Below are positions 1 through 64,000 of a stretch of 64,000 nt of DNA, piece by piece. The notes beneath the pieces were generated by a model. That model was not told the origin of the DNA. It made no database searches and worked only from the letters and a program-made list of their open reading frames with translations. This DNA is from Microlunatus endophyticus (lineage in GTDB: Bacteria; Actinomycetota; Actinomycetes; Propionibacteriales; Propionibacteriaceae). Location of the stretch: contig NZ_BMMZ01000018.1 of assembly GCF_014646195.1 (NCBI RefSeq), forward strand, positions 1 to 64,000, given 5' to 3'. A program made the translations under genes and the position numbers. The stretch's first letter is position 1, and every line of letters begins with the position of its first letter.

Positions 1-45
1 CCCCCAAAAAACCAAAAACCCGAACCCTCAAACTGAGGGTTCGGG
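1..45 (-). terminator. Rho-independent terminator of the tRNA-Asn/tRNA-Glu unit
   Basis: Reading the minus strand, a 12-bp perfect stem (19-30 pairing with 34-45, 3-nt loop) is followed by a T-rich run in the complement of bases 1-20. It lies just downstream of tRNA-Glu, so it should end the tRNA transcript. Confidence 0.85.
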
Positions 46-75
46 CTATGCCGATGTCTTGCGACATCACAATTG

Positions 76-148
76 TGACCCCAGCGGGATTTGAACCCGC
101 GTTACCGCCGTGAGAGGGCGATGTCCTAGGCCGCTAGACGATGGGGCC
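76..148 (-). tRNA. tRNA-Glu (CTC anticodon)
   Basis: The minus strand folds as a 73-nt cloverleaf with a 7-bp acceptor (GGCCCCA with TGGGGTC), T arm containing GGTTCAAATCC and anticodon CTC in the loop CCCTCTCAC. CCA is not encoded. It lies about 38 bp downstream of tRNA-Asn on the same strand and probably shares its transcript. Confidence 0.95.
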
Positions 149-186
149 GTCTGCATGATCTCCCGCCTGGGCGGTCGATCGGTGCG

Positions 187-259
187 CTCCCCGGACTGGA
201 CTCGAACCAGTAACCCTGCGGTTAACAGCCGCATGCTCTGCCAATTGAGCTACCGAGGA
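187..259 (-). tRNA. tRNA-Asn (GTT anticodon)
   Basis: A 73-nt minus-strand cloverleaf with acceptor TCCTCGG/CCGGGGA, T arm GGTTCGAGTCC and anticodon GTT in the loop CTGTTAAC. The discriminator is G and CCA is not encoded. It is first in a two-tRNA unit with tRNA-Glu. Confidence 0.95.
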
Positions 260-347
260 TCAGCGTCTGAAGTTCAGTGGCGCGAGAATGAACATTAGCA
301 GCCGATCAGCGGCCAACGCGAATCGGCGGCGACTCTGCAGCCGGCAG

Positions 348-923
348 TCAGTGGTCGGGGTCGTACTCGCTGCGGAGCCGGATGATCGAGGTGTCGGCGA
401 GGTCCCGCAACCCGGGAAGGTCCCAGTCCAGACCGCGGGGCAGCGACGCCCGCCACGCGATCGGGGCGTCGGCCCGGGACAGGTCCCGCCGGCCGCTGAT
501 GATGACGCCCGGGTCGACATTCCTGACCTTCCGTGAGCCCTCCAGAGCGATGAAGTGCTCGACGGCGATCGAGGCAGCGACCCGGTCCCGGAAGATATCC
601 GGCAGTCGGCCCGGCTCCTGCAGCCGGACCTCGCCCACCTCGGGATCGGCCGACCCGTCGGCGTACAACTGCCAGTGCAGGGTCGTGGTGTCCTTGTCGT
701 AACCGCCGCGTTCGATCCGGTGCCAGCCGACATGGGACCAGTCCGTTGCGGTGGTGCCGGCCAGCGACAGCAGCCCGACCGAAGCCACGCAATAGCCGCC
801 GTCGGCGGTCGGTTCCCAGCCGAGCAGATTGCCGGGCTCGAGACCGGCAGCCCGGGCCGAGGCATGCCAACGGCTGCGTACGGAGCGGTCCAAGCCTCGC
901 CGCAGGCCTGAGAAGAGTCCCAT
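348..923 (-). CDS. Conserved hypothetical protein downstream of otsA
   Basis: A 191-residue soluble protein with no signal peptide or membrane segment. It is Trp/Asp/Arg-rich and I do not recognise a catalytic motif. It starts 6 nt after the otsA stop codon on the same strand, so it is almost certainly co-transcribed with otsA. Its function is unknown; position suggests a link to trehalose metabolism, but this is only inference. The ATG start gives a basic N-terminus beginning MGLFSGLRRG. Confidence 0.75.
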   Translation of the reverse strand: MGLFSGLRRGLDRSVRSRWHASARAAGLEPGNLLGWEPTADGGYCVASVGLLSLAGTTATDWSHVGWHRIERGGYDKDTTTLHWQLYADGSADPEVGEVRLQEPGRLPDIFRDRVAASIAVEHFIALEGSRKVRNVDPGVIISGRRDLSRADAPIAWRASLPRGLDWDLPGLRDLADTSIIRLRSEYDPDH

Positions 924-929
924 CGGCGT

Positions 930-2441
930 CTACTTCGACCGTGCGAAGTGGTTCAGATCGTCCAGGAAGTTGCCGGCCCATCGATCGATGTCGTGGTCGA
1001 AGACCTGGCGGCGCAGGATCCGCATCCGCCGCGCCTTGTTGCGCGGGGAATCGGTGGCCGCCTCGAGCATCCGTTCCTTCATCTGGTTGATGTCGTACGG
1101 ATTGATCATGTACGCCTGACGCAACTCGCGCGCCGCCCCGGCGAACTCGCTCAGGATCAACGCACCGTCGTCGTCCTGGCGGCAGGCGATGTATTCCTTC
1201 GCGACCAGGTTCATCCCGTCCCGCAGCGGTGTCACCACCATCACGTCGGCGGCACGATAGAGCGCGGCCATGTCCTCGCGGCCGTACGAGGTGTGCATGT
1301 AGTTGATCACCGGCCGGCCCAGACCGCCGATCTCGCCATTCAGCCGGCCGACCAGGCGTTCGATGTCGTCGCGGAGCTTCTTGTACTCCTCGACGCGTTC
1401 CCGGGACGGGTTCGCGACCTGGACGAAGACGGCCTCCGCCGGATCCAGGGCGCCGTCGGAGATCAACTCACCGAAGGCACGCAATCGCTGGTAGATGCCC
1501 TTGGTGTAGTCGAGCCGATCGACACCGAGGAACAGGTGCTTGGGATCGCCGACGTCGTGGCGGATCTCCTCCGCACGGGCCTTGGTCTTGGGATCCTTGG
1601 CCAGTTCGTAGAACTCCCTGGTCTGGATCGAGATCGGGTAGGCCCGGGTCAACACCCGCCGGCCGTCGGGCAACTCGATATTGCCGCGCTGGGTCGGATG
1701 ATGGGCACGCTGGCGCACCAGCCGGGAGAAGTTCTGGGCGCCCCCGGTGGTCTGGAAGCCGACCAGATCGGCGCCGAGCAGGCCCTCGATGATCTCCCGC
1801 CGCCAGGGCAACTGCTGGAAGAGCTCTGTGGGCGGGAACGGGATGTGCAGGAAGAAGCCGATCCGCAGATCCGGGCGCAGCTCGCGCAGGATCTCCGGCA
1901 CCAACTGCAGTTGGTAGTCCTGGACCCAGACGATCGCACCGTTCTCGGCGACCTCGGCGGCGCGCTCGGCGAAGCGACGGTTGACCTTGCGGTAGGCGTC
2001 CCACCATTCGCGGTGGAATTCCGGATGGGCCACCACGTCGTGGTAGAGCGGCCACAGGGTGGCGTTGGAGAAGCCTTCGTAGTACTCGCGGATCTCCTGG
2101 CCGGACAGGGCCACCGGGACGATCTCGATGCCGTCGTGGTCGAACGGATCGAGATCCTCGTCCGCCGCGCCCGTCCAGCCGATCCACGCTCCGCCCTGGG
2201 ACTTGAGCACCGGTTCGAGAGCGGTCACCAGCCCGCCGGGGGAGCTACGCCAATCGCTGCTCCCGTCCGGATTGGTGACACGATCCACGGGCAGTCGGTT
2301 GGCGACGACGACGAAGGAGGCGGGGTGACCGGCCGAATGCTTCCGCGTCGCTGCGGCGGTGGCCGACTTCTTCCCGTTACGGCTGCTGGCGTCGGTCGCT
2401 TCGGTCGGTTTTGTCGACTTGCTCCGCGGCGCGGGGCCCAT
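930..2441 (-). CDS. otsA: Alpha,alpha-trehalose-6-phosphate synthase (GT20)
   Basis: 503 residues. OtsA joins a nucleotide-activated glucose to glucose-6-phosphate to give trehalose-6-phosphate in the cytoplasm. GT20 signatures appear in order: [10 protein letters not shown] (around residue 48), [54 protein letters not shown] and [11 protein letters not shown]. The first ~40 residues are Lys/Ser/Thr/Ala-rich and probably disordered. The ATG at 2441 is chosen because GAGGAGG sits 7-8 nt upstream; the open frame runs much further upstream only as a shadow of otsB. It is divergent from otsB, which completes the pathway. Confidence 0.97.
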
Positions 2442-2525
2442 GTGATGTCCTCCTCGTTGATGCGCATTCGACCCTACCTTGTGGCGGTTGGTTACCCGGC
2501 CCGGGCATCTGCCACTCTTGTCGGC

Positions 2526-3386
2526 GTGAGCGACGAGCTTCCCAGCAGCCTGGTCGGTACCGGTGACACCCTCACCGACGCAGGTCGTGACGCGCTGCAA
2601 GCGATCATCTCCGATCCCGCCCGGACCTTGATCACCCTCGACTTCGACGGCACCATCGCTCCGATCGTCGCGGACCCGGAGCATGCCCACGCCGATCCGG
2701 ACGCAGTCGATGCCCTGGCCAGGCTCGGTGATCTTGTGCTGGGGATTGTCGTGATCACCGGCAGGCCGGCCCGGACCGCCGTACGCCTCGGGGGTTTCGA
2801 CCGGCATGCCGGACTGGACCGGATGGTCGTCCTCGGCCAGTACGGCGCCGAACGCTGGGATGCCCACGGCGATCGTTTCGGTGCCGAGCCGGAGCCGGAG
2901 GCGATCAGCGAGGTGGAGGCCGAGTTGCCGGGTCTGCTGGCCGGACTCGGGCTGTCCGGGGCCAGGATCGAGCACAAGGGCCGGGCGATCGGCGTTCATA
3001 CTCGGGAACTGCCGGATCCGGGAGAGGCCTTCGACGCCTTGCGGCCGGCGCTTGACGATCTTGCCCGTCGGCATCAGTTGAAGCTCGAGCCCGGCAAGTT
3101 CGTCCTGGAGATCCGTGCCGATGGCAGCGACAAGGGCGACGCCGTCCGTCACATCGTCGCCGAGACCGGTGCCCGCCAGGTGATCTTCATCGGCGATGAT
3201 CTTGGTGATCTGCCGGCCTTCGATGCCGTACGCGATCTTCGCGAGCACGGCACCCCCGGGCTCTTGATCTGCTCCGCCTCGCATGAAGAGGACGCGCTGA
3301 CGATCCACGCCGATCTGGTCGCTGCCGGTCCGCGTGGTGTCGCCGCCTGGCTGGGTGCGCTGGCCGATCAGCTAGCCGCGCAGTAG
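2526..3386 (+). CDS. otsB: Trehalose-6-phosphate phosphatase
   Basis: 286 residues from a GTG start. This HAD-type phosphatase removes phosphate from trehalose-6-phosphate. The nucleophile motif LDFDGT has Asp39 and Asp41, VITGRPARTA follows, and the metal-binding GDDLGDLPAF lies near the C-terminus. It is divergent from otsA with an 84-bp gap. An in-frame ATG at 2445 would add 27 residues but would put the start almost on top of the otsA start, so GTG 2526 is preferred; no clear ribosome site supports either. The last 15 bases overlap the convergent NUDIX gene. Confidence 0.93.
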   Translation: MSDELPSSLVGTGDTLTDAGRDALQAIISDPARTLITLDFDGTIAPIVADPEHAHADPDAVDALARLGDLVLGIVVITGRPARTAVRLGGFDRHAGLDRMVVLGQYGAERWDAHGDRFGAEPEPEAISEVEAELPGLLAGLGLSGARIEHKGRAIGVHTRELPDPGEAFDALRPALDDLARRHQLKLEPGKFVLEIRADGSDKGDAVRHIVAETGARQVIFIGDDLGDLPAFDAVRDLREHGTPGLLICSASHEEDALTIHADLVAAGPRGVAAWLGALADQLAAQ

Positions 3387-3857
3387 CCGATCAAGATCAT
3401 CCAGAGCGGAGTCGAAACCGTAGTCGGTGATCAGACCCGGGCCCGACCTTGGTGCGAAGGTGTACTTGAAGATCATTCCCTCATCCAGTTCGCCGGCGCT
3501 GACCCGATGCTCCCACCGATCCGGTGTGCCGGTCGGCGCCTGCAGCCAGTAGAAGTGCCGGATCCGGGTCGGAGTTTCGGTGAGCCATTCGAACGATCCG
3601 AGATACACGGGGGCAGACAGACGGAGCCCGGACTCCTCGTACGTCTCGCGAATCACTGCCTGCCCAGGATCCTCGCCGGGCTCGACCCCGCCGGCCGGGA
3701 CCTGGATTCCGGCGTCCGGATACTCCTCGGTATGGGCGAAGACAAGGAGCTCGTCCGGTCGCCGGGTGACGTAGGCGAGCACCTTCTCCCGCCACCCGTT
3801 ATCGGCGGCCCTGGTGCGAGCGGTGTCGTATGAGATCCGGCGGCTGGGTTCGGTCAC
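3372..3857 (-). CDS. NUDIX hydrolase
   Basis: 161 residues from GTG. A complete Nudix box is present around residues 60-82: GGVEPGEDPGQAVIRE followed by TYEESGL, matching GX5EX7REUXEEXGU. Such enzymes split nucleoside-diphosphate-linked substrates using Mg2+; the substrate cannot be told from sequence. The open frame continues upstream into the DUF222 gene, but coding similarity begins near residue VTEPSRR, which supports this start. Confidence 0.88.
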   Translation of the reverse strand: MTEPSRRISYDTARTRAADNGWREKVLAYVTRRPDELLVFAHTEEYPDAGIQVPAGGVEPGEDPGQAVIRETYEESGLRLSAPVYLGSFEWLTETPTRIRHFYWLQAPTGTPDRWEHRVSAGELDEGMIFKYTFAPRSGPGLITDYGFDSALDDLDRLLRG

Positions 3858-3896
3858 AGGTGCCGAATCTAGCGTCGCGACACTAGCGGTGATCAA

Positions 3897-3930
3897 GAAC
3901 GGACAACACCTGCGCCGAACGGACAACACC
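3897..3930. repeat. 14-bp direct repeat upstream of the DUF222/HNH gene
   Basis: GAACGGACAACACC occurs at 3897-3910 and again at 3917-3930, an exact copy 20 bp away, i.e. about two helical turns. It lies in the 114-bp gap between the divergent NUDIX and DUF222 genes and could be a tandem protein-binding site. Confidence 0.7.
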
Positions 3931-3971
3931 GGTCGGGCCGAAATGTCGGTGGTCGCCACTAAAATGAAGAC

Positions 3972-5621
3972 ATGTTCGAAACGCCGGTGTATGACATGGA
4001 CGCCGCGGAGACCTCCGCGCTGCTGTCCGCGTGCATCGGGGAGGAGTATTGGGCCCAGGACCGGCAGTTGATCTTGGCCGCGCACTTCGCGAGCCTGTAT
4101 CCACCGGAGAAGCTTTCCGCGCCAGAGGATCGCAGGCTCGCGCTGGTAGGGGAGCGGGCAGTTCAGCTCGGCGGCGCCGGGACGCCGATGGTCGCCGAGT
4201 TCGCTCCCGACGAGCTGGCGCCGGAGATCGGCCAGAGCATTTTCGGTGCCCGCAGTCTGATGGCCGATGCGCTGGACCTGCGCCATCGCTTTCCCGGCCT
4301 GTGGCAGCTGGTGCTGCGCGGCGAGGCACCCGGCCCGACCGCCCGATCCGTCGCCCGCAAGACCCGCGGACTCTCACTGTCACAGGCGAATGCCGTCGAT
4401 CGGATGCTCGCGGAGAAGATCCTTGCGGTGCCGCGCGGTCGGTTCGAGACCCTGCTGGATGCCGCAATCCTGCGGGTCGATGCCGACCGGATTGCCGAGC
4501 AGGCCCAGGCCGCAGCCCGGGACCGTTTCGTCAAGACCTCCGAGTCGACCGAGCACGGCATCAAGTCCATCTATGCCAGGTTGGACGCCCCCGATGCGAT
4601 CGGCCTGGACGCCACCATCGACCGCATTGCCGACATCCTGGTGAAATCGCCCGAGCCCGTTCCGGGTGTGGCCTACCGCAACGCCAGGACCAAGGAGGAG
4701 TGGCGGGCGGTTGCCCTCGGAGTGTTGCGCAATCCCTTGCTGGCTTCGAAAATCCTGATCGAGAGCGTCCAGCCTGACCTGTTCGACGAGTATGTCGCCG
4801 CGTACGAGCCGCATCCCGCGTCGTTCAACGCCGTCGACTGTCCGGTCAACCGTGATCAGGAACCGCCTGAGGATTGCGCCGAGCCCGAAGCACGCCCGGC
4901 CGATGCCGACGACCTCCCACCGTACGAGCCCGTTCCGGACCTGTCGCGGTCAGAGGCCACGCCTACGGGTCACGCCACCAGCGAGCCGGATCCCGCCCTC
5001 GAACCGGATCCCGCCGCAGAGCGACGCAGGCAGGACGCGCTGACCGCCTTCCTGAGGGCCGTCGACCCAGCTCGGCTGCTGTCACCGGCGACGCTCTACT
5101 TCCATCTCTCCGAACGCGACTGGCTCGCCGGCGGCTCAACGATCGCGCGTGCCGAGCAGCTCGGCCCGGTGCTGCTCGAGCAGTTGCGGACCTGGCTCGG
5201 GACCGGCTCTAGGATCACCGTCAAGCCGGTGATCGATCCGGCCCGGAGCATCCCGGTGGACGCCTACGAGATCCCGGACTCGATGCGCGAGATCATGCAC
5301 CTGCGCTCTCCCGCCAGCGTCTTCCCGTATTCCACGAATCTGCGCCGCGACAAGGATCTTGATCACACGATCCCGTACGCCCGCGGTGGGAGTACCGAAC
5401 CGGATGATCTTGGTCCGCTGGGGCGCAGGGAGCACCGGTTTCGCACCCACGGAAGGATTTCCGAGCGACAACCCGAGCCCGGCCGATATGTGTGGAGAAC
5501 AAGTTTCGGTCGGGTCCTGATCACTACCTCCGCCGGGACGTTCGATCTCGGCAGGGGAGACTTCGCGGCCGCCGTCTGGAAGGCTGCAGCCCACAAGAGT
5601 GTGCTGCGCCCAGTGGCGTGA
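3972..5621 (+). CDS. DUF222 (13E12-repeat) protein with HNH nuclease domain
   Basis: 549 residues. The N-terminal two-thirds is an alpha-helical DUF222 region, followed by an acidic Pro/Glu/Asp-rich linker (roughly residues 280-360) and a C-terminal HNH-type region near residue 463 (DLDHTIPYARGG, then REHRFRTH). Members are multicopy and variable in actinobacteria and are presumed DNA endonucleases of unclear role. In the HNH part an Asp (TEPDDLGPL) stands where Asn is usual, so activity is uncertain. A 14-bp direct repeat lies just upstream. Confidence 0.88.
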   Translation: MFETPVYDMDAAETSALLSACIGEEYWAQDRQLILAAHFASLYPPEKLSAPEDRRLALVGERAVQLGGAGTPMVAEFAPDELAPEIGQSIFGARSLMADALDLRHRFPGLWQLVLRGEAPGPTARSVARKTRGLSLSQANAVDRMLAEKILAVPRGRFETLLDAAILRVDADRIAEQAQAAARDRFVKTSESTEHGIKSIYARLDAPDAIGLDATIDRIADILVKSPEPVPGVAYRNARTKEEWRAVALGVLRNPLLASKILIESVQPDLFDEYVAAYEPHPASFNAVDCPVNRDQEPPEDCAEPEARPADADDLPPYEPVPDLSRSEATPTGHATSEPDPALEPDPAAERRRQDALTAFLRAVDPARLLSPATLYFHLSERDWLAGGSTIARAEQLGPVLLEQLRTWLGTGSRITVKPVIDPARSIPVDAYEIPDSMREIMHLRSPASVFPYSTNLRRDKDLDHTIPYARGGSTEPDDLGPLGRREHRFRTHGRISERQPEPGRYVWRTSFGRVLITTSAGTFDLGRGDFAAAVWKAAAHKSVLRPVA

Positions 5622-5638
5622 TCAGCCTCGCAGCGTGA

Positions 5639-6211
5639 TCAGTAACCGCCGTTGTCGCTGCCACTGCTCGGAGCGGCCTTGGTGATCTTCTTGCCGTCCG
5701 CGCCGACGACCCACCAGACACCGCCGACGCCTTGCCCGTTGACGTCGCCAGGGCCGGAGTCGCTGGCGAAGGTGTAGAGCGGCCAGCCGTCGATCGTGAG
5801 CTGGGTCTTGCCGTCGACGCCCTTGATCGTCCCGACCTTCCCGGTGATCCCGTCGACCATCGGCGAGGTCGAGTCGGTGGTCACCTCGGGCCAGGCGGTG
5901 GCGCACTGGCCGGTGCAGGTGCTCTTGCCCGAATTCGGGGTGTCCTTGGTGTAGATGTAGACGGTCATCTTCTGATCATCGACCAAGATCGTTCCCAACG
6001 GCGACGACGCTGTCGCCAGGGCATCGCTGCCCGACGCGGATGCGCTGGACGGGGTCGTCGCGGGTGCGGAGTTCGCGGCGCTTGACGGCGGCGGGGCCGC
6101 TGACCCCGTGGCCGCCCCGCCGCCAGCACTGGTGTCACTGCCCGAAGAACACGCAGCCAATCCGACCATCGAGATGATCAACGCGGCTCCGGCCGCACCC
6201 CGCACACCCAT
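5639..6211 (-). CDS. Secreted lipoprotein with two COG4315-type repeats
   Basis: 190 residues. An export signal ends in the lipobox GLAAC (Cys at about residue 21), so the protein should be lipid-anchored outside the membrane. A Ser/Ala/Pro/Thr-rich linker leads to two copies of the 'secreted repeat of unknown function': VYIYTKDTPNSGKSTCTGQC-type with AWPEV, and LTIDGWPLYTFASD with GVGGVWWVV. ATG 6211 is chosen because GGAG sits 7 nt upstream; a GTG at 6256 would give a longer N-terminus. Function is unknown, though relatives are often near redox proteins. Confidence 0.88.
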   Translation of the reverse strand: MGVRGAAGAALIISMVGLAACSSGSDTSAGGGAATGSAAPPPSSAANSAPATTPSSASASGSDALATASSPLGTILVDDQKMTVYIYTKDTPNSGKSTCTGQCATAWPEVTTDSTSPMVDGITGKVGTIKGVDGKTQLTIDGWPLYTFASDSGPGDVNGQGVGGVWWVVGADGKKITKAAPSSGSDNGGY

Positions 6212-6299
6212 GTTTCGTCTCCGAGCAGTTCGGGCGTCGCTTGTCGACGCTGTCACTACCGGAGACGGAACAAGGGCGCCGTCAGTTCAACAGCTGGTG

Positions 6300-7352
6300 C
6301 TACTTGGCGGGCCGCTTCGGTCCGTGCAGAACGAGATCTGCGGCGCTGAACCGATCGCCGACCGCCTTGGCCTGGTGCCAGTGCGGGTAGATGAATTCCG
6401 GTGCGCTGATCTCGTCCAGGGCGTCCACCTCGTCGTCGGTCAGCGCGACGTCGACCGCGCCGAGATTGTCGATCAACTGCTCCTCGCGGCGAGCGCCGAT
6501 CACCAGGGTGGTGATGCCGGTCTTGTTGAAGAGGTAGGCCAGTGCGACCTGGGCCGGTGAGGCGCTGTGGCCGTCGGCGATCTTGATCAACAACTCGACG
6601 GTGTCCCAGAGCTTCTCCGGGTTGCGGACCGGTGGTTCACCCCAGTCCTTCAGCTGTCGGCCCTCCTCCGGCTGGAGATCGCGACGGTACTTGCCGGTCA
6701 GCAGTCCACCCGCCAGCGGCGCCCAGGCCATGACGCCCAAACCCTGGTCGACCGACAGCGGGATCAGCTCGTACTCGGCATCGCGGCCCTCGAGCGAGTA
6801 GTAGATCTGGTTGGAGACGAATCGCTGCCAGTTGTGGGCGTCGGAGACGGAGAGCGCCTTCATCAACTGCCAGCCGGAGAAGTTGGACACGCCGAGGTAG
6901 CGGACCTTGCCGGACTTGACGAGGGTGTCCAGGGTCTCGAGGTATTCCTCCATCGGCGTCTGCCCGTCCCACTCGTGGACGTGATAGATGTCGACATGAT
7001 CGGTGCCGAGCCTGGTCAGGCTGGCCTCGATCTGCTCCAGGATGTGATGTCGGGACAGGCCCGCATCGTTGACGCCGGACGACATCGGGAAGCGCACCTT
7101 GGTGGACAGCAGCAGATCGTCCCGGCGGCCCTTGATCGCCTTGCCGACCAGGGTCTCCGAGGCGCCGATGCTGTACATGTTGGCGGTGTCGATCAGGTTG
7201 ACGCCCGCATCCAGGGCGATGTCGAGCTGGCGGCGTACGCCTGCTTCGTCGACGGTGCCGATCGCCGAAGTCTCGCCCTGCCCGAAGGTCATCGTGCCCA
7301 GGGTGAGCGTCGAGACCCGCAGTCCTGATCTGCCGAGTTGCCGGTATTCCAT
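6300..7352 (-). CDS. Aldo/keto reductase
   Basis: 350 residues, an NADPH-dependent TIM-barrel oxidoreductase of the AKR superfamily. The tetrad is visible: Asp and Tyr in DTANMYS, Lys in LLSTKVRF and His in YHVHEWD. LGTMTFGQGE near the N-terminus and GVMAWAPLAGGLLTGKYR in the middle are typical of YajO/YhdN-like members. ATG 7352 has GGAGG six bases upstream. Substrate unknown. The gene stands alone between the lipoprotein gene and tRNA(CAT). Confidence 0.93.
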   Translation of the reverse strand: MEYRQLGRSGLRVSTLTLGTMTFGQGETSAIGTVDEAGVRRQLDIALDAGVNLIDTANMYSIGASETLVGKAIKGRRDDLLLSTKVRFPMSSGVNDAGLSRHHILEQIEASLTRLGTDHVDIYHVHEWDGQTPMEEYLETLDTLVKSGKVRYLGVSNFSGWQLMKALSVSDAHNWQRFVSNQIYYSLEGRDAEYELIPLSVDQGLGVMAWAPLAGGLLTGKYRRDLQPEEGRQLKDWGEPPVRNPEKLWDTVELLIKIADGHSASPAQVALAYLFNKTGITTLVIGARREEQLIDNLGAVDVALTDDEVDALDEISAPEFIYPHWHQAKAVGDRFSAADLVLHGPKRPAK

Positions 7353-7419
7353 CACTGTCCTCCGATCGTCACTGGCTCACCCGACCAACGTAACGGTCCG
7401 GCTAGACTCAGCCCGTTCC

Positions 7420-7493
7420 GGGGCGGTAGCTCAGCCGGTCAGAGCAGGGGACTCATAATCCCTGGGTCGTGGGTTCGAGCCCCACCCGCCCCA
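7420..7493 (+). tRNA. tRNA with CAT anticodon (tRNA-Met, or tRNA-Ile2)
   Basis: A 74-nt cloverleaf: acceptor GGGGCGG/CCGCCCC, D arm GCTCAGCCGGTCAGAGC, anticodon CAT in GACTCATAATC, T arm GTGGGTTCGAGCCCCAC, discriminator A. CCA is not encoded. Elongator Met is most likely; a lysidine-modified Ile2 reading AUA cannot be excluded from sequence. A -10-like TAGACT lies at 7403-7408. Confidence 0.93.
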
Positions 7494-7528
7494 CAACAGT
7501 CGACTCGGTGCTCTGGGAGGTCCCGTGT

Positions 7529-7580
7529 TCCCGCCCGGTCGGATCGCAGTCGGGGGGTCTGGATCGACGACCGGGCGGGA
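7529..7580. terminator. 13-bp perfect inverted repeat after the tRNA gene
   Basis: TCCCGCCCGGTCG (7529-7541) and CGACCGGGCGGGA (7568-7580) are exact reverse complements separated by 26 bp. It begins 36 bp after the tRNA. No T-run follows, so it would be a GC-only terminator or RNA-processing hairpin rather than a classic intrinsic terminator. Confidence 0.5.
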
Positions 7581-7932
7581 CGCGGTGACGAGACGGTAAC
7601 CATGAGGGGGAAGCCCTGCCATGTCTCGTCAATCGGGGGTCGGAACATTCCCCGATGGAACAAACGTACTGAGTCTTGTAACGGAACATGCGGGAATCTG
7701 TGGATTTGTCCAAATTCGTTACGTTCGCCCACGAAGGCGGCCCATTCGTGGAATGATCATTCATGGGCCCGGGGTTGGTGCGCGGTGTCGGGGGTTGTTC
7801 GGGGGGACGGCCAGACTTGAGCGCACACCCGGGCCCGTCATCGTCGCCCGCCATCCTGCATGTCAGGATCAGATATCGATTTGTGAGCCTGGTCCATTGC
7901 CGCGCGGCGGCTCCCGCTGGCACCGTAGAACC
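7581..7932. promoter_or_regulatory. Non-coding stretch upstream of the dioxygenase gene, with a palindrome
   Basis: No convincing gene is seen. The part 7650-7770 is more AT-rich than its surroundings. It holds CCCAT-N5-GAATGATCATTC-ATGGG at 7741-7767, whose core (7751-7762) is a perfect 12-bp palindrome, plus a CCACGAA/TTCGTGG pair around 7730-7750. This is a plausible operator or promoter region for the downstream dioxygenase. Confidence 0.4.
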
Positions 7933-8859
7933 ATGATCGAGACTGCACCGTCGCAACTCACCTTCTTCGACCGGGCCGATGCCGGCTTCGTCGAGCACTT
8001 CCACCGCGAGGGGTTCGCGCTCCTGCGCAACGCGCTGACGCCCGAGCAGGTCCAGGAGATCAACTCCGATGCGCTCAAGCTGTGCCGGGGCGACCTCGGC
8101 AAGATCAGATTCGGCGGCCCGTCGGCCGAGGCGATCCTGGCCCGCGAGCAGGCGATCCAGGCCGTCCGCGACGATGACGATGCGGTGCTGCGGCAATACC
8201 TGTGCATCCACTATCCGCACAAGATCTCGCCGGCCAGCCTGGATGCGTTGCAGGAGCCGCGGATCGTCGATGCGCTGACCAGGGTGATCGGGCCGAACGT
8301 CAAGGCCATGCAGTCGATGCTGTTCATCAAGTCCGAGGGCAAGCCGGGCCAGGCCTGGCACCAGGACGAGTTCTTCATCCCGACCCGGGACCGGTCGCTG
8401 ACCGCGGTCTGGATCGCCTTGGACGATTCGACGATCGAGAACGGATGTCTGTGGGTGTTGCCGGGTTCGCACCGGCGTGGGGTGATCTATCCGGCCCGCG
8501 AACAGGACGATCCGCGATTCGACTGCACCACTGAGGCGTACGACTTCCCGTACACCGACGAGGATTCGATCCCGGTGGAGATCCCGTCCGGCACGGCGGT
8601 GATCTTCAACGGCTATCTGCTCCACCGGTCGTTGCAGAATTCCGGCAAGCACGGTTACCGGCGGGCGCTGACCAACCATTACATGAGTGCCGAGTCGTTG
8701 CTGCCTTGGCACTCGCCGCGCCAGGGTGAGCACATGGGGATCGCCGACTACCGCGACATCATCATGGTCGCCGGTGAGGATCCGTACGCCTACAAGGGCA
8801 CCGAGGACCTCGCCCGGCCCTACTCGCGGCCGGACAAGGACGGCGGCTGCGACCGCTGA
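7933..8859 (+). CDS. Phytanoyl-CoA dioxygenase (PhyH) family protein
   Basis: 308 residues. Fe(II)/2-oxoglutarate-dependent oxygenase fold: WHQDEFF supplies the HxD iron ligands (around residue 151) and YLLHRSLQNSG the distal His, with an Arg of RRALTNHY probably binding 2-oxoglutarate. The likely reaction is hydroxylation of a small carboxylate or alkyl substrate. The ATG at 7933 was chosen because similarity begins there, although the frame is open further upstream. The 3' end overlaps the convergent sulfatase by 40 bp. Confidence 0.9.
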   Translation: MIETAPSQLTFFDRADAGFVEHFHREGFALLRNALTPEQVQEINSDALKLCRGDLGKIRFGGPSAEAILAREQAIQAVRDDDDAVLRQYLCIHYPHKISPASLDALQEPRIVDALTRVIGPNVKAMQSMLFIKSEGKPGQAWHQDEFFIPTRDRSLTAVWIALDDSTIENGCLWVLPGSHRRGVIYPAREQDDPRFDCTTEAYDFPYTDEDSIPVEIPSGTAVIFNGYLLHRSLQNSGKHGYRRALTNHYMSAESLLPWHSPRQGEHMGIADYRDIIMVAGEDPYAYKGTEDLARPYSRPDKDGGCDR

Positions 8860-10463
8860 TCCCAGCTCGACCGGTAGCTGCCGACCACCAGAGCGTTGGG
8901 ATCCGGCGGATCGAAGCTCGCCACGATCGGGCCACGCGGCCGGACGCCACAGCGATCCGCCCAGTCCTGCCATTGCGCGACCAGGGCGGCCACCCGCTCG
9001 GGTTGCTGATCACTGAGGTCGTGCAACTCGGTCCGGTCCCGGTCGAGGTCGTAGAGCTCCCAGTCCCGACCGAATTTGCGGACCAGCTTCCAGCGTCCGT
9101 CCCGGATCGCGGCGTTGCCTTCGTGCTCGAAGAACAGCCGGTGATCACCGGTCGGCGTTCCCCGCCAGGAACCGAGCATCGACCTGCCCTCGGGCGGCAG
9201 CAGGTCCCGTCCCGGGAAGCTCGCCGGGTAGCCGGCGCCGGTGGCCTCCAGCACGGTCGCGAGCACGTCCGGCAACTGGTGCGGATCGTGGTCGATCCCG
9301 GCCGTCAGCCTGCCGTCCGGCCAGTGCGCGATGAACGGGGTCGCGATGCCGCCCTCGTGCACCCAGTGTTTGTACTCCCGGAACGGGGTGTTGGACAGAT
9401 TCGCCCACGGCTTGCCGTACGAGCTGTACGTCTCCGGGCCACCCGGGACGATCGCCGGCGCGTTGCCGCGTTTGATCGGCCCGCCGTCGCGGGTCGTCGC
9501 CACCATGTGCACCGGCACGCTGGGAAGATCATCGACCCAGCCCGGCGGCATCTCCTCGGAACAACCGCCGTTGTCGGACAGGAACATGATCAGGGTGTTG
9601 TCCAGCCGTCCCGTCCGCCGCAGGGCCTGCACGACCTCGCCGATCGCCGCGTCCAGCAGCTCGACCTGGGCCGCGTAGACCTCCATCCGCCGCGCCTGCC
9701 AGTCATGATCACCGGCATCGGCCCAGGCGACCACCTCGTCGTCGCGATCACTCAGTGCCCATTCGCCGCTGATCAGGCCCGACTCGACCAGCCGCCGGTA
9801 GCGCCGCGCGCGCAACTCGTCCCAACCGGCGTCGAAGACGCCGCGATAGCTGTCGACCACGTCCTGCGGCGCGTGCAGGGGCCAGTGGGGTGCCGTGAAG
9901 GGCAGATACAGGAAGAACGGCTGATCAACGCTCTGGCCGTCGATGAACGCCGCCGCCTCCTGGCCGAGGACGGTCGTGAAATACCGGTCCTCGGTGAACG
10001 GCTCCGGCGCCTCGCCGCGATGCAGTGTGCTCGGGTCGAAGTAGCTGGAGGCGCCGGTGAGGATCCCGTAGAAGTCGTCGAACCCACGCCGGGTCGGCCA
10101 GGCGTGGTTGGGTTCGTGCACCTGACCGGTCAGGTGCCACTTGCCGCGCATCGCGGTGGCATAGCCATGATCGCGCAACACCTCGGCGATGGTGACGCAG
10201 CGGTTGTTGATCGTGCCCGGATAGCCGACCGGGCCGTCGTCGTCGGTCAGGATGCCGATCCCGGTCTGGTGCGGATGCAGCCCGGTGAGCAGCGACGCCC
10301 GGGCCGGTGAGCACCGGGCGGTGTTGTAGAACTGCGACATCCGTACGCCACCGGCCGCCAACGCGTCCAGGTTGGGAGTCCGGATCTCCGATCCGTAACA
10401 GCCGATATCGGAATAGCCCATGTCGTCGGCCATGATCAGCACGACGTTCGGACGACTGTTCAC
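8820..10463 (-). CDS. Sulfatase (arylsulfatase type)
   Basis: 547 residues. Type I sulfatase hydrolysing sulfate esters: metal ligands in IMADDMGYSDIGCYG at the N-terminus and the formylglycine signature CSPARASLLTG (Cys about residue 51), whose Cys must be oxidised by a maturation enzyme not seen in this window. MFLSDNGGCSEE provides the second metal-site residues. No signal peptide is evident, so it is probably cytoplasmic. The GTG start overlaps the stop of the upstream sulfatase (GTGA), implying coupled translation. Confidence 0.95.
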   Translation of the reverse strand: MNSRPNVVLIMADDMGYSDIGCYGSEIRTPNLDALAAGGVRMSQFYNTARCSPARASLLTGLHPHQTGIGILTDDDGPVGYPGTINNRCVTIAEVLRDHGYATAMRGKWHLTGQVHEPNHAWPTRRGFDDFYGILTGASSYFDPSTLHRGEAPEPFTEDRYFTTVLGQEAAAFIDGQSVDQPFFLYLPFTAPHWPLHAPQDVVDSYRGVFDAGWDELRARRYRRLVESGLISGEWALSDRDDEVVAWADAGDHDWQARRMEVYAAQVELLDAAIGEVVQALRRTGRLDNTLIMFLSDNGGCSEEMPPGWVDDLPSVPVHMVATTRDGGPIKRGNAPAIVPGGPETYSSYGKPWANLSNTPFREYKHWVHEGGIATPFIAHWPDGRLTAGIDHDPHQLPDVLATVLEATGAGYPASFPGRDLLPPEGRSMLGSWRGTPTGDHRLFFEHEGNAAIRDGRWKLVRKFGRDWELYDLDRDRTELHDLSDQQPERVAALVAQWQDWADRCGVRPRGPIVASFDPPDPNALVVGSYRSSWDQRSQPPSLSGRE

Positions 10464-11887
10464 CAGAAGGCCTTTCGTTCCTGTGTTCGGTCCTCGGTCG
10501 CGATCAGGACATCGAGCAGCAGTTCGGTCATCTGCTGCCGGTGGCCGACATGATCACTGCGGTCCCAGAGGTTGATCAGCTCGCCGGGATCGGTGGCCAG
10601 GTCGTACAACTCCCCGGTCCGTCCGCGATCGCTGGTCGGCGGCCCGTGATACACGACGATCTTGGTGTCACCAGAACGGAGCATCGTCGTATGCACCGGC
10701 GGGTCGTAGGGATGTCCGCTGTCGCGATACTCGCACAGCGCCCAGCCCCGGTGATCGGTCGTCCGGCCGGTCGCCAGGCCGAGCAGCGACCTGCCCTGGC
10801 AGCGAGGGAGCGGCACTCCGGTCAGCTCGGTGATCGTCGCGGTCAGGTCGATCCACTCGACGAGCTCGTCGATCCGGGTGCCGGCCGGGATGCGGCCCGG
10901 CCACTTGATCAACAACGGCACCCTGATCGCGCAGTCGTACATCATCGGGCCCTTGAGCATCAACTGGTGATCACCGAGCATCTCGCCGTGGTCGGAGGTG
11001 AAGATCACCACGGTGTCCTCGGCCAGCCCCTGCTCGTCGAGGGTTGTCAGGATCCTGCTTACCTCGTCGTCAACCAGGCTGACCATCGCGTAGTAGTCCG
11101 CTTTGATCTGCTGCAACTCCTCGGAGCTGTAGTCCAGGTAGCCAGGGGCATGACCGGCATACGACGCCCGGCTCGCCTCGGCGAAGATCGGCGGCTTGCC
11201 GTCCAGTTCACCGGGCACCGTGTTCGGCCCGGACAGCTGGTCGGCCCGGTAGCGGTCGACGTACTCCTTCGGAGCGCCGAAGGAATGGTGCGGGTCGAAG
11301 AAGTTGGCGATGAAGAAGAACGGCCGATCGATAGGCCGGGACGCACTCAGGTAGCGGACGGTCTCCTCGCCGACCCAGTGCGAGTAGTGCGCCTCGGTCG
11401 GCACCTCGTCGATCCTTGTCCCGATCTCTGCCCCGACGGCGATCTCGGGATGGGTGAGTTCCAACCAGCGGTGGTACGCGTTCTCCGAGCTCCCCGGATA
11501 CGGGTCGTGGGCCCACTGCCAGACCCGGAAGCCGGGCGGTTTCTCCTCGGTCCGGTCGCCGAAACAGGCGTCCAGATGCCATTTGCCGACCAGTCCGCAG
11601 TCGTAGCCCGCCTCGGCCAGCGCCGTCGGCAGCAGTCGGGCCGATCCGGGCAGTTGGACCCCATTCGCGTACAGGCCGTGGTTGTGCAGGTACTGGCCGG
11701 TCATCAGGCTCGCCCGCGAGGGTGCGCAGACCGGAGCCTGAACGTAGCAATTGGTGAAGATCGCTCCGTCGGCCGCCAACTGATCAAGGTGCGGGGTGTC
11801 GATCTCGGCGTTCCCGGACGCACCGAGCGCGTCGAAGCGTTGCTGATCGGTGCAGATCAGCAGGACGTTGGGACGGCTCCGGCTCAC
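10460..11887 (-). CDS. Sulfatase (second, choline-sulfatase/arylsulfatase-like)
   Basis: 475 residues. LLICTDQQRFDALG gives the first metal ligands, CAPSRASLMTG the formylglycine site, and IFTSDHGEMLGDHQLMLKG the second metal site. The DQQRFDALG and HGEMLGDH forms resemble choline-sulfatase or glycan sulfatase subfamilies rather than the partner gene. GTG 11887 is chosen because homology starts at RSRPNVLL; an ATG at 11905 would overlap the divergent xth start. It is the first gene of a two-sulfatase unit. Confidence 0.93.
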   Translation of the reverse strand: MSRSRPNVLLICTDQQRFDALGASGNAEIDTPHLDQLAADGAIFTNCYVQAPVCAPSRASLMTGQYLHNHGLYANGVQLPGSARLLPTALAEAGYDCGLVGKWHLDACFGDRTEEKPPGFRVWQWAHDPYPGSSENAYHRWLELTHPEIAVGAEIGTRIDEVPTEAHYSHWVGEETVRYLSASRPIDRPFFFIANFFDPHHSFGAPKEYVDRYRADQLSGPNTVPGELDGKPPIFAEASRASYAGHAPGYLDYSSEELQQIKADYYAMVSLVDDEVSRILTTLDEQGLAEDTVVIFTSDHGEMLGDHQLMLKGPMMYDCAIRVPLLIKWPGRIPAGTRIDELVEWIDLTATITELTGVPLPRCQGRSLLGLATGRTTDHRGWALCEYRDSGHPYDPPVHTTMLRSGDTKIVVYHGPPTSDRGRTGELYDLATDPGELINLWDRSDHVGHRQQMTELLLDVLIATEDRTQERKAFW

Positions 11888-11903
11888 GACCCTACGGTCT
11901 ACC

Positions 11904-12779
11904 ATGGCGCCCGTGAGGATTGCGACCTGGAACGTCAATTCCATCAAGCAACGCATGCCTCGGTTCCTGCCCTGGCTGGACGAACGCGGTCCCGACGTGG
12001 TCTGCCTGCAGGAGCTGAAACTCGACGATCTTGGTTTCGCGGGATTGCTCGGGGCCGAGATCGATCAACGCGGCTACCAGCCGGCGGTGCACGGCGAGGC
12101 GCAGTGGAACGGCGTGGCGATCCTGTCCCGGGTCGGGCTGGAGGATGTGACGACCGGAATCCCGGACGGCCCCGGATTCCCCGATCCTGAGGCGCGGGCG
12201 GTGTCGGCGACCTGTGCCGGCGTTCGGGTGCATTCGCTGTACGTCCCCAACGGCCGGGTGCCCGATTCGGACCACTACCGCTACAAGCTGGCCTGGCTGG
12301 AGAAACTGCGCGACCAGGTGGCCGCCGGACCGCGCGAGGTCGTGGTGTGCGGCGACATGAATATCGCTCCGGCCGATGCCGACGTCTACGATCCGGCCGC
12401 CTACGTCGGCCAGACCCACGTCACCGGGCCCGAGCGCGAGGCGTTGCAGCGACTGCTCGACGTCGGCCTGCACGACGTCGTCCGCGATCACTGGCCGGAC
12501 GAGCGGATCTTCAGCTACTGGGACTACCGTGCCGGCATGTTCCACCGCGATCTCGGCATGCGGATCGATCTGGTGCTCGCCGGCGACCCGGTTGCGGAGC
12601 GGGTCAAGGCCGCCTGGGTGGATCGCCAGGCCCGCAAGGGCACCGGCCCGAGTGATCACGCCCCGGTGATCGTGGATCTCGACGAGGCTCCGGACGGCGA
12701 CATCGGGCCGGTGGTGCCGCCGCCGTCGAATCCGCTGACCCGCAAAGGCGCGGTCAAGCTGCCCCAATCCCGCCCGTGA
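11904..12779 (+). CDS. xthA: Exodeoxyribonuclease III (AP endonuclease)
   Basis: 291 residues of the exonuclease/endonuclease/phosphatase fold acting in base-excision repair. Visible motifs are RIATWNVNSIKQR, LQELKLDD (metal-binding Glu), VVCGDMNIAPAD, and C-terminal SDHAPVIVDL. The start is ATG 11904 or GTG 11913 (family members usually begin MRIATWN). TACGGT sits 6 nt before the ATG, so a leaderless mRNA is possible. The extra C-terminal tail past residue ~265 is Pro/Lys-rich. Confidence 0.95.
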   Translation: MAPVRIATWNVNSIKQRMPRFLPWLDERGPDVVCLQELKLDDLGFAGLLGAEIDQRGYQPAVHGEAQWNGVAILSRVGLEDVTTGIPDGPGFPDPEARAVSATCAGVRVHSLYVPNGRVPDSDHYRYKLAWLEKLRDQVAAGPREVVVCGDMNIAPADADVYDPAAYVGQTHVTGPEREALQRLLDVGLHDVVRDHWPDERIFSYWDYRAGMFHRDLGMRIDLVLAGDPVAERVKAAWVDRQARKGTGPSDHAPVIVDLDEAPDGDIGPVVPPPSNPLTRKGAVKLPQSRP

Positions 12780-13548
12780 CACGCCCGCTCCTGACTTGCG
12801 CGGCCAGCACCGGGCGGTAGTCCAGACCGAGCTTGGCATACAGCCGCCGTGCACCGCTGTTGTCCTCGTCGACCATCAGGCCGACCGCGCCGCGCTCGGT
12901 GATCGCGGCGCCCGCGACCAGCCGGCAGACCTGCTCACCGAGTCCCCGGCCGCGCGATCCGGGATCGACCGCGACACCGACCAGATAGCCGATCGTCGGC
13001 GCGGACCAGCCGAGTCCCGCCGTGGCGACCAGCCGGCCTTGACCATCCCGGACCCCCGCCCAGGACTCGACATCGGGATCCGACGGCCGCGCGTCACTGT
13101 CCGCATGGGCACGGTCCAGCAGTTCGTCGATCTCAGGGATGTGCTCGGCGCCGAGCCACCGGGCGCCGCTGGACGTGTGATCAAGAGGATCGCGCCGGTC
13201 CATCCAGCCGAACGGCGTGCCGATCTCCAGGCCACTGCCGTTGGAGAGCTCGACCATCGCGGTGAGCTTGCGGATCAGGGCCGGGTCACCGATCGGACGG
13301 AAGCTGTCGCCGACCTCGTCCAGCACCAGGCCGATCAGGCCGGCGGCCGCGGCCACCGAGCCGTGGACGGCAACCCGGTCCTTGGTCGCCAGCCGCGGGC
13401 AGGCCACCGCCACCGCGGCACCGTCGTCGGTCGTCCAGGCTCTCGCCGTGCCGCCCGGTCGCTTGGCGAATCCCTGTGCGGTCCACTCGCAGAGCAGATC
13501 CCCGTCAGTGAGATCGCGGAGGTCTTCGAGATCGCTGACGTCGCGCAC
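12754..13548 (-). CDS. GNAT family N-acetyltransferase
   Basis: 264 residues. The C-terminal half is a GNAT domain: VGVAVDPGSRGRGLGEQVCRLV contains the acetyl-CoA-binding RGRGLG, followed by GLMVDEDNSGARRLYAKLGL. The N-terminal ~110 residues are a second, poorly conserved unit, as in many actinobacterial GNAT proteins. The substrate is unknown. It overlaps the convergent xthA by 26 bp and lies 30 bp upstream of nothing obviously related. Confidence 0.88.
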   Translation of the reverse strand: MRDVSDLEDLRDLTDGDLLCEWTAQGFAKRPGGTARAWTTDDGAAVAVACPRLATKDRVAVHGSVAAAAGLIGLVLDEVGDSFRPIGDPALIRKLTAMVELSNGSGLEIGTPFGWMDRRDPLDHTSSGARWLGAEHIPEIDELLDRAHADSDARPSDPDVESWAGVRDGQGRLVATAGLGWSAPTIGYLVGVAVDPGSRGRGLGEQVCRLVAGAAITERGAVGLMVDEDNSGARRLYAKLGLDYRPVLAAQVRSGRVTGGIGAA

Positions 13549-13578
13549 GTGCCCATCCTGTCAGCCGCGTCTGTCAGA

Positions 13579-14163
13579 TCAACGGAGCAGACCCCGATAG
13601 CTGCGATGGACCGTGACGGCAACGATCGCGGTGATCACGGCCTTGATCAGATCCCCGGGCACGAAGGTCAGCGACCCGATCGCGGATGTGCGCAGCGGCA
13701 ACCCGGAGACCACACTCGTCCACGGCACGCCGATCGCGTAGATGACCACGATGCCACCGACGATCGCCGCCACCGTGACGGCGACGTACCGCATCGCCGG
13801 GCTGGACCTGCGGATGGCCCAGTACTTCACGATCAGCCCGGTCACCAGCGCGCCCGGGATCCAGCCGATCAGGTAACCGCCGGTCGGCCCGACCAGCACG
13901 CCGAGGCCGCCCCGGCCGCCGGACAGGATCGGCAGCCCCAGCAGTGACAGCACGACGACGATCACGGCGGACAACATCCCGCGCACCGGGCCGAGGAGTG
14001 CGCCTGCCACCATCACGCCGAGGGTCTGCAGGGTGATCGGCACCGGGATGATCCCGAGCGTGATCGGTGGTATCAGCCCCATCGCGGCGATGAGCGCGGC
14101 GAACACCGCGATCAGGACGGTGTTGCGGGTGCTGCTGGCTCGTTCGACGCTGGTGGCGGTCAC
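13579..14163 (-). CDS. bioY: Biotin transporter substrate-binding subunit BioY
   Basis: 194 residues, about six membrane helices. It is the S component of an ECF transporter that binds biotin. BioY hallmarks include IPVPITLQTLGVMVAGALLG and the loop GPTGGYLIGWIPGA. The GTG start overlaps the bioN stop (GTGA). Together with bioM and bioN it forms a dedicated three-gene biotin importer, so the host probably scavenges biotin, consistent with the biotin-dependent carboxylase gene at 58 kb. Confidence 0.95.
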   Translation of the reverse strand: MTATSVERASSTRNTVLIAVFAALIAAMGLIPPITLGIIPVPITLQTLGVMVAGALLGPVRGMLSAVIVVVLSLLGLPILSGGRGGLGVLVGPTGGYLIGWIPGALVTGLIVKYWAIRRSSPAMRYVAVTVAAIVGGIVVIYAIGVPWTSVVSGLPLRTSAIGSLTFVPGDLIKAVITAIVAVTVHRSYRGLLR

Positions 14164-14744
14164 TTCGCTCCTCGGTTCGGGGTGGTGTCGTAGGCTCGGG
14201 CATCGATGGCCTCGGAGATCTGTTCGGCCGATTGCAGGGCACGGATGATCAACGGCACCAGCAGCGCGAGCGGGCTGCGGTGCAGCCCGCGGGCGTACTG
14301 CGCCTCTCGGATCTGGTCATAGGTCGCCCGCAGGGTGGGGATGAAGCGCACCGTCAGGGACAGCGCCAGGCTGATCCGCGCCGGATTCAACCCGATCCTG
14401 GCGGTCGGGGCGAGGACCCGTTCGAACAGCTCGAGGAACTGGGCGAACGGCGTGCTCAGCGTGATCGCGTACGCCAGCAGGCAGAGTGTGGTCAGCCGCA
14501 GTCCGGCGATCACGCCGGGCTGCCAGCCGATCGTCAGTCCGGTCATGATCACCACCACGGTGATGATGATCAACAGGCCGCCGACCGGGCGTGCCAACCG
14601 TCGTGCGGGTTCCCGCATCCACAGCAGCAACGCGACGGCCAACGCCAGCAGTCCCGCCAGCACCGCCCAGGCGGTAATCAGATACAGCCCGATCCCGGCG
14701 CAGAACAGCACGCCGATCTTGATCCCGGCGGGAATCCGGCTCAC
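14160..14744 (-). CDS. bioN: ECF transporter transmembrane subunit (EcfT/BioN)
   Basis: 194 residues, four to five membrane helices with the cytoplasmic coupling motif region EAQYARGLHRSP (the A-R-G signature) and a second EAIDARAYD (A-R motif). This subunit couples ATP hydrolysis by BioM to biotin transport through BioY. It overlaps bioM and bioY by 4 bp on either side, showing tight translational coupling. Confidence 0.95.
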   Translation of the reverse strand: MSRIPAGIKIGVLFCAGIGLYLITAWAVLAGLLALAVALLLWMREPARRLARPVGGLLIIITVVVIMTGLTIGWQPGVIAGLRLTTLCLLAYAITLSTPFAQFLELFERVLAPTARIGLNPARISLALSLTVRFIPTLRATYDQIREAQYARGLHRSPLALLVPLIIRALQSAEQISEAIDARAYDTTPNRGAK

Positions 14745-15442
14745 CGCCGGACCACCTGATCACACAGGTCGCGGTAGGACGCGATCGCCTCATCCGGACC
14801 GGAATCCTTGATCACCCGTCCGTCGTGCAGCACGATCACCCGCTGATAGCGGGCGGCCAGCTCCAGATCATGGGTGACCAGGACGGCCCGCTGCTCCAGC
14901 CCGTCGATCGCCTGCTGCAGCCGTCGGCGGTTGACCAGATCGAGCATCGTCGTCGGCTCGTCGAAGATGATCAACTCCGGCTGCATCACCAGCACTGCGG
15001 CCAGCGCGACCAGCTGCTTCTCGCCGCCGCTGAGAGAGTGGGACTCGCGGTCGGCCAGTCGTCCCAGTCCGAGCCCGGCCAGCACGGCCGCGATCCGGGC
15101 CTCGGTCTCGGCGCGGGCGAGGCCGAGATTGCGCGCGCCGAACCGAAGATCGTCGGCGACGATCGGCATCACGATCTGGTTCTCCGGATTCTGGAACACG
15201 AAGCCGACCAGCCGGCGGATCCGCTTGTCGTCGCGGCCGGTGACCAGCTCGCCGACCCGGACCTCGCCCGAGGTCGGCAGCAGCAATCCGTTCAGCAGCC
15301 GGACCAGCGTGCTCTTGCCGGAGCCGTTGAGCCCGATGATCGCGATCCGCCGGTCATCCAAGGTCAGGTCGATGTCGGCGAGCACGGTCCGCTCGTCGCG
15401 TACGACCGAAACAGCGGACAGCACGACGGGCCCGATAGCCAA
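14741..15442 (-). CDS. bioM: ECF transporter ATPase (EcfA/BioM)
   Basis: 233 residues. ABC ATPase with Walker A GLNGSGKST, Q-loop FQNPENQIVMP, signature LSGGEKQ, Walker B LIIFDEPT and switch His in LVTHDLE. It energises biotin uptake. The start is a TTG at 15442, fixed by a strong AGGAGG 5-6 nt upstream. It is the first gene of bioMNY and is divergent from a TetR-type gene over a double palindrome. Confidence 0.96.
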   Translation of the reverse strand: MAIGPVVLSAVSVVRDERTVLADIDLTLDDRRIAIIGLNGSGKSTLVRLLNGLLLPTSGEVRVGELVTGRDDKRIRRLVGFVFQNPENQIVMPIVADDLRFGARNLGLARAETEARIAAVLAGLGLGRLADRESHSLSGGEKQLVALAAVLVMQPELIIFDEPTTMLDLVNRRRLQQAIDGLEQRAVLVTHDLELAARYQRVIVLHDGRVIKDSGPDEAIASYRDLCDQVVRR

Positions 15443-15470
15443 CCCTGCCTCCTGACGTCAACGCACTGAC

Positions 15471-15500
15471 TTGAACAGTGTTCAACATGAACGTTGTTCA
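15471..15500. promoter_or_regulatory. Tandem palindromic operator, BioQ-like
   Basis: Two palindromes lie in the bioM/TetR gap: TTGAACAGTGTTCAA (15471-15485, perfect) and TGAACGTTGTTCA (15488-15500). Both fit TGAAC-N3-GTTCA and their centres are 16 bp apart. The second overlaps a possible -35 (TTCAAG, 15497-15502) of the TetR gene, whose -10 would be TACGGT (15521-15526). The half-sites resemble the reported corynebacterial BioQ site TGAAC-N3-GTTAC. Confidence 0.85.
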
Positions 15501-15532
15501 AGTTAGCTGCGGAACTGCGCTACGGTCAAGCC

Positions 15533-16153
15533 ATGCGATTGTCCCGGGAGTCGGTGCTGAAGGGTGCCTTCGCGATCCTGGACCGCTACGGACTGGCCGA
15601 CCTCACCATGCGCCGGCTTGCCGCCGAGCTCGGTATCCAGCCCGGCGGGCTCTACTGGCATTTCGCCAACAAGCAGACGCTGCTCGCTGCAATGGCCGAT
15701 CAGATCACCGGCTCGGACCGGTTCACCGAGCCGGACAGGTTCATGGGGGAGACCGGATGGCGCCCGGAGCTTCAGATGGTGAGCACCCGGCTGCGCTCGG
15801 CACTACTGGCCCACCGCGACGGCGCCGAGCTGGTGGCCGCCGGTTACGCGCTGCGGCCCGGATCCGGCCAGCCACTGGAGCGAATGACCAAGATCATCCA
15901 GCAGGCCGGGCTGGGAGATCACGACGCCGCCGCGGCCGCGGCGACACTGACCCATTTCGTGCTCGGCCATGCGGCCGAGGTGCAGGCCCATGATCAGCTT
16001 CGCCGCGCCGGCGCGCTCCCGGACGACCATGATCAGTTCCCGGATCCGGATGCCGCCTTCACGACAGGGCTGGAGATTGTGCTGGACGGGATCGCGGCGC
16101 GCTGCTCTGCAGTGAACGCCGCGCCGTCCACGCCACGATCGCGAGCGCGATGA
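15533..16153 (+). CDS. TetR-family repressor, likely BioQ-type biotin regulator
   Basis: 206 residues. N-terminal TetR helix-turn-helix: LTMRRLAAELGIQPGGLYWHFANKQTLL (residues ~26-53). The C-terminal domain is the variable ligand or dimerisation part. It is divergent from bioMNY with two TGAAC-N3-GTTCA palindromes between them, so it probably represses both itself and the biotin transporter. The ATG follows TACGGT by 6 nt, suggesting a leaderless transcript. An upstream ATG at 15494 lies inside the operator and is rejected. The 3' end overlaps the convergent membrane-protein gene by 95 bp. Confidence 0.88.
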   Translation: MRLSRESVLKGAFAILDRYGLADLTMRRLAAELGIQPGGLYWHFANKQTLLAAMADQITGSDRFTEPDRFMGETGWRPELQMVSTRLRSALLAHRDGAELVAAGYALRPGSGQPLERMTKIIQQAGLGDHDAAAAAATLTHFVLGHAAEVQAHDQLRRAGALPDDHDQFPDPDAAFTTGLEIVLDGIAARCSAVNAAPSTPRSRAR

Positions 16154-17096
16154 TCACCAGCACGGACTGCTCGGCGATCCCCGCCGGTCCGGCGCTGACG
16201 GCCGAGACCAGGCCGACCCAGCAGTAGGTGATCACTGCACCGGCAGCCAGCCCGAAGGGTGCCGGGCCGGGAGGGACTACGGTGCTGCCACGTCGGCTCC
16301 AGCCGGAGAGGATCACCAGCATCACGAGCCACAGCGCCGCCACGATCGCCGTCCGGAGCCATGGCGAGAGTCCGCTCAGTTTGTCGGTCGACTCGAAGAG
16401 GCCGGCGGCCACAACCACCAGGGCGGCCGAGATCACGGTCGCCCGAACGGTCGGCTGCACCGGGGGCGGCTGCCGGCCACGCAGCCGTACGGCCAGTACG
16501 ACCGCAGTACCCACGGCAAGTGCAGTGATGATCAACCGCGCCGGCGGTGCGACGAACCGATGCGGATCACTGGCGATGCTGAAGGCTGCCGTCGCGGCCG
16601 CGGCGAGTACGAAGATCACCAGGCAGACGACGATGCCCACCCTGCCGAGCCAGGGGCGGACGACGTGTTCCGGATCATCACGACCGTACCAGGCCTCGGT
16701 GATCGCGATCGGCGCGGAGATGCTCCAGACCACGTGCAGGCTGATCACGAAGATCGTCCAGGGTGCGCCGATGCCCAGCATCGGCACGTAGCCGGGCTGG
16801 ATCAGGCTGAGCCCGAGATAGTGCGGATTGAACAGGCTCTGGGTGATCAGACCCTCCTCGAAGATCCCGTATCCCAGTGCCAGCAGCAGAATCCCGGTCC
16901 AGCCCAACCGCAGCCGGCGGGCCAGTTCGTGGATCAGCACGGCGGCCATGCCGTAAAAGGCAACGAACAGGATGAACGAGGCAACCTGTTCGGCGGCCGG
17001 CTCGAAGCCGGACAGGTATTGGTCGCCGAGCAGGAATTCAGCGATGAAGCCGGAGAGCAGGGCGAGCATGATCACCGGACGGAATGCGGTACGCAC
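16059..17096 (-). CDS. Multi-pass membrane protein of unknown function
   Basis: 345 residues with about nine to ten hydrophobic helices; the first follows the start (FRPVIMLALLSGFIAEFLLG). A conserved-looking stretch is LALGYGIFEEGLITQSLFNP, an acidic motif (FEEG) within a membrane helix that resembles intramembrane protease or CPBP-like glutamates, but I cannot assign it. GTG 17096 is chosen over a TTG at 17138 because the latter lacks a ribosome site. The 3' end overlaps the TetR gene by 95 bp, the longest convergent overlap here. Confidence 0.72.
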   Translation of the reverse strand: MRTAFRPVIMLALLSGFIAEFLLGDQYLSGFEPAAEQVASFILFVAFYGMAAVLIHELARRLRLGWTGILLLALGYGIFEEGLITQSLFNPHYLGLSLIQPGYVPMLGIGAPWTIFVISLHVVWSISAPIAITEAWYGRDDPEHVVRPWLGRVGIVVCLVIFVLAAAATAAFSIASDPHRFVAPPARLIITALAVGTAVVLAVRLRGRQPPPVQPTVRATVISAALVVVAAGLFESTDKLSGLSPWLRTAIVAALWLVMLVILSGWSRRGSTVVPPGPAPFGLAAGAVITYCWVGLVSAVSAGPAGIAEQSVLVIIALAIVAWTARRSLQSSAPRSRPAQSPALS

Positions 17097-17150
17097 CCGT
17101 TCAGTCTGGGGCGGCGGAATACCGGCTGCCGATGACAATCCTCACGATCG

Positions 17151-18395
17151 TCACGTGGCAGGTGTCAACTCCTTGCGTTCCAGATCGGCCGGACTCACCG
17201 GCGAAGCAGGCCGGCTGCCGCGCAGCACCAGCAGCGACGCGACCAGCAGCACCAGACCCAGCCCCGGAGTGACCGCGGCGATCAGATTCTGCCACCACAG
17301 ATAGGTCTTCTCGATGTCGTGGCCGCTCTTGAGGAATTTGTACGGTGCGGTCACCACCCAGCCGACGAACAGCCAGCCGAGGATCCGGTACCAGGTCGGC
17401 CACGCCCCACGGGTCGCGTACAACATTCCGAGGGGGGCGACCCAGACGAAATGGTGCGACCAGGACACCGGGGAGGCCAGCAGCGTCGCCAGGCCGCACA
17501 ACGACACTGCGGCAGCCTCGTCACCGCGACGATGCCAGGCGAGGGCGACCGCAACGCCGAGCACCGCGGCCAGGGCCGACAGCCCGAGTCCGAGCCCGTT
17601 GCCGATCGTGTCGTAGCCGAGGATCCGGGTGCTGGCGCCGAGGATTGACTGGTTGATCTCGTAGATGATGCTGCTGCCCAGCCCGGAGTTGCCATGGGCC
17701 AGCCGGACCCAGAACGTCACCGACGCCCGCGGTGCGATCAGCAGGGCGATGACGGCAGTGATGATCATGGTCGCGATGGCGACCGCGGCCGCCCGGAATC
17801 GGCGGATCGCCAGCAGGTAGACGAAGAACAGCCCGGGCGTGAGCTTGATCGCGGCTGCCAGCCCGACCAGCAGGCCCTCCGGCAGCCAGCGCCCACCCCA
17901 GCGGAGCAGGAACCGCGGTGTCGGCACCAGCCGGGGCCCGGGGACCAGGTCGAGCAGCACCAGGGCTACCAGGAAGGCGCCCAGCTGGCCGAACGCGACG
18001 GTCTGGTTGATCGGCTCGACCACCCGTACGGCAGCCGCGCTGATCAGGCTGAGCCGCCAGCCCTGCAAGCCGAGCCGGTGCAGGATCGCGATCACGGTCA
18101 GGGAGACCGCCACCGCCCAGCCCATCTGCAGCGCGGTATGCGGCAGCCAGGTCAGCGGCACGGCCAGGATGGCGGCGAACGGGGGATAGAGGAACGGCAG
18201 CGAGGTGCCGAGGTTGTACGGATCGGTGCCGGCCAGCAGCGCCCGGGCGGCCTTCAGATAGACGTCGAGATCGACGATCCCTGGTTTCCAGGGCACCAGC
18301 GGAGCCCCGAAACTGGTGCCCGCGACGAAGATCGCGACCAGGCCGGGCAGCAGGCAGACGGCGATGCCGCGCGCCACGCGGACGCCCGGATTCAT
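17151..18395 (-). CDS. GT87-family (DUF2029) membrane mannosyltransferase-like protein
   Basis: 414 residues, about ten membrane helices. The first extracytoplasmic loop carries the acidic VDLDVYLKAARALLAGTDPYN typical of polyprenyl-phosphate-mannose-dependent GT-C enzymes of actinobacteria, followed by PFLYPPFAAIL. NQTVAFGQLGAFLVALVLLDL and PVSWSHHFVW are further family hallmarks. Likely role: adding mannose or arabinose to lipoglycans or envelope polysaccharides on the outer face of the membrane. ATG 18395 has GGAG eight nt upstream; ATG 18446 is an alternative. Confidence 0.87.
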   Translation of the reverse strand: MNPGVRVARGIAVCLLPGLVAIFVAGTSFGAPLVPWKPGIVDLDVYLKAARALLAGTDPYNLGTSLPFLYPPFAAILAVPLTWLPHTALQMGWAVAVSLTVIAILHRLGLQGWRLSLISAAAVRVVEPINQTVAFGQLGAFLVALVLLDLVPGPRLVPTPRFLLRWGGRWLPEGLLVGLAAAIKLTPGLFFVYLLAIRRFRAAAVAIATMIITAVIALLIAPRASVTFWVRLAHGNSGLGSSIIYEINQSILGASTRILGYDTIGNGLGLGLSALAAVLGVAVALAWHRRGDEAAAVSLCGLATLLASPVSWSHHFVWVAPLGMLYATRGAWPTWYRILGWLFVGWVVTAPYKFLKSGHDIEKTYLWWQNLIAAVTPGLGLVLLVASLLVLRGSRPASPVSPADLERKELTPAT

Positions 18396-18506
18396 CGCCG
18401 CAACTCCGGCCGGAGCCCTGCCCGGGTCTTCGCCTGCAACCTCCATCGCGACCCGAACCCTACTCGTCGCGGCTTTGGATATGACCCCGAAACCCGAATT
18501 ACCGGA

Positions 18507-19325
18507 TCAAGCCACCAGAGTCTCGATCATCGCTCCGACCGCCGACTCGGCGTTGCTGCCGATCACTTCGGCGCCCTCGAGTGCCAGCAGGTCGGGGTGC
18601 GCGTCCGCCATCACATAGGGCCGGCCGACCCAGCTCAGCATCTCCAGATCATTCGGCATGTCGCCGAAGGCGGCCACCTCGTCCGGTGCCACGCCGAGCC
18701 GTTCGCAGAGCACGGCCAGGGTCGCGGCCTTGCTGACGCCGGCTGCCGCCACCTCGACCAGAGGCCGGTCGGTCGAGGAATGGGTCGCAGCGAGCCTGTC
18801 GCCCAGCACCGTGCGGACGGCGTCGGTCAGGGCGTCGGCATCGCCGGACTCCTGCAGCACCAGCAGCTTGACGAATTCTCCGCCGGCGACCAGCTCGGTC
18901 AGGTCGCCGACGTAACGCTGCGGATCGTCGCGGATGTTGAAGGTGGTGCCGTTGTAGGACAGATAGGCCGGCTCATAACCGGCCCGGATCCCGGTATCCA
19001 CGCCGAACGCCACGTCCTCGACGGCCGCGCGCAGGTCGGCGAAGGCTTCGGCGGCGACGCCTGACGGGATGGCGGACACCGAAAGGACCGAGTCCCCGCC
19101 CAGGTCGTACAGCATCGCCCCGTTGCTGGCGATCACCGTCGCCTGCGTGCGGCGCAGACCTCGTACGGGTCCCAGCAGCCGGATCGGCCGGCCGGTAGCG
19201 AACACCACCGGGATGCCGGCACTTTCCGCGGCCGCGACCGCGGCCAGATTCCGGTCACTGACCGACCCGTCGGGCGACAGGAACGTGCCGTCCAGGTCGG
19301 AGACGATCAACTTCGGGCGTCTCAT
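18507..19325 (-). CDS. HAD-superfamily Cof-type phosphatase
   Basis: 272 residues. Motif I is VSDLDGTF at residues ~8-15, motif II VFATGRP, and motif III/IV is Lys near KAATLAVL with GVAPDEVAAFGDMPNDLEML. This is the Cof/IIB group with a C2 cap, usually dephosphorylating sugar phosphates or cofactor precursors. No neighbour points to a substrate. Confidence 0.92.
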   Translation of the reverse strand: MRRPKLIVSDLDGTFLSPDGSVSDRNLAAVAAAESAGIPVVFATGRPIRLLGPVRGLRRTQATVIASNGAMLYDLGGDSVLSVSAIPSGVAAEAFADLRAAVEDVAFGVDTGIRAGYEPAYLSYNGTTFNIRDDPQRYVGDLTELVAGGEFVKLLVLQESGDADALTDAVRTVLGDRLAATHSSTDRPLVEVAAAGVSKAATLAVLCERLGVAPDEVAAFGDMPNDLEMLSWVGRPYVMADAHPDLLALEGAEVIGSNAESAVGAMIETLVA

Positions 19326-19358
19326 CTGCTCTCCACTCAGCCGCTACAACCTCGACCG

Positions 19359-20351
19359 TTACAACCGGGACCGGGGAGACTCGCTGGCGTTGGCCGTCGC
19401 CGTCTCACTCGGCTCACCGCCGCCACCGCCGGTGTTGGTCGGGCTCGGGGAGGCCGACCCGGTCATCGACGGCGACTGGCTGGGTGAGTGGTTGGTCGGC
19501 GATCCGCTGTTGGTCGGGCTCGGCGAGCCGGACTGCGGGGACGGCGAGGCCGACTGCGGTGATGGTGAGCCCGACTGGGGCGACGGTGAGGACGATTGCG
19601 GTGACGGTGAGCTGCTCTGCGGCGGCGGGCTTCCCGAACCGCCGGTCGGCGGTGGCGGTGACTGCGGAGCCTGGTTGTGGAAGATCAGGATCGCGATCAG
19701 GACTGCCAGCGCGGCCAGCAGCAACATCAGCAACCAGGACACCAGGATCGAACGCCAGCCGGCCCGGTCGTACCGGCCGGGCCAGGGCAGCGGCCAGAGT
19801 CGGGTCAGTCCCGGCTTGACCTTGTCGATCCAGTACAGCCGGTAGTCCGGTCCGCTGGCGGCACCCAGCGGCGGCAGCCAACTCAGCTGGACCGCGTTCA
19901 GGATCCGTTCCGCCTCAGCCGCAGCGGCCGGTGTGCCGTCGTAGGCCAGAGCTGCCCACGGCGCCGGCGGCCGGTCGTCGGGTGCCACCGGATGGTCCTC
20001 GGCCCGGTACTTGCGACCCATCCGGCCGAAGTCCTGGCCGCGGCCGCCGCGGGCGATCACGGTGTCGATGTGCAGTTCGTTGATCAGCCCGGCGAACCGG
20101 TCCCGGGCGGCAGCATCGGAGGCCGCACCCTCGCTCAGCAACAGCACCATCACCGGGACGTCGCCGCCCTCCGGCCGATCGGCGTGGCCGGTGAAAGCGA
20201 CCCCGGCGGGGACCGCGCCCAGCCGTCCGTCGATCCAGTAGTCACCGACCTTGGGGGGATCCTCCGGCAACAGCGGACTGATGTAGACCGAGTCGCCGGC
20301 CGGGTCTCCGGCTTGATCGGGTCCCGGCTGCTCGGACGGCTCGTTCGACAT
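19359..20351 (-). CDS. Single-pass membrane protein with Pro/Ser-rich repeat tail
   Basis: 330 residues. A cytoplasmic part of about 200 residues (VMVLLLSEGAASDAAARDRF, then a Trp-rich region) precedes one membrane helix (ILVSWLLMLLLAALAVLIAI) and an extracellular tail of ~100 residues rich in Pro/Ser/Gly/Thr, including five PQSxSPS repeats. I do not recognise the N-terminal part. ATG 20351 has AAGGA close upstream; a GTG at 20387 is less likely. It is divergent from the moxR operon by 163 bp and may belong to that envelope-related system. Confidence 0.8.
   Translation of the reverse strand: MSNEPSEQPGPDQAGDPAGDSVYISPLLPEDPPKVGDYWIDGRLGAVPAGVAFTGHADRPEGGDVPVMVLLLSEGAASDAAARDRFAGLINELHIDTVIARGGRGQDFGRMGRKYRAEDHPVAPDDRPPAPWAALAYDGTPAAAAEAERILNAVQLSWLPPLGAASGPDYRLYWIDKVKPGLTRLWPLPWPGRYDRAGWRSILVSWLLMLLLAALAVLIAILIFHNQAPQSPPPPTGGSGSPPPQSSSPSPQSSSPSPQSGSPSPQSASPSPQSGSPSPTNSGSPTNHSPSQSPSMTGSASPSPTNTGGGGGEPSETATANASESPRSRL
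19518..19622 (-). repeat. Five tandem 21-bp units encoding PQSxSPS
   Basis: The minus strand encodes PQSSSPS, PQSSSPS, PQSGSPS, PQSASPS, PQSGSPS in immediate succession. Codons differ between units (for example TCA/TCG/TCC/AGC for Ser), so the peptide period is conserved better than the DNA. It forms the wall-spanning or surface-exposed stalk of the membrane protein. Confidence 0.9.
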
Positions 20352-20514
20352 CAGGTCCTTTTCTGCTGGTGCTGTGCGGTCGTTCACAGGTGCGACGGGT
20401 ACCTATTGTGCCTGGTACCGGTGCAGTCCAAGCTTGGCCCGCGGAGATGATGGAATGGTCTGCGACAATCATCGGACACCGATCGCACGTACGGTAACGA
20501 TCCAGGAGTAGCGC

Positions 20515-21783
20515 GTGAGCAGCCCGAATACCGGCCCGCAGTACCCACCGCCCGGGAATTGGCCCGCGCCCCAGAACTCACAGCAACCCAACAGCCAGCA
20601 GCCGCCGGCCCCGCAGGGCGCGCCCCAGCAGCCGCCGGTTCAGCACTCCGCGGACAGTGCCACCCGACCGCCGGCATCCAACGGCTCCGCACCGACGCCC
20701 CGTCCGGCTACCGGAGCCAACGCCGAATCGGCCAAGCTGCTGCGCCAGGCCATCGGCCAGGTGCAGCGGGTCATCGTCGGCCAGGAGCACATGGTCGAGC
20801 AGCTGATGGTCGGCCTGCTGGCCAAGGGCCACATCCTGCTCGAGGGCGTCCCGGGTGTTGCGAAGACGCTGGCCGTGCGGAGCTTCGCGACCGTGGTCGG
20901 CGGCGATTTCGCCCGCATCCAGTTCACCCCCGACCTGGTGCCGTCCGACATCGTCGGTACCAGGATCTACCGCGCCAGCCAGGAGAAGTTCGACGTCGAG
21001 ATGGGCCCGGTGTTCGTCAACTTCGTGCTCGCCGACGAGATCAACCGGGCGCCCGCCAAGGTGCAGTCGGCGATGTTGGAGCTGATGGCCGAAGGCCAGG
21101 TGTCGATCGGCGGCGAGACCCACAAGCTGCCCAAGCCGTTCATCGTGATCGCGACCCAGAACCCGGTCGAGTCCGAGGGCGTCTACCCGCTGCCGGAGGC
21201 GCAGCGGGACCGGTTCCTGCTCAAGGTCGACGTGCCCTACCCGCGTGGCAACGAGGAATTCGAGATCCTGCGCCGGATGAGTGTCGAGCCGCCGGAGGCG
21301 ACGCCGATCCTGAATCCGGAACTGATCCGGGAGTTGCAGAAGAAGGCCCAGGACGTATTCGTGCACAATCTTGTCGCCGAATACATCGTCCGGCTGGTGA
21401 TGGCGACCCGTACTCCCAACGAATTCAACCTGCCCGACCTGGCCTCGGTGATCCAGATCGGCTGTTCGCCGCGTGCGACGCTCGGACTGGTCGCCGCCGC
21501 CCGGGCGCTGGCGCTGATCCATGGCCGCGACTACGTGCTGCCGACCGATGTCCAGGCGGTTGCCAAGGATGTCATGGCGCACCGCATCACGCTGGGCTTC
21601 GACGCTGTCGCCGACAATGTCGACACCGCCCAGGTGATCGAGCGGATCCTGGCCACCGTGCCACCGCCCACCCCGGTCTGGAATTCTGGCCAGCGCGGGT
21701 CCAACCAGGCCCAGCCCGCGGCCGGCGGGCCCGCGGCCGGCGGTTACGGCGGCTCGTACGGCGCTCAGCTGAGCCAGCGCTGA
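20515..21783 (+). CDS. MoxR-family AAA+ ATPase (set 1)
   Basis: 422 residues. MoxR ATPases act as chaperones that assemble or activate partner VWA proteins. Walker A GVPGVAKT, Walker B VLADEINRAPAK, sensor I IATQNPVESEG and arginine-finger region LPEAQRDRF are present. Both ends are low-complexity: a Gln/Pro/Ala N-terminus of ~65 residues and a Gly/Ala tail. The GTG start has AGGAG 6 nt upstream. It is the first of four plus-strand genes (MoxR, DUF58, VWA, VWA). Confidence 0.95.
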   Translation: MSSPNTGPQYPPPGNWPAPQNSQQPNSQQPPAPQGAPQQPPVQHSADSATRPPASNGSAPTPRPATGANAESAKLLRQAIGQVQRVIVGQEHMVEQLMVGLLAKGHILLEGVPGVAKTLAVRSFATVVGGDFARIQFTPDLVPSDIVGTRIYRASQEKFDVEMGPVFVNFVLADEINRAPAKVQSAMLELMAEGQVSIGGETHKLPKPFIVIATQNPVESEGVYPLPEAQRDRFLLKVDVPYPRGNEEFEILRRMSVEPPEATPILNPELIRELQKKAQDVFVHNLVAEYIVRLVMATRTPNEFNLPDLASVIQIGCSPRATLGLVAAARALALIHGRDYVLPTDVQAVAKDVMAHRITLGFDAVADNVDTAQVIERILATVPPPTPVWNSGQRGSNQAQPAAGGPAAGGYGGSYGAQLSQR

Positions 21784-21799
21784 TTCCGGGGACCACTGC

Positions 21800-22909
21800 G
21801 TGAGCTACCCGCCGCCCAATTACCCGCCGCCCAACTATCCGCCTCCTGAGGACAAGTCGCCGGCGGCGACTCCGGCGTTCAAGAATCCCGACGAGGCTCC
21901 GGGTGCGGTCGGCTCGGTCATCGGGGTGCCGTCCCGGCCGACCATCCCGCTCAACAAGCTGGCGCCCGAGGCGGCACTGCGCCGGCTCGAGCTGACCATC
22001 GTCCGCCGGCTCGAGGGCTTCCTGCAGGGCGACCATCTCGGCCTGCTGCCCGGGCCGGGCACCGACGCGAACGATGCCCGGATCTACCAACCGGGCCAGG
22101 ACGACGTCCGCAAGATCGACTGGAACGTCACCGCCCGCACCACCGTCCCGTACGTCCGCGACACGATGGCCGACCGCGAACTCGAGGTCTGGGCGATGCT
22201 GGACGTGACTCCGTCGATGAACTGGGGCACCGAGGGCGTGACGAAGCGGGACCTCGGCATCGCGGCGATCGCGACCATTGGCTTCCTCAGCCAGAAGCAG
22301 GGCGACCGGTTCGGCGGCTACATCATGCGCCCGGACAGCCTGCGCCGATTGCCGGCCCGGTCCGGACGCTCGGCCCTGTACGGGCTGCTGCGGCGGATGC
22401 TGACCGAACCGTTCGTGCCCGACCACGTGACCGGCAGCTACAGCCTGGCCCACGCCGTCGACCAGCTGGCCCGCACCCAGCGCCGCCGCGGCCTACGGGT
22501 GGTGGTCTCGGACTTCCTGACCCCGGGTGACCACGAACTCGACCCGAATGTCGAGCCGGAGTGGGAGCGGGCGATGCGCCGGCTCGCGGTCCGCAACCAG
22601 GTGCTGGCGGTCGAGGTGGTCGACAAGCGTGAGATCGAGTTCCCCGATGTGGGGGAGATGCTGATCCGCGATCCTGAGACCGACTTTGAACGCTATGTCA
22701 ATACTGGAGACGCGGCCGCCCGCGCTCGGATGGACGCCGCCAGCGCGGCGCAGCGGGAACGGATTCGGATCGCGCTGCGTCGAGCAGGTGCCGGCCACAT
22801 CCAGTTGCGGACGGACCGGGACTGGGTGGCCGACATCGCCCGTTTCGTCCTGGCCTACCGCCGGGTCGCCAGCATGTTGCACGCACCGCCACAAGGAGTC
22901 GCCAAGTGA
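21800..22909 (+). CDS. DUF58 domain protein (set 1)
   Basis: 369 residues. DUF58 proteins have a degenerate VWA fold and pair with MoxR. The DUF58 box GPGTDANDARIYQPGQDDVRKIDWNVTAR is at residues ~85-115, and the metal-site segment MLDVTPSMNWG follows. The N-terminus is three tandem NYPPP-type units (21803-21847). No membrane helix is evident, unlike the set 2 paralogue. Its GTG start lies 16 nt after moxR and its stop overlaps the VWA gene by 4 bp. Confidence 0.93.
   Translation: MSYPPPNYPPPNYPPPEDKSPAATPAFKNPDEAPGAVGSVIGVPSRPTIPLNKLAPEAALRRLELTIVRRLEGFLQGDHLGLLPGPGTDANDARIYQPGQDDVRKIDWNVTARTTVPYVRDTMADRELEVWAMLDVTPSMNWGTEGVTKRDLGIAAIATIGFLSQKQGDRFGGYIMRPDSLRRLPARSGRSALYGLLRRMLTEPFVPDHVTGSYSLAHAVDQLARTQRRRGLRVVVSDFLTPGDHELDPNVEPEWERAMRRLAVRNQVLAVEVVDKREIEFPDVGEMLIRDPETDFERYVNTGDAAARARMDAASAAQRERIRIALRRAGAGHIQLRTDRDWVADIARFVLAYRRVASMLHAPPQGVAK
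21803..21847 (+). repeat. Three 15-bp units at the 5' end of the DUF58 gene
   Basis: Directly after the GTG start, the units 21803-21817, 21818-21832 and 21833-21847 encode SYPPP, NYPPP, NYPPP. The first two differ at 2 of 15 bases and the third adds a few synonymous changes. Confidence 0.9.
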
Positions 22910-23901
22910 TCGGCCAAGTGATCGGCCAGCCGATGATCCTGGACGGTTTCTCCTTCGCCGTCCCCGGCCGGCTGCTGCTGTGGCTGGCGATCCCGGTGCT
23001 GGTCGCGGCCTACATCGTGCTGACCCGATTCCGGAACCGCCGCGGCATGCGCTTCACCAACACCTCGATGCTCGATGTCGTGATGCCCAAGCAGTCGCAG
23101 TGGCGACGGCACCTGGCGGTCACGCTGTCGATCCTCAGCCTGATCACGCTGACCGCAGCCTTCGCCCAGCCGCAGGCCCAGGTGAACGTGCCGCGCGAGC
23201 GGGCGACGGTGGTCGTGGTGATCGACAACTCGCTGTCCATGCAGGCCACCGACGTCGCGCCGAACCGGCTGGCCGCAGCCAAGACCGCCGCCACGAAGTT
23301 CATCACCTCGCTGCCGGCGAAATTCAATGTCTCGGTGGTGGCGATGGCCGGCACCGCGAATATCGTCAGCCCGCCGACCACCGATCACCAGGTCGCGATC
23401 CGGGCCATGGACACGATCAAGCTGGAGGACTCGACCGCCATCGGTGCGGGCATCGACGCCGCCCTGCGCGCGGTCGGTCAGGCGCCGAAGGATCCCAAGC
23501 ATCCGAAAACCCCGGCACCGGCCGCGATCGTGATGCTCAGCGACGGTTCCAACACCACCGGTCCGGCGCCGGCGCAGGAGGCCGTGAGGGCCAAACAACA
23601 GAAGATCCCGATCTACACGATCGCGTACGGCACCGAGAACGGCTATGTGGATCTGGACGGCAAGCGCTACACCGTGCCGCCGGACAAGGACCTGATGCAG
23701 GAACTGGCCCAGCTCAGCGGCGGCAAGATGTTCTCCGCGGCCACACCCGATGAGCTGAAGTCGGTGTACCAGAACATCGGCTCCTCGGTCGGCTACGAGA
23801 AGGCGAACCGGGAGATCACCGCCCGGTTCGCCGGCTACGGCCTGGCGCTGGCGGTGCTGGCCGCGCTCGGTGCGATCTCCCTGGGGGCGAGGTGGCCATG
23901 A
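22906..23901 (+). CDS. VWA-domain membrane protein (BatA-like, set 1)
   Basis: 331 residues. Two membrane helices at the N-terminus (GRLLLWLAIPVLVAAYIVL, and one around LSILSLITLTAAFAQP), then an extracellular-type VWA domain with MIDAS VVVIDNSLSMQATD (DxSxS form), TSLP...VSPPTTD, and LSDGSNTTG, and a C-terminal helix. It resembles Bat/aerotolerance VWA proteins that work with MoxR. The GTG start is inside a 12-bp tandem duplication and overlaps the DUF58 stop. Confidence 0.93.
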   Translation: MIGQVIGQPMILDGFSFAVPGRLLLWLAIPVLVAAYIVLTRFRNRRGMRFTNTSMLDVVMPKQSQWRRHLAVTLSILSLITLTAAFAQPQAQVNVPRERATVVVVIDNSLSMQATDVAPNRLAAAKTAATKFITSLPAKFNVSVVAMAGTANIVSPPTTDHQVAIRAMDTIKLEDSTAIGAGIDAALRAVGQAPKDPKHPKTPAPAAIVMLSDGSNTTGPAPAQEAVRAKQQKIPIYTIAYGTENGYVDLDGKRYTVPPDKDLMQELAQLSGGKMFSAATPDELKSVYQNIGSSVGYEKANREITARFAGYGLALAVLAALGAISLGARWP

Positions 23902-24908
23902 TGATGACCGGACTGATGACCGGACTGATGACCGGACAGCTGATCACTCCGATGCTGTCGTTCCTGGCCCCGGACCGGTTGTGGCTGCTGTTGCTGATCC
24001 CGGCACTGGTCGCGCTGTATCTCGGGCTCTACCGCCGCAAGGCGCAGCGCCGCAAGCAGCAGTACGGCCAGTCGATGCTGGACTTCGTGATCCCCCGGGA
24101 GTTGCCGTGGAAGCGGCACGTTGCTGTGGGCCTGTCGGTGCTCAGCCTGATGACGCTCACGGTCGCCTTCGCCAAGCCGAAGTCGACGGTCGAGGTACCC
24201 CGCGAACGTGCCACCATCGTGGTGGCGATCGACGTCTCCAACTCGATGATGGCCCAGGACGTGAAGCCGGACCGGCTGACCGCTGCCAAGGACGGGGCGA
24301 AGCAGTTCGTCCAGAGCCTGCCGGCGAAATTCAACGTCGCGGTAGTCGAATTCGCCGGCACGGCGACGATCCTGCTGCCGCCGACGACCGATCGCGGTGC
24401 GGCAGTGGCGGCGATCGAGTCGATGAAGCTGCAGCCCTCGACGGCTATCGGCGAAGGCATCTTCACGTCGCTGCAGGCGATCGCCGAGGCGCCGCCGGAC
24501 CCGGATCATCCCAACAGCAAGCCTCCGGCCAGGATCGTGCTGCTCTCCGACGGCAAGACCCAGATCGGGCGCCCGTCGGCCCAGGCCGCCGAGGCGGCCA
24601 AGGCGCAGAATGTCGAGATATACACGGTCGCGTACGGCACCCCCGACGGCTACATCGAGATCCAGGGCACCCGGCAGCCCGTGCCGGTGGACCGGCGGGA
24701 GCTGGCCGAGGTGGCCAAGATCTCCGGCGGCCAGGCCTACCGCGCCGAGTCCGCCGGCGAGTTGAAGGCCGTCTACAAGGACATCGGGTCGTCGGTCGGC
24801 AAGGTCAAGGTCGACCGGGAGGTCACCTACCGCTATGCCGGCTTCGGGCTGGTGTTCGCCATCCTCGCCGCGATCGGAGCGATCTCGCTCGGCGCCCGCT
24901 GGCCCTGA
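23898..24908 (+). CDS. VWA-domain membrane protein (second copy, set 1)
   Basis: 336 residues, clearly paralogous to the preceding gene: N-terminal membrane helices, MIDAS VVAIDVSNSMMAQDVKPDR, LLPPTTDRGAA, VLLSDGKTQIGRP, C-terminal helix ending LGARWP in both. The ATG overlaps the previous stop (ATGA). Three 12-bp repeats right at the start give several in-frame ATG codons. It ends 1 bp from the stop codon of the opposing set 2 operon. Confidence 0.93.
   Translation: MMMTGLMTGLMTGQLITPMLSFLAPDRLWLLLLIPALVALYLGLYRRKAQRRKQQYGQSMLDFVIPRELPWKRHVAVGLSVLSLMTLTVAFAKPKSTVEVPRERATIVVAIDVSNSMMAQDVKPDRLTAAKDGAKQFVQSLPAKFNVAVVEFAGTATILLPPTTDRGAAVAAIESMKLQPSTAIGEGIFTSLQAIAEAPPDPDHPNSKPPARIVLLSDGKTQIGRPSAQAAEAAKAQNVEIYTVAYGTPDGYIEIQGTRQPVPVDRRELAEVAKISGGQAYRAESAGELKAVYKDIGSSVGKVKVDREVTYRYAGFGLVFAILAAIGAISLGARWP
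23904..23939 (+). repeat. Three 12-bp units at the start of the second VWA gene
   Basis: ATGACCGGACTG, ATGACCGGACTG and ATGACCGGACAG lie head to tail (23904, 23916, 23928), encoding MTGL MTGL MTGQ. Each unit carries an in-frame ATG. The preceding VWA gene has an analogous GTGATCGGCCAA/GTGATCGGCCAG duplication at 22906-22929. Confidence 0.9.
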
Positions 24909-24909
24909 C

Positions 24910-25542
24910 CTACTGCTGGTCGCCGCGCAGCCGCGGGAACAGCAGCCAGGCGGCAACGGCCATGATCACCGCGATCACCAGGACCAGCAGTCCGGCGAAG
25001 CCGGCGCCGATGCCCTGCTGGTGGCTGTGCAGCAACTGGGCCCCGATCAGGGCCACCTGGGCGACGACCTGCACGACCAGGTAGCGGATCGCCGGAGCCC
25101 GCAGCACGGCGATCTCGATCCTGGCCCGCAGCGGCAGGTCGGCGATCACCCCGGCGAGCACCCACAGTGCCGGTGCGAGGGCGAGGACGGCGATCTGGGC
25201 CAGCGAATTCGGCGGGCTGGGTTCGATCATCCAGAACAGCCCGAGCACACCGCAGAACAGTCCGGCGGTGCCGGCAGCCGGTCGGAGCAGCACCAGCGCC
25301 AGCAGTGCGCTCAAGATCACGATCAGCACGACGCCCGGCGCGAAGGCGATGATCGCCAGGACGCCGAGCACCAGACAGCCGATCCGGTACGCCCACCCCG
25401 GTGCCGCCTGCCCGGTCTCGACCCGCACCGGCGGTTTGGGCGCGTTGATCCCGGCCCTGGCCTGCCGCGCCGAGTCCTGCCAGCGGCCGACCCGCCGTCC
25501 CACGCCGGTCGAGAGCCGGTCACCGATTCCGCCGAAGCTCAT
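24910..25542 (-). CDS. Membrane protein at the end of MoxR/DUF58 set 2
   Basis: 210 residues with about five hydrophobic helices after a basic cytoplasmic N-terminus of ~55 residues (GVGRRVGRWQDSARQARAG). I recognise no domain. The ATG overlaps the upstream DUF58 stop by 4 bp, making it the last gene of a five-gene minus-strand operon. Its stop is separated by one base from the stop of the opposing VWA gene. Confidence 0.8.
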   Translation of the reverse strand: MSFGGIGDRLSTGVGRRVGRWQDSARQARAGINAPKPPVRVETGQAAPGWAYRIGCLVLGVLAIIAFAPGVVLIVILSALLALVLLRPAAGTAGLFCGVLGLFWMIEPSPPNSLAQIAVLALAPALWVLAGVIADLPLRARIEIAVLRAPAIRYLVVQVVAQVALIGAQLLHSHQQGIGAGFAGLLVLVIAVIMAVAAWLLFPRLRGDQQ

Positions 25543-26888
25543 CGGCGTACCCGCTTCCTGGTCAAGGCGGCCAGCGTCACCTGGACCGGCCGGTCGCCGG
25601 TCGCGGTCCAGTCGATCACCTCGACGCCGGACCGGGCCAGGGCGGTCAGCCGGTCGTGACGTTCCATCGCGATGATCCGGTAGGCAGTCACCAGCCGGCG
25701 CGGGGCGTTGCGCAGATCGGGCTCCGGAAGCACGTCGACCGCCAGCACCCGGTGTCCGGCACCGTGCCACAGCTGGGCCAGATGCCAGGTCTCGTTGTCC
25801 AGGAAGGTGGAGAAGACGACGATCAGGGCACCGGACGGCATCCTGGGCGGCCGGTTCCTGGCCCGTGGCTCACCCTCGGGTTCGGCCAGCGCGATCCGCA
25901 TGCTGAGCCGCTGCAACTGTCGCTGGCCGCCCGACGGCGGGACCGGCCGGTGCATCCGGCCGAGGTCCTCCAGCCCGACCCGGTCGCCGGCCTGCAGGTA
26001 GCGGCGGGCCATCGTCAAGGCGGCTGCGCGGGCGTTGTCCAGCGAGGTCGGGACGTCCTCGGGGATGCTGCTGGAGTCGTTCCAGGTGGTCAGATCCGGG
26101 CCGACCTCGTCGCGGGAGTCCAGCACCAGCATGACGGCCGCGTCGGCGGTGGCGTGGGTGCGGCGGACGTACAGGTCCGTGATCGCCGGCCCGGAAGTCC
26201 CGGGCCCCGGGCCGTTGCGCCGGGCCGTGACCCGCCAGTCGATCCGGCGCAGCCGGTCGCCGGGGGTGAAGAGGTTGATGTCGCGGAGATCGTTGCCGTC
26301 GCCGGCCCGGCGGGAATCGTGCGGTCCGGTCAGGCCGGAGAGCCGATAGGGCAGCGGCACCTCGCGCAACGGTGTCGCCTTCGGCAGCACCGTGATCGAC
26401 ATCGGTCCGGCGGTGTCACCCGCGGACGTGTAGAGGCCGGCGCCGTAGCGCTCCTGGTGATCGACGGTGAAGATCGGCCGGCGACCCGTACGGGCGGTGC
26501 GGATGCTGATCGGTATCCGCCGTTCCTCCGACCCTGAGCTTGTCGAGGGGCCTGAGCTTGTCGAAGGGCGCGGTGCGGCGACCACCGTGTCGACCGAACG
26601 ATGGCCCGGCGCGGTGGTGCGCAGGCGCAGTGCGTCGACGCCGGCCGCCGGCTGCCAGCTGACGGTGGCGCCGACCCGCGACTCGCTGGTCGTCCCGCTG
26701 CGGGTGGTCAGCCGGACGGTGCCGGAGGCGTGCGGATGGCGCAACTGGATCCAGCCGCAACCCAGCAGCAGCACGACGGCCAGGGCGACGCCCTGCAGCC
26801 GTCCGGTCAGCATCCCGAGCAGGAAGATCACGACGGCCAGGACCATCGTTACGGCCATCCCGCTGGTGGGCCACCACTTGGTCTTCAT
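25539..26888 (-). CDS. DUF58 domain membrane protein (set 2)
   Basis: 449 residues. Two membrane helices at residues ~10-50 (VTMVLAVVIFLLGMLTG and VALAVVLLLGCGWI), then DUF58: DGNDLRDINLFTPGDRLRRIDWRVTARR near residue 205 and a VWA-like segment AAVMLVLDSRDEVG. Between the helices and DUF58 lies an inserted GPSTSSGPSTSS stretch produced by a tandem 18-bp repeat (26533-26568). The ATG overlaps the moxR stop (ATGA). Paralogous in role, but not closely in sequence, to the DUF58 gene at 21.8 kb. Confidence 0.92.
   Translation of the reverse strand: MKTKWWPTSGMAVTMVLAVVIFLLGMLTGRLQGVALAVVLLLGCGWIQLRHPHASGTVRLTTRSGTTSESRVGATVSWQPAAGVDALRLRTTAPGHRSVDTVVAAPRPSTSSGPSTSSGSEERRIPISIRTARTGRRPIFTVDHQERYGAGLYTSAGDTAGPMSITVLPKATPLREVPLPYRLSGLTGPHDSRRAGDGNDLRDINLFTPGDRLRRIDWRVTARRNGPGPGTSGPAITDLYVRRTHATADAAVMLVLDSRDEVGPDLTTWNDSSSIPEDVPTSLDNARAAALTMARRYLQAGDRVGLEDLGRMHRPVPPSGGQRQLQRLSMRIALAEPEGEPRARNRPPRMPSGALIVVFSTFLDNETWHLAQLWHGAGHRVLAVDVLPEPDLRNAPRRLVTAYRIIAMERHDRLTALARSGVEVIDWTATGDRPVQVTLAALTRKRVRR
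26533..26568. repeat. Tandem REP-like 18-bp elements inside the DUF58 gene
   Basis: CCTGAGCTTGTCGAGGGG (26533-26550) and CCTGAGCTTGTCGAAGGG (26551-26568) are adjacent and differ at one base. In the complement this is CCCTTCGACAAGCTCAGG, a sequence I recall as a dispersed palindromic repeat in many high-GC bacterial genomes. It stays in frame and adds about 12 residues. Confidence 0.8.
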
Positions 26889-27889
26889 CGGGTGGTTGCT
26901 GGTCCGGCCACCTGGCTGAGCAGGTTGTTGACGACCTCGGTGGCCGGCAGTCCGGACGCCCAGCTCTGCGGTGTCAGGGTCAGCCGGTGGGCCAGGACGC
27001 TCGGTCCGACGCCCTTGACATCCTCCGGCGTGACGTAGTCGCGGCCCTCGATCACCGCCCGGGCCCGGGACACCAACATCAGTGCCAGCGATCCGCGGGG
27101 CGATGCGCCGACCTCGACGGCCGGATGATCCCGGGTCGCCGAGGCGAGGTCGACGCAGTACGCGAGGATGTCGGGGTCGACCGTGACCTGCTCGACCCCG
27201 CGCTGCATCGCCACCACGGTGGCGGCGTCCATCACCGCTGCGACACTCGACTCCTCGTGCTGGCGGGCGAGGCGGCGCCGCAGCACGTCGCGTTCGGCTT
27301 CCTTGGCCGGGTAGCCGACGGCCAGCCGCACCATGAACCGGTCCAGCTGGGCTTCCGGCAACGGGTAGGTGCCCTCGTACTCGATCGGGTTCGAGGTGGC
27401 CATCACGTGGAAGGGGCGTTGCAGCGGAAAGCTGTGGTCCTCGACGGTGACCTGGCCCTCGGCCATCGCCTCCAGCAGCGCCGACTGGGTCTTCGGTGTG
27501 GTGCGGTTGATCTCGTCGGCCAGGAACAGGCCGGTGAAGATCGGACCGGGGCGGAATTCGAAGGCGGCCTTGGCCGGATCGAAGACATAGGAGCCGGTGA
27601 TGTCGGCGGGCAACAGGTCCGGCGTGCACTGCAGCCGGGCGAATTCCAATCCGAGCGCCGACGACAGGCTCCGCGCGGCCAGCGTCTTGCCCAGACCCGG
27701 TACGTCCTCGAAGAGCACGTGACCACCGGCCAGGATCGCGGCCAGCGCCGTCTTCAGGGCCTCCTGCATGCCGACGACGACCGTCCCGACCTCGTCCAGC
27801 ACCGTGCTGCACAGCCGGGAGATCTCGGCCACCGACAGTGGCTCCGGCTGGGGCTCGGTCCGGGTCGGGGCAGGTTTCGTCTCGGTCAT
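26885..27889 (-). CDS. MoxR-family AAA+ ATPase (set 2)
   Basis: 334 residues. Walker A DVPGLGKT, Walker B FLADEINRTTPK, sensor I MATSNPIEYEGTYPLPEAQLDRFM and the lid region SPRGSLALMLVSRA define MoxR. It is the more typical MoxR subtype, without the long low-complexity ends of the set 1 protein. ATG 27889 has AGGGAG 5 nt upstream. It partners the adjoining DUF58 protein. Confidence 0.96.
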   Translation of the reverse strand: MTETKPAPTRTEPQPEPLSVAEISRLCSTVLDEVGTVVVGMQEALKTALAAILAGGHVLFEDVPGLGKTLAARSLSSALGLEFARLQCTPDLLPADITGSYVFDPAKAAFEFRPGPIFTGLFLADEINRTTPKTQSALLEAMAEGQVTVEDHSFPLQRPFHVMATSNPIEYEGTYPLPEAQLDRFMVRLAVGYPAKEAERDVLRRRLARQHEESSVAAVMDAATVVAMQRGVEQVTVDPDILAYCVDLASATRDHPAVEVGASPRGSLALMLVSRARAVIEGRDYVTPEDVKGVGPSVLAHRLTLTPQSWASGLPATEVVNNLLSQVAGPATTR

Positions 27890-27915
27890 CAAATCTCCCT
27901 ATCGAGTCTCAGCGG

Positions 27916-27947
27916 TTTCATCGTCAGTCAGCTTCGTCGTCAGTCAG
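27916..27947. repeat. 16-bp tandem duplication at a stop codon
   Basis: TTTCATCGTCAGTCAG (27916-27931) and CTTCGTCGTCAGTCAG (27932-27947) match at 14 of 16 bases. On the minus strand the first copy contains the TGA stop of the 174-residue gene and the second codes for its last residues (LTDDE). Confidence 0.75.
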
Positions 27948-28448
27948 CCGTTCCACAGCGGCGAGGGCCTGGTGGAAGTCCCGGGTCCTGGCCTCCGAGC
28001 CGGGGGGACGGGAGAGCAGTTGGAAGGCTCCGGCGCCGACCAGGCCGATCACCCGGTCACGATCGGCGGGATCGTGCAGTCGCAGACCGCGGACCGCCAG
28101 CCGGTGCTCGGCGATCACCTGCAGGCGGGTGACCAGGGTGCTGCCGACGCGATCATTGCGGCCGGTGACGTTCCAGGACAGCCGGAACGCCTCCCGCCGC
28201 GCGCCGCGGTCGCGGATCGGCGCCGGCGGCTCGGGGAATCCGCTGTCGAATCCGTCCGGGGGAAATCTGACCAGGGCGGCGACGACGACGGCGACCGCGC
28301 CGATCAGCAGGGCCTGCAGGATCGGCATGCCGAGCACGAAGAAGCAGAGCGCGGGCAGGGCGAGACCGGCGGCGATCAGGGCGGCGACGGTGCCACCGCG
28401 ACTGCGACCGCTGTCAGGCATCGCCATAGCGCGCAGCGCGTTGCTCAT
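27924..28448 (-). CDS. Small membrane protein of MoxR/DUF58 set 2
   Basis: 174 residues. One long hydrophobic region near residues 20-60 (two helices, AALIAAGLALPALCFFVLG and QALLIGAVAVVVAALV) is followed by a soluble domain with RDRGARREAFRLSWNVTGRNDRVG. No known domain is recognised. The ATG overlaps the DUF4129 gene stop. Its place between DUF4129 and MoxR is common for such operons in actinobacteria. Confidence 0.82.
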   Translation of the reverse strand: MSNALRAMAMPDSGRSRGGTVAALIAAGLALPALCFFVLGMPILQALLIGAVAVVVAALVRFPPDGFDSGFPEPPAPIRDRGARREAFRLSWNVTGRNDRVGSTLVTRLQVIAEHRLAVRGLRLHDPADRDRVIGLVGAGAFQLLSRPPGSEARTRDFHQALAAVERLTDDEAD

Positions 28449-29188
28449 GAGCCGCTCCCGGCATCGGTCCGCGCCTCGGCGAAGTCCTTCCAGGCAGTTG
28501 CCAGGTCACGGATGCAGCGCCGTGCGGTGGTCAGATCGTCGTCCGACGGCGGATGGCTGGCGAACCGGGCCCGAAGGTAGAGCCCGAGCAGGGTCTGTAC
28601 GGGTTCGGTCGGCACACCGGTCCGACCGAGTACGTCGGCGGTGAATTCGGTCGGCGTCTGGGCCGGCCGGCGGTGCACCCCAGAGCTGTCGGCCGCCTCC
28701 TCGAGAGCGAGCCAGGCGGCGATGATCGCATCGGTGGGATTGCCGATCGCCAGCAGCCGCTCCTCGGCCTTGGCGGCGCCCTGTTGGAGCGTCGGCAGAT
28801 CGGGCAGCGCCATGTCGGCGACCTCGATGTCGTCGTCCGGGCGGGCGGCGTACATCTGCCGGACGGCTGCCAATCGCATGAGGAGGATCGCCAGCAGGAC
28901 CAGGACCGCGGCGATGACGATCGCCAACAGCACCCATTTGACCCAGGACAGGTCCGGCGGCGGCCCGGCCGGTGCCGGCGGACGCATCGACGCGGTGCCG
29001 TTGGGCGTCGCCTGCTGCATGGTGGGCATCGGCTGCGGCTTGGGGGTCGGCAGGTTGATCACGATGGGGTGGATCTGCCACGGCGGCCGGACCGCCGCGA
29101 TCACCAGCCCGAGGACCAGCAGCACGCCCACGCCAACGGCTGTCCCGATCCGTGGCACGGTGGGAGGTCGTGGGCCTGGCGCTGCCAT
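28445..29188 (-). CDS. DUF4129 domain membrane protein (set 2, first gene)
   Basis: 247 residues. An N-terminal membrane helix (AVGVGVLLVLGLVIAAV), a Pro/Thr-rich outer loop, a second helix (WVLLAIVIAAVLVLLAILLM) and a cytoplasmic DUF4129 domain with DAIIAAWLALEEAADSSGV, RRPAQTPTEFTADVL and LLGLYLRARFASHPPSDDD. DUF4129 proteins regularly precede MoxR/DUF58 genes; proposed roles concern envelope assembly or a transglutaminase-linked process. It begins the five-gene operon. Confidence 0.9.
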   Translation of the reverse strand: MAAPGPRPPTVPRIGTAVGVGVLLVLGLVIAAVRPPWQIHPIVINLPTPKPQPMPTMQQATPNGTASMRPPAPAGPPPDLSWVKWVLLAIVIAAVLVLLAILLMRLAAVRQMYAARPDDDIEVADMALPDLPTLQQGAAKAEERLLAIGNPTDAIIAAWLALEEAADSSGVHRRPAQTPTEFTADVLGRTGVPTEPVQTLLGLYLRARFASHPPSDDDLTTARRCIRDLATAWKDFAEARTDAGSGS

Positions 29189-29240
29189 GGCGGCACGCTA
29201 CCTGAGCACCCTGTCAATCTGTTCGGGGGCCTGCAGGCAG

Positions 29241-29660
29241 CTAGCGATCGGTGCGCGGTTGCACTCCGACTGCGACCGCATCGCCGGCCTCGCTCACGGC
29301 TGACTCGTCCAGCAGTCGGGAGCGGATCAGGAATCGGCGCCCGGTCGGTGCCTCGAGGGAGAATCCCGCGCCCCGGCCGTTGACGACGTCGATGGTCAGG
29401 TGGGTGTGCCGCCAGTAGGCGTACTGCTCGGCCGACATCCACACCGGCACCTGGCGGTCGTCGCTGTCGCCGGCACCGATCTCCAGTTCGCCCAGGTGGA
29501 CGTCGGCGTCAGAGGTCAGGAACTCGCCGTCGGGAAAGCACATCGGCGATGAACCGTCGCAGCAGCCGCCGGACTGGTGGAACATCAGCGGGCCGTTGGC
29601 ATCCCAGAGGTCGCGGAGCAGCTCCGCGGCCTCCGGGGTGACGGCAACGCGTTCGCTCAT
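29241..29660 (-). CDS. DUF779 protein
   Basis: 139 residues. A Cys-rich motif, FHQSGGCCDGSSPMCFPDGEF, lies around residues 28-48 and probably binds metal. DUF779 genes regularly follow acetaldehyde or broad aldehyde dehydrogenase genes in actinobacteria and proteobacteria, as here (2-nt gap). The function is unknown, presumably linked to aldehyde oxidation. The start is ATG 29660; the frame remains open upstream only as a shadow of the dehydrogenase gene. Confidence 0.9.
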   Translation of the reverse strand: MSERVAVTPEAAELLRDLWDANGPLMFHQSGGCCDGSSPMCFPDGEFLTSDADVHLGELEIGAGDSDDRQVPVWMSAEQYAYWRHTHLTIDVVNGRGAGFSLEAPTGRRFLIRSRLLDESAVSEAGDAVAVGVQPRTDR

Positions 29661-29662
29661 GA

Positions 29663-31185
29663 TCAGAAGAAGCCCAGCCTGTTCTCGTCGTAGGACACCA
29701 GCATGTTCTTGGTCTGCTGGTAATGATCGAGCATCATCAGGTGGTTCTCGCGGCCGATACCGGAGGACTTGTAGCCACCGAACGCGGCGTGGGCCGGGTA
29801 CTGGTGGTAGCAGTTGGTCCACACCCGACCGGCCTGGATGTCGCGACCGGCGCGGTAGGCGGTGTTGATGTTGCGGGACCAGACGCCGGCACCGAGGCCG
29901 TACAGGGTGTCGTTGGCGATCGAGATCGCGTCGTCGTAGTCGTCGAAGCCCGTGACCGAGACGACGGGACCGAAGATCTCCTCCTGGAAGATCCGCATCT
30001 TGTTGGTGCCGGCGAAGATCGTCGGTGCCACGTAATAGCCACCGGACAGATCGCCACCAAGATCAACGCGCTCGCCACCGGTGATCACCCGGGCTCCTTC
30101 CTGGGTGCCGATGTCGATGTAGGAAAGGATCTTCTCCAGTTGATCATTGCTGGCCTGGGCGCCGACCATGGTCTCGGTGTCCAGCGGATTGCCTTGCTTG
30201 ATCGCCTTGACCCGATCGGTCGCTGCTCCGAGGAACGGGTCGTAGATCGAATTCTGGATGAGCGCCCGGCTCGGGCAGGTGCAGACCTCGCCCTGGTTGA
30301 GGGCGAACATCGCGAATCCCTCGAGAGCCTTGTCGTAGAAGGCGTCGTCGGCCTGGGAGACGTCCTCGAAGAAGATGTTCGGGCTCTTGCCGCCAAGCTC
30401 CAGGGTGACCGGGATCAGGTTCTGGCTGGCGTACTGCATGATCAACCGGCCGGTGGTTGTCTCGCCGGTGAAGGCGATCTTGCGGATCCGCTTGTTGGAT
30501 GCCAGTGGCTTGCCGGCCTCCACGCCGAAGCCGTTGACCACGTTGAGTACGCCCGGTGGCAGCAGATCGCCGATCAGATTCATCAGCAACAGGATCGAAG
30601 CCGGGGTCTGCTCGGCCGGCTTGAGTACGACGGCGTTGCCCGCGGCCAGAGCCGGAGCGAGCTTCCAGGTCGCCATCAGCAAGGGGAAGTTCCACGGGAT
30701 GATCTGGCCGACACGCCGAGCGGCTCATGGAAGTGGTAGGCGATGGTGTTGTCGTCGATCTGGCTGATGCCGCCCTCCTGGGCGCGTACGGCGCCGGCGA
30801 AGTAGCGGAAGTGATCAACGGCCAGCGGCAGGTCGGCGGCCAGGGTCTCGCGGACCGGCTTGCCGTTGTCCCACGTCTCGCCGACGGCGAGCATCTCGAG
30901 ATTCTGCTCGATCCGGTCGGCGATCTTGTTCAGGATCACCGCGCGCTCGCTCACCGAGGTCTTGCCCCACGCCGGCGCGGCCGCCTCGGCCGCATCGATC
31001 GCCAGCTCGATGTCCTCGGCGCCGGACTGGGCGACCTCACAGAAGGTGTTGCCGGTGACCGGGGAGGGGTTCTCGAAATACCGGCCGCCTACGGGAGCGA
31101 TCCACTCGTTGTTGATCCAGTTGTCGTAGCGAGACTGGTAGCTGACGACGCTGCCTTCGGCGCCGGGTTGGGCATAGACGGTCAT
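29663..31185 (-). pseudogene. Aldehyde dehydrogenase, frameshifted
   Basis: Two overlapping frames together make one ~505-residue NAD-dependent aldehyde dehydrogenase. The first (30676-31185) ends after FHEPLGV with an aberrant tail, and the second resumes at [22 protein letters not shown]. Restoring one base near 30711-30713 (GTG-TCGGCC to GTG-GTC-GGC-C) would rejoin them as [18 protein letters not shown]. The rest looks intact: catalytic Glu in [10 protein letters not shown], Cys in [10 protein letters not shown]. It may be a recent mutation or a sequencing error. DUF779 follows directly. Confidence 0.9.
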
Positions 31186-31331
31186 CCGTGACTCCTCTGT
31201 CGGGAGACATCGACGCTACTCATTCGGCGTTGCACAAACGTTGTCGTCGGCGGGCTCCAGGGCTTCGGTAGCATGACTGGCTCTGATCGGTCGAGTGGGA
31301 CGCGAAGCGCGTCGCGCAGGGGGAGTTGCAG

Positions 31332-32153
31332 GTGTCAGTAGAGCTGGTCGCGTTCGATCTCGACGGAACGATCCTGGAGGCGGACGGCTCGGTGGCGCCG
31401 GAATGCGCTGCGATGATCAAGAAAGCGAGTGCCTCCGGGATCGCCTGCGTCACCGCGTCGGGACGGTCGGTCGACTTCCAGACGAGGTTGTTGACCCGGT
31501 CCGGATTGATGTCCTGCTTCGATGCCTTGATCTGCGACGAGCGGTGGGTCTTCCTGAATACCGCCGACGGCGATCGGCATGCGGCCGGACGCGACGACGG
31601 AGCGGAAACGCTGACTCCGCTGCAGCCGTGGAACACCGAGGTGCGTGATCGATGGGCCGCGTTGGATCCGCTCGCTCTGCAGTGGGCGACCCGGATGCGG
31701 GATCGTGCCGCTGCCCAAGGATGGTCGTGTGAGATCAATGACCGCGACAACTCGATCGCCCGCGGGCTGCGGTCGGTCACCTTCTCGATGGACCGGGAGG
31801 TGGAGACGTTGGTCGACTGGCTCGCACCGCAGCTGGCGACCGGGCCGCTGGCCTGCAACCGCAACGGTCGGATCGCCCACATCTACGACAAGGGCTGTGA
31901 CAAGGGCAGCACGTTGCAGGCGCTGCTGGGACAGCAGCGCTATCAGGATCTCGGCCCGGCAGCCATCCTGGCGATCGGAGACGGCATCAACGACCGACCG
32001 ATGCTCGATGGCCGTCACGGTTTCGCCGCGGCAACGGTCGTCAACGCCGAACCGGCCGTGAAGTCCTGGGTGCGTACCGCGGGAGGCATGATCACCGACG
32101 GTGAACGGGGCGTCGGGGTCGCCCGAATCCTCGCCGACGTCCTGGCGTCCTAG
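31332..32153 (+). CDS. HAD-family hydrolase (Cof-like)
   Basis: 273 residues. Motif I VAFDLDGTI at residues ~5-13, then VTASGRSVDF, and the late motif AAILAIGDGINDRPML. Cof-type phosphatase with a C2 cap; substrate unknown. GTG 31332 is preferred since GGGGGAG lies about 6 nt upstream; TTG 31326 would sit too near it. Its TAG stop is shared, on the opposite strand, with the amidohydrolase stop (CTAG). Confidence 0.9.
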   Translation: MSVELVAFDLDGTILEADGSVAPECAAMIKKASASGIACVTASGRSVDFQTRLLTRSGLMSCFDALICDERWVFLNTADGDRHAAGRDDGAETLTPLQPWNTEVRDRWAALDPLALQWATRMRDRAAAQGWSCEINDRDNSIARGLRSVTFSMDREVETLVDWLAPQLATGPLACNRNGRIAHIYDKGCDKGSTLQALLGQQRYQDLGPAAILAIGDGINDRPMLDGRHGFAAATVVNAEPAVKSWVRTAGGMITDGERGVGVARILADVLAS

Positions 32154-33352
32154 CGTCGTACGACCGGGACACCCCGGTGCCAGATCTGACGTATCCGCCG
32201 CGTCGCACTGATGTCGCGCGTCGGATCGCCGTCGACGAGGACAAGATCTGCCCGCCGACCGGCTTCGATCGAGCCCTGATCGGTGAGACCGAATGCTTGC
32301 GCCGGCGCCTGTGTAGCAGCGGTGAGAGCTTGCTCGGGCGTCAGCCCAGCGTCGGTCAGCAAGATCAACTCGTCGTGCAGGCTGGCGCCGTGGGCAACTC
32401 CCGGATTCGTTGCGTCGGTTCCCGCGAGCAGCGGAACTCCCAGGTCGTTGAGTTCGCTGACGTTCCCGGCGAGGTGATCGAAGTTCCGTTCTGCAGTGGC
32501 TTGGCTCGGGCGATCGATCGACAGAAAGCCTCGCGCCGTGTCGTCCAGGTACGGGCCCAGGAACGGATCATCGCGTACGAGCGTGCCGCGTGGGGTGCCG
32601 TGCGAGTCTGCCAGCACTCCCATGGTGGGGACGACGAAGACTCCGCACTGGGCGGCGATCTCGGCGAGGTGAGCCGCCGATCGACGATCGATGGGGGCGT
32701 GCATCAAGCCGTCGGCGCCGAGCTCGATCGCCTCGACCGCGCGGCTCGTGAACTGCGCGTGGACGACCGCAAGGCGGTCGTAACGGTGGGCGGTTTGGAT
32801 GATCGCGCAGATGACCTCCGCCGGAAGGGCGTTCGGATCCTCGCCCGACCCATCGCCGGTGGAAAAGATCTTGATGTAGTCCGAACCCGCAGCGATGCGG
32901 TCCGCGACGAAGGTCTCCACCTCCTGGACGCGGCTCACTGTGGGGAAGGGCTCGAACACGCCGGCCTCGACAAGCCACCACGGCCAGCGGCCCGGTGCGG
33001 TGGCCCCGGTGCCGGCGGAGAACACGCTGGCCATCCGGGCAGGCGAACTCTCTGCAGCGGTCTTCAACCCGGCGATCGCCCCAGGATCGTTGAACATATC
33101 CAGGACTGTGGTCACGCCGAAGACGAGCGCCTGCTCCAGTCGACCCGGCCCGACGTGGGCGTGCGCATCAATCAACCCGGGGATCAGCGTCGCGCCGGTG
33201 GCGCCGATACATGGAATCTCGTCCGAAGCCGACAGTCCTGGGCCGACAGCGATGATCATGCCGTCTCGGACCAGGATCTCGGCATCGTCCTGCACGGCGA
33301 CGCCATCGAAGACGCGGTCCGGTCGGATGATGAACGACGTCGGCGCTTCCAT
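32150..33352 (-). CDS. Amidohydrolase family protein (imidazolonepropionase-like)
   Basis: 400 residues. Metal ligands: LIDAHAHVGP (HxH, residue ~63), KIFSTGDG with the bridging Lys region, VVHAQFTSRAVEAIELGADGLMHAP (two His) and LLAGTDATNPG (Asp). It resembles the imidazolonepropionase-like group rather than true HutI; substrate unknown. ATG 33352 is chosen because similarity starts at SFIIRPDRVFDG. A second member of this superfamily occurs at 50.1 kb. Confidence 0.9.
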   Translation of the reverse strand: MEAPTSFIIRPDRVFDGVAVQDDAEILVRDGMIIAVGPGLSASDEIPCIGATGATLIPGLIDAHAHVGPGRLEQALVFGVTTVLDMFNDPGAIAGLKTAAESSPARMASVFSAGTGATAPGRWPWWLVEAGVFEPFPTVSRVQEVETFVADRIAAGSDYIKIFSTGDGSGEDPNALPAEVICAIIQTAHRYDRLAVVHAQFTSRAVEAIELGADGLMHAPIDRRSAAHLAEIAAQCGVFVVPTMGVLADSHGTPRGTLVRDDPFLGPYLDDTARGFLSIDRPSQATAERNFDHLAGNVSELNDLGVPLLAGTDATNPGVAHGASLHDELILLTDAGLTPEQALTAATQAPAQAFGLTDQGSIEAGRRADLVLVDGDPTRDISATRRIRQIWHRGVPVVRR

Positions 33353-33711
33353 GCAGGGAGAGTACCTGCCTGACCTGGATGCGTCCGGAGAGATTGTGGA
33401 ATCCATGGCGGCATGGCGGTCGACGGCTACTTCACCTTTTCCAGTGAGCCGTCGCTGAACCTGCATCACCTCGCTGCATCCGACTCACATCACCTGTTCG
33501 ACGAGCGCTCCGGACAGTCAGGGGTGGGCCGCGGCCGAGATCGTGCTGTATAAAGGCCAGCCGTGCGTTGGTTCGTGACCTCGCGCAGGCGATCCGTGAT
33601 CGGTTGCAGTTCCGGAATCCGATCTTGGAAGCGTGGACCGGCTATCTTGACGGTCAGTGGGACCGGGACTCGGCTTGTGATCGGCTGGCCGACGCCGTCA
33701 ACCCGTCATAG
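33353..33711 (+). pseudogene. Probable gene remnant upstream of the serine hydrolase
   Basis: This 376-bp gap has no intact gene. Two coding-like fragments in different frames appear: GWAAAEIVLYKGQP (about 33520-33563), and from a TTG at 33568 a 47-residue piece ending at TAG 33709-33711 (LVRDLAQAIRDRLQFRNPIL, then LEAWTGYLDGQWDRDSACDR). They look like one protein broken by a frameshift near 33563. Family not recognised. An alternative is that 33568-33711 is a real small gene. Confidence 0.45.
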
Positions 33712-33728
33712 ACCGACCAGGAGCCGCC

Positions 33729-34784
33729 GTGACCGACTACTTCCCGCCTGCTCGCGCCGAGGGGGCCTGGCGGACCGCGACCGAGGAGGTCCAGGTCGCC
33801 GACCTGTGCGGGATGGACCAGCAGCGACTGGATCTGATGGGCTCATTCCAGACCTTCCTGAACGACGGCACCGGCTACGGCATCGTCGTGGTCCGGCACG
33901 GGTGGATCGCCGGCGAGTACTACGCCAAGAACGCCCGTCCCGGGACCCGCATCCACGTCCATTCCGTCACCAAGGCGGTGACCAGCCTGGCATTCGGCCA
34001 CCTGCTGGCCTCCGGTGCCGCCGATCTTGATCTTGATACTGCGGCGTACGACCTGTTGCCGGACGGCATCGCGCTCAGCGACCCGCGCAAGGCCGGCGTC
34101 ACCATCCGACATCTGCTGTCCATGACTTCCGGGATCCGCGGCGAGTCGTGCGGGATCTTCGGCACCTACGCGGCGACGCCTGCGGGTGGGGAACTGGAGT
34201 ACGCGCTCGGCCTGGTCCCGGGACGGGGTGGCGCCAGCACTGCCGAGCTGGCCGCCGACCCGGGCACCCGTTGGGACTACAGCTGTGCCGGCTACCTGCA
34301 TCTGGGGATGATCTTCCAGGAGATCACCGGCCGATCGGTGAGCAGCTATCTCGGCTCGGAGGTCTTCGCCCCGATCGGACTCACCGATTGGGACTGGGAG
34401 TCGGCCGGCGGTTTCGGCCGGCTGGGTCCGGTGTCGACAACCCACATCGGGCTGCACATCTCCGCCCGGGAGCTGGCGCGGCTCGGCTACTGCATCCTGC
34501 AGGACGGCCGCTGGGGCCAAGACCAGGTCTTGCCGCCGGACTACCTGCGGGAAGCGACCACGCCCCAGGAACTCAACCCCGACTACGGACTGGGCTTCTG
34601 GCTCAACCGCGGCCCGGACAACCCATCGTTGCCCGGTGACCTGGTTGCGATGAAGGGGTACAACAGCAACCGGCTGTACGTGGTCCCGTCGGAGGATCTG
34701 GTGATCGCGCGGGTGGGTCTCGGCCCGACCAATTGGGACGAGAATCTTGTCATCGGCGGAGTGCTCGGGGCGATCCTGCACTGA
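33729..34784 (+). CDS. Serine hydrolase of the beta-lactamase (class C/esterase) family
   Basis: 351 residues, no signal peptide, so cytoplasmic. The SxxK motif is SVTKAVTSLAFGHLL (Ser ~79), the YxN-like motif is YSCAGYLHLG, and HLLSMTSGIRG is characteristic. Such proteins are more often esterases or D-aminopeptidases than antibiotic-hydrolysing enzymes. The GTG start has AGGAG 6 nt upstream. It overlaps the convergent GNAT gene by 35 bp. Confidence 0.9.
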   Translation: MTDYFPPARAEGAWRTATEEVQVADLCGMDQQRLDLMGSFQTFLNDGTGYGIVVVRHGWIAGEYYAKNARPGTRIHVHSVTKAVTSLAFGHLLASGAADLDLDTAAYDLLPDGIALSDPRKAGVTIRHLLSMTSGIRGESCGIFGTYAATPAGGELEYALGLVPGRGGASTAELAADPGTRWDYSCAGYLHLGMIFQEITGRSVSSYLGSEVFAPIGLTDWDWESAGGFGRLGPVSTTHIGLHISARELARLGYCILQDGRWGQDQVLPPDYLREATTPQELNPDYGLGFWLNRGPDNPSLPGDLVAMKGYNSNRLYVVPSEDLVIARVGLGPTNWDENLVIGGVLGAILH

Positions 34785-35364
34785 ATTCGGAACTTTGTTC
34801 ACCGGTGCCGGCGACCGGAGTTGTTGCCGCGATGTCCGTCCGGGCGGTGAGGTCCCGGTGGTACCAATGTCCTTGTTTGCCGCCGATATCGGCCGGATCG
34901 GCGACTTCGCCGGGCACGAACCCTGCCTTGAGCAGGACCCGTTGGGACGCGAAGTTCTGGTCGCTGGTCGCCGCCCTGAGCGTGTGCAGGCCGTGGCGTG
35001 ACGCTGCCAGCCTGCAGAGTTTTCGTACGGCGGCGGTGGTGAGTCCGCGCCCGGCCGATTGCTCGGCAATCCGATAGCCGACCTCGGCCGCACCGTCTCT
35101 GATTCGGTAGAGGTTGAACCGGCCCAGGATCGCGCCGGTCTCGTCGACGAGCACGTAGCTTGCGACCAAGCCGGCGTCCTGATCGGCCAACAGCTCATCG
35201 TGCCGCAGGGCGAAATGGTCGAAGTACTCGTCGCCACGGTCGGAGATCGACTGTGCGAAGTAGCCGCGGTTCTCCAGTTCGAAGGCGAGCAGCGACGCCT
35301 GGTGGTCGGCCCGGACGCGCTGCAACTCGTACATCTGCAGCACAGTAGTGGAGGCGCGCTTCAC
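34750..35364 (-). CDS. GNAT acetyltransferase (RimJ/RimL-like)
   Basis: 204 residues. N-terminal QRVRADHQASLLAFELENRGYFAQSISDRG, then the GNAT core with EVGYRIAEQSAGRGLTTAAVRKL (acetyl-CoA loop QSAGRGL) and DQNFASQRVLLKAGF. This pattern fits acetylation of a protein N-terminus or small amine. GTG 35364 overlaps the VOC gene stop (GTGA), so it is coupled to it. Confidence 0.9.
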   Translation of the reverse strand: MKRASTTVLQMYELQRVRADHQASLLAFELENRGYFAQSISDRGDEYFDHFALRHDELLADQDAGLVASYVLVDETGAILGRFNLYRIRDGAAEVGYRIAEQSAGRGLTTAAVRKLCRLAASRHGLHTLRAATSDQNFASQRVLLKAGFVPGEVADPADIGGKQGHWYHRDLTARTDIAATTPVAGTGEQSSEFSAGSPRALRR

Positions 35365-35738
35365 AGACCTGCGACCGTGCGGGTCTCCTCGTTCCATTGG
35401 ACGTATTCGATGATCGGACCGCCGGGAAAGGCGACTGTGGCGTTTCGGCCCACTTGCTGTTCCGCGGGTTCGCGGATGATCTCGGCCGAAGCCGACAGCG
35501 CCGCAGCCACTGCCCCGTCAAGATCATCGACGATGACGGTCACATCAGTCGAGCGGAACGGCTCGATGACCTCGTCCGACCCGGCCAGGACGAGGACCTC
35601 GCCCACAAGGGCAAGTTGTAGGCTGGCAGGGTGTCCGAACCTCAACCGAACGTCGGTGACACCGGATGCAGTCAACGCTTTCAGCCCGGCATCGAGGTCG
35701 CTGACACAGATCCGGGCGAATGATGCCAGAGCAGCCAT
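35361..35738 (-). CDS. VOC (glyoxalase/bleomycin-resistance-fold) protein
   Basis: 125 residues with two beta-alpha-beta-beta-beta modules: FARICVSDLDAGLKAL at the start and TVIVDDLDGAVAAAL in the middle, ending FPGGPIIEYVQW. The final Glu (IEYVQW) could be a metal ligand, while the N-terminal ligand is not evident, so it may be non-catalytic. First gene of a coupled pair with the GNAT gene. Confidence 0.82.
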   Translation of the reverse strand: MAALASFARICVSDLDAGLKALTASGVTDVRLRFGHPASLQLALVGEVLVLAGSDEVIEPFRSTDVTVIVDDLDGAVAAALSASAEIIREPAEQQVGRNATVAFPGGPIIEYVQWNEETRTVAGL

Positions 35739-35787
35739 GATCAGAGGCTATCGACCACTGTCGGCGGTGCTGTCTATCGTCGGAGTC

Positions 35788-36138
35788 ATGCCGCTGTCGA
35801 TCCACGAACGTGAGCAATTCCTTGCAGAGCCGATCTGGTACGACTACGAGCCCGGCGGAGTGGCCTGGGTCCTGTCGCGGCCCGAGTCGCGGAAGGCGAA
35901 GTTGATTTCCGAGGCCGGCAGGTTCACCCTGCTCGTCCGGCGGGCGACTCCGACGACGCGCTATGTGAGTATCGAGGGGCCGGTGATCGACTTCGGACCC
36001 TCGACCGAGGACGAGGTCCGTCGGATGGCACGCCGTTATCTGCCACGAGATGCGGTTGAGCCGTATGTGGACTTCGCGCGGCGCGAGCACCGGATCCGGA
36101 TGCGACCCGAGCACTGGCTGTCCTCGGACCTTGGCTAG
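35788..36138 (+). CDS. Pyridoxamine-5'-phosphate-oxidase-like protein, internally shortened
   Basis: 116 residues. MPLSIHEREQFLAEP and IWYDYEPGGVAWVLSRPESR are typical of flavin/F420-dependent split-barrel proteins in actinobacteria, as is YVSIEGPV. In relatives I recall ~15-20 residues (first strand and loop ending in PI) between FLAEP and IWYDYEP; here the two motifs are joined directly, suggesting an in-frame deletion. Fold integrity and activity are doubtful. ATG 35788 follows the divergent VOC gene. Confidence 0.82.
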   Translation: MPLSIHEREQFLAEPIWYDYEPGGVAWVLSRPESRKAKLISEAGRFTLLVRRATPTTRYVSIEGPVIDFGPSTEDEVRRMARRYLPRDAVEPYVDFARREHRIRMRPEHWLSSDLG

Positions 36139-36140
36139 TC

Positions 36141-37415
36141 CTACGCGTCATCACCGAGCAGGGCACGGATCCGGCGCAGCACCTCGGACCGACGCGGGGA
36201 ACCGTCCGGCAGCAGGGATTCGGCGGCCTGCCACAGCTGCAGATCGGGTCGGGCGAAGTCGGTGTCGGCGAAACGGAGCAGGGAATCCGGGTCCCCGGCT
36301 TCCAACAGCAGCCTGCGTACGCCGTGGTGTAGCTGTTCGCGCAGGTCGATGATCGCGGGGGATTCCGAGTGCGGCAGCAGTGGCCCGCGATAGAGCTCGA
36401 CCGCACGGCGATGATCATGGCCGGCGACCGCCGCCCGCAACCGCTCGAGATCGCTGTCGGGCCGTACGTCCAGCCGGTATGGCCGGGTCGTGATCCGGTA
36501 GGGCAGGATCGCCTGCCGCAGCCGGGAGAGCTCGGCGCGTACGGTCACCGTCGCGATCGGCTGCACGCTCAACGCCGCCTCGAGTTCGTCGGCGGTCATC
36601 CCGTCGGTCGACTCGGCCAGCAACACAAGGATCTCGCTGTGGCGCAGCCCGAGCCGCGTCTGGCGGGCACCGCTGCGCCACTCGGCCTGATGCCTGCCGA
36701 GCACCTCCAGCGCCGGCCGTGAGCCGTTCCGGTCCGATCCGGGCGGCCGGGTCAGCCGATTGATCCGCAACTCCGACTCGACCGCGCGGACGGTCGCCCG
36801 GACCAGCGCCAGGCTGGTCGGCCCGGCAACCGGGTCGCCGCCGGTCAGGTCCAGGACGCCGACCAGCGATCCGGTGTCGGGATCGTGGATCGGTGCAGCC
36901 GTACAGCTCCAGGGGGTGACGGTCCGGGCCAGATGCTCGGCCCGGAAGATCTGCACCTCGCGGTCCAGCGCCAACGCCGTCCCCGGCGCGTTGGTGCCGG
37001 CGTCGGTCTCGCGCCAACTGGTGCCCTCGACGAAATTCATCCGCTCGGCCCGGCTGCGCATCGCATGGTTGCCCTCGACCCACAGCAGTCGCCCGGCCGC
37101 GTCCGAGACCGCGACCAGCATCCCGGCCAACTCGGCCTCCTCGACCAGCAGCTGGCGGATCACCGGCATCACCGGCCCAAGCGGATGCTGATCGCGTAGT
37201 TCGGCCAGCCCGGCGGCATCGATGACGAACGGCGCCACCATGGTCTCCGGGTCGGCACCGCCGGTCAGGCTGCGCCGCCAGGAGTCCAGCACCATCGGTC
37301 GGACCACCGGATCCACCGATCCGTCGGAGACGAAGGCGTCGTGGGCGCTCGCCAGCAGCCGGAGGTCGGTCCGCCCATCGCCTGCTCCCGGGTCCAACGC
37401 ACCGTCGCGTCGCAT
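36141..37415 (-). CDS. GAF-domain transcriptional regulator
   Basis: 424 residues. A GAF-like sensor occupies residues ~80-200 (LVEEAELAGMLVAVSDAAGRLLWVEGN; AAPIHDPDTGSLVGVLDLTGG), followed by a helical winged-helix-type region (HSEILVLLAESTDGMTADELEAAL) and a C-terminal BTAD-like helical part. Such GAF regulators sit next to aldehyde dehydrogenase/DUF779 genes in several actinobacteria; here those genes lie 5-8 kb away. This suggests, without proving, that it controls them. Confidence 0.83.
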   Translation of the reverse strand: MRRDGALDPGAGDGRTDLRLLASAHDAFVSDGSVDPVVRPMVLDSWRRSLTGGADPETMVAPFVIDAAGLAELRDQHPLGPVMPVIRQLLVEEAELAGMLVAVSDAAGRLLWVEGNHAMRSRAERMNFVEGTSWRETDAGTNAPGTALALDREVQIFRAEHLARTVTPWSCTAAPIHDPDTGSLVGVLDLTGGDPVAGPTSLALVRATVRAVESELRINRLTRPPGSDRNGSRPALEVLGRHQAEWRSGARQTRLGLRHSEILVLLAESTDGMTADELEAALSVQPIATVTVRAELSRLRQAILPYRITTRPYRLDVRPDSDLERLRAAVAGHDHRRAVELYRGPLLPHSESPAIIDLREQLHHGVRRLLLEAGDPDSLLRFADTDFARPDLQLWQAAESLLPDGSPRRSEVLRRIRALLGDDA

Positions 37416-37469
37416 GCCACGAGCCTAGTGCGCGTCCGGTGACGCGGTGGCGTGGATAGGGTTTCGGTC

Positions 37470-38177
37470 ATGGCGATCGCAGACAATCTCACCCGGATCA
37501 GGACTGCGATCGACGCGGCATGCGAGCGTGCCGGCCGCCCGGCCTCGGAGGTACGCCTGCTGCCGGTGTCCAAGACCTTCGGCACTGACGCGATCTTGGA
37601 GGCGTACGCGGCCGGGATGCGGATCTTCGGCGAGAACAAGGTCCAGGAAGTGGTCGCCAAGGCGACCGAGCTTGCCGACCACGAGGACCTGCAGTGGGCG
37701 ATGATCGGGCACCTGCAGCGCAACAAGGCACGTGATGTCGCCGCCTGTGCCGCGGAGTTCCATGCGCTGGACAGCCTGCGACTGGCCGAGGCGCTGCAGA
37801 ACCGGCTCGAGGCACTCGACCGCACCCTCGATGTCTTCATCGAGGTCAACTCGTCGGGGGAAGACAGCAAATTCGGTCTGCCGCCGGCCGAGGTGGCTGA
37901 CCTTGCCGCCGGACTGGGGAGCTACGACCGGCTCCGGCCGCGCGGGCTGATGACCATCGCCGCTCGGTCCGACGACCGGAAGGTCGTCGAGGCCTGTTTC
38001 GTCCGGATGACCGAGTTGCGGCAGCGGCTGCGCGACGACGACAAGAGCACCGGATCGTACGAGGAGCTGTCGATGGGCATGTCCGGCGACTTCGAACTTG
38101 CCATCGCCCATGGCGCGACGACCGTACGCGTCGGGACCGCGATCTTCGGTTCTCGTCCGGCACTAGGGCCAGGATGA
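37470..38177 (+). CDS. YggS/PROSC-type pyridoxal-phosphate homeostasis protein
   Basis: 235 residues. Alanine-racemase-like TIM barrel that binds PLP without catalysis. PLP lysine in LPVSKTFG (Lys ~35), then FGENKVQEV, MIGHLQRNKA, GLMTIA and SMGMSGDFELAIAHGATTVRVGTAIFG. ATG 37470 is preferred to ATG 37452 because family members start near AIADNL. It is divergent from the GAF regulator; no cell-division genes surround it, unlike in many Gram-positives. Confidence 0.95.
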   Translation: MAIADNLTRIRTAIDAACERAGRPASEVRLLPVSKTFGTDAILEAYAAGMRIFGENKVQEVVAKATELADHEDLQWAMIGHLQRNKARDVAACAAEFHALDSLRLAEALQNRLEALDRTLDVFIEVNSSGEDSKFGLPPAEVADLAAGLGSYDRLRPRGLMTIAARSDDRKVVEACFVRMTELRQRLRDDDKSTGSYEELSMGMSGDFELAIAHGATTVRVGTAIFGSRPALGPG

Positions 38178-38180
38178 ATA

Positions 38181-38214
38181 CAACGTAGTTGCCTTTGCCC
38201 GACGGCACTAGACT
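38181..38214 (+). promoter_or_regulatory. Promoter and possible operator of the toxin-antitoxin pair
   Basis: A -10-like TAGACT (38209-38214) ends 6 nt before the antitoxin ATG, so the mRNA is probably leaderless. CAAC-GTA-GTTG at 38181-38191 is a short perfect palindrome in the -35 area, a plausible site for autorepression by the ribbon-helix-helix antitoxin. Confidence 0.5.
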
Positions 38215-38220
38215 GCTTAC

Positions 38221-38643
38221 ATGGTGTCTCCGACTCCGGTCCGGTTTCCTCCGGAACTCGATCGTGAAATCTCCGATCTCGCGCGCCGCACCGGAACGTC
38301 CAAGTCCTCGGTCGTTGTCCGGGCTGCGGCAGAGTGGCTTCGGATGCAGTCCCATCCCCGGATCACGTTCCTGACTACGAACACAGGTGAGCGTCGCGCC
38401 GCGTTGCTGAGCGGACCACAGGTGTGGACGGTCGCTGAGGCCTGGTCACAACACTCGGCGTCGGAGCGGACTACTGAGATCGTTGCTGTATCCGTAGGGC
38501 TGTCGCCCGCCGATGTCGAGGCGGCTCTGACGTACTGGGCGGCGTACCGGGATGAGATCGACCAGCTGCTCGAGCGACACCAAGCTGATCAGGATGCGGC
38601 TCTGCGTGCCTGGGAACAGCGGCAGGAACTGCGTGCCATCTGA
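38221..38643 (+). CDS. Ribbon-helix-helix antitoxin, VapB/DUF433-like
   Basis: 140 residues. The N-terminus VRFPPELDREISDLARRTGTSKSSVVVRAAAEW is a ribbon-helix-helix DNA-binding domain; the middle, GPQVWTVAEAWSQH and VGLSPADVEAALTYWAAYRDEID, looks like the DUF433-type region of antitoxins paired with DUF5615 nucleases. It should neutralise the next gene's product and repress the operon. The stop TGA overlaps the likely start of the toxin gene. Confidence 0.85.
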   Translation: MVSPTPVRFPPELDREISDLARRTGTSKSSVVVRAAAEWLRMQSHPRITFLTTNTGERRAALLSGPQVWTVAEAWSQHSASERTTEIVAVSVGLSPADVEAALTYWAAYRDEIDQLLERHQADQDAALRAWEQRQELRAI

Positions 38644-39014
38644 GCCCAGCAGTCCGCGGTTTTCTGCTCGACGAGCACTATCCGGGCCGACTGGCGCGGG
38701 AATTGACGTCGGACGGGATCGATGTCGTCGCGCTGATCTCCGACCGGCCGGAGCTACGTGGTGCCGATGTCACAACGGTGCTGAGCGCAGCGGCGACGGA
38801 GGGCCGGGTCGTCGTAACCGAGGACGTCAGCACCTTCGGCGTTGCCGCGGCGCAGGTGCCCGATCACGTCGGGATTGTGTACTGCCACCATTCCCGATTC
38901 CCGCGCACGCCGTCCGGACTGAATCGTCTCCGCCTGGCGATCAAGGAATTGGCCGACAACCCTCCGGACGGCTTGGGACGACTACCTGTCGTCTGGTGGC
39001 TTCAACTTCGCTAG
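38640..39014 (+). CDS. DUF5615 PIN-like toxin, with apparent non-standard start
   Basis: About 124 residues if read from CTG 38640. The fold is PIN-like ribonuclease: FLLDEHYPGRLARELTSDGI supplies the first acidic residue, VVTEDVSTFG the second. The first ATG/GTG/TTG in frame is TTG 38703, which would remove the conserved LLDEHY segment, so an unusual start, probably the CTG that overlaps the antitoxin stop (CTGA), is inferred. The stop TAG is shared with the convergent S9 peptidase gene. Confidence 0.8.
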   Translation: MSPAVRGFLLDEHYPGRLARELTSDGIDVVALISDRPELRGADVTTVLSAAATEGRVVVTEDVSTFGVAAAQVPDHVGIVYCHHSRFPRTPSGLNRLRLAIKELADNPPDGLGRLPVVWWLQLR

Positions 39015-40969
39015 AGATTCTCGATCTTCAGGTCCGGAAGATCATCGGCCGGCGTGAAGCCGAAGACCCGGCCGAGGAAGGCCAGCCGGGCCTGGACGGA
39101 GTTGATGATGTTCTCCGACCGGCGGAAGCCGTGCCCCTCACCCTCGTACATGATCAACGCGACCGGAAGCCCCTTCTCGCGGGCGGCGGCGGCGAAGGTC
39201 TCGGCCTGGTTGGGCGGCACCACCTTGTCCTCGGTGCCCTGCAACAGCAGGATCGGCGCGGTCAGTTGATCAACGTGGTGGATCGGCGACCGGTCGATGT
39301 AGACGTCGGCCGCTTCCGGGTACGGCCCGACCAGCGAATCCATGTAGCGGGATTCGAATTTGTGGGTGTCGGTGGCGAGCGCGGTGATGTCGCCGATGCC
39401 GAAGAGGCTCATCCCAGCGGTGAAGACCTTGCTTGCGGTGAGGGCCCGCAGCGTGGTGTAGCCGCCCGCGCTGCCGCCCATGATCGCGAGCCGGTTGCGG
39501 TCGGCCCGGCCCTGGTCGGCCATCGCCGAAGCGCCGGCGGCGCAGTCGGCGACATCGACGATGCCCCAGTTGCCGCGCAGTCGTTCGCGGTAGCGACGTC
39601 CGTAACCGGTGCTGCCGCCGTAGTTGACATCCAGGACCGCGATACCGCGGCTGGTCCAGTAGAGCACGGACGGATTGAAGTGCGGTGCGCTGCCGCTGGT
39701 CGGGCCGCCGTGGCTCATGGTGATCATCGGGGGTAGCTCGCCCGGGGCACCCGCGAGATCACCATGACGCGGCGGATAGAACCACCCGTGCACCGGACCT
39801 TGATCAGAGTCCCACGACACCTCGACCGGCCCGGAGATCAACTCCGGGTCGATGCTGGTCTCCTGCGATCGGCGGACGATGGTCGTCCGGCCGGATCTGA
39901 TTTCGATTGTGATCAGCTCTCCGGGCCGGTCGAGATAGCTGGTCTGGGTGGCGATCCGGCCATCGCCGGCGGCCAGGGTGCCGAACTCGGTCGCACCGAG
40001 TTCCAGCTCGCTGAGCTCACCGGACGACAGGGTCAGGATGCCCAGGTGCTCGTGGTTGCCGATGTTCCAGCTGCAGGCGAGATGATCATCGTCGATCACC
40101 ACGTACGGCTGGTTGCCCAGGCTCCATTGCGGCGGAGCGAATTCGGCCTCCGTTGGGTGCAGTGCCGCCACCCGGCCGCCGTCGTACTGATAGAGATTCC
40201 ACCAGTCGGTGCGGTCGGAGACGAAGATCAACGAGCCGTCGCCGAGCCAGCGCGGCACGGCCACCGACTCGCCCTCGCCTCCTGCGACGAGATGGCTCTC
40301 CAGCGGTGCGGTGGTCGTGGAAAGACCACCGGAAAGATCATTCGGCAGTTCGGCCACCAGCAGCCGGGCCGAGTCCCACGGCATGTTCGGATGGTCCCAC
40401 TCGACCCAGGTCAGCCGGCCGTCCGACGACAACTCGGGGGAGGCGTAGAAGTCGGCACCGGCACACAAGACGATGTCGTCGGCGTCGGGTCCGTCACCGA
40501 TCCGCCGGGCGATCACGGTGTTGACGGCCTCACGGTCGGCATCGCGATGATCTTCGCGGACGGCGATGATCAGACCGCGGTCCGGGTAGATCCGCAGCGC
40601 CGCGTAGCGCAGCGCGGAGTCGCCGGTGAGCTGCCGCGGCTCGGTGCCGGTCCGGTCGGAGACGAGGTAGAGCAGGTTGTCGGCGAAGTGGGAGAACACC
40701 GCGAGCCCTCGGGCCACCGCGAATGCACCACCGCCGTATTCGTGGACTCGGCTGCGGACATTGAACGGCGCCGGCGTCAGCTCGGTGTCGCGCTCGCTGC
40801 CCGGAGCGCCTGAACGGCGCCACAGGCTCACCCTTCCGCCCTCGGTCGGACGGGCCTGCAGCCAGAACAGGTCCGTGCCGTCGTAGGCGATCTCACCCAG
40901 CCCGAGAGCGCCCTCGGTGAGTGACTCGGCGGTGATCTCAGACGGCCAGGAGCCGTAGGGGAGGGTCAT
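39011..40969 (-). CDS. S9 family peptidase (prolyl oligopeptidase-like)
   Basis: 652 residues, cytoplasmic. An N-terminal beta-propeller (repeats such as PRQLTGDSALRYAALRIYPD and LTWVEWDHPNMPWD) precedes the alpha/beta-hydrolase domain: nucleophile GGSAGGY, Asp in GTEDKVVPP, His in GEGHGFRR. It cleaves short peptides, often N-acylated. ATG 40969 is chosen because the frame upstream is a shadow and a GGGGAGGG sequence precedes the ATG. It lies just downstream of the pepE gene on the same strand. Confidence 0.94.
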   Translation of the reverse strand: MTLPYGSWPSEITAESLTEGALGLGEIAYDGTDLFWLQARPTEGGRVSLWRRSGAPGSERDTELTPAPFNVRSRVHEYGGGAFAVARGLAVFSHFADNLLYLVSDRTGTEPRQLTGDSALRYAALRIYPDRGLIIAVREDHRDADREAVNTVIARRIGDGPDADDIVLCAGADFYASPELSSDGRLTWVEWDHPNMPWDSARLLVAELPNDLSGGLSTTTAPLESHLVAGGEGESVAVPRWLGDGSLIFVSDRTDWWNLYQYDGGRVAALHPTEAEFAPPQWSLGNQPYVVIDDDHLACSWNIGNHEHLGILTLSSGELSELELGATEFGTLAAGDGRIATQTSYLDRPGELITIEIRSGRTTIVRRSQETSIDPELISGPVEVSWDSDQGPVHGWFYPPRHGDLAGAPGELPPMITMSHGGPTSGSAPHFNPSVLYWTSRGIAVLDVNYGGSTGYGRRYRERLRGNWGIVDVADCAAGASAMADQGRADRNRLAIMGGSAGGYTTLRALTASKVFTAGMSLFGIGDITALATDTHKFESRYMDSLVGPYPEAADVYIDRSPIHHVDQLTAPILLLQGTEDKVVPPNQAETFAAAAREKGLPVALIMYEGEGHGFRRSENIINSVQARLAFLGRVFGFTPADDLPDLKIENL

Positions 40970-41021
40970 ATACCGAACCCTAGAGGAGCGCCCGGTCGGT
41001 TGTCCCGTTGACCTGAGCGAC

Positions 41022-41753
41022 TCAGCCGAACAACGAGCTGACGTTGCCGGAGATCTCTCGCGTCGCATCGCGGCTGAAGAGCCGTGCAGGGCCCGGCGCT
41101 CGACGGGCGACCGCGGTGCCGCCGATCTCGGCGACCAATTGATCATGGTCCGAAATCACCCGGAGATAGGTGCCTTCGCGGAGCGCGAGGACGGGTCCTT
41201 GATTCTCCTCCAGATACTCCTGCAGGCGCAGCTCGCGGGTTTCACCGGCATGGGTGGACCCCGGGTCGGCATCGAGGTAGTGGCAATTCAGCTGGAACGG
41301 GATCAGGCCGAGGGTTCCGAAGCCACCCGGTTCGACGATCGGCATGTCATTGGTCGTCGACAGGGTCGGGGCGGCGATATTGCTGCCAGCGCTGGCCGCT
41401 AGGTACCGCACACCGGATCTGACCGCGTCCTTGATCACCATCAGCAGGTTGTCCTGCCGTAGTCTCCTGACCAACCGAAAGGTATTGCCGCCTCCGACGA
41501 AGACGGCCTGCGCGGTTTGGATAGCGGCTGCCGGATCCCCGGCCGTGTGCAGGCCGGTGACGCTCACACCCCAGCCGGCGAAGGCATCCCGGGCCTTCTC
41601 GGTGTACGCGTCGTGATCATGCATGGCGTACGGGACGAAGATCAACGAGTCGACGCCGTCGAGATGATCGCCGATCACACCGCGCGCGTGACTGAGGTAG
41701 TCCTGGCCATGATTGGTCGAGTTGGAGAGCAGCAGTAATCTCATGATCGTCAT
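41022..41753 (-). CDS. pepE: Dipeptidase E (S51, Asp-X dipeptidase)
   Basis: 243 residues. The class I glutamine-amidotransferase-like fold of alpha-aspartyl dipeptidase: FVGGGNTFRLVRRL, nucleophile LAASAGSNIAAP (Ser ~121), FQLNCHYLDADPGSTHAGE with the catalytic His, and the Asp/Glu later. It hydrolyses dipeptides with N-terminal Asp. The ATG overlaps the DUF1177 stop (ATGA), so it belongs to the OPT/AroM/DUF1177 operon, pointing to a peptide-like substrate. Confidence 0.92.
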   Translation of the reverse strand: MTIMRLLLLSNSTNHGQDYLSHARGVIGDHLDGVDSLIFVPYAMHDHDAYTEKARDAFAGWGVSVTGLHTAGDPAAAIQTAQAVFVGGGNTFRLVRRLRQDNLLMVIKDAVRSGVRYLAASAGSNIAAPTLSTTNDMPIVEPGGFGTLGLIPFQLNCHYLDADPGSTHAGETRELRLQEYLEENQGPVLALREGTYLRVISDHDQLVAEIGGTAVARRAPGPARLFSRDATREISGNVSSLFG

Positions 41754-42694
41754 TGTTGCCGCTGCCGACCTTGGGTCTGCAAGATGGCCATGCTCCCGTA
41801 CAGGTCGATCAGGCGCTGCGCATCCGCGGCATCGTAGAAGTCGAGTTGCTCGCGTCCGAAGTCCTTGGCGACCTCGATCACGAACCTGACGGCCGACTCA
41901 ACACTCCACAGATCAGTTGCTCCCGTCGCGGAGCCGGCAACGGCGGACTCGGTGGTGATCGCCACACCGACCACCGGCGCGCTGGTCGCCACGGTCGGCT
42001 GGACGATCGAGTTCAGGTGGTAGACGTCGTTCCCGTACGGCGTGATGTCCTGCATGGTGATCGGCAATACCGCCGGCAACGCTCCGCTGACCCGAGACGC
42101 CACATTGAGCAGATCCTCGGAAACACGGAGGATCCAGCCCGCCTTGATGGTCGGTGTGATCGCGAATCCGCGATGGTTGCAGATCCGGTTGCCCTTGGTG
42201 GTGTCGATCGACAGCACCGCGTCCATCGCCTCGGTCACCTCGTGCCGGTTGTTGACCTCGGGCGCTACTGCCGAGTCCATGAACGGCACCGGATCGTGCG
42301 GCCTGGTCGGGGCGTCCGGATCGATGTGGGTGGCGACGACGACGTCGCCGGGTAGCCGGTCGCCTTTGGCGGCGGCGTCCAGCAGTTTCCCGGCGACGGC
42401 GACCGCGGTCAGCGCCCCGTCCCCGTCGGAGACGAATCCGATCTGTTCGGGGCGGGCTCCGAGACCACCGAGCCGTCCGACGACGCCGAGCGTGGGTGCG
42501 CCACCGCCGCACGATCTGCCGTTGCTTCCCGGAATGATCACTCGGACGAAGTCGGTACTGCCCTTGTCGCCATGCTCGGTGAACACCTCCACCGTCCGGG
42601 CGCCGGAACGGCGCCAGAGCTCGGCGACCCGTTCACCGCTTGCTGCCGGGTCGTCGAGCAGTTGGTACGCCTCCAGGGTGTGGGGCCAAGACAT
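41750..42694 (-). CDS. DUF1177 protein
   Basis: 314 residues. Homologous over its length to DUF1177: MSWPHTLEAYQLLDDPAASG, GSNGRSCGGGAPTLGVVGRLGG, VVATHIDPDAPTRPHDPVPFM and IDTTKGNRICNHRGFAITPT. The HID and DxxKGN-type segments hint at a metal-dependent hydrolase distantly like M20/M42 peptidases, but that is only an impression. Function unknown. It sits between the racemase-like gene and pepE in a five-gene unit with an OPT transporter. Confidence 0.9.
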   Translation of the reverse strand: MSWPHTLEAYQLLDDPAASGERVAELWRRSGARTVEVFTEHGDKGSTDFVRVIIPGSNGRSCGGGAPTLGVVGRLGGLGARPEQIGFVSDGDGALTAVAVAGKLLDAAAKGDRLPGDVVVATHIDPDAPTRPHDPVPFMDSAVAPEVNNRHEVTEAMDAVLSIDTTKGNRICNHRGFAITPTIKAGWILRVSEDLLNVASRVSGALPAVLPITMQDITPYGNDVYHLNSIVQPTVATSAPVVGVAITTESAVAGSATGATDLWSVESAVRFVIEVAKDFGREQLDFYDAADAQRLIDLYGSMAILQTQGRQRQQ

Positions 42695-42745
42695 CGGTGG
42701 TTGCTCCTTCGTTGTCGGTGCTGGTCGTGGTGATCTCGAACGGAT

Positions 42746-43387
42746 TCAGGCACAGGTGCTGATCAGAAGCCCGGCCGCGGCGAGCACCGGATCGATCACC
42801 GGAACTCCGAAGCAGGCCCGAAGCCGGTCCGGTAGGCCGATCGTGGTCATGCCGGTACAGGCCAGCAGCAACACATCGACTCCGGCAGCGACCAGTTCGT
42901 CAGCTGCTTGCTCGGCTGCGGTCCGACCGGCGTCGGTGAGCAGATCGCGGGTCTGATGTACCCCGCTGGGTTGCCGGAAGGCGATCAGTCGATCCGCGAG
43001 CGGCAACGCAACCGCTTCCGGCACGGTGGGAGTGAGGGTGATGACACCGACCCGGCTGCCGAGGGCACGGGCCGCTGCTGCCGCCGCCGATCCGGCCCCG
43101 ACCAGTGGCACCCGGGCAGCGGCCCGTGCCTCTTGCAGGCCGGGATCGGCTGCGCAGCTGAGCACCAGGCCGTCGACCTGATCGGAGAGCTCGGCTGCCA
43201 GCCGGGCGACCTTCGGAACCGACGCAGCGTGCGTGTATTCATCGTGCACGCCATCGGGCTGGTCCGGAATGCACCGGGAGATGGTCCTCACGCCCGGCAG
43301 CACCTCCTCGATCGCCCGGCCGTGCGCGCCAAGGAGTCGCTCGTCGTCGGTGCTCAGTACGCGGATGACGCCGATGCGCGCACTCAT
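42746..43387 (-). CDS. Asp/Glu/hydantoin racemase superfamily protein
   Basis: 213 residues with the two catalytic Cys of the superfamily: VLSCAADPGL (Cys ~68) and LLLACTGMTTIGL (Cys ~174). Likely racemises an amino acid, hydantoin or related compound, or is an arylmalonate-type enzyme. It begins 3 nt after the AroM-like stop. Two proteins of the same overall superfamily adjoining each other suggests successive steps on one substrate. Confidence 0.9.
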   Translation of the reverse strand: MSARIGVIRVLSTDDERLLGAHGRAIEEVLPGVRTISRCIPDQPDGVHDEYTHAASVPKVARLAAELSDQVDGLVLSCAADPGLQEARAAARVPLVGAGSAAAAAARALGSRVGVITLTPTVPEAVALPLADRLIAFRQPSGVHQTRDLLTDAGRTAAEQAADELVAAGVDVLLLACTGMTTIGLPDRLRACFGVPVIDPVLAAAGLLISTCA

Positions 43388-43390
43388 CGC

Positions 43391-44182
43391 TCAGTTCTCC
43401 GATCCGCGTCGGGGCAGGGATTCCAGCGCCTCGCCGACGAGCCGTGCTGCTGCCGCCCGGCCGATCACGGTCGGCACGCCTGAGGTGTCGGCAACCAACC
43501 GTCGCATCGCATCGGAATAGCCGATGCAATCCAGTGCAATCAGTTCGGCACCGGCGGAGGCAAGCTCCTGGCCTGCCTCGACCAGGCCGGCACGGGCATC
43601 TGAGTACGGGGTGGCTGCCCGTACCTCGACCTGCGTGTCACGATCAGCGACTGGCGCGAACTTGATCACTGTTTCCTCCATCTGCTCCGGTAGCGGGCAG
43701 ATCACTCCGACGCACTGCATGCCGCGGGCCAGCGCGCCGACCGCGTGGGTGAGCATGGCGTCGGGATGGAACAGCGGGGTGCGATGTCGCAGCGGCGGGA
43801 ATTCGCCGGTGCAGGCGAGCAGCACCGCATCCACGGCCGGCTGATGATCAGGATCAGCCGACTCGACCGCCACGATCGCTTGCTGTACCAGTTCATCGGC
43901 GAAATCGTGCCCGATGATCACTGATGAACCATCCCGGAGCCGCGTCGTCAGGACACGCTCACCAGCGCGCGGTGCGAGCCCGGCGATCTGGTCGGGACTG
44001 AGGTGGTCCAGCGCTCCGCGCTCGACCAGCCGGACGCCGGGAAGCCAGCGCTGCAGGTCAGGTGTCAGATCCGTTCGCGGTGACTGCCCGATGGTGATCA
44101 CCGCGAGCCGGCGCGTGAGAAGAGCGTCCTTGTGGGGTTGGCCGGCCGAAGCCGACGTTGTCGGGAGCGGGTTCATGATCAT
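43391..44182 (-). CDS. AroM family protein
   Basis: 263 residues. AroM hallmarks: RRLAVITIGQSPRTDLTPDL at residues ~24-43, LLACTGEFPPL and LIALDCIGYSDAMRRLV, each with a Cys in racemase-like position. AroM's function is unknown even in E. coli; the fold is that of Asp/Glu racemases. The start overlaps the OPT transporter stop. ATG 44182 has GGA 5 nt upstream; ATG 44176 is possible. Second gene of the unit. Confidence 0.9.
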   Translation of the reverse strand: MIMNPLPTTSASAGQPHKDALLTRRLAVITIGQSPRTDLTPDLQRWLPGVRLVERGALDHLSPDQIAGLAPRAGERVLTTRLRDGSSVIIGHDFADELVQQAIVAVESADPDHQPAVDAVLLACTGEFPPLRHRTPLFHPDAMLTHAVGALARGMQCVGVICPLPEQMEETVIKFAPVADRDTQVEVRAATPYSDARAGLVEAGQELASAGAELIALDCIGYSDAMRRLVADTSGVPTVIGRAAAARLVGEALESLPRRGSEN

Positions 44183-45822
44183 CACTTTCCGCCGAAGATC
44201 CGGCCGATCGAGAACAGGGAATCGCCGGCGATCAGACCGGCTCCGAAGACGGAGATCTCCTTCTCGCCGTCCGCGCCGCGGATCCGCCCCCAGACCAGTC
44301 GGATCACGAGTGCGGCCAGCACCATCCAGCCTGCATTCGGCGTACTGATCAACAGACCGGTTGCCAACAGGATGCCAAGCTGGCGCTTCGGTCCGCCGAC
44401 CAGCTGGATGACGGCCCCTGGGACGGCTGCCAGCAGGAGGTTGCGCAGCACATCGGGCCGGCCCAGGCCGGAGCGGATGGTGTCGGCGTAGACCTGGGAC
44501 ACCGGCGGGAGCTGACCGGAGTGGAAGTAGCCGCGCCACAGCACGAGCACCATCCCGATCGCTACCCCGAACCCGATCATCGCCGAGATCAATTGCTGGC
44601 GACGGCCATCGATCTCATAGGCCAGGTAGGGCCGGGATGTGCGGCGCAGGATCCATCCGGCCTTGAGGTCGTAGCCCATATCCGCGAATGCCGGACCGGT
44701 CGCCGCGCAGTAACCCACCAGCAACACCAACGGCACCGCGGGCATACCAACGAGCAGACCGACGACGAGGAAGATCAGCGTTACGGCGAAAGCGGGGAAC
44801 CAGCCGGCGTGCATCGCGGCCAGACCGACGATCAGCTCGTGGACGATAGCGGCGAAGGCGGCGAACAGAGCCCAGCCGATGATCGCCGGCACCGAGAGAT
44901 GCGACCACAGCGCCGTCGTCGTCGCCAACACGAGCGCACCGCCGAGGTAGAGCAGATAGCCGGTCCCGAAGGTGCGCCGGAGTTGCTTCGCGTCCACTGT
45001 TGGCTGCAGTGACGGACCTGGGCCGGCGTCCGACAGGGTGTTACCGGCCGGGGCAGCAACGCTGCGGCGGAAGATCGCCATCGCTGCCTGGATCAGCGCA
45101 ACCAGTCCGGCACCGATCATGACGCCGTGTGGGATGTAGAGCTCGGTGAGATCGAGATGCAGCAGCCCGGGCGCGTACTGATTGATCAACAAGCCGACAC
45201 CGAACAGCGCCAGGGCGGCGATGTTGCCGATGAATGCGACGCCTGCAGCCGACATCGACATCCCGGCAAGGGAACCGCCGACACCCACTACTGTGCCGAT
45301 GATCAAGATCAGTGCCTGCCGGCCACCCCGATCACCGGCCTTGATGGTTTCTGCTGCGGCGACCCCTGGGGGCCAGGCGGCATCTGCAGGCAGAAAGGAC
45401 GAACCGAAGGCGCGGTAGAGGATCCAGCCATCGATGATCAGACCGATGGCAGCGCCGAGCAGCATCGGCCACACCAGATCCGTCCGGCCGAAGGCGAACG
45501 GCACCGCGATCGGAGTCAGCAGCGAGTTGGCCGCTGCGAAGGTCGCCGCTGAGATCGACGTCTGGGCGAGGTTCTGACGATGTGTGTCGCGAAAGCGTGA
45601 TAGCCCGGCGAATCCGATCCGGCCCACCAGCATCGCCACCAGGGCGCCGATCACCGAGGTGTTGGGCGAGATGCCCAAGGTGGTGACAAGGTGCAGCCCG
45701 ATCACCCCACCGAGGATCGCCAGCAGTGCGGTGATCACCAGCGTTGCCGGCTCGAGAGCGCGAGGATGCCGTTCCGCGACGACTGGTGCCGACGCTGGTT
45801 CGGTGCTTCCGGCAGTTGACAT
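44182..45822 (-). CDS. OPT/YSL family oligopeptide transporter
   Basis: 546 residues, about 14 membrane helices. OPT proteins import oligopeptides or metal-chelate complexes (YSL) with protons. Supporting segments: LGISPNTSVIGALVAMLVGRIG, the N-terminal repeat DTHRQNLAQTSISAATFAAANSLLTPI, and MGYDLKAGWILRRTSRPYLAYEIDG. ATG 45822 has AAGG 6 nt upstream; ATG 45828 is the alternative. First gene of the unit, divergent from the IclR gene, so it probably imports the compound processed by the next four products. Confidence 0.93.
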   Translation of the reverse strand: MSTAGSTEPASAPVVAERHPRALEPATLVITALLAILGGVIGLHLVTTLGISPNTSVIGALVAMLVGRIGFAGLSRFRDTHRQNLAQTSISAATFAAANSLLTPIAVPFAFGRTDLVWPMLLGAAIGLIIDGWILYRAFGSSFLPADAAWPPGVAAAETIKAGDRGGRQALILIIGTVVGVGGSLAGMSMSAAGVAFIGNIAALALFGVGLLINQYAPGLLHLDLTELYIPHGVMIGAGLVALIQAAMAIFRRSVAAPAGNTLSDAGPGPSLQPTVDAKQLRRTFGTGYLLYLGGALVLATTTALWSHLSVPAIIGWALFAAFAAIVHELIVGLAAMHAGWFPAFAVTLIFLVVGLLVGMPAVPLVLLVGYCAATGPAFADMGYDLKAGWILRRTSRPYLAYEIDGRRQQLISAMIGFGVAIGMVLVLWRGYFHSGQLPPVSQVYADTIRSGLGRPDVLRNLLLAAVPGAVIQLVGGPKRQLGILLATGLLISTPNAGWMVLAALVIRLVWGRIRGADGEKEISVFGAGLIAGDSLFSIGRIFGGK

Positions 45823-45891
45823 GATCATCCTTCACCTGTGTGCGCGTGCGGTGTCCGGCCCGGTCAACAGATCCATGGCTGCCACTGGCGG

Positions 45892-45905
45892 ACGCGGATC
45901 CGCGT
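45892..45905. promoter_or_regulatory. 14-bp perfect palindrome between OPT and IclR genes
   Basis: ACGCGGATCCGCGT is its own reverse complement. It lies in the 210-bp divergent gap, 70 bp from the OPT start and 128 bp from the IclR start, well placed for an operator or effector-dependent site of the IclR protein. Confidence 0.45.
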
Positions 45906-46032
45906 AGATCCCAAAGACTGCGCACTGCGTTCCGCGTGCTGCAATAGAATCCCGGTATCTGCAATGGCAGACCGAAAATTGAAACATTGGCGTAAAGCAC
46001 GAGGCGGAAACTCGGGAACTGACGGAGGTCTC

Positions 46033-46875
46033 ATGGAACGGTTGACGGGCCGGACCGGTGGTCCACCCCCACTGCAGACGGTCGACAGAGCGCTGGAGAT
46101 CCTGCTGTCGTTCAGCGAGCACCGGACCGAATGGGGTGTTTTCGAGCTTGCCGATGAGTTCGGCCTCAACAAATCGACCAGCCAGCGGTTGCTGGCTGCT
46201 CTGGCAGTGCGTGGCTTCCTCAAGTCCGATCCGATCACGCGCCGCTACAGCCTTGGCCCGGCGATGTGGCAAATGGCTTCGCTGTGGGAGCGGGGAGGTG
46301 GCCTGGCAAGGCTGGCTGAGCAGGTTCTCGCCGATCTTGCCGAGCGCACCGGGAGGACCGCACTTTTCTCCGTCCCGGACGGATTCCATGTCCGGTGCAT
46401 TGCCGCCGTCGACGGCTACGGAGGCCCCGTTCGGATCCACCCGCTGGTCGGGGATCTGTATCCCGCCCACGCCGGCGCGACGTCGCGTGCGTATTTCGCC
46501 TTCCTCGACCCGCACGTACGGCGCAACCTCCTGTCCGGCCGGCCCTTCGCCCGCTACTCGGAGCTCACTGAAGTCGACGAAGGGGCTCTGATGGAGCTCT
46601 TCGATCAGACAGTCAGGACCGGGTGGGCATCATCGGACGGCGAATACGATCCGACGACCAGGGCAGTGGCGGCTCCGGTGCGGATCCATTCCCGCCCGGT
46701 CGGATCGCTGACCATCCTGGAACCCAAAGTGGTCCGGTTCGACGACGATCTGACCGACCACATCGAAACGCTGTTGGCGGCAGCTGAACAGCTTGCCGCG
46801 TTGCTCACACCCCAACGCCCCACTCCGAGACGGCGTTCGGCGCGCACCAGGTCGGCCGTGACGCCGACGCCGTGA
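46033..46875 (+). CDS. IclR-family transcriptional regulator
   Basis: 280 residues. The N-terminal winged helix is PLQTVDRALEILLSFSEH followed by FELADEFGLNKSTSQRLLAAL; the C-terminal effector domain has RCIAAVDGYGGPVRIHPLVGD and HAGATSRAYFAF. ATG 46033 has GGAGG about 5 nt upstream; the frame upstream is not conserved. It is divergent from the OPT operon and presumably controls it in response to the imported compound or a product. Confidence 0.93.
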   Translation: MERLTGRTGGPPPLQTVDRALEILLSFSEHRTEWGVFELADEFGLNKSTSQRLLAALAVRGFLKSDPITRRYSLGPAMWQMASLWERGGGLARLAEQVLADLAERTGRTALFSVPDGFHVRCIAAVDGYGGPVRIHPLVGDLYPAHAGATSRAYFAFLDPHVRRNLLSGRPFARYSELTEVDEGALMELFDQTVRTGWASSDGEYDPTTRAVAAPVRIHSRPVGSLTILEPKVVRFDDDLTDHIETLLAAAEQLAALLTPQRPTPRRRSARTRSAVTPTP

Positions 46876-47068
46876 GCGCTTCCGCACCGGGGCGTGTTTG
46901 CCGTCACAGGTGGTGCGGGTGTGATAGATGGTGCACAATGGCAGGCGTAGCAGGTGGTCGTGCACGCCGGAGCGTCGGCTGGGCACTGACAACGAACTGA
47001 GGATGTCGGGGAAGGCAGCCCTCAGGCCGCCGGTCAGTGCAGCCAAAGTCAAGTCCGGAGGATCGACC

Positions 47069-47566
47069 ATGAGCACGACCCGTGGTGTCTTGTACATCCA
47101 CTCCACGCCGTCGGCACTGTGTCCCCACATCGAGTGGGCGGTGGGCGGCGTCTTCGGCATGCCCGTACGGCTCGACTGGATCGCGCAGTCGGCAGAGCGC
47201 GCCTCCTACCGGACCGAATACTCGTGGTCCGGCCCGGTGGGGACGGCGGCCCGGCTCGCCAGCGCGCTCAAGGGATGGGAACGGATCCGGTTCGAGTCGA
47301 CCGAGGAGCGCACCTCGACCAGCGAGGGCGAGCGCTACTCCTACACTCCGACCCTGGGAATCTTCCACGCCACCACCGGACTGCATGGAGACATCGTGAT
47401 TCCCGAGGACCGGATCAAGAAGGCGATGGTGACCGCGGCCCTGGGCGGGCGGGACATCGTCGACGCATTGGACGAACTGCTCGGCGCTCCCTGGGACGCC
47501 GAACTCGAGCCGTTCCGGTACGCCGGGGACGGCACGCCCGTCCGGTGGCTGCACGAGGTCGTCTGA
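47069..47566 (+). CDS. DUF3145 protein
   Basis: 165 residues. The actinobacterial DUF3145 signature is TRGVLYIHSTPSALCPHIEWAVGG at the N-terminus with FHATTGLHGDIVIPEDRIKKAM later. Function unknown; the gene is conserved in actinobacteria and apparently restricted to them. ATG 47069 has GGAGG 7 nt upstream; the open frame before it is not coding. Confidence 0.93.
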   Translation: MSTTRGVLYIHSTPSALCPHIEWAVGGVFGMPVRLDWIAQSAERASYRTEYSWSGPVGTAARLASALKGWERIRFESTEERTSTSEGERYSYTPTLGIFHATTGLHGDIVIPEDRIKKAMVTAALGGRDIVDALDELLGAPWDAELEPFRYAGDGTPVRWLHEVV

Positions 47567-47688
47567 GCCTGGGTCGTGGCGCCCTGTGGTCAGACCACGG
47601 TCTGCAACTGCCGGGACCCAGTAGGCCCGGAGGCCGAAACTTCACGGCGGCCGCGCGATTCCGTCCGGTCTGGCGTGACGATATCGGC

Positions 47689-48213
47689 ATGGAGATGCCC
47701 GTCCCGCCGCACGAACTGCATGCACCCGAGCCGAGGCCGACCGAGTCCGGATCGGTCCTCTTCCACCAGCGCCTCGGGTCCGGCGCCCAGCGGGTCGGCG
47801 AGAGTGAACGCTCGGCCACCTGCGACGTGCTGGCCGCCCACTACGCGGCGGGCCGGTTGAGCGGTGACGAATTCGACCAGCGGGTCACGTTGGCGCTGCG
47901 GTCGCTGACGCTGTCGGAGCTGTGGCAGCTGACCGCCGACCTGCCGCTGTCCAGTGCGACCGGACCGCACTCGCCCGTGCCGCAGGTGCGTGACACCGGG
48001 CGACCCCGCTCCGGAGCTGCGTGGCCGGCGTTGAGCGTGCTGGCCGTTCTCGGCCTGGTCGGCTCGCTGTTGCTGGCCGGCACGATGTTGCTGGTCCTGG
48101 GTGTGGTGCAGCCGGTGTTGTTCGTCGGCGCCGCGATCGGAGGACTGGCGGCGGCGACCGGGGGTGCGAGCCTGTGCTACCTCGTGACGACCCATCTGCA
48201 GGTCCGGCGGTAG
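47689..48213 (+). CDS. DUF1707 membrane protein
   Basis: 174 residues. A DUF1707 (SHOCT-like) helix pair occupies residues ~38-85: GESERSATCDVLAAHYAAGRLSGDEFDQRVTLALRSLT. Two membrane helices follow (ALSVLAVLGLVGSLLLAGTMLLV and VLFVGAAIGGLAAATGGASL). The role is unknown; such proteins are typical actinobacterial envelope proteins. ATG 47689 is the start; the frame extends upstream through the DUF3145 gene only as a shadow. Confidence 0.85.
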   Translation: MEMPVPPHELHAPEPRPTESGSVLFHQRLGSGAQRVGESERSATCDVLAAHYAAGRLSGDEFDQRVTLALRSLTLSELWQLTADLPLSSATGPHSPVPQVRDTGRPRSGAAWPALSVLAVLGLVGSLLLAGTMLLVLGVVQPVLFVGAAIGGLAAATGGASLCYLVTTHLQVRR

Positions 48214-48265
48214 GCGAGGACCGCCCGGATCGGACACTGGACCGGACACGGGTGTCGCGCGCCAC

Positions 48266-49309
48266 CTAGGTCTGTTGTTTGCGGTTACGGCTGTCGGAGT
48301 TGAGAAAACCTGCGAGCCAGCGGGCCTTCGGGTCGGAGTCGACGAGCACCGCCTTGGTCATCAGGCTCAACGGCACCGCAAGGATCGAGCCGATCGGTCC
48401 GAGCACCCAGGACCAGAAGACCACCGACATCATCGTGATCGTCATCGACAGGCCGACCAGATCGCCGACGATCTTGGCCGGCAGCAGGGTGGTGACGATC
48501 GAGTTGAGCACGATGTACACGATGATCACCACGATCATCAACTGCCAGTTCCCGTCCAGCAGGAGCAACAGGGCGGGCGGGATCAGGCCGATCACGAAGC
48601 CGACGTACGGGATGAAGTTGCAGGCCGCCGCCAACAGACCCCACAACGGCGCCATCGGAACATCGATCAACATCAGGAAGATCGTGTCCAGTGCGCCGAC
48701 GATCACCGCGAACACCGCGGTCGCCGCCAGGAACCGCCGGGTGTTGTGGACGAACTCGGTCAGCGCGGCGGCCAACGCCGGATGATCGGCGGCGAGGCTG
48801 GCCGCCCGCCGGCGGATCTGGGTGGACTCGACGCCCAGGAACAGCAGCAGGCTGTAAAGGAAGATCATGTTGGCGCCGGCGCTGAACAGCGAGGGCAGAT
48901 GCCCGGTGAGGAAGCGGGCCACCTGGAGCAGGTCGATGGTGCCGACCAGCTGGCGGATCTGGTCACTGCCGATGCCCAGACCGGCCAACTGGTCGGTGAG
49001 GAACTGCCAGGACGCTGCCACCGAGGAGGCGTACCGCGGCAGGATGGTCGCCAACTGGGCGGCCGAGATCGCGATGATCCCGATCAGACCGAGAATGATC
49101 CCGTAGACGGCGACCAGCAGTCCGAGCAGGGCGCCGACCGCCGGCACCTTGATCCGCAACAGCGCGCGGTAGACCGGGTGCACCAGGATGACGATCATCA
49201 GCGCCAGCAGGAAGGGCCCGAGCAGCCAGCTCAGCTCGCGCATCCCGAAGACGGTGATCACCGCGCCGGCGGTGATCAGGAACAGGTTGGTGATGCGTGG
49301 GACCCGCAC
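48266..49309 (-). CDS. AI-2E family transporter
   Basis: 347 residues with about eight membrane helices in the usual 2+1+5 pattern: an N-terminal pair of helices (LFLITAGAVITVFGMRELSW, and LLGPFLLALMIVILVHPVYR), an extended soluble loop and five C-terminal helices with PLWGLLAAACNFIPYVGFVIGLIPP, the family hallmark. Members export small metabolites, though AI-2 itself is rarely shown. GTG start. The partner gene 49328-49999 ends 18 bp upstream. Confidence 0.92.
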   Translation of the reverse strand: MRVPRITNLFLITAGAVITVFGMRELSWLLGPFLLALMIVILVHPVYRALLRIKVPAVGALLGLLVAVYGIILGLIGIIAISAAQLATILPRYASSVAASWQFLTDQLAGLGIGSDQIRQLVGTIDLLQVARFLTGHLPSLFSAGANMIFLYSLLLFLGVESTQIRRRAASLAADHPALAAALTEFVHNTRRFLAATAVFAVIVGALDTIFLMLIDVPMAPLWGLLAAACNFIPYVGFVIGLIPPALLLLLDGNWQLMIVVIIVYIVLNSIVTTLLPAKIVGDLVGLSMTITMMSVVFWSWVLGPIGSILAVPLSLMTKAVLVDSDPKARWLAGFLNSDSRNRKQQT

Positions 49310-49327
49310 ACTTCGAGCGTGCTGGGT

Positions 49328-49999
49328 TCAGTCGAGGATGTCCAGACCCTGACCCAGGAAATACACGCCGACGACCAGCAGGGCCACGATTGTGATCGAG
49401 GACATGCTGGCCTCCAGCCATTCCCGAGCCCGTACGAGGCTGGTCGGCACCCGCCGACGGTTGACGAGCGCGATGACCAGCGGCACCAGCACTCCGGCGG
49501 TCGACATCAGGGCGAAGATCGCCAGCGGGAACACGCCCTCGCCGCGGGCCAACCCGACCTCACCGAGTCGGGCACCTGCGCCGAACGCCAGGAAGATGTT
49601 CTTGACCCGGGCGAAGCCCTGGGCCAGGCCGAGTCCGGCCGCGCCGAGCACGCTGATGTTGTCCAGCCGCTGGAGCAGCCGGCTCTCCCGTGATTCCCCG
49701 CCCCGGGGGATCCGCCGCCAGGTGATCGCCGCCAGTACGAAGCAGACCAGCGCCAGCAGCAGCTGCAGACCCTCGACACCGAGGAGCGCCCGGGCGGCGT
49801 CGGCGGTGTCCGCCGCCTCGACGATGAAGTAGGCGATCCCAGCGACCACCAGGACCGACAGGAACCAGCACAGGCCGAACATCGCGGTCTTGCGCCGCCC
49901 GCGGTCGCCCATCAGCATCACCAGGGAGATGATCATGCCCAGCGGGCTGAGCGCGATGCCGGCTGCGAGCGGGAGAGTGTCGCCCAGCGCGCTCCACAC
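49328..49999 (-). CDS. GAP family (LysE-like fold) membrane protein
   Basis: 223 residues, six helices. The N-terminal PLAAGIALSPLGMIISLVMLMGDRGRRKTAMFGLCW and QGFARVKNIFLAFGAG match the GAP/Sap family related to LysE exporters, implicated in mycobacteria in moving glycolipids. Specific role unknown. GTG start. It lies 18 bp upstream of the AI-2E gene and is probably co-transcribed. Confidence 0.85.
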   Translation of the reverse strand: MWSALGDTLPLAAGIALSPLGMIISLVMLMGDRGRRKTAMFGLCWFLSVLVVAGIAYFIVEAADTADAARALLGVEGLQLLLALVCFVLAAITWRRIPRGGESRESRLLQRLDNISVLGAAGLGLAQGFARVKNIFLAFGAGARLGEVGLARGEGVFPLAIFALMSTAGVLVPLVIALVNRRRVPTSLVRAREWLEASMSSITIVALLVVGVYFLGQGLDILD

Positions 50000-50090
50000 G
50001 GGGGTTTCTCATCTCTTTCGTGGTGATCGGATCCTTGTGCTGATCATAGGAGCCGCGGTCCTTTGCCCCGTACGGACGTCAGTACCGACG

Positions 50091-51410
50091 TCAGATCGTG
50101 TCGAGCCGGGCGTCCAGTTCGTCGAACCGCTGCACGGTCGGCTGCTCGATCAACCTGCCCTTGACCGCCACCAGCCACGGCTCGGCCATGGTCCGCAGGT
50201 CGTCCAGTGGATTGGCGCCGAAGACGACGAGGTCGGCCGACCTGCCCTCCTCCACAGCGCCGGTCTCGTCAGCGAGCCCGAGAATCCGGGCGTTGGTCCG
50301 GGTCGCGGCGTTGAGCGCCGCGGCGGCCGTCAGGCCACCGAACCGGACGGCGTAGTCGATCTCCCGCCAGGTGTTGTAGTGGGTCACATAGGTGAGCGCG
50401 GAATCCGTTCCCATTCCGATCGCTATGTCGTTGGCCAGCGCGTCCTGGACACCCTGGCGCATCGACGCATAGACCATCTCCCCATTGGCTCGGACCACCT
50501 CGTTGACCCCGGTCACCGCCGGGTCGAGCTTGATCAGCGGTAGCGCGGCCATGAAGGTCGGGATCAGCGCCGACGTGCCGGACAGCGATCGCGGGTTGTG
50601 CCGGAAGAGCTCGATGATCTCCTCGGTCATGCCGGCACCGTGTTCGATCGTGTCGACGCCGGCTCGCAAGGCCCTGAGGATGCCCTCCGCACTCTGGGCG
50701 TGCGCGGCGACCAGCACCCCGGCGTTGTGTGCCTCCTCGCAGATCGCCGTCATCTCCTCCTCGGTGAGCTGCGGTCGGCCCGCCTCACCGACCACCCGGG
50801 CATCCGTGACACCGCCCGTCGCGGCGATCTTGATCGCCGTGCTGCCGTGGCGCAGGTTGGCCCGAACGTTGCGGCGTGCCTCCCACGGCGAGTCGCTGAT
50901 CAAGGCGATCTGGGGTGCGCCGTGGCCGCCGGTCGCAGCCAGCAAGGGGCCTGAGGCGATCATCCGGGGGCCGAGGTAGTCGCCGCGTTCGATCTCCGCG
51001 GCGACCGCGACGACCTCGTAGCGGACGTCGCCGAGGGATCGGATGGTCGTGACGCCCGAGTTGAGCTGGGTGATCACGTTGGCCTTGGCCCGGCGCTTGA
51101 AGAGCAGGTGGCCGAGCGGGCTGTGCCCGAATCGGGCGACGACTTCTTCGAGTGACTCGTTCAGCAGGATCTTCGGCAGCGGCCTGCCGTCGGCGAACAG
51201 GTGGGCGTGGGCGTTGATCAGGCCCGGGACGGCGAAACGGCCTCGGCCGTCGATCACCCGGTAGCCGGCCGGTACGGCGCATTGCTCGGCCGGTGCGACG
51301 CGTTCGATCCGCCCGCTCTCGTCCACCACGACGGTGTGATCGGGCAGGACCGTGCCGGTCGCATCTGCGGTGACCACGGTGACGTTGCTGAGTGCGAATT
51401 GGTGTGCCAC
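50091..51410 (-). CDS. Amidohydrolase (imidazolonepropionase-like)
   Basis: 439 residues. Metal site: PGLINAHAHLFADG (HxH), AIKIAATGGVTDA with the bridging Lys, VLVAAHAQSAEGILRALRAGVDTIEHG (two His) and IGMGTDSALTYV (Asp). The fold belongs to the same group as the 32 kb gene, with 30-40% similar motifs by eye. Substrate unknown; related enzymes hydrolyse prolidase-like or aryl-dialkyl substrates. GTG 51410 has AAGGGGAAG upstream. It follows cls after 55 bp. Confidence 0.9.
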   Translation of the reverse strand: MAHQFALSNVTVVTADATGTVLPDHTVVVDESGRIERVAPAEQCAVPAGYRVIDGRGRFAVPGLINAHAHLFADGRPLPKILLNESLEEVVARFGHSPLGHLLFKRRAKANVITQLNSGVTTIRSLGDVRYEVVAVAAEIERGDYLGPRMIASGPLLAATGGHGAPQIALISDSPWEARRNVRANLRHGSTAIKIAATGGVTDARVVGEAGRPQLTEEEMTAICEEAHNAGVLVAAHAQSAEGILRALRAGVDTIEHGAGMTEEIIELFRHNPRSLSGTSALIPTFMAALPLIKLDPAVTGVNEVVRANGEMVYASMRQGVQDALANDIAIGMGTDSALTYVTHYNTWREIDYAVRFGGLTAAAALNAATRTNARILGLADETGAVEEGRSADLVVFGANPLDDLRTMAEPWLVAVKGRLIEQPTVQRFDELDARLDTI

Positions 51411-51426
51411 TGCTTCCCCTTACCTC

Positions 51427-51474
51427 GACGGCCTCACATCAGGACGGCCTCAGATCTGGACGGCCTCACATCAA
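51427..51474. repeat. Three 16-bp units across the cls stop codon
   Basis: GACGGCCTCACATCAG (51427-51442), GACGGCCTCAGATCTG (51443-51458) and GACGGCCTCACATCAA (51459-51474) lie head to tail. On the minus strand the first unit contains the cls stop TGA; the other two fall in the 55-bp gap before the amidohydrolase gene. Confidence 0.85.
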
Positions 51475-52917
51475 GGAGGACGTCAGCCGCATGACGTTGT
51501 CAAGAAGCTTCTCGTGTCGGGGCCTTTTCAGCCAGTCCTCGAGCGTCAGCAGCCGGCTGGCCTGACGATATTCGTCCTGGACGACGCGCAACTCGTCGAC
51601 GACGTCGCGACCGTGGAGCAGCACCATCAACTCCATGTGCAGGCTCAGTGACCTGATGTCCAGATTGCTGGATCCGATGATCGCGACATCGTCGTCGACG
51701 CTCAAGTGTTTGGCATGCAGGATGGTCGGCTCGCCGTAGAGGTAGATCCGCACGCCGGCCCGCAGCAACTGCTCGTAATAGGAACGCTGGGCGTGATAGA
51801 CCATGAACTGGTCGCTGGTCGCCGAGACGAACAGCTCGATGTCGACTCCTCTGGCCGCCGCGGTGATCATCGCCAGCTGGATCGTCGAGTCCGGTACGAA
51901 ATAGGGGCTGGTGATGCTCACTCGGTGCCGTGCGTTGTGGATCACCGCAGCGAAGAGCTTGAGATTGTTGTCGTTGTCGAAGGACGGCCCGCTGGGGATC
52001 ACCTGGGCATCGCGGTCACCGGTGTCGAGCCGGACCGGCGAATAGTCCAGCGGCAGCAGTTCATCGGTCTCGCTGTACCAGTCGGTGACGAACACCGCAT
52101 CGAGTTCGCGGACGATCGGGCCCTCGAATCTGATCATCAGCTCGTGCCAGTGCAGACCGCGCTTGATGCCTTTCCGCTTGTGGTAGTGGTCGGCGATCAT
52201 GTTCAGTGAGCCGGTGTGGGCCACGATGCCGTCGATGGTGACCAGCTTGCGGTGGTTGCGCAGATCCGGCCGCTGCCAGCGTCCGCGCAACGGCCGCAGG
52301 GGCAGCATCGGCTGGTAGTGGGCGCCCATCTCTGCCAGCATCCGCTGGGTCTTCCTCCGGGCCGGATAGGTGAACTGGGTGAAGTGATCCGACAGGACGC
52401 GGACTTCGACTCCTCGTTCACAGGCCCGGCGCAGCGCGTCGAAGAACGGTGCGGTGATGTCGTCGTGGATCAGGATGAAGAACTCGACGTGCACCGTACG
52501 GGTCGCCTGATCGATGTCGTCGGCGATGGCCATGATCGCCGCGCGATAGTACTCGATCAGGTCGCTGCTGTTGCCACCGACCATCGGCAGTGCGCCGAGG
52601 GTTTCGTTCATCCGCGCCACTGGGGGCAGCCAGTCCGGCCACTGGTCACGCCGGCTGGCCCGGGCCAGGCCGCCTTCGGTCCGCGCCATGATCAACTCGC
52701 TGACGTGACGCTGCTTGTCGCGGCGCCGGCGCGGCAGCCGCTGGGCTCCGATCAGTGCGAAGCCAATGATCCCCACCAGCGGCAGGAAGACGACCGTCAT
52801 CATCCACGCGATTGCCGACTCGGGCTTGCGGTTGGCCGAGACGAAGATCGCCACGATCAGCGCCAGGACGACCTGCAGCACGAGCCCGCCCAGTCCGAAC
52901 CAATCGACCTCGGTCAT
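51466..52917 (-). CDS. cls: Cardiolipin synthase (phospholipase D family)
   Basis: 483 residues. Two N-terminal membrane helices (GGLVLQVVLALIVAIFVSA and AIAWMMTVVFLPLVGIIGFAL) and two phospholipase-D motifs: HRKLVTIDG (HxKxxxxD) with AHTGSLN, and LHAKHLSVDDDVAIIGSSNLD. It joins two phosphatidyl groups to make cardiolipin at the membrane. The last codons lie inside a 16-bp repeat. Confidence 0.95.
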   Translation of the reverse strand: MTEVDWFGLGGLVLQVVLALIVAIFVSANRKPESAIAWMMTVVFLPLVGIIGFALIGAQRLPRRRRDKQRHVSELIMARTEGGLARASRRDQWPDWLPPVARMNETLGALPMVGGNSSDLIEYYRAAIMAIADDIDQATRTVHVEFFILIHDDITAPFFDALRRACERGVEVRVLSDHFTQFTYPARRKTQRMLAEMGAHYQPMLPLRPLRGRWQRPDLRNHRKLVTIDGIVAHTGSLNMIADHYHKRKGIKRGLHWHELMIRFEGPIVRELDAVFVTDWYSETDELLPLDYSPVRLDTGDRDAQVIPSGPSFDNDNNLKLFAAVIHNARHRVSITSPYFVPDSTIQLAMITAAARGVDIELFVSATSDQFMVYHAQRSYYEQLLRAGVRIYLYGEPTILHAKHLSVDDDVAIIGSSNLDIRSLSLHMELMVLLHGRDVVDELRVVQDEYRQASRLLTLEDWLKRPRHEKLLDNVMRLTSSLM

Positions 52918-52991
52918 GCTTCATTGTGTCGTGCTGCCGCCGTCTCGACCCCGCGGACGCGCGGCGGGTGGGTGATCGCTAGCGTTGAGCC

Positions 52992-54770
52992 GTGTTCACA
53001 ACCAGACCCGAACTCGCCGGAACCTTCGGCATGGTGACCAGCACGCACTGGCTGGCCAGTCAATCTGGCATGGCAGTTCTCGAGGCCGGCGGCAACGCGT
53101 TCGACGCCGCAGTGGCCACCGGTTTCGTGCTCCAGGTCGTCGAGCCCCACCTGAACGGGCCGGGCGGCGACCTTCCGTTGATCTTGAAACACGTCGATCA
53201 TGAACCCGAGGTGCTCAGCGGCCAGGGCGTTGCCCCGGCCGGCGCGACGATCCAGTACTTCCGTGATCTTGGCCTGTCGACGGTGCCCGGTACCGGTCTG
53301 CTGGCCACCGCGGTGCCGGGCTCGACCGTCGCCTGGCTGACATTGCTGCGTGATCACGGCACGCTCTGGCCGGCCGACGTACTGAAGTACGCGATCCGCT
53401 ACGCCGAGGCGGGTTATCCCGTGGTGGAACGGATCTCGGCCCTGGTGAAGAGGATGGCCGACTACTTCACCAGCTACTGGCCGACCTCGGCCCAGACCTG
53501 GTTGCCGGCGCCCGAGCCCGGGCAGCTGCACACCCGGCCGGAGCTGGCCAACACCTACGCCCGGCTGGTCGGTGAGTCGCAGCTGGCCGACACCCGTGAG
53601 GCGGCCTGCGACCGCGCCATCCGGGCCTGGTCGGAGGGTTTCGTCGCCGAGGCGATCGATGCCTTCGTCAAGCGTCCGGTGATGGACAGCTCGGGCCGCG
53701 AACATGCCGGCGTGATCACCGGTGATGATCTTGCCAACTTCCGGCCGGGCTACGAGCGGCCGATGAGTCTGGACTGGCGCGGCAACACGATTTACAAGGC
53801 AGCCGGCTGGGCCCAGAGCCCGGTCTTCCTGGAGACCCTGGGGATCCTTGACCCGTTGTTGGATTCGGTCTTCGGCTCCGGCTCGGACTGGCGGGGTTTC
53901 GGCGCCGACCAGATCCACCACGTGATCGAAGCGCAGAAGCTGGCCTTCGCCGACCGGGACGCGTGGTTCGGCGATGCGCCGGATCATCCGGACCTCGCCG
54001 GGTTGCTGGACGCCGGCTACCTCGACCAGCGCCGCTCCTTGATCGGCGAGGCGGCCTCGCTGGAGTTGCGGCCCGGACGGCTGAACGGCCTGGATCCGCG
54101 GCTTCCGGACTTCTCGGTGGTCACCGACCCGGTCGCCGGCGGCAGCAGCGGCGAGCCGACCGTGCAACGCGACGGCCGGACCAAGGGCGACACCTGCCAC
54201 CTCGACATCGTCGACCGCTGGGGCAACGTCGTCTCGGCGACGCCGAGCGGTGGTTGGCTGCAGTCCTCGCCGACAGTTCCCGAACTCGGGTTCTGTCTCG
54301 GCAGCCGGTTGCAGATGGTCTGGCTCGAGGAGGGCCTGCCGTCGACGCTGGTTCCGGGTCGTAGGCCGCGGACGACGCTGAGCCCGGGTATGGCGGTCGC
54401 CCAGGACGGTACCGTGACCGGCTTCGGTACGCCGGGCGGCGATCAGCAGGACCAGTGGGCGATGGTGTTCTGGCTGGCACACAAGCTGGGCGGCCTGAAT
54501 CTGCAGGCGGCGATCGACCATCCGACCTTCAACATCAAGTCAATGATCTCCAGTTTCGAGCCGCGGGTCCCTGAGCCGGGTGTCGTCGAGGTGGAGGGGC
54601 GGTTCGCCCCGGAAGTCGTGGCCGAACTGGAGAAGCGGGGCCACAAGGTCAAGGTCACCGGGGACTGGGCACTGTCGCGGATGACCGCGGCGTCGTACGA
54701 CCCCTACACCGGGATGCTCAAGGCGGCCGCCAACCCGCGCGGCATGCAGGGTTACGCCGTCGGCCGCTAG
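52992..54770 (+). CDS. Gamma-glutamyltransferase family protein
   Basis: 592 residues, one polypeptide that should self-cleave into two chains. N-terminal THWLASQSGMAVLEAGGNAFDAAVATGF; processing nucleophile Thr in GDTCHLDIVDRWGNVVS (residue ~400). No signal peptide, so it is cytoplasmic, favouring the YwrD/acylase-like subgroup over secreted GGT. GTG start. Its TAG stop is shared with the convergent fabH stop (CTAG). Confidence 0.92.
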   Translation: MFTTRPELAGTFGMVTSTHWLASQSGMAVLEAGGNAFDAAVATGFVLQVVEPHLNGPGGDLPLILKHVDHEPEVLSGQGVAPAGATIQYFRDLGLSTVPGTGLLATAVPGSTVAWLTLLRDHGTLWPADVLKYAIRYAEAGYPVVERISALVKRMADYFTSYWPTSAQTWLPAPEPGQLHTRPELANTYARLVGESQLADTREAACDRAIRAWSEGFVAEAIDAFVKRPVMDSSGREHAGVITGDDLANFRPGYERPMSLDWRGNTIYKAAGWAQSPVFLETLGILDPLLDSVFGSGSDWRGFGADQIHHVIEAQKLAFADRDAWFGDAPDHPDLAGLLDAGYLDQRRSLIGEAASLELRPGRLNGLDPRLPDFSVVTDPVAGGSSGEPTVQRDGRTKGDTCHLDIVDRWGNVVSATPSGGWLQSSPTVPELGFCLGSRLQMVWLEEGLPSTLVPGRRPRTTLSPGMAVAQDGTVTGFGTPGGDQQDQWAMVFWLAHKLGGLNLQAAIDHPTFNIKSMISSFEPRVPEPGVVEVEGRFAPEVVAELEKRGHKVKVTGDWALSRMTAASYDPYTGMLKAAANPRGMQGYAVGR

Positions 54771-55738
54771 CGGGGACGCGGAGTGCGGGCCACCAGTCCC
54801 GCGTAGGCGAAGCCGCCGCCGAAGGCGAAGAGCAGGAAGGGTGTGTCCGGCGGCAGCTCGCCGGCCTGCCACATCTTGGCGAAGGCCAGCGGGATGGAGG
54901 CCGCCGAGGTGTTGCCGGAGGTGACCACGTCGGTGGCGACGATCTTGTCGGCCATCCCGAGCTGTCGGGCCAGCGGCTCGATGATCCGCAGGTTGGCCTG
55001 GTGGCTGATCAGCCCGCCGAGTTCGTCGATCCGGTAACCGGCATTGGTGACGCTCTTGGCCGCATAGCCGGCGGCCTCGGAGATCGCCCACTTGAAGACC
55101 GACTTGCCGTCCTGGGCGAACTTGTTGGTCGGCGGCTCGATCGCCACCGCATCCACAAGCTCTGGCTCGGTGCCCCAGGTGACGGTGCTGATACCCGGTC
55201 GTGAGCTCCGCCGGATCACGAAGGCGGCCGCTGCGTCGGCCACCAGGATGCAGGTGCTGCGATCGGTCCAGTCGGTGACCGCGCTGAGCTTCTCCGACGC
55301 GATCACCAGGGCGGTGGTCGCGGTGCCGGCTTTGATCGCCTGGTCGGCGATCGCCAGCGCGTGCACGTAGCCGGAGCAGGCGACGTTGATGTCGATCACG
55401 ACCGGCGATGGTGCGTCCAGATCCACCGCGACCCGGCCGGCCGTGTTGGGGGAGCGCTGCTCGGAGGTGACGGTGGCGACCACGATCAGGTCGATCACCG
55501 ACGCGTCGATGCCGGCGTTGGCCAGCGCGTCCCGGGCGGCGGCCGTCGCCATCATGGGCACGGTCTCCTCGTCCGAGGCGATCCGCCGTTCCCGGATCCC
55601 GGTACGCTGCCGGATCCACTCGTCGTTGGTCTCCACCATCGACTCGAGCTCATGGTTGGTGAGGACTGTGGCGGGTTGGTAGTACCCGGCTCCGAGGATT
55701 TCGGACCCGCGCCGTACGGCTGTCATGTCGTCGGTCAC
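54767..55738 (-). CDS. fabH: 3-oxoacyl-ACP synthase III (FabH-like)
   Basis: 323 residues. KAS III triad: Cys in NVACSGYVHAL (~121), His in ISHQANLRII (~247) and Asn in TSGNTSAASIPLA (~279). It starts fatty-acid chains by condensing an acyl-CoA with malonyl-ACP. It may serve as the main FabH, since the fab operon at 58-62 kb has none, or make a special starter. The GTG start lies 10 bp from a perfect palindrome shared with the divergent TetR gene. Confidence 0.93.
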   Translation of the reverse strand: MTDDMTAVRRGSEILGAGYYQPATVLTNHELESMVETNDEWIRQRTGIRERRIASDEETVPMMATAAARDALANAGIDASVIDLIVVATVTSEQRSPNTAGRVAVDLDAPSPVVIDINVACSGYVHALAIADQAIKAGTATTALVIASEKLSAVTDWTDRSTCILVADAAAAFVIRRSSRPGISTVTWGTEPELVDAVAIEPPTNKFAQDGKSVFKWAISEAAGYAAKSVTNAGYRIDELGGLISHQANLRIIEPLARQLGMADKIVATDVVTSGNTSAASIPLAFAKMWQAGELPPDTPFLLFAFGGGFAYAGLVARTPRPR

Positions 55739-55747
55739 AGGGCGAAG

Positions 55748-55771
55748 TTTAGCGTACGACCGTACGCTAAA
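55748..55771. promoter_or_regulatory. 24-bp perfect inverted repeat, TetR operator
   Basis: Two 11-bp arms, TTTAGCGTACG (55748-55758) and CGTACGCTAAA (55761-55771), separated by AC. It lies in the 58-bp gap between divergent fabH and TetR genes, the classic layout for a self-regulating TetR repressor. Confidence 0.85.
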
Positions 55772-55796
55772 AAGGGGGCTGAGCTAATCTTAGGGG

Positions 55797-56420
55797 GTGA
55801 GTCCTCGCCGTACGGCCGCCCAGGCGCTGCAGACGCGGCACCTGATCGTGTCCGCGGGCGTCGACATCGCCTCTACCGAGGGATTGGACGCTATCACGCT
55901 GGGGAGGCTTGCCGAGGAACTCTCGATGAGCAAGTCCGGCGTGATCGGCCACTTCGGCAGCAAACTCGATCTGCAGCTGGGCGTCGTGGCCGAAGCCGTA
56001 CGGATCTATCGCCGCGAGGTGATCCTGCCCGCCGCGCACGCCCCGTCCGGTCTGCCCCGGTTGCGCAGGCTGGTCGACGCCTGGATCTCCCATCTGGAGC
56101 GCGGCGTCTTCCCGGGCGGGTGCTTCTTCACTCAGGTGACCACCGACTACGACAGCCGCCCCGGGCCGCTGCACGACGTCGCCCGGCGGCTGACCGACAA
56201 CTGGCGGGCCTACCTGGGGGACCAGATCGCGGCGGCGATCGCCGATGGAGCATTCAGCGCCGACACCGATCCCGACCAGGTGATCTTCGAAGCGACCGGC
56301 CTGATGCTCTCGCTGAACCACGCGATGCAGCTGGATCTTGATCCGAAGGCGATCCAGCACGCCCGGACCGGATTCGACCGCCTGATCGACGGTTGCCTGG
56401 CGACGGGTGTCGCGCACTGA
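55797..56420 (+). CDS. TetR-family repressor controlling fabH
   Basis: 207 residues. DNA-binding helices ITLGRLAEELSMSKSGVIGHFGSKLDLQL at residues ~34-62; the C-terminal part resembles TetR members of the AcrR/YbiH type (GGCFFTQVTTDYDSRPGPLHD). It is divergent from the fabH-like gene with a perfect palindromic operator, so it likely represses both. GTG start with AGGGGG upstream. Confidence 0.92.
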   Translation: MSPRRTAAQALQTRHLIVSAGVDIASTEGLDAITLGRLAEELSMSKSGVIGHFGSKLDLQLGVVAEAVRIYRREVILPAAHAPSGLPRLRRLVDAWISHLERGVFPGGCFFTQVTTDYDSRPGPLHDVARRLTDNWRAYLGDQIAAAIADGAFSADTDPDQVIFEATGLMLSLNHAMQLDLDPKAIQHARTGFDRLIDGCLATGVAH

Positions 56421-56445
56421 GCCGGAGATTGGGTACACATGAGGC

Positions 56446-57096
56446 GTGACGACAGAAGAGAGTCCAGGCCGGGTCAGCCAGTTCGTACGGCGCCTGCTCG
56501 AATTCGGGCTCGACCGGCGCGGCCCCGTCGAATCGGCAGCTGAATTCGGCCGGCGGGTCCGCAAGCACTCCCGCAGCGACGAGCAGGCGATCCGCAAGAT
56601 CAAGCGGCAGTCCCAGCTCGGTGGCGGGATCGGCGGCTTCGCGACCGGGCTCGGCGGCTTCGTGACCATGCCAGTCGCCGTCCCGGTCAACGTTCTCGAG
56701 TTCTACATCCAGGCGGTCCGGATGGTCGGCGCGATCGCCACTGTCCGGGGACACGACATCAGTGATCCGCCGGTTCGCACCGCGGTGTTGTTGACCTTGG
56801 TCGGTTCCAAGGCTGACGACGTACTGGCCCAGGTGGGGGTCGTCTCGACGACGGGGCCGCTGGCCAATGTCGCGCTGCGGCGGCTGCCCCCTGAGGCACT
56901 GATGGTGGTCAACAAGGCGATCGGGATGCGGCTGCTGAAGTCCCTGGGCGAGCGCACCCTGACCAAGCTCGGCCGAGCCGTTCCGTTCGCGGGTGGGGCG
57001 ATCGGTGGCGGCGTCGACGTCTGGATGATGAGCAGGATCGCCGAACAGGCCAAACGTTCGTTCCCCCAGACCGAGGCCGCCGCGGTGGATGCCTGA
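56446..57096 (+). CDS. EcsC family protein
   Basis: 216 residues. A basic N-terminus (IRKIKRQSQL), Gly-rich hydrophobic stretch GGGIGGFATGLGGFVTMPVAVPVN, and the ending LGRAVPFAGGAIGGGVDVWMMSRIAEQAK match the EcsC family. Function unknown; membrane-associated. It follows the TetR gene by 25 bp and may share its transcript. GTG start. Confidence 0.88.
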   Translation: MTTEESPGRVSQFVRRLLEFGLDRRGPVESAAEFGRRVRKHSRSDEQAIRKIKRQSQLGGGIGGFATGLGGFVTMPVAVPVNVLEFYIQAVRMVGAIATVRGHDISDPPVRTAVLLTLVGSKADDVLAQVGVVSTTGPLANVALRRLPPEALMVVNKAIGMRLLKSLGERTLTKLGRAVPFAGGAIGGGVDVWMMSRIAEQAKRSFPQTEAAAVDA

Positions 57097-57097
57097 T

Positions 57098-57811
57098 TCA
57101 GGTCGCGTCCCAGAGCCGCCGGTAGTAGTCGATCCGGTCCTGGTCGCGCTCGATTCCGTACGCCTGGAGCATGGCGTCCTCGAAGCGCGGATCGTAGTTC
57201 CAATCGATCGCATAGGTGGCGATGGCCAGATCCGCCCAGCGGTCGGCCACGCCGAGGCTGCCGAAGTCGACGTGACCGCTGAACGTGCCGTCGGCCGCGA
57301 TCAGCGTGTTGGACGAGCAGGCGTCACCGTGACAGACGACGATCAGATCGGTCTCGGGTCGTTGCTTGATCAACTCCAGATCCGCCGGCTTCTTGATCAG
57401 CTTCGCGCGATCATCGACCTCCCAGCTCCACCTGCAGTCGGCGACCGGTAGCTGATCATGCAGCGCCCGCAATCCGGTGCCGATCGCCTTGGCCGCCGTC
57501 TCCGGCTCGGCCTTCCAGCGCGGCGCGACCGCGGTCTCGCCCGGGATGCCGCGGGTGTGCAACCAGGATGAGGAATCCGAGTCCCGGCCGTGGTCGATCA
57601 CGGGCGGCACGGTGACGTACTTTCCCGCCCAGGTGAGCTTCTCGGCCTCCAGCTCAAGATCGAATTCCGGATGATCAGGACACCACTTGACGAATTCGGA
57701 CCCGGTCGGGCGATCGATCCGATAGGTGTGCCCACCCAGCTCGTTATCCCAGACCGGGGTGATCGGCGCGCCGGCAGCCAAGGTGCCGACGAACGCCGGC
57801 AGGTCAGTCAA
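57098..57811 (-). CDS. Aminoglycoside phosphotransferase family kinase
   Basis: 237 residues. Kinase-like motifs: VVCHGDACSSNTLI (Brenner HGDxxxxN, Asp ~163) and HVDFGSLGVADRWADLA with the metal-binding Asp. Resembles APH(3')-type enzymes, and actinobacterial chromosomes carry many such genes whose substrates are not antibiotics. No mobile sequence is adjacent. Its GTG start overlaps the cupin gene end by 8 bp. Confidence 0.88.
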   Translation of the reverse strand: MTDLPAFVGTLAAGAPITPVWDNELGGHTYRIDRPTGSEFVKWCPDHPEFDLELEAEKLTWAGKYVTVPPVIDHGRDSDSSSWLHTRGIPGETAVAPRWKAEPETAAKAIGTGLRALHDQLPVADCRWSWEVDDRAKLIKKPADLELIKQRPETDLIVVCHGDACSSNTLIAADGTFSGHVDFGSLGVADRWADLAIATYAIDWNYDPRFEDAMLQAYGIERDQDRIDYYRRLWDAT

Positions 57812-58148
57812 CCGCCACCGTCAACAGCACGACGGTGTCGCTGATCGCCCGCAGCGCGTGCCGCTGATGGGGGATCGCGATCAAGGTTCCGGCGGTCAGC
57901 TGCCACTCCCGGTCACCGGCGGCCAGCACCGCCTCACCGGACAGCACCTGCAGGGATGCGGCAGCGGGGGAGAGATGCTCGGAGAGTTCGCTCGATCCGG
58001 CCAGCGCGATCAGCGTGACCCGCTGGGCGGCACCGCTGATCAAGGTCCGCGCCGCGCGCCGGGCCGGCGCCAGCCGTGCCTCGTCCAGCAACTCGGCGGC
58101 ATGATCACTGATCCGTACGGCTTCGTGTTGCGCGGCGTGATCGTTCAT
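57804..58148 (-). CDS. Cupin-domain protein
   Basis: 114 residues. Conserved cupin features: LSEHLSPAAASLQVLSGEAVL, GTLIAIPHQRHALRAI with the second metal-ligand His positions. Small single-domain cupin, probably metal- or ligand-binding; function unknown. It lies 19 bp downstream of accD and may be the last gene of the fab transcript, followed by the kinase gene. Confidence 0.85.
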   Translation of the reverse strand: MNDHAAQHEAVRISDHAAELLDEARLAPARRAARTLISGAAQRVTLIALAGSSELSEHLSPAAASLQVLSGEAVLAAGDREWQLTAGTLIAIPHQRHALRAISDTVVLLTVAVD

Positions 58149-58167
58149 GGGCCCAGCATAAGTCCGC

Positions 58168-59601
58168 TCAGAGCGGGATGTTGGTGTGTTCGCCCCGGGC
58201 CCCGGTGTCAGCGGCACGGATCGCAGCGGCGATCGCCGACCGGCTGGTCGTCGGCTCGACGATCTCGTCCACCACGCCGATCTCGACGGCTCGCTCGACA
58301 CCCCCGGCGATCCGCTCGTGCTCGGCGGCCAGCTCGGCCTCCAGTTGCGGGCGCAGATCCTCTGGGGCGGCGGCGAGCTTGCGGCGGTGCAGGATCCGGA
58401 TCGCGGCGACCGAACCCATCACCGCGACCAGCGCACCGGGCCAGGCGAAGACCCTGGTCGCGCCGAGCGAGCGGGCATTCATCGCGATATAGGCACCGCC
58501 GTAGGCCTTCCGGGTGATCAACGTGACCCGCGGCACTGTGGCCTCGCTGAAGGCGTGCAGCAGTTTCGCACCGCGGCGGACCACGCCGTCCCATTCCTGC
58601 CCGACCCCGGGCAGGTAGCCGGGCACGTCGACCAGGACCACCAGCGGCACCCCGAAGGCGTCGCACATCCGGACGAAGCGGGCCGCCTTCTCCGCGCTCA
58701 GCGAGTCCAGGCAACCACCCAGCCGCAACGGATTGTTGGCGATCACGCCGACCGTCCGGCCGCCGAGCCGGCCGAGTGCGATCGTGATGTTGGGTGCCCA
58801 TCGGGCATGCAGTTCGATCATCGAATCGTCGTCCAGGAGGGCCTCGACCAGCGGATGCACGTCATAGGCGCGCTTGGTCGACTCGGGCAGCAGGGAGCCG
58901 AGATCCTCATCGGCAACCTCGGCGGCGACCTCGCCCTGGTCGGCGAGCAGCGTGATCAGCGTGCGGCCGCGGGCCAGGGCATCGGCCTCGTCGTCGGCCA
59001 CCACGTGCACGACACCGGACCGCCGGCCGTGGGTGTCCGGGCCGCCCAGGCGCAGCATGTTGACATCCTCGCCGGTGACCGACCGGACCACCTCCGGGCC
59101 GGTGACGAAGATCCGGCCCTCGGGCCCGAGGATGACGATGTCGGTCAGTGCCGGCCCGTACGCGGCCCCGCCGGCGGCCGGTCCGAGGACGATGGAGAGC
59201 TGCGGGATCCGGCCCGAGGCGCGGGTCATGGCGTGGAAGATCTGACCGACGCCGTCCAGGGACAGTACGCCCTCCTGCAGCCGGGCGCCGCCGGCGTGCC
59301 AGATGCCGATGATCGGCAGCTGGTCGGCCAACGCGCGCTCGTAGGCGTACACCACGGCGGCGCAGCCGGCGCTGCCCATTGCGCCGCCGGACATCGTCGC
59401 GTCGGAGCAGAAGGCGACCACCGGATTGCCGTCGATGGTCCCGGTCGCGGCGAGCATCCCGGACCCGTCGTCCTCGGTGATCAACGTCAGGCTGCCCTCG
59501 TCCAGCAGCGCGCCCAGCCGGAGGATCGGATTCCGCGGATCGAGCTCGCGGGGCAGCCTCTCGGATGCCGTTTGACCGGCGGGTCGCACTGTGGCGGTCA
59601 T
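58168..59601 (-). CDS. accD: Acyl-CoA carboxylase carboxyltransferase (beta subunit)
   Basis: 477 residues, similar in length to mycobacterial AccD6. Two crotonase-like halves form the carboxyltransferase. The N-half has FCSDATMSGGAMGSAGCAAVVYAYE and GGARLQEGVLSL; the C-half PLVVLVDVPGYLPGVGQEWDG and RKAYGGAYIAMNARSLGA. It makes malonyl-CoA for the fab enzymes. It follows fabF by 10 bp, giving fabD-acpP-fabF-accD as in the mycobacterial accD6 locus. ATG 59601 has AAAGGGG upstream. Confidence 0.95.
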   Translation of the reverse strand: MTATVRPAGQTASERLPRELDPRNPILRLGALLDEGSLTLITEDDGSGMLAATGTIDGNPVVAFCSDATMSGGAMGSAGCAAVVYAYERALADQLPIIGIWHAGGARLQEGVLSLDGVGQIFHAMTRASGRIPQLSIVLGPAAGGAAYGPALTDIVILGPEGRIFVTGPEVVRSVTGEDVNMLRLGGPDTHGRRSGVVHVVADDEADALARGRTLITLLADQGEVAAEVADEDLGSLLPESTKRAYDVHPLVEALLDDDSMIELHARWAPNITIALGRLGGRTVGVIANNPLRLGGCLDSLSAEKAARFVRMCDAFGVPLVVLVDVPGYLPGVGQEWDGVVRRGAKLLHAFSEATVPRVTLITRKAYGGAYIAMNARSLGATRVFAWPGALVAVMGSVAAIRILHRRKLAAAPEDLRPQLEAELAAEHERIAGGVERAVEIGVVDEIVEPTTSRSAIAAAIRAADTGARGEHTNIPL

Positions 59602-59611
59602 GTCAGCCCCT

Positions 59612-60877
59612 TTACACCTGCCGATGGGTGGCGTACTGGTTCGTGAAGGCGACGGCGACGTTGTGGCCGCCGAAGCCGAAGGAGTTGTTGATGCCGGCAA
59701 GATCACCGGCCGGAAGATCACGAGCGGTGGTCGCGATGTCGATGCCCAGTCCCGGTTCGGGATTGTCCAGGTTGATCGTCGGCGGCACCACCCGGTTGTA
59801 GAGGGCGAGCAGGGTGGCCATCGACTCCAGGGCGCCGGCGCCACCGAGCAGGTGGCCGGTCATGGACTTCGTCGCGGTGACGATCGCCGAGGTGTCGTCG
59901 CCGAGGGCGTACCGGATCGAGGTCGCCTCGGCCGGGTCGCCAGTCGGGGTCGAGGTCGCGTGGGCGTTGACGTGCACGATATCGCCGGGCTCGAGCTCGG
60001 CCTCCTTGAGGGCGATCTTCATCGCCCGGCCCTGGCTCAGTCCGCTCGGATCGGGCTGCACGATGTCGAAGGCGTCCGAGGTCGTCCCGGCGCCGGCCAG
60101 TTCGCCGTAGATCTTCGCTCCGCGCGCCTGCGCGTGCTCGAGCGTCTCCAGGACGAAGATCGCCGCGCCCTCGCCGAGCACGAAACCATCCCGGTCCCGG
60201 TCGAACGGCCGGGATGCGAGCTCGGGCTCGTCGTTGCGGCGGCTGGTGGCCTGCATCTGGCTGAAGGCGTTGATCGGCAGCGGATGGATCACCGATTCCG
60301 AGCCGCCGGCAACGACCACATCGGCCCGGCCCAACCGGATCAGGTCCAGGCCGTGGGCGATCGCCTCGTTGCTGGTGGCGCAGGCCGAGATCGGGGTGTG
60401 CGCGCCGGCCTGGGCACCCAGCCGGATGCTGACCTGGGCCGCTGCGGCATTGCCCATCAGCATCGGCACGGTCAGCGGGCTGACCCGCCGGCCGCCCTTC
60501 TCCTTCTGGATGTCCCACTGGCCCAGCAGGGTGTGCATGCCACCGATACCGGTGCCGATGCTGGTCGCCAGCCGCTCCCGGTCCACCGGGTTGTCCTCGC
60601 CGAAACCGTATCCGGCGTCCTGCCATGCCTGGTTGGCGGCGATGATCGCCAGCTGGGCGAACCGGTCGAGGCGGCGCGCCTCGACTCGGTCCAGCACCTC
60701 ACCCGGATCGACGACCAGCTGACCGGCGATCCGGGCGGGCAGATCGGCGGCCCAGTCGGCCTCGATGGCCCGGACGCCGGACTTACCGGCGACCATATTG
60801 GCCCAGGTGGACTCCACGTCGCCGCCCAGCGGCGTAGTAGCTCCGAGACCGGTGACAACGACTGGCGTCCGGGACAT
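59612..60877 (-). CDS. fabF: 3-oxoacyl-ACP synthase II (FabF)
   Basis: 421 residues. KAS II triad: Cys in SACATSNEAIAHG (~172), His in VNAHATSTPTGD (~310) and His in MTGHLLGGAGALE (~346), plus NSFGFGGHN near the end. Elongates acyl-ACP by two carbons using malonyl-ACP. It follows acpP by 45 bp. Confidence 0.97.
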   Translation of the reverse strand: MSRTPVVVTGLGATTPLGGDVESTWANMVAGKSGVRAIEADWAADLPARIAGQLVVDPGEVLDRVEARRLDRFAQLAIIAANQAWQDAGYGFGEDNPVDRERLATSIGTGIGGMHTLLGQWDIQKEKGGRRVSPLTVPMLMGNAAAAQVSIRLGAQAGAHTPISACATSNEAIAHGLDLIRLGRADVVVAGGSESVIHPLPINAFSQMQATSRRNDEPELASRPFDRDRDGFVLGEGAAIFVLETLEHAQARGAKIYGELAGAGTTSDAFDIVQPDPSGLSQGRAMKIALKEAELEPGDIVHVNAHATSTPTGDPAEATSIRYALGDDTSAIVTATKSMTGHLLGGAGALESMATLLALYNRVVPPTINLDNPEPGLGIDIATTARDLPAGDLAGINNSFGFGGHNVAVAFTNQYATHRQV

Positions 60878-60922
60878 CAGTGAGTGCTCCTTGCAGAGGT
60901 GCCTAGCGGAAGTGAGTTCGGA

Positions 60923-61168
60923 TCAGGCAGCAGCGCGCTCGATGTAGGCGACTGCGTCACCGACGGTCTTGAGGTTCTTGGCCTCCTCGTCGGGGATGCT
61001 GACGCCGAACTTCTCCTCCGCGGCGTAGATGATCTCGACCATCGAGAGCGAGTCGACGTCGAGATCATCGGTGAACGACTTGTCCAGCTGTACGTCGTCG
61101 GCCGGCACGCCGGCGACCTCGTTGACGATCTCGGCCAGGTCGCTGCGGATCTCTTCGGTGGTTGCCAT
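60923..61168 (-). CDS. acpP: Acyl carrier protein
   Basis: 81 residues, acidic. The phosphopantetheine Ser is in DVDSLSMVEI (~42). Carries the growing chain. ATG 61168 has AAGGAG about 9 nt upstream; the frame is open further but homology starts at MATTEEIRSDL. It lies between fabD and fabF. Confidence 0.97.
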   Translation of the reverse strand: MATTEEIRSDLAEIVNEVAGVPADDVQLDKSFTDDLDVDSLSMVEIIYAAEEKFGVSIPDEEAKNLKTVGDAVAYIERAAA

Positions 61169-61269
61169 CTGGTCTTTCTCCTTGGGTTGTCCGATCGTGC
61201 TGATGCTCGATCTTTGTTGTCGCCGCCGGCGAGGCCGGACAAGCGAGGCAGGTGGGTTGGGGCTAGCGG

Positions 61270-62484
61270 TCAGTGGCCGATCTCGGAGGCCCCAGGAGAC
61301 TCGACCATCGGATGCAGTCTGACCAGCGGCTGGCCGGGTGAGACCGGATCGCCGTCCTCGGCAAGCCACTCGACCACGATGCCGCCATGCGGTGCGGTCA
61401 CCGGGATCTCGTCGCGGAGGTTCTTGACCGCCCCGACCGTGCTCAGGTCGGGGAGCAGGGTGCCGGGCGGCAGATCGTCGGTGCGGACGAACTGCCCCTT
61501 GCCCGGTGAGACGATCAGCCGCCAGGTCGGGTTGCCGGAGATCGCCGTGGCGGCCGTGTCGGCGTGCTTGCGGACGAAGTCGGCGGCCTCGGGGAGCTGG
61601 TCCGGGGTGTTCAGCGCGAACACCTCGACGCCCTTGAGATTGCGTTTGGCGATCCCCGTCAGGGTTCCCGCCGGCGGTACCTCCAACAGCCCGGTCACGC
61701 CGAGATCGGCCATCGTGGCCATGCACAGGTCCCAGCGCACCGGTGAGGCGACCTGCCGGACGATGCGGCCCAGCACCTCCGACCCGTCGTGGACGATCTG
61801 ACCGTCGACGTTGGACAGCAGCCGGGTTCGCGGGTCGTGGGTGGTGACCGACCGAGCCAGGGCCGCCAGCCGGTCCACGGCCGGAGCCATGTGGACGGTG
61901 TGGAACGCGCCCGCGACGCTGAGCCCGATCAGCCGGGCCCGGTTCGGCGGGTCTGCCGCCAACGCGGCCAGCTGGTCCGTGGTGCCGGCGGCGACGATCT
62001 GGCCCCGGCCGTTGTTGTTGGCCGCGGTCAGGCCGTGCTCGGCGATCTTGTCCAGCACCTCGTCCGGGTCGCCGCCGATCACTGCGGTCATCGAGGTCGG
62101 CCTGGCGGCGCTCGCCTCGGCCATCGCCCTACCGCGCTCGCGGACCAGCACCATTGCCTGTTCGGCGCTCAGCACCCCGACTCCGGCCGCGGCGGTCAGC
62201 TCGCCGACGGAATGTCCGGCCGCGACCCCGACCTGGCTGAAGGCATCGGCAGGATGCGGGAAGAGCTCCAGGGCCGCCAGCAACCCGGAGGCGACCAGCA
62301 GCGGCTGGGCCACTGCGGTGTCGCGGATGGTGTCGGCATCCGCCTCGGTGCCGTAGTGCTCCAGATCCAGGCCGCTGACCGCCGACAACCAGGCCAGCCG
62401 TTCGGCGAAGGAGGATTCGGCGATCCACGGCTTCAGGAAACCGGGGGTCTGGGCGCCCTGGCCGGGCGCGACAACGGCGAGCAC
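61270..62484 (-). CDS. fabD: Malonyl-CoA:ACP transacylase with C-terminal biotinyl/lipoyl-like domain
   Basis: 404 residues, about 100 more than usual FabD. The transacylase part (1-~300) has GQGAQTPGFLKPW, nucleophile GHSVGELTAAAGVGVL (Ser ~93) and His in AGAFHTVHMAP. It moves malonyl from CoA to ACP. The extra domain (residues ~320-395) includes VGAVKNLRDEIPVTAPHGG and DGDPVSPGQPLVRL, a barrel-sandwich fold with Lys354 at the place of the biotinyl/lipoyl lysine. GTG start, first enzyme gene of the operon, 94 bp after fasR. Confidence 0.93.
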   Translation of the reverse strand: MLAVVAPGQGAQTPGFLKPWIAESSFAERLAWLSAVSGLDLEHYGTEADADTIRDTAVAQPLLVASGLLAALELFPHPADAFSQVGVAAGHSVGELTAAAGVGVLSAEQAMVLVRERGRAMAEASAARPTSMTAVIGGDPDEVLDKIAEHGLTAANNNGRGQIVAAGTTDQLAALAADPPNRARLIGLSVAGAFHTVHMAPAVDRLAALARSVTTHDPRTRLLSNVDGQIVHDGSEVLGRIVRQVASPVRWDLCMATMADLGVTGLLEVPPAGTLTGIAKRNLKGVEVFALNTPDQLPEAADFVRKHADTAATAISGNPTWRLIVSPGKGQFVRTDDLPPGTLLPDLSTVGAVKNLRDEIPVTAPHGGIVVEWLAEDGDPVSPGQPLVRLHPMVESPGASEIGH

Positions 62485-62578
62485 GGGTCAACTCTGGCGC
62501 GCCGCAGCGGGATTCGTCGTGCAGGGACACGACGAAACTCGGGCGGTGCTGTTGTGGGAACCGGACAAATCCGCACGC

Positions 62579-63808
62579 CTATCCGCGTCCGCTGTCGCGG
62601 CCGTCGGGCAGCAGCCGGCCGAGCGTCAGCGCCAGCCGCAGGCCGTACGCGTCCCGGGCGTCACTGGGGCTGTAGCCGGTCACCTCCTGGATCCGCTTGA
62701 GCCGGTAGCGGACCGTGTTGGCGTGCACGAACAGCGCTCGGGCGGTGGCCTCCACACTGCTGTTGTTGTCCAGGAACACCACGAGGGTCTCCAACAGGCC
62801 GCTGCCGCTGTCGGCCAGCGGGCCGAAGACCGTGCGGGCCAAGGCACGCCGGGCGTGTCCGTCACCGGACAGTGCCCGCTCCGGCAACAGATCGTCGGCG
62901 AGCACCGGCCGGGGGGCGTTCGGCCAGCCGACCGCCGCCCGGTAACCGGACAGTGCTGCGCGGGTGGAGCGCGCCGCATCGGCCAGATGCTCGACCGGCG
63001 GCCCGACCACGACCGGGCCGGGCCCGAAGATGCCGGCGAACCGGGTGACCACGGCCAGCGCGGCCTCCGGTTCGGCGATCCGGTCGCCGCCGAGCACCAC
63101 CAGCAGCCGATCGCCCTGGACGGCCCCGAGCATGTCGACACCGGCCTTGGCACACTCGTGCCGGATGCCCTCGATCGCGACGCCGGTCTCGTCCTCGGGC
63201 TCGGGGCCGACCACGACCACCACATCGGCCGACGACCGCCAGCCGAGGGCGGAGGCGCGGGACAGCACGCTCTCGTCGGTCTCGCCGCGGATCACCGCGT
63301 CGGCCACCAGCGCCTCGAGCCGGGCATCCCAAGCGCCGCGCAGCTCGGCCGCCCGGGCGTAGATCTCAGCGGCGGTGAAGGCCACCTCCCGGCTGTACTG
63401 GACGATCGCCGCCTGCAGCACCGGCCGGTCGCTGCGCGGCATCAACTCGTCGATCTGCTTCTCGGCCACCTCGATCGTCGTCCGCACCAGCTCGACCGTC
63501 TGGTAGAGCGAGATCCGCCGGGCCAGCTCACGGGGAGCGGAGCCGAACACGTCAGCGGTCGACGGCGGGCTGGGCTCCGGGCTGGAGAACCAGTGCACGA
63601 AACCGTCGATACCGGCCTGGGCGACCAGGGTGATCCAGGACCTGTGCTTGGCATCCAGCTCACTGAACCAGGGGTGCCGTACCTCCATCTCGGCGACCGC
63701 CGCGGTCGTCATCTCGCCCGATACCGCCGCCATCCGCTTGGCGATCGCGGCCCGGGACTTGGGAGACGGCAGCAGGGTCCGGCTGATGCCGCGTGAGGAT
63801 GCCGCCAT
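62579..63808 (-). CDS. fasR: PucR-family activator of fatty-acid synthesis genes (FasR-like)
   Basis: 409 residues. The N-terminal sensory part covers ~1-300 and includes RISLYQTVELVRTTIEV; the C-terminal PucR helix-turn-helix is FLDNNSSVEATARALFVHANTVRYRLKRI and EVTGYSPSDARDAYGLRLAL. In Streptomyces the FasR gene lies upstream of fabD and activates fabD-fabH-acpP-fabF; the position here is the same. ATG 63808. Confidence 0.93.
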   Translation of the reverse strand: MAASSRGISRTLLPSPKSRAAIAKRMAAVSGEMTTAAVAEMEVRHPWFSELDAKHRSWITLVAQAGIDGFVHWFSSPEPSPPSTADVFGSAPRELARRISLYQTVELVRTTIEVAEKQIDELMPRSDRPVLQAAIVQYSREVAFTAAEIYARAAELRGAWDARLEALVADAVIRGETDESVLSRASALGWRSSADVVVVVGPEPEDETGVAIEGIRHECAKAGVDMLGAVQGDRLLVVLGGDRIAEPEAALAVVTRFAGIFGPGPVVVGPPVEHLADAARSTRAALSGYRAAVGWPNAPRPVLADDLLPERALSGDGHARRALARTVFGPLADSGSGLLETLVVFLDNNSSVEATARALFVHANTVRYRLKRIQEVTGYSPSDARDAYGLRLALTLGRLLPDGRDSGRG

Positions 63809-63895
63809 GCGTGGCAGCGTATGCCACCGGTTGCCCCCGCGTGGCGGCGGGCGATCCGGAGGCGGATCGTCCGGAACCGGATCTACTGTCGCGGC

Positions 63896-64000
63896 ATGCA
63901 GATCGACGGCTATCGGATCGCGGCGCTGTCGCCGCAGACCTGGGACGCCTTCGCGGCCCTGGCCGAGCGCCACAACGGTGTCTTCGGCGGCTGCTGGTGC
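63896..64000 (+). CDS. GNAT-like acetyltransferase, truncated by the window end
   Basis: Only the first 35 residues are present, beginning MQIDGYRIAALSPQTWDAFA and continuing LAERHNGVFGGCWC without a stop. This N-terminal pattern, ending in a Gly-Gly-Cys-Trp-Cys stretch, is typical of a GNAT subgroup common in actinobacteria. It is divergent from fasR by 87 bp. Confidence 0.7.
   Translation, partial: MQIDGYRIAALSPQTWDAFAALAERHNGVFGGCWC

Follow-up and report, generated by a model that had tools for sequence, protein, structure and literature searches.

ACC makes malonyl-CoA and FabD commits the malonyl group to fatty acids, and whether the two enzymes are physically coupled in bacteria is, to our knowledge, an open question. 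The stretch of 64,000 nucleotides from Microlunatus endophyticus analysed here (the window) raises it in a specific form, namely what the additional domain at the C-terminus of its FabD is, and whether this domain connects the two steps. In the open literature (titles and abstracts; subscription papers and preprints lay outside the scope) no description of a biotinyl-like domain on FabD was found, and passages of PMC6491548 concern other carboxylases.

The gene stands in a row of genes on the minus strand, which comprises a PucR-type regulator, fabD, acpP, fabF and accD (Table 1). On sequence grounds its core is a FabD, for which malonyl transfer is predicted. Specifically, the protein has the GHSxGE nucleophile motif together with the catalytic His and Arg, which we take to be the mark of FabD, and Ser92, Arg117 and His195 (presumably the catalytic residues) are invariant among 50 sequences. 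In its catalytic core the protein shares 57% of identical residues with FabD of S. coelicolor (1nm2) and 50% with that of M. tuberculosis (2qc3). Despite the former value, the protein reaches only 163.5 bits against the NCBIfam model TIGR00128 (fabD; cut-off 260.9), a miss that we read as the effect of a strict equivalog cut-off. The chains of 1nm2 and 2qc3 end near core residue 305-317 without a C-terminal domain, whereas the window FabD has one. The AccD of the run is, by sequence comparison, orthologous to M. tuberculosis AccD6 (4fb8/4l6w; E 4e-197 over 466 residues, the next family being PccB at E 3e-119).

Table 1. Features of the fabD fusion gene and of its operon (window coordinates)
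Feature	Position	Strand	Evidence or remark
fabD fusion gene	61270..62484	-	One 404-aa ORF with GTG start; phmmer match to 1nm2, E 1.5e-96; AF2 pLDDT 90
FabD (malonyl-CoA:ACP transacylase) core, residues 1-305	61570..62484	-	Pfam Acyl_transf_1; invariant columns; Foldseek match to 1nm2
Linker, residues 306-318	61531..61569	-	Poor conservation; pLDDT <50 at 313-319
BCCP-like barrel-sandwich domain, residues 319-393	61306..61530	-	AF2 model; realignment to 1bdo; Biotin_lipoyl
Arg357 codon	61414..61416	-	Biotinyl-Lys position of the hairpin, from alignments and homologue counts
Lys354 codon	61423..61425	-	Aligned with Glu of EAMKM; not conserved
accD, AccD6-type carboxyltransferase, 477 aa	58168..59601	-	Carboxyl_trans; start inferred at ATG 59601
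fabF (KAS II)	59612..60877	-	Pfam ketoacyl-synt
acpP (acyl carrier protein)	60923..61171	-	Pfam PP-binding
PucR-type regulator upstream of fabD	62579..63973	-	Pfam HTH_30 and GGDEF_2; adjoins fabD in most relatives' loci

A preliminary description of the locus had recognized a biotinyl/lipoyl-like domain in the tail of the protein and had suggested a structure prediction, and the domain proves to be real. The AF2 model of the isolated domain (built from 62 sequences) is all-beta with a pLDDT of 88, and its predicted fold is the barrel-sandwich of about 75-80 residues that characterizes BCCPs. Its best Foldseek match in the PDB is the biotinyl domain of E. coli BCCP (1bdo, E 1.2e-5), with a Z of 12.3 and an rmsd of 2.5 over 74 residues upon realignment; 1bdo, 4hr7 and 9a87 (Z about 12) head the list of structural matches, and most of the entries that follow 1bdo are BCCPs as well. 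At the sequence level, Pfam Biotin_lipoyl matches 32 of 32 aligned homologous extensions at E <= 0.01 (best 8e-10), while the window's own tail stays just below the cut-off (20.3 bits vs 22.1). A profile of the 32 extensions finds transcarboxylase 1.3S (1dcz, E 4e-7) and E. coli BCCP (E 3e-5) among PDB sequences, but it scores best against an RND efflux fusion protein (1.8e-9), followed by a lipoyl E2 (8e-8), and BCCP is thus not singled out by sequence alone. A chance resemblance to a biotinyl domain is ruled out by the consistent Biotin_lipoyl matches together with the structural match to 1bdo.

The domain shares with the BCCP of E. coli AccB the barrel-sandwich fold, the GTF turn and the half with the pattern VVExLVEDGxPVxxGQPL. 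It differs in lacking EAMKM, in having Arg in place of the biotinyl Lys, in being shorter at the BCCP insert (an alignment gap) and in being fused to FabD. With the lipoyl domains of E2 and GcvH it has the superfamily fold in common, but it lacks the lipoyl Lys motif, and such domains rank below BCCPs structurally. The C-terminal domain of FabD is therefore called BCCP-like here and is not filed as a BCCP, and there is a risk that annotation tools could take it for a working biotin carrier.

Whether the domain can carry a prosthetic group depends on its hairpin. The preliminary description had held that the position of the modified lysine is kept, by Lys354, and that the domain may be modified or may carry CO2 or an acyl group. 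Both a profile alignment to 1dcz and a MAFFT alignment with three BCCPs instead place Lys354 on the Glu of EAMK(M), three residues early, and Arg357 on the biotinyl Lys without any gap; counting from the conserved Ala of the next strand gives the same assignment for both residues. Among 103 distinct close FabD homologues (from 110 loci), 26 have Lys and 44 have Ala at position 354, and 101 have Arg at position 357. A broader set of 115, covering the order as well as further families of the class, has Lys at position 354 in seven; at position 357 it has Arg in 103 and never Lys. Poor conservation of Lys354 had been named beforehand, along with a protein free of biotin and lipoate, as the outcome that would speak against the proposal, and this first half, which concerns the sequences, is what was found.

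Neither the biotinylated Lys of an (E)AMKM hairpin nor the lipoylated Lys of a DKA- or SVKA-like hairpin is present, the residue there being Arg. Since position 357 mostly holds Arg and never Lys, biotinylation or lipoylation at the normal place is impossible, and judged from sequence, biotin or lipoate on the hairpin is very unlikely. In favour of a modified carrier (of biotin, lipoate, CO2 or an acyl group) one could cite the barrel-sandwich fold and a Lys in the hairpin of the window protein. K329 is frequent in homologues (89/106) but sits in the first beta-turn of the domain, outside the hairpin. With Lys354 misplaced and poorly conserved, and Arg at 357, a modified lysine is rejected, and we regard carriage in any of these forms as extremely improbable. 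The domain is likewise not a substitute for a missing BCCP, which is ruled out by the nine Biotin_lipoyl matches above cut-off in the window genome; at least three of these (L270-L272) carry the canonical MKM motif.

The fusion of FabD with this lysine-less BCCP-like domain is widespread in the window's class, where the extension profile matches 123 of 394 genomes (E <= 1e-12). Named carriers include Microlunatus, Desertihabitans, Auraticoccus, Granulicoccus and Propionicimonas within the Propionibacteriaceae, as well as Nocardioides, Kribbella, Actinopolymorpha, Jiangella and Haloactinopolyspora. Of the 60 loci inspected (L199-L258), 59 encode the extension as an in-frame continuation of FabD, and in the remaining one, L253, the contig starts at the domain. 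A peculiarity of the window genome is thereby ruled out, as 39 of 40 relatives give a FabD match, most of them with the extension, and many more are found across the class. In a sample of 246 genomes of the phylum, some of them from the window's class, the profile has two matches (E <= 1e-12), and both genomes belong to that class. One locus, L285 (genome G403), encodes a FabD with a half-size extension that misses the hairpin; its family also includes FabDs with the full extension and FabDs with none.

A first sign that the domain follows a particular neighbour came from eight relatives without the extension, from all of whose loci accD was absent. FabD was found at E <= 1e-70 in 251 of 293 genomes. 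Of these, 80 of the 97 lower-scoring genomes were searched again for AccD, and 70 of the other 154, hand-picked for spread, were tested too; the 80 were reduced to 77, since G119 and G260 proved to have the extension and a contig end cuts the FabD of G191, and the C-terminus was read in 70 of the 77. In the window's order, an AccD orthologue (E <= 1.6e-217) is present in 65 of the 70 tested genomes with the extension, and in 64 of those 65 accD lies on the fabD contig, 3.0-4.2 kb away from start to start. A genome-wide search found an AccD orthologue in none of the 77 tested genomes whose FabD is domain-less (with a stop near residue 310-335). The five exceptions, with extension and without AccD, are G147, G160, G145, G173 and G038. 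The nearest protein among the 77, in G253, is a 53% AccD-like protein encoded far from fabD (G253:C1:163958-165322, E 1e-141), with a score between orthologue and paralogue.

Counts of this kind may reflect relatedness, and a tree of 149 loci was therefore built on FabF, ACP and the core of FabD, with L001-L030, L195, six duplicate records and certain loci of unknown AccD state excluded and a small number of Jiangella-group loci that fall outside the order included. On this tree 16 changes of the extension are counted and 19 of AccD. Across 13 supported independent pairs, AccD differs in the same way as the extension in 11.8 (on average), in the opposite way in none and shows no difference in 1.2, with a median p of 0.0005; the result is the same without L115, L112 and L114, whose AccD state was taken from the operon alone or from a short contig. 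Two controls from the same operon were not significant, namely fabH (1.6 pairs the same way) and the regulator (1.5 pairs the same way, 0.3 opposite). Extension and AccD6 are co-inherited in the window's order, beyond what shared ancestry accounts for (p about 0.0005).

The association is not symmetrical. Within the tree set, the extension occurs without AccD at five loci, and the reverse combination at none. For the class (n=394; cut-offs 1e-12 for the extension and 1e-150 for AccD) both are present in 110 genomes, the extension only in 13, AccD only in 123 and neither in 148, with a Fisher p of 5e-18 that ignores phylogeny. Seven of the 13 extension genomes (of 123) that lack AccD at E <= 1e-150 are <=91% complete, and the locus of G371 does contain a piece of AccD. 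Outside the order, 16 AccD6 operons without the extension were seen, in families f7, f20, f17 and f29. Since AccD6 orthologues stand in extension-less operons of other orders, the domain is dispensable for AccD6, and because AccD6 so often occurs without the extension there, it is the domain that depends on AccD and not AccD on the domain.

The state of the domain where AccD is absent points the same way. Arg357 is kept in 4 of 9 homologues without AccD vs 99 of 106 with it (seven of the 106 lack it), counts that are not corrected for relatedness (L184-L186 share a genus); the group of 106 includes L237, whose AccD (E 6e-168) lies outside the operon, and L254, assigned by locus. Domains without AccD also tend to be conserved below the expectation from their FabD core (p 0.0008, the AccD-bearing rows serving as consensus and relatedness again being uncorrected), with L188 and L228 as intact-looking exceptions. 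In L146, which has no AccD orthologue, the second half of the domain survives behind the fabD stop as a remnant in another reading frame. In L121-L123, also without AccD, the domain is gone but the terminal, DATEVTR-like tail is present, as in the fused form found in L189 of the same genus code. From the asymmetry (5 vs 0), the eroded domains and the remnants without AccD, we read the order of events as a loss of AccD first, with decay of the domain afterwards.

That the domain is a relic with no role of its own might be suspected from the 16 state changes on the tree, which show that it can be lost repeatedly. Yet all 106 AccD-bearing homologues, drawn from many families, share E372, D379, G384 and R389, and 104 of them keep W373; conservation in the second half of the domain also equals that of the FabD core, which makes this explanation very improbable.

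A harder case is that of a different partner, be it ACP, FabH, FabF, FabD itself, the alpha subunit or the cell envelope, with the co-loss of domain and AccD amounting to general remodelling of the fab operon. The operon context is compatible with it, as are the intact-looking domains of L188 and L228, retained in genomes without AccD, and AccD6 works elsewhere without the extension. However, fabH, acpP and fabF remain in most loci that lack the extension, and the independent pairs are null for fabH and the regulator and positive for AccD, so that we consider a different partner unlikely, if worth keeping in mind.

Co-inheritance with one enzyme that makes malonyl-CoA suggests that the domain links both steps. 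More specifically, the domain may be a pseudo-BCCP that docks FabD on the AccD6-type carboxylase of the operon, which is the reading we prefer, although we find the case for and against it evenly balanced, and which is drawn from the fact that retention of a BCCP-shaped domain depends on a carboxyltransferase. The C-terminus of FabD would keep the biotinyl fold of BCCP with Arg replacing the biotinylated Lys, and the flexible linker would let this shape dock, as a mimic, where the real BCCP docks on the AccD6-type acyl-CoA carboxylase. Malonyl-CoA would thus be produced beside the enzyme that passes malonyl to ACP. Among the options listed in the preliminary description was a non-modified docking piece, and a link to AccD had been proposed there from the shared operon; the unmodifiable hairpin agrees with the former, and the co-occurrence supports the latter. 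Computation shows the fusion, its fold, the lost Lys, the conservation in the class, the co-inheritance with AccD in the order and the erosion once AccD is lost; that FabD physically docks, that it contacts AccD and not the biotinylated alpha subunit, and that this serves channelling or regulation is what we infer. Extended to the whole class, the proposal becomes more tentative and somewhat doubtful: a lysine-less BCCP plug, reused on FabD, would seat in the BCCP site of AccD6 with Arg replacing the biotinyl arm, and the ACC-FabD complex would hand malonyl-CoA directly to ACP loading.

Co-inheritance fits docking and regulation alike and cannot tell them apart. As a regulator instead of a tether, the domain would compete with biotinylated BCCP for its site on AccD, or else for biotin carboxylase, and the abundance or loading of FabD would throttle malonyl-CoA synthesis. 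The same fold and AccD evidence apply as for docking, and an Arg-bearing mimic could conceivably fill the site without turnover; but FabD is a stoichiometric pathway enzyme, for which a permanent competitor would presumably be costly, and regulation of this kind seems to us distinctly improbable.

If docking is the correct reading, the domain offers a docking module for engineering malonyl-CoA flux. A co-inherited BCCP mimic on FabD is in any event a specific and testable case of coupling, for which sister genera provide natural knock-outs, and the pairing indicates which AccD serves fatty acid synthesis in actinobacteria with several AccDs.

In mycobacteria, the AccD6 of the FAS-II operon is orthologous to the window AccD. 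In the loci of family f7 (L275, L276, L289 and L290) accD lies downstream of fabD, acp and the KAS genes (fabD-acp-kasA-kasB-accD6), which agrees with the gene order of M. tuberculosis. Unlike the extension carriers, operons of this mycobacterial type have a FabD without extension and a second KAS gene where fabH would be.

Some further observations concern individual genes of the operon. A scan for terminators and promoters returned nothing beyond shuffled sequence. In AccD, an exploratory comparison finds R184 in 98% of 81 extension carriers vs 1 of 16 without the extension, and R193 in 100% vs 31%; both may be contact residues, against which stands L286, where the two are kept and the extension is absent. 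In the loci most closely related to the window (L001-L004), fabD and acpP have no fabH between them, unlike the other compared loci that extend this far. In the window this concerns the interval 60877-61270, and a KAS III-like ORF is found at 54767-55738 (minus strand), 4 kb downstream of the neighbourhood of accD. The diverged extensions of L237 and L242 have RQG instead of LRD in the hairpin and no accD in the locus, and the fabH of both is nearer to the type at 54767-55738 of the window.
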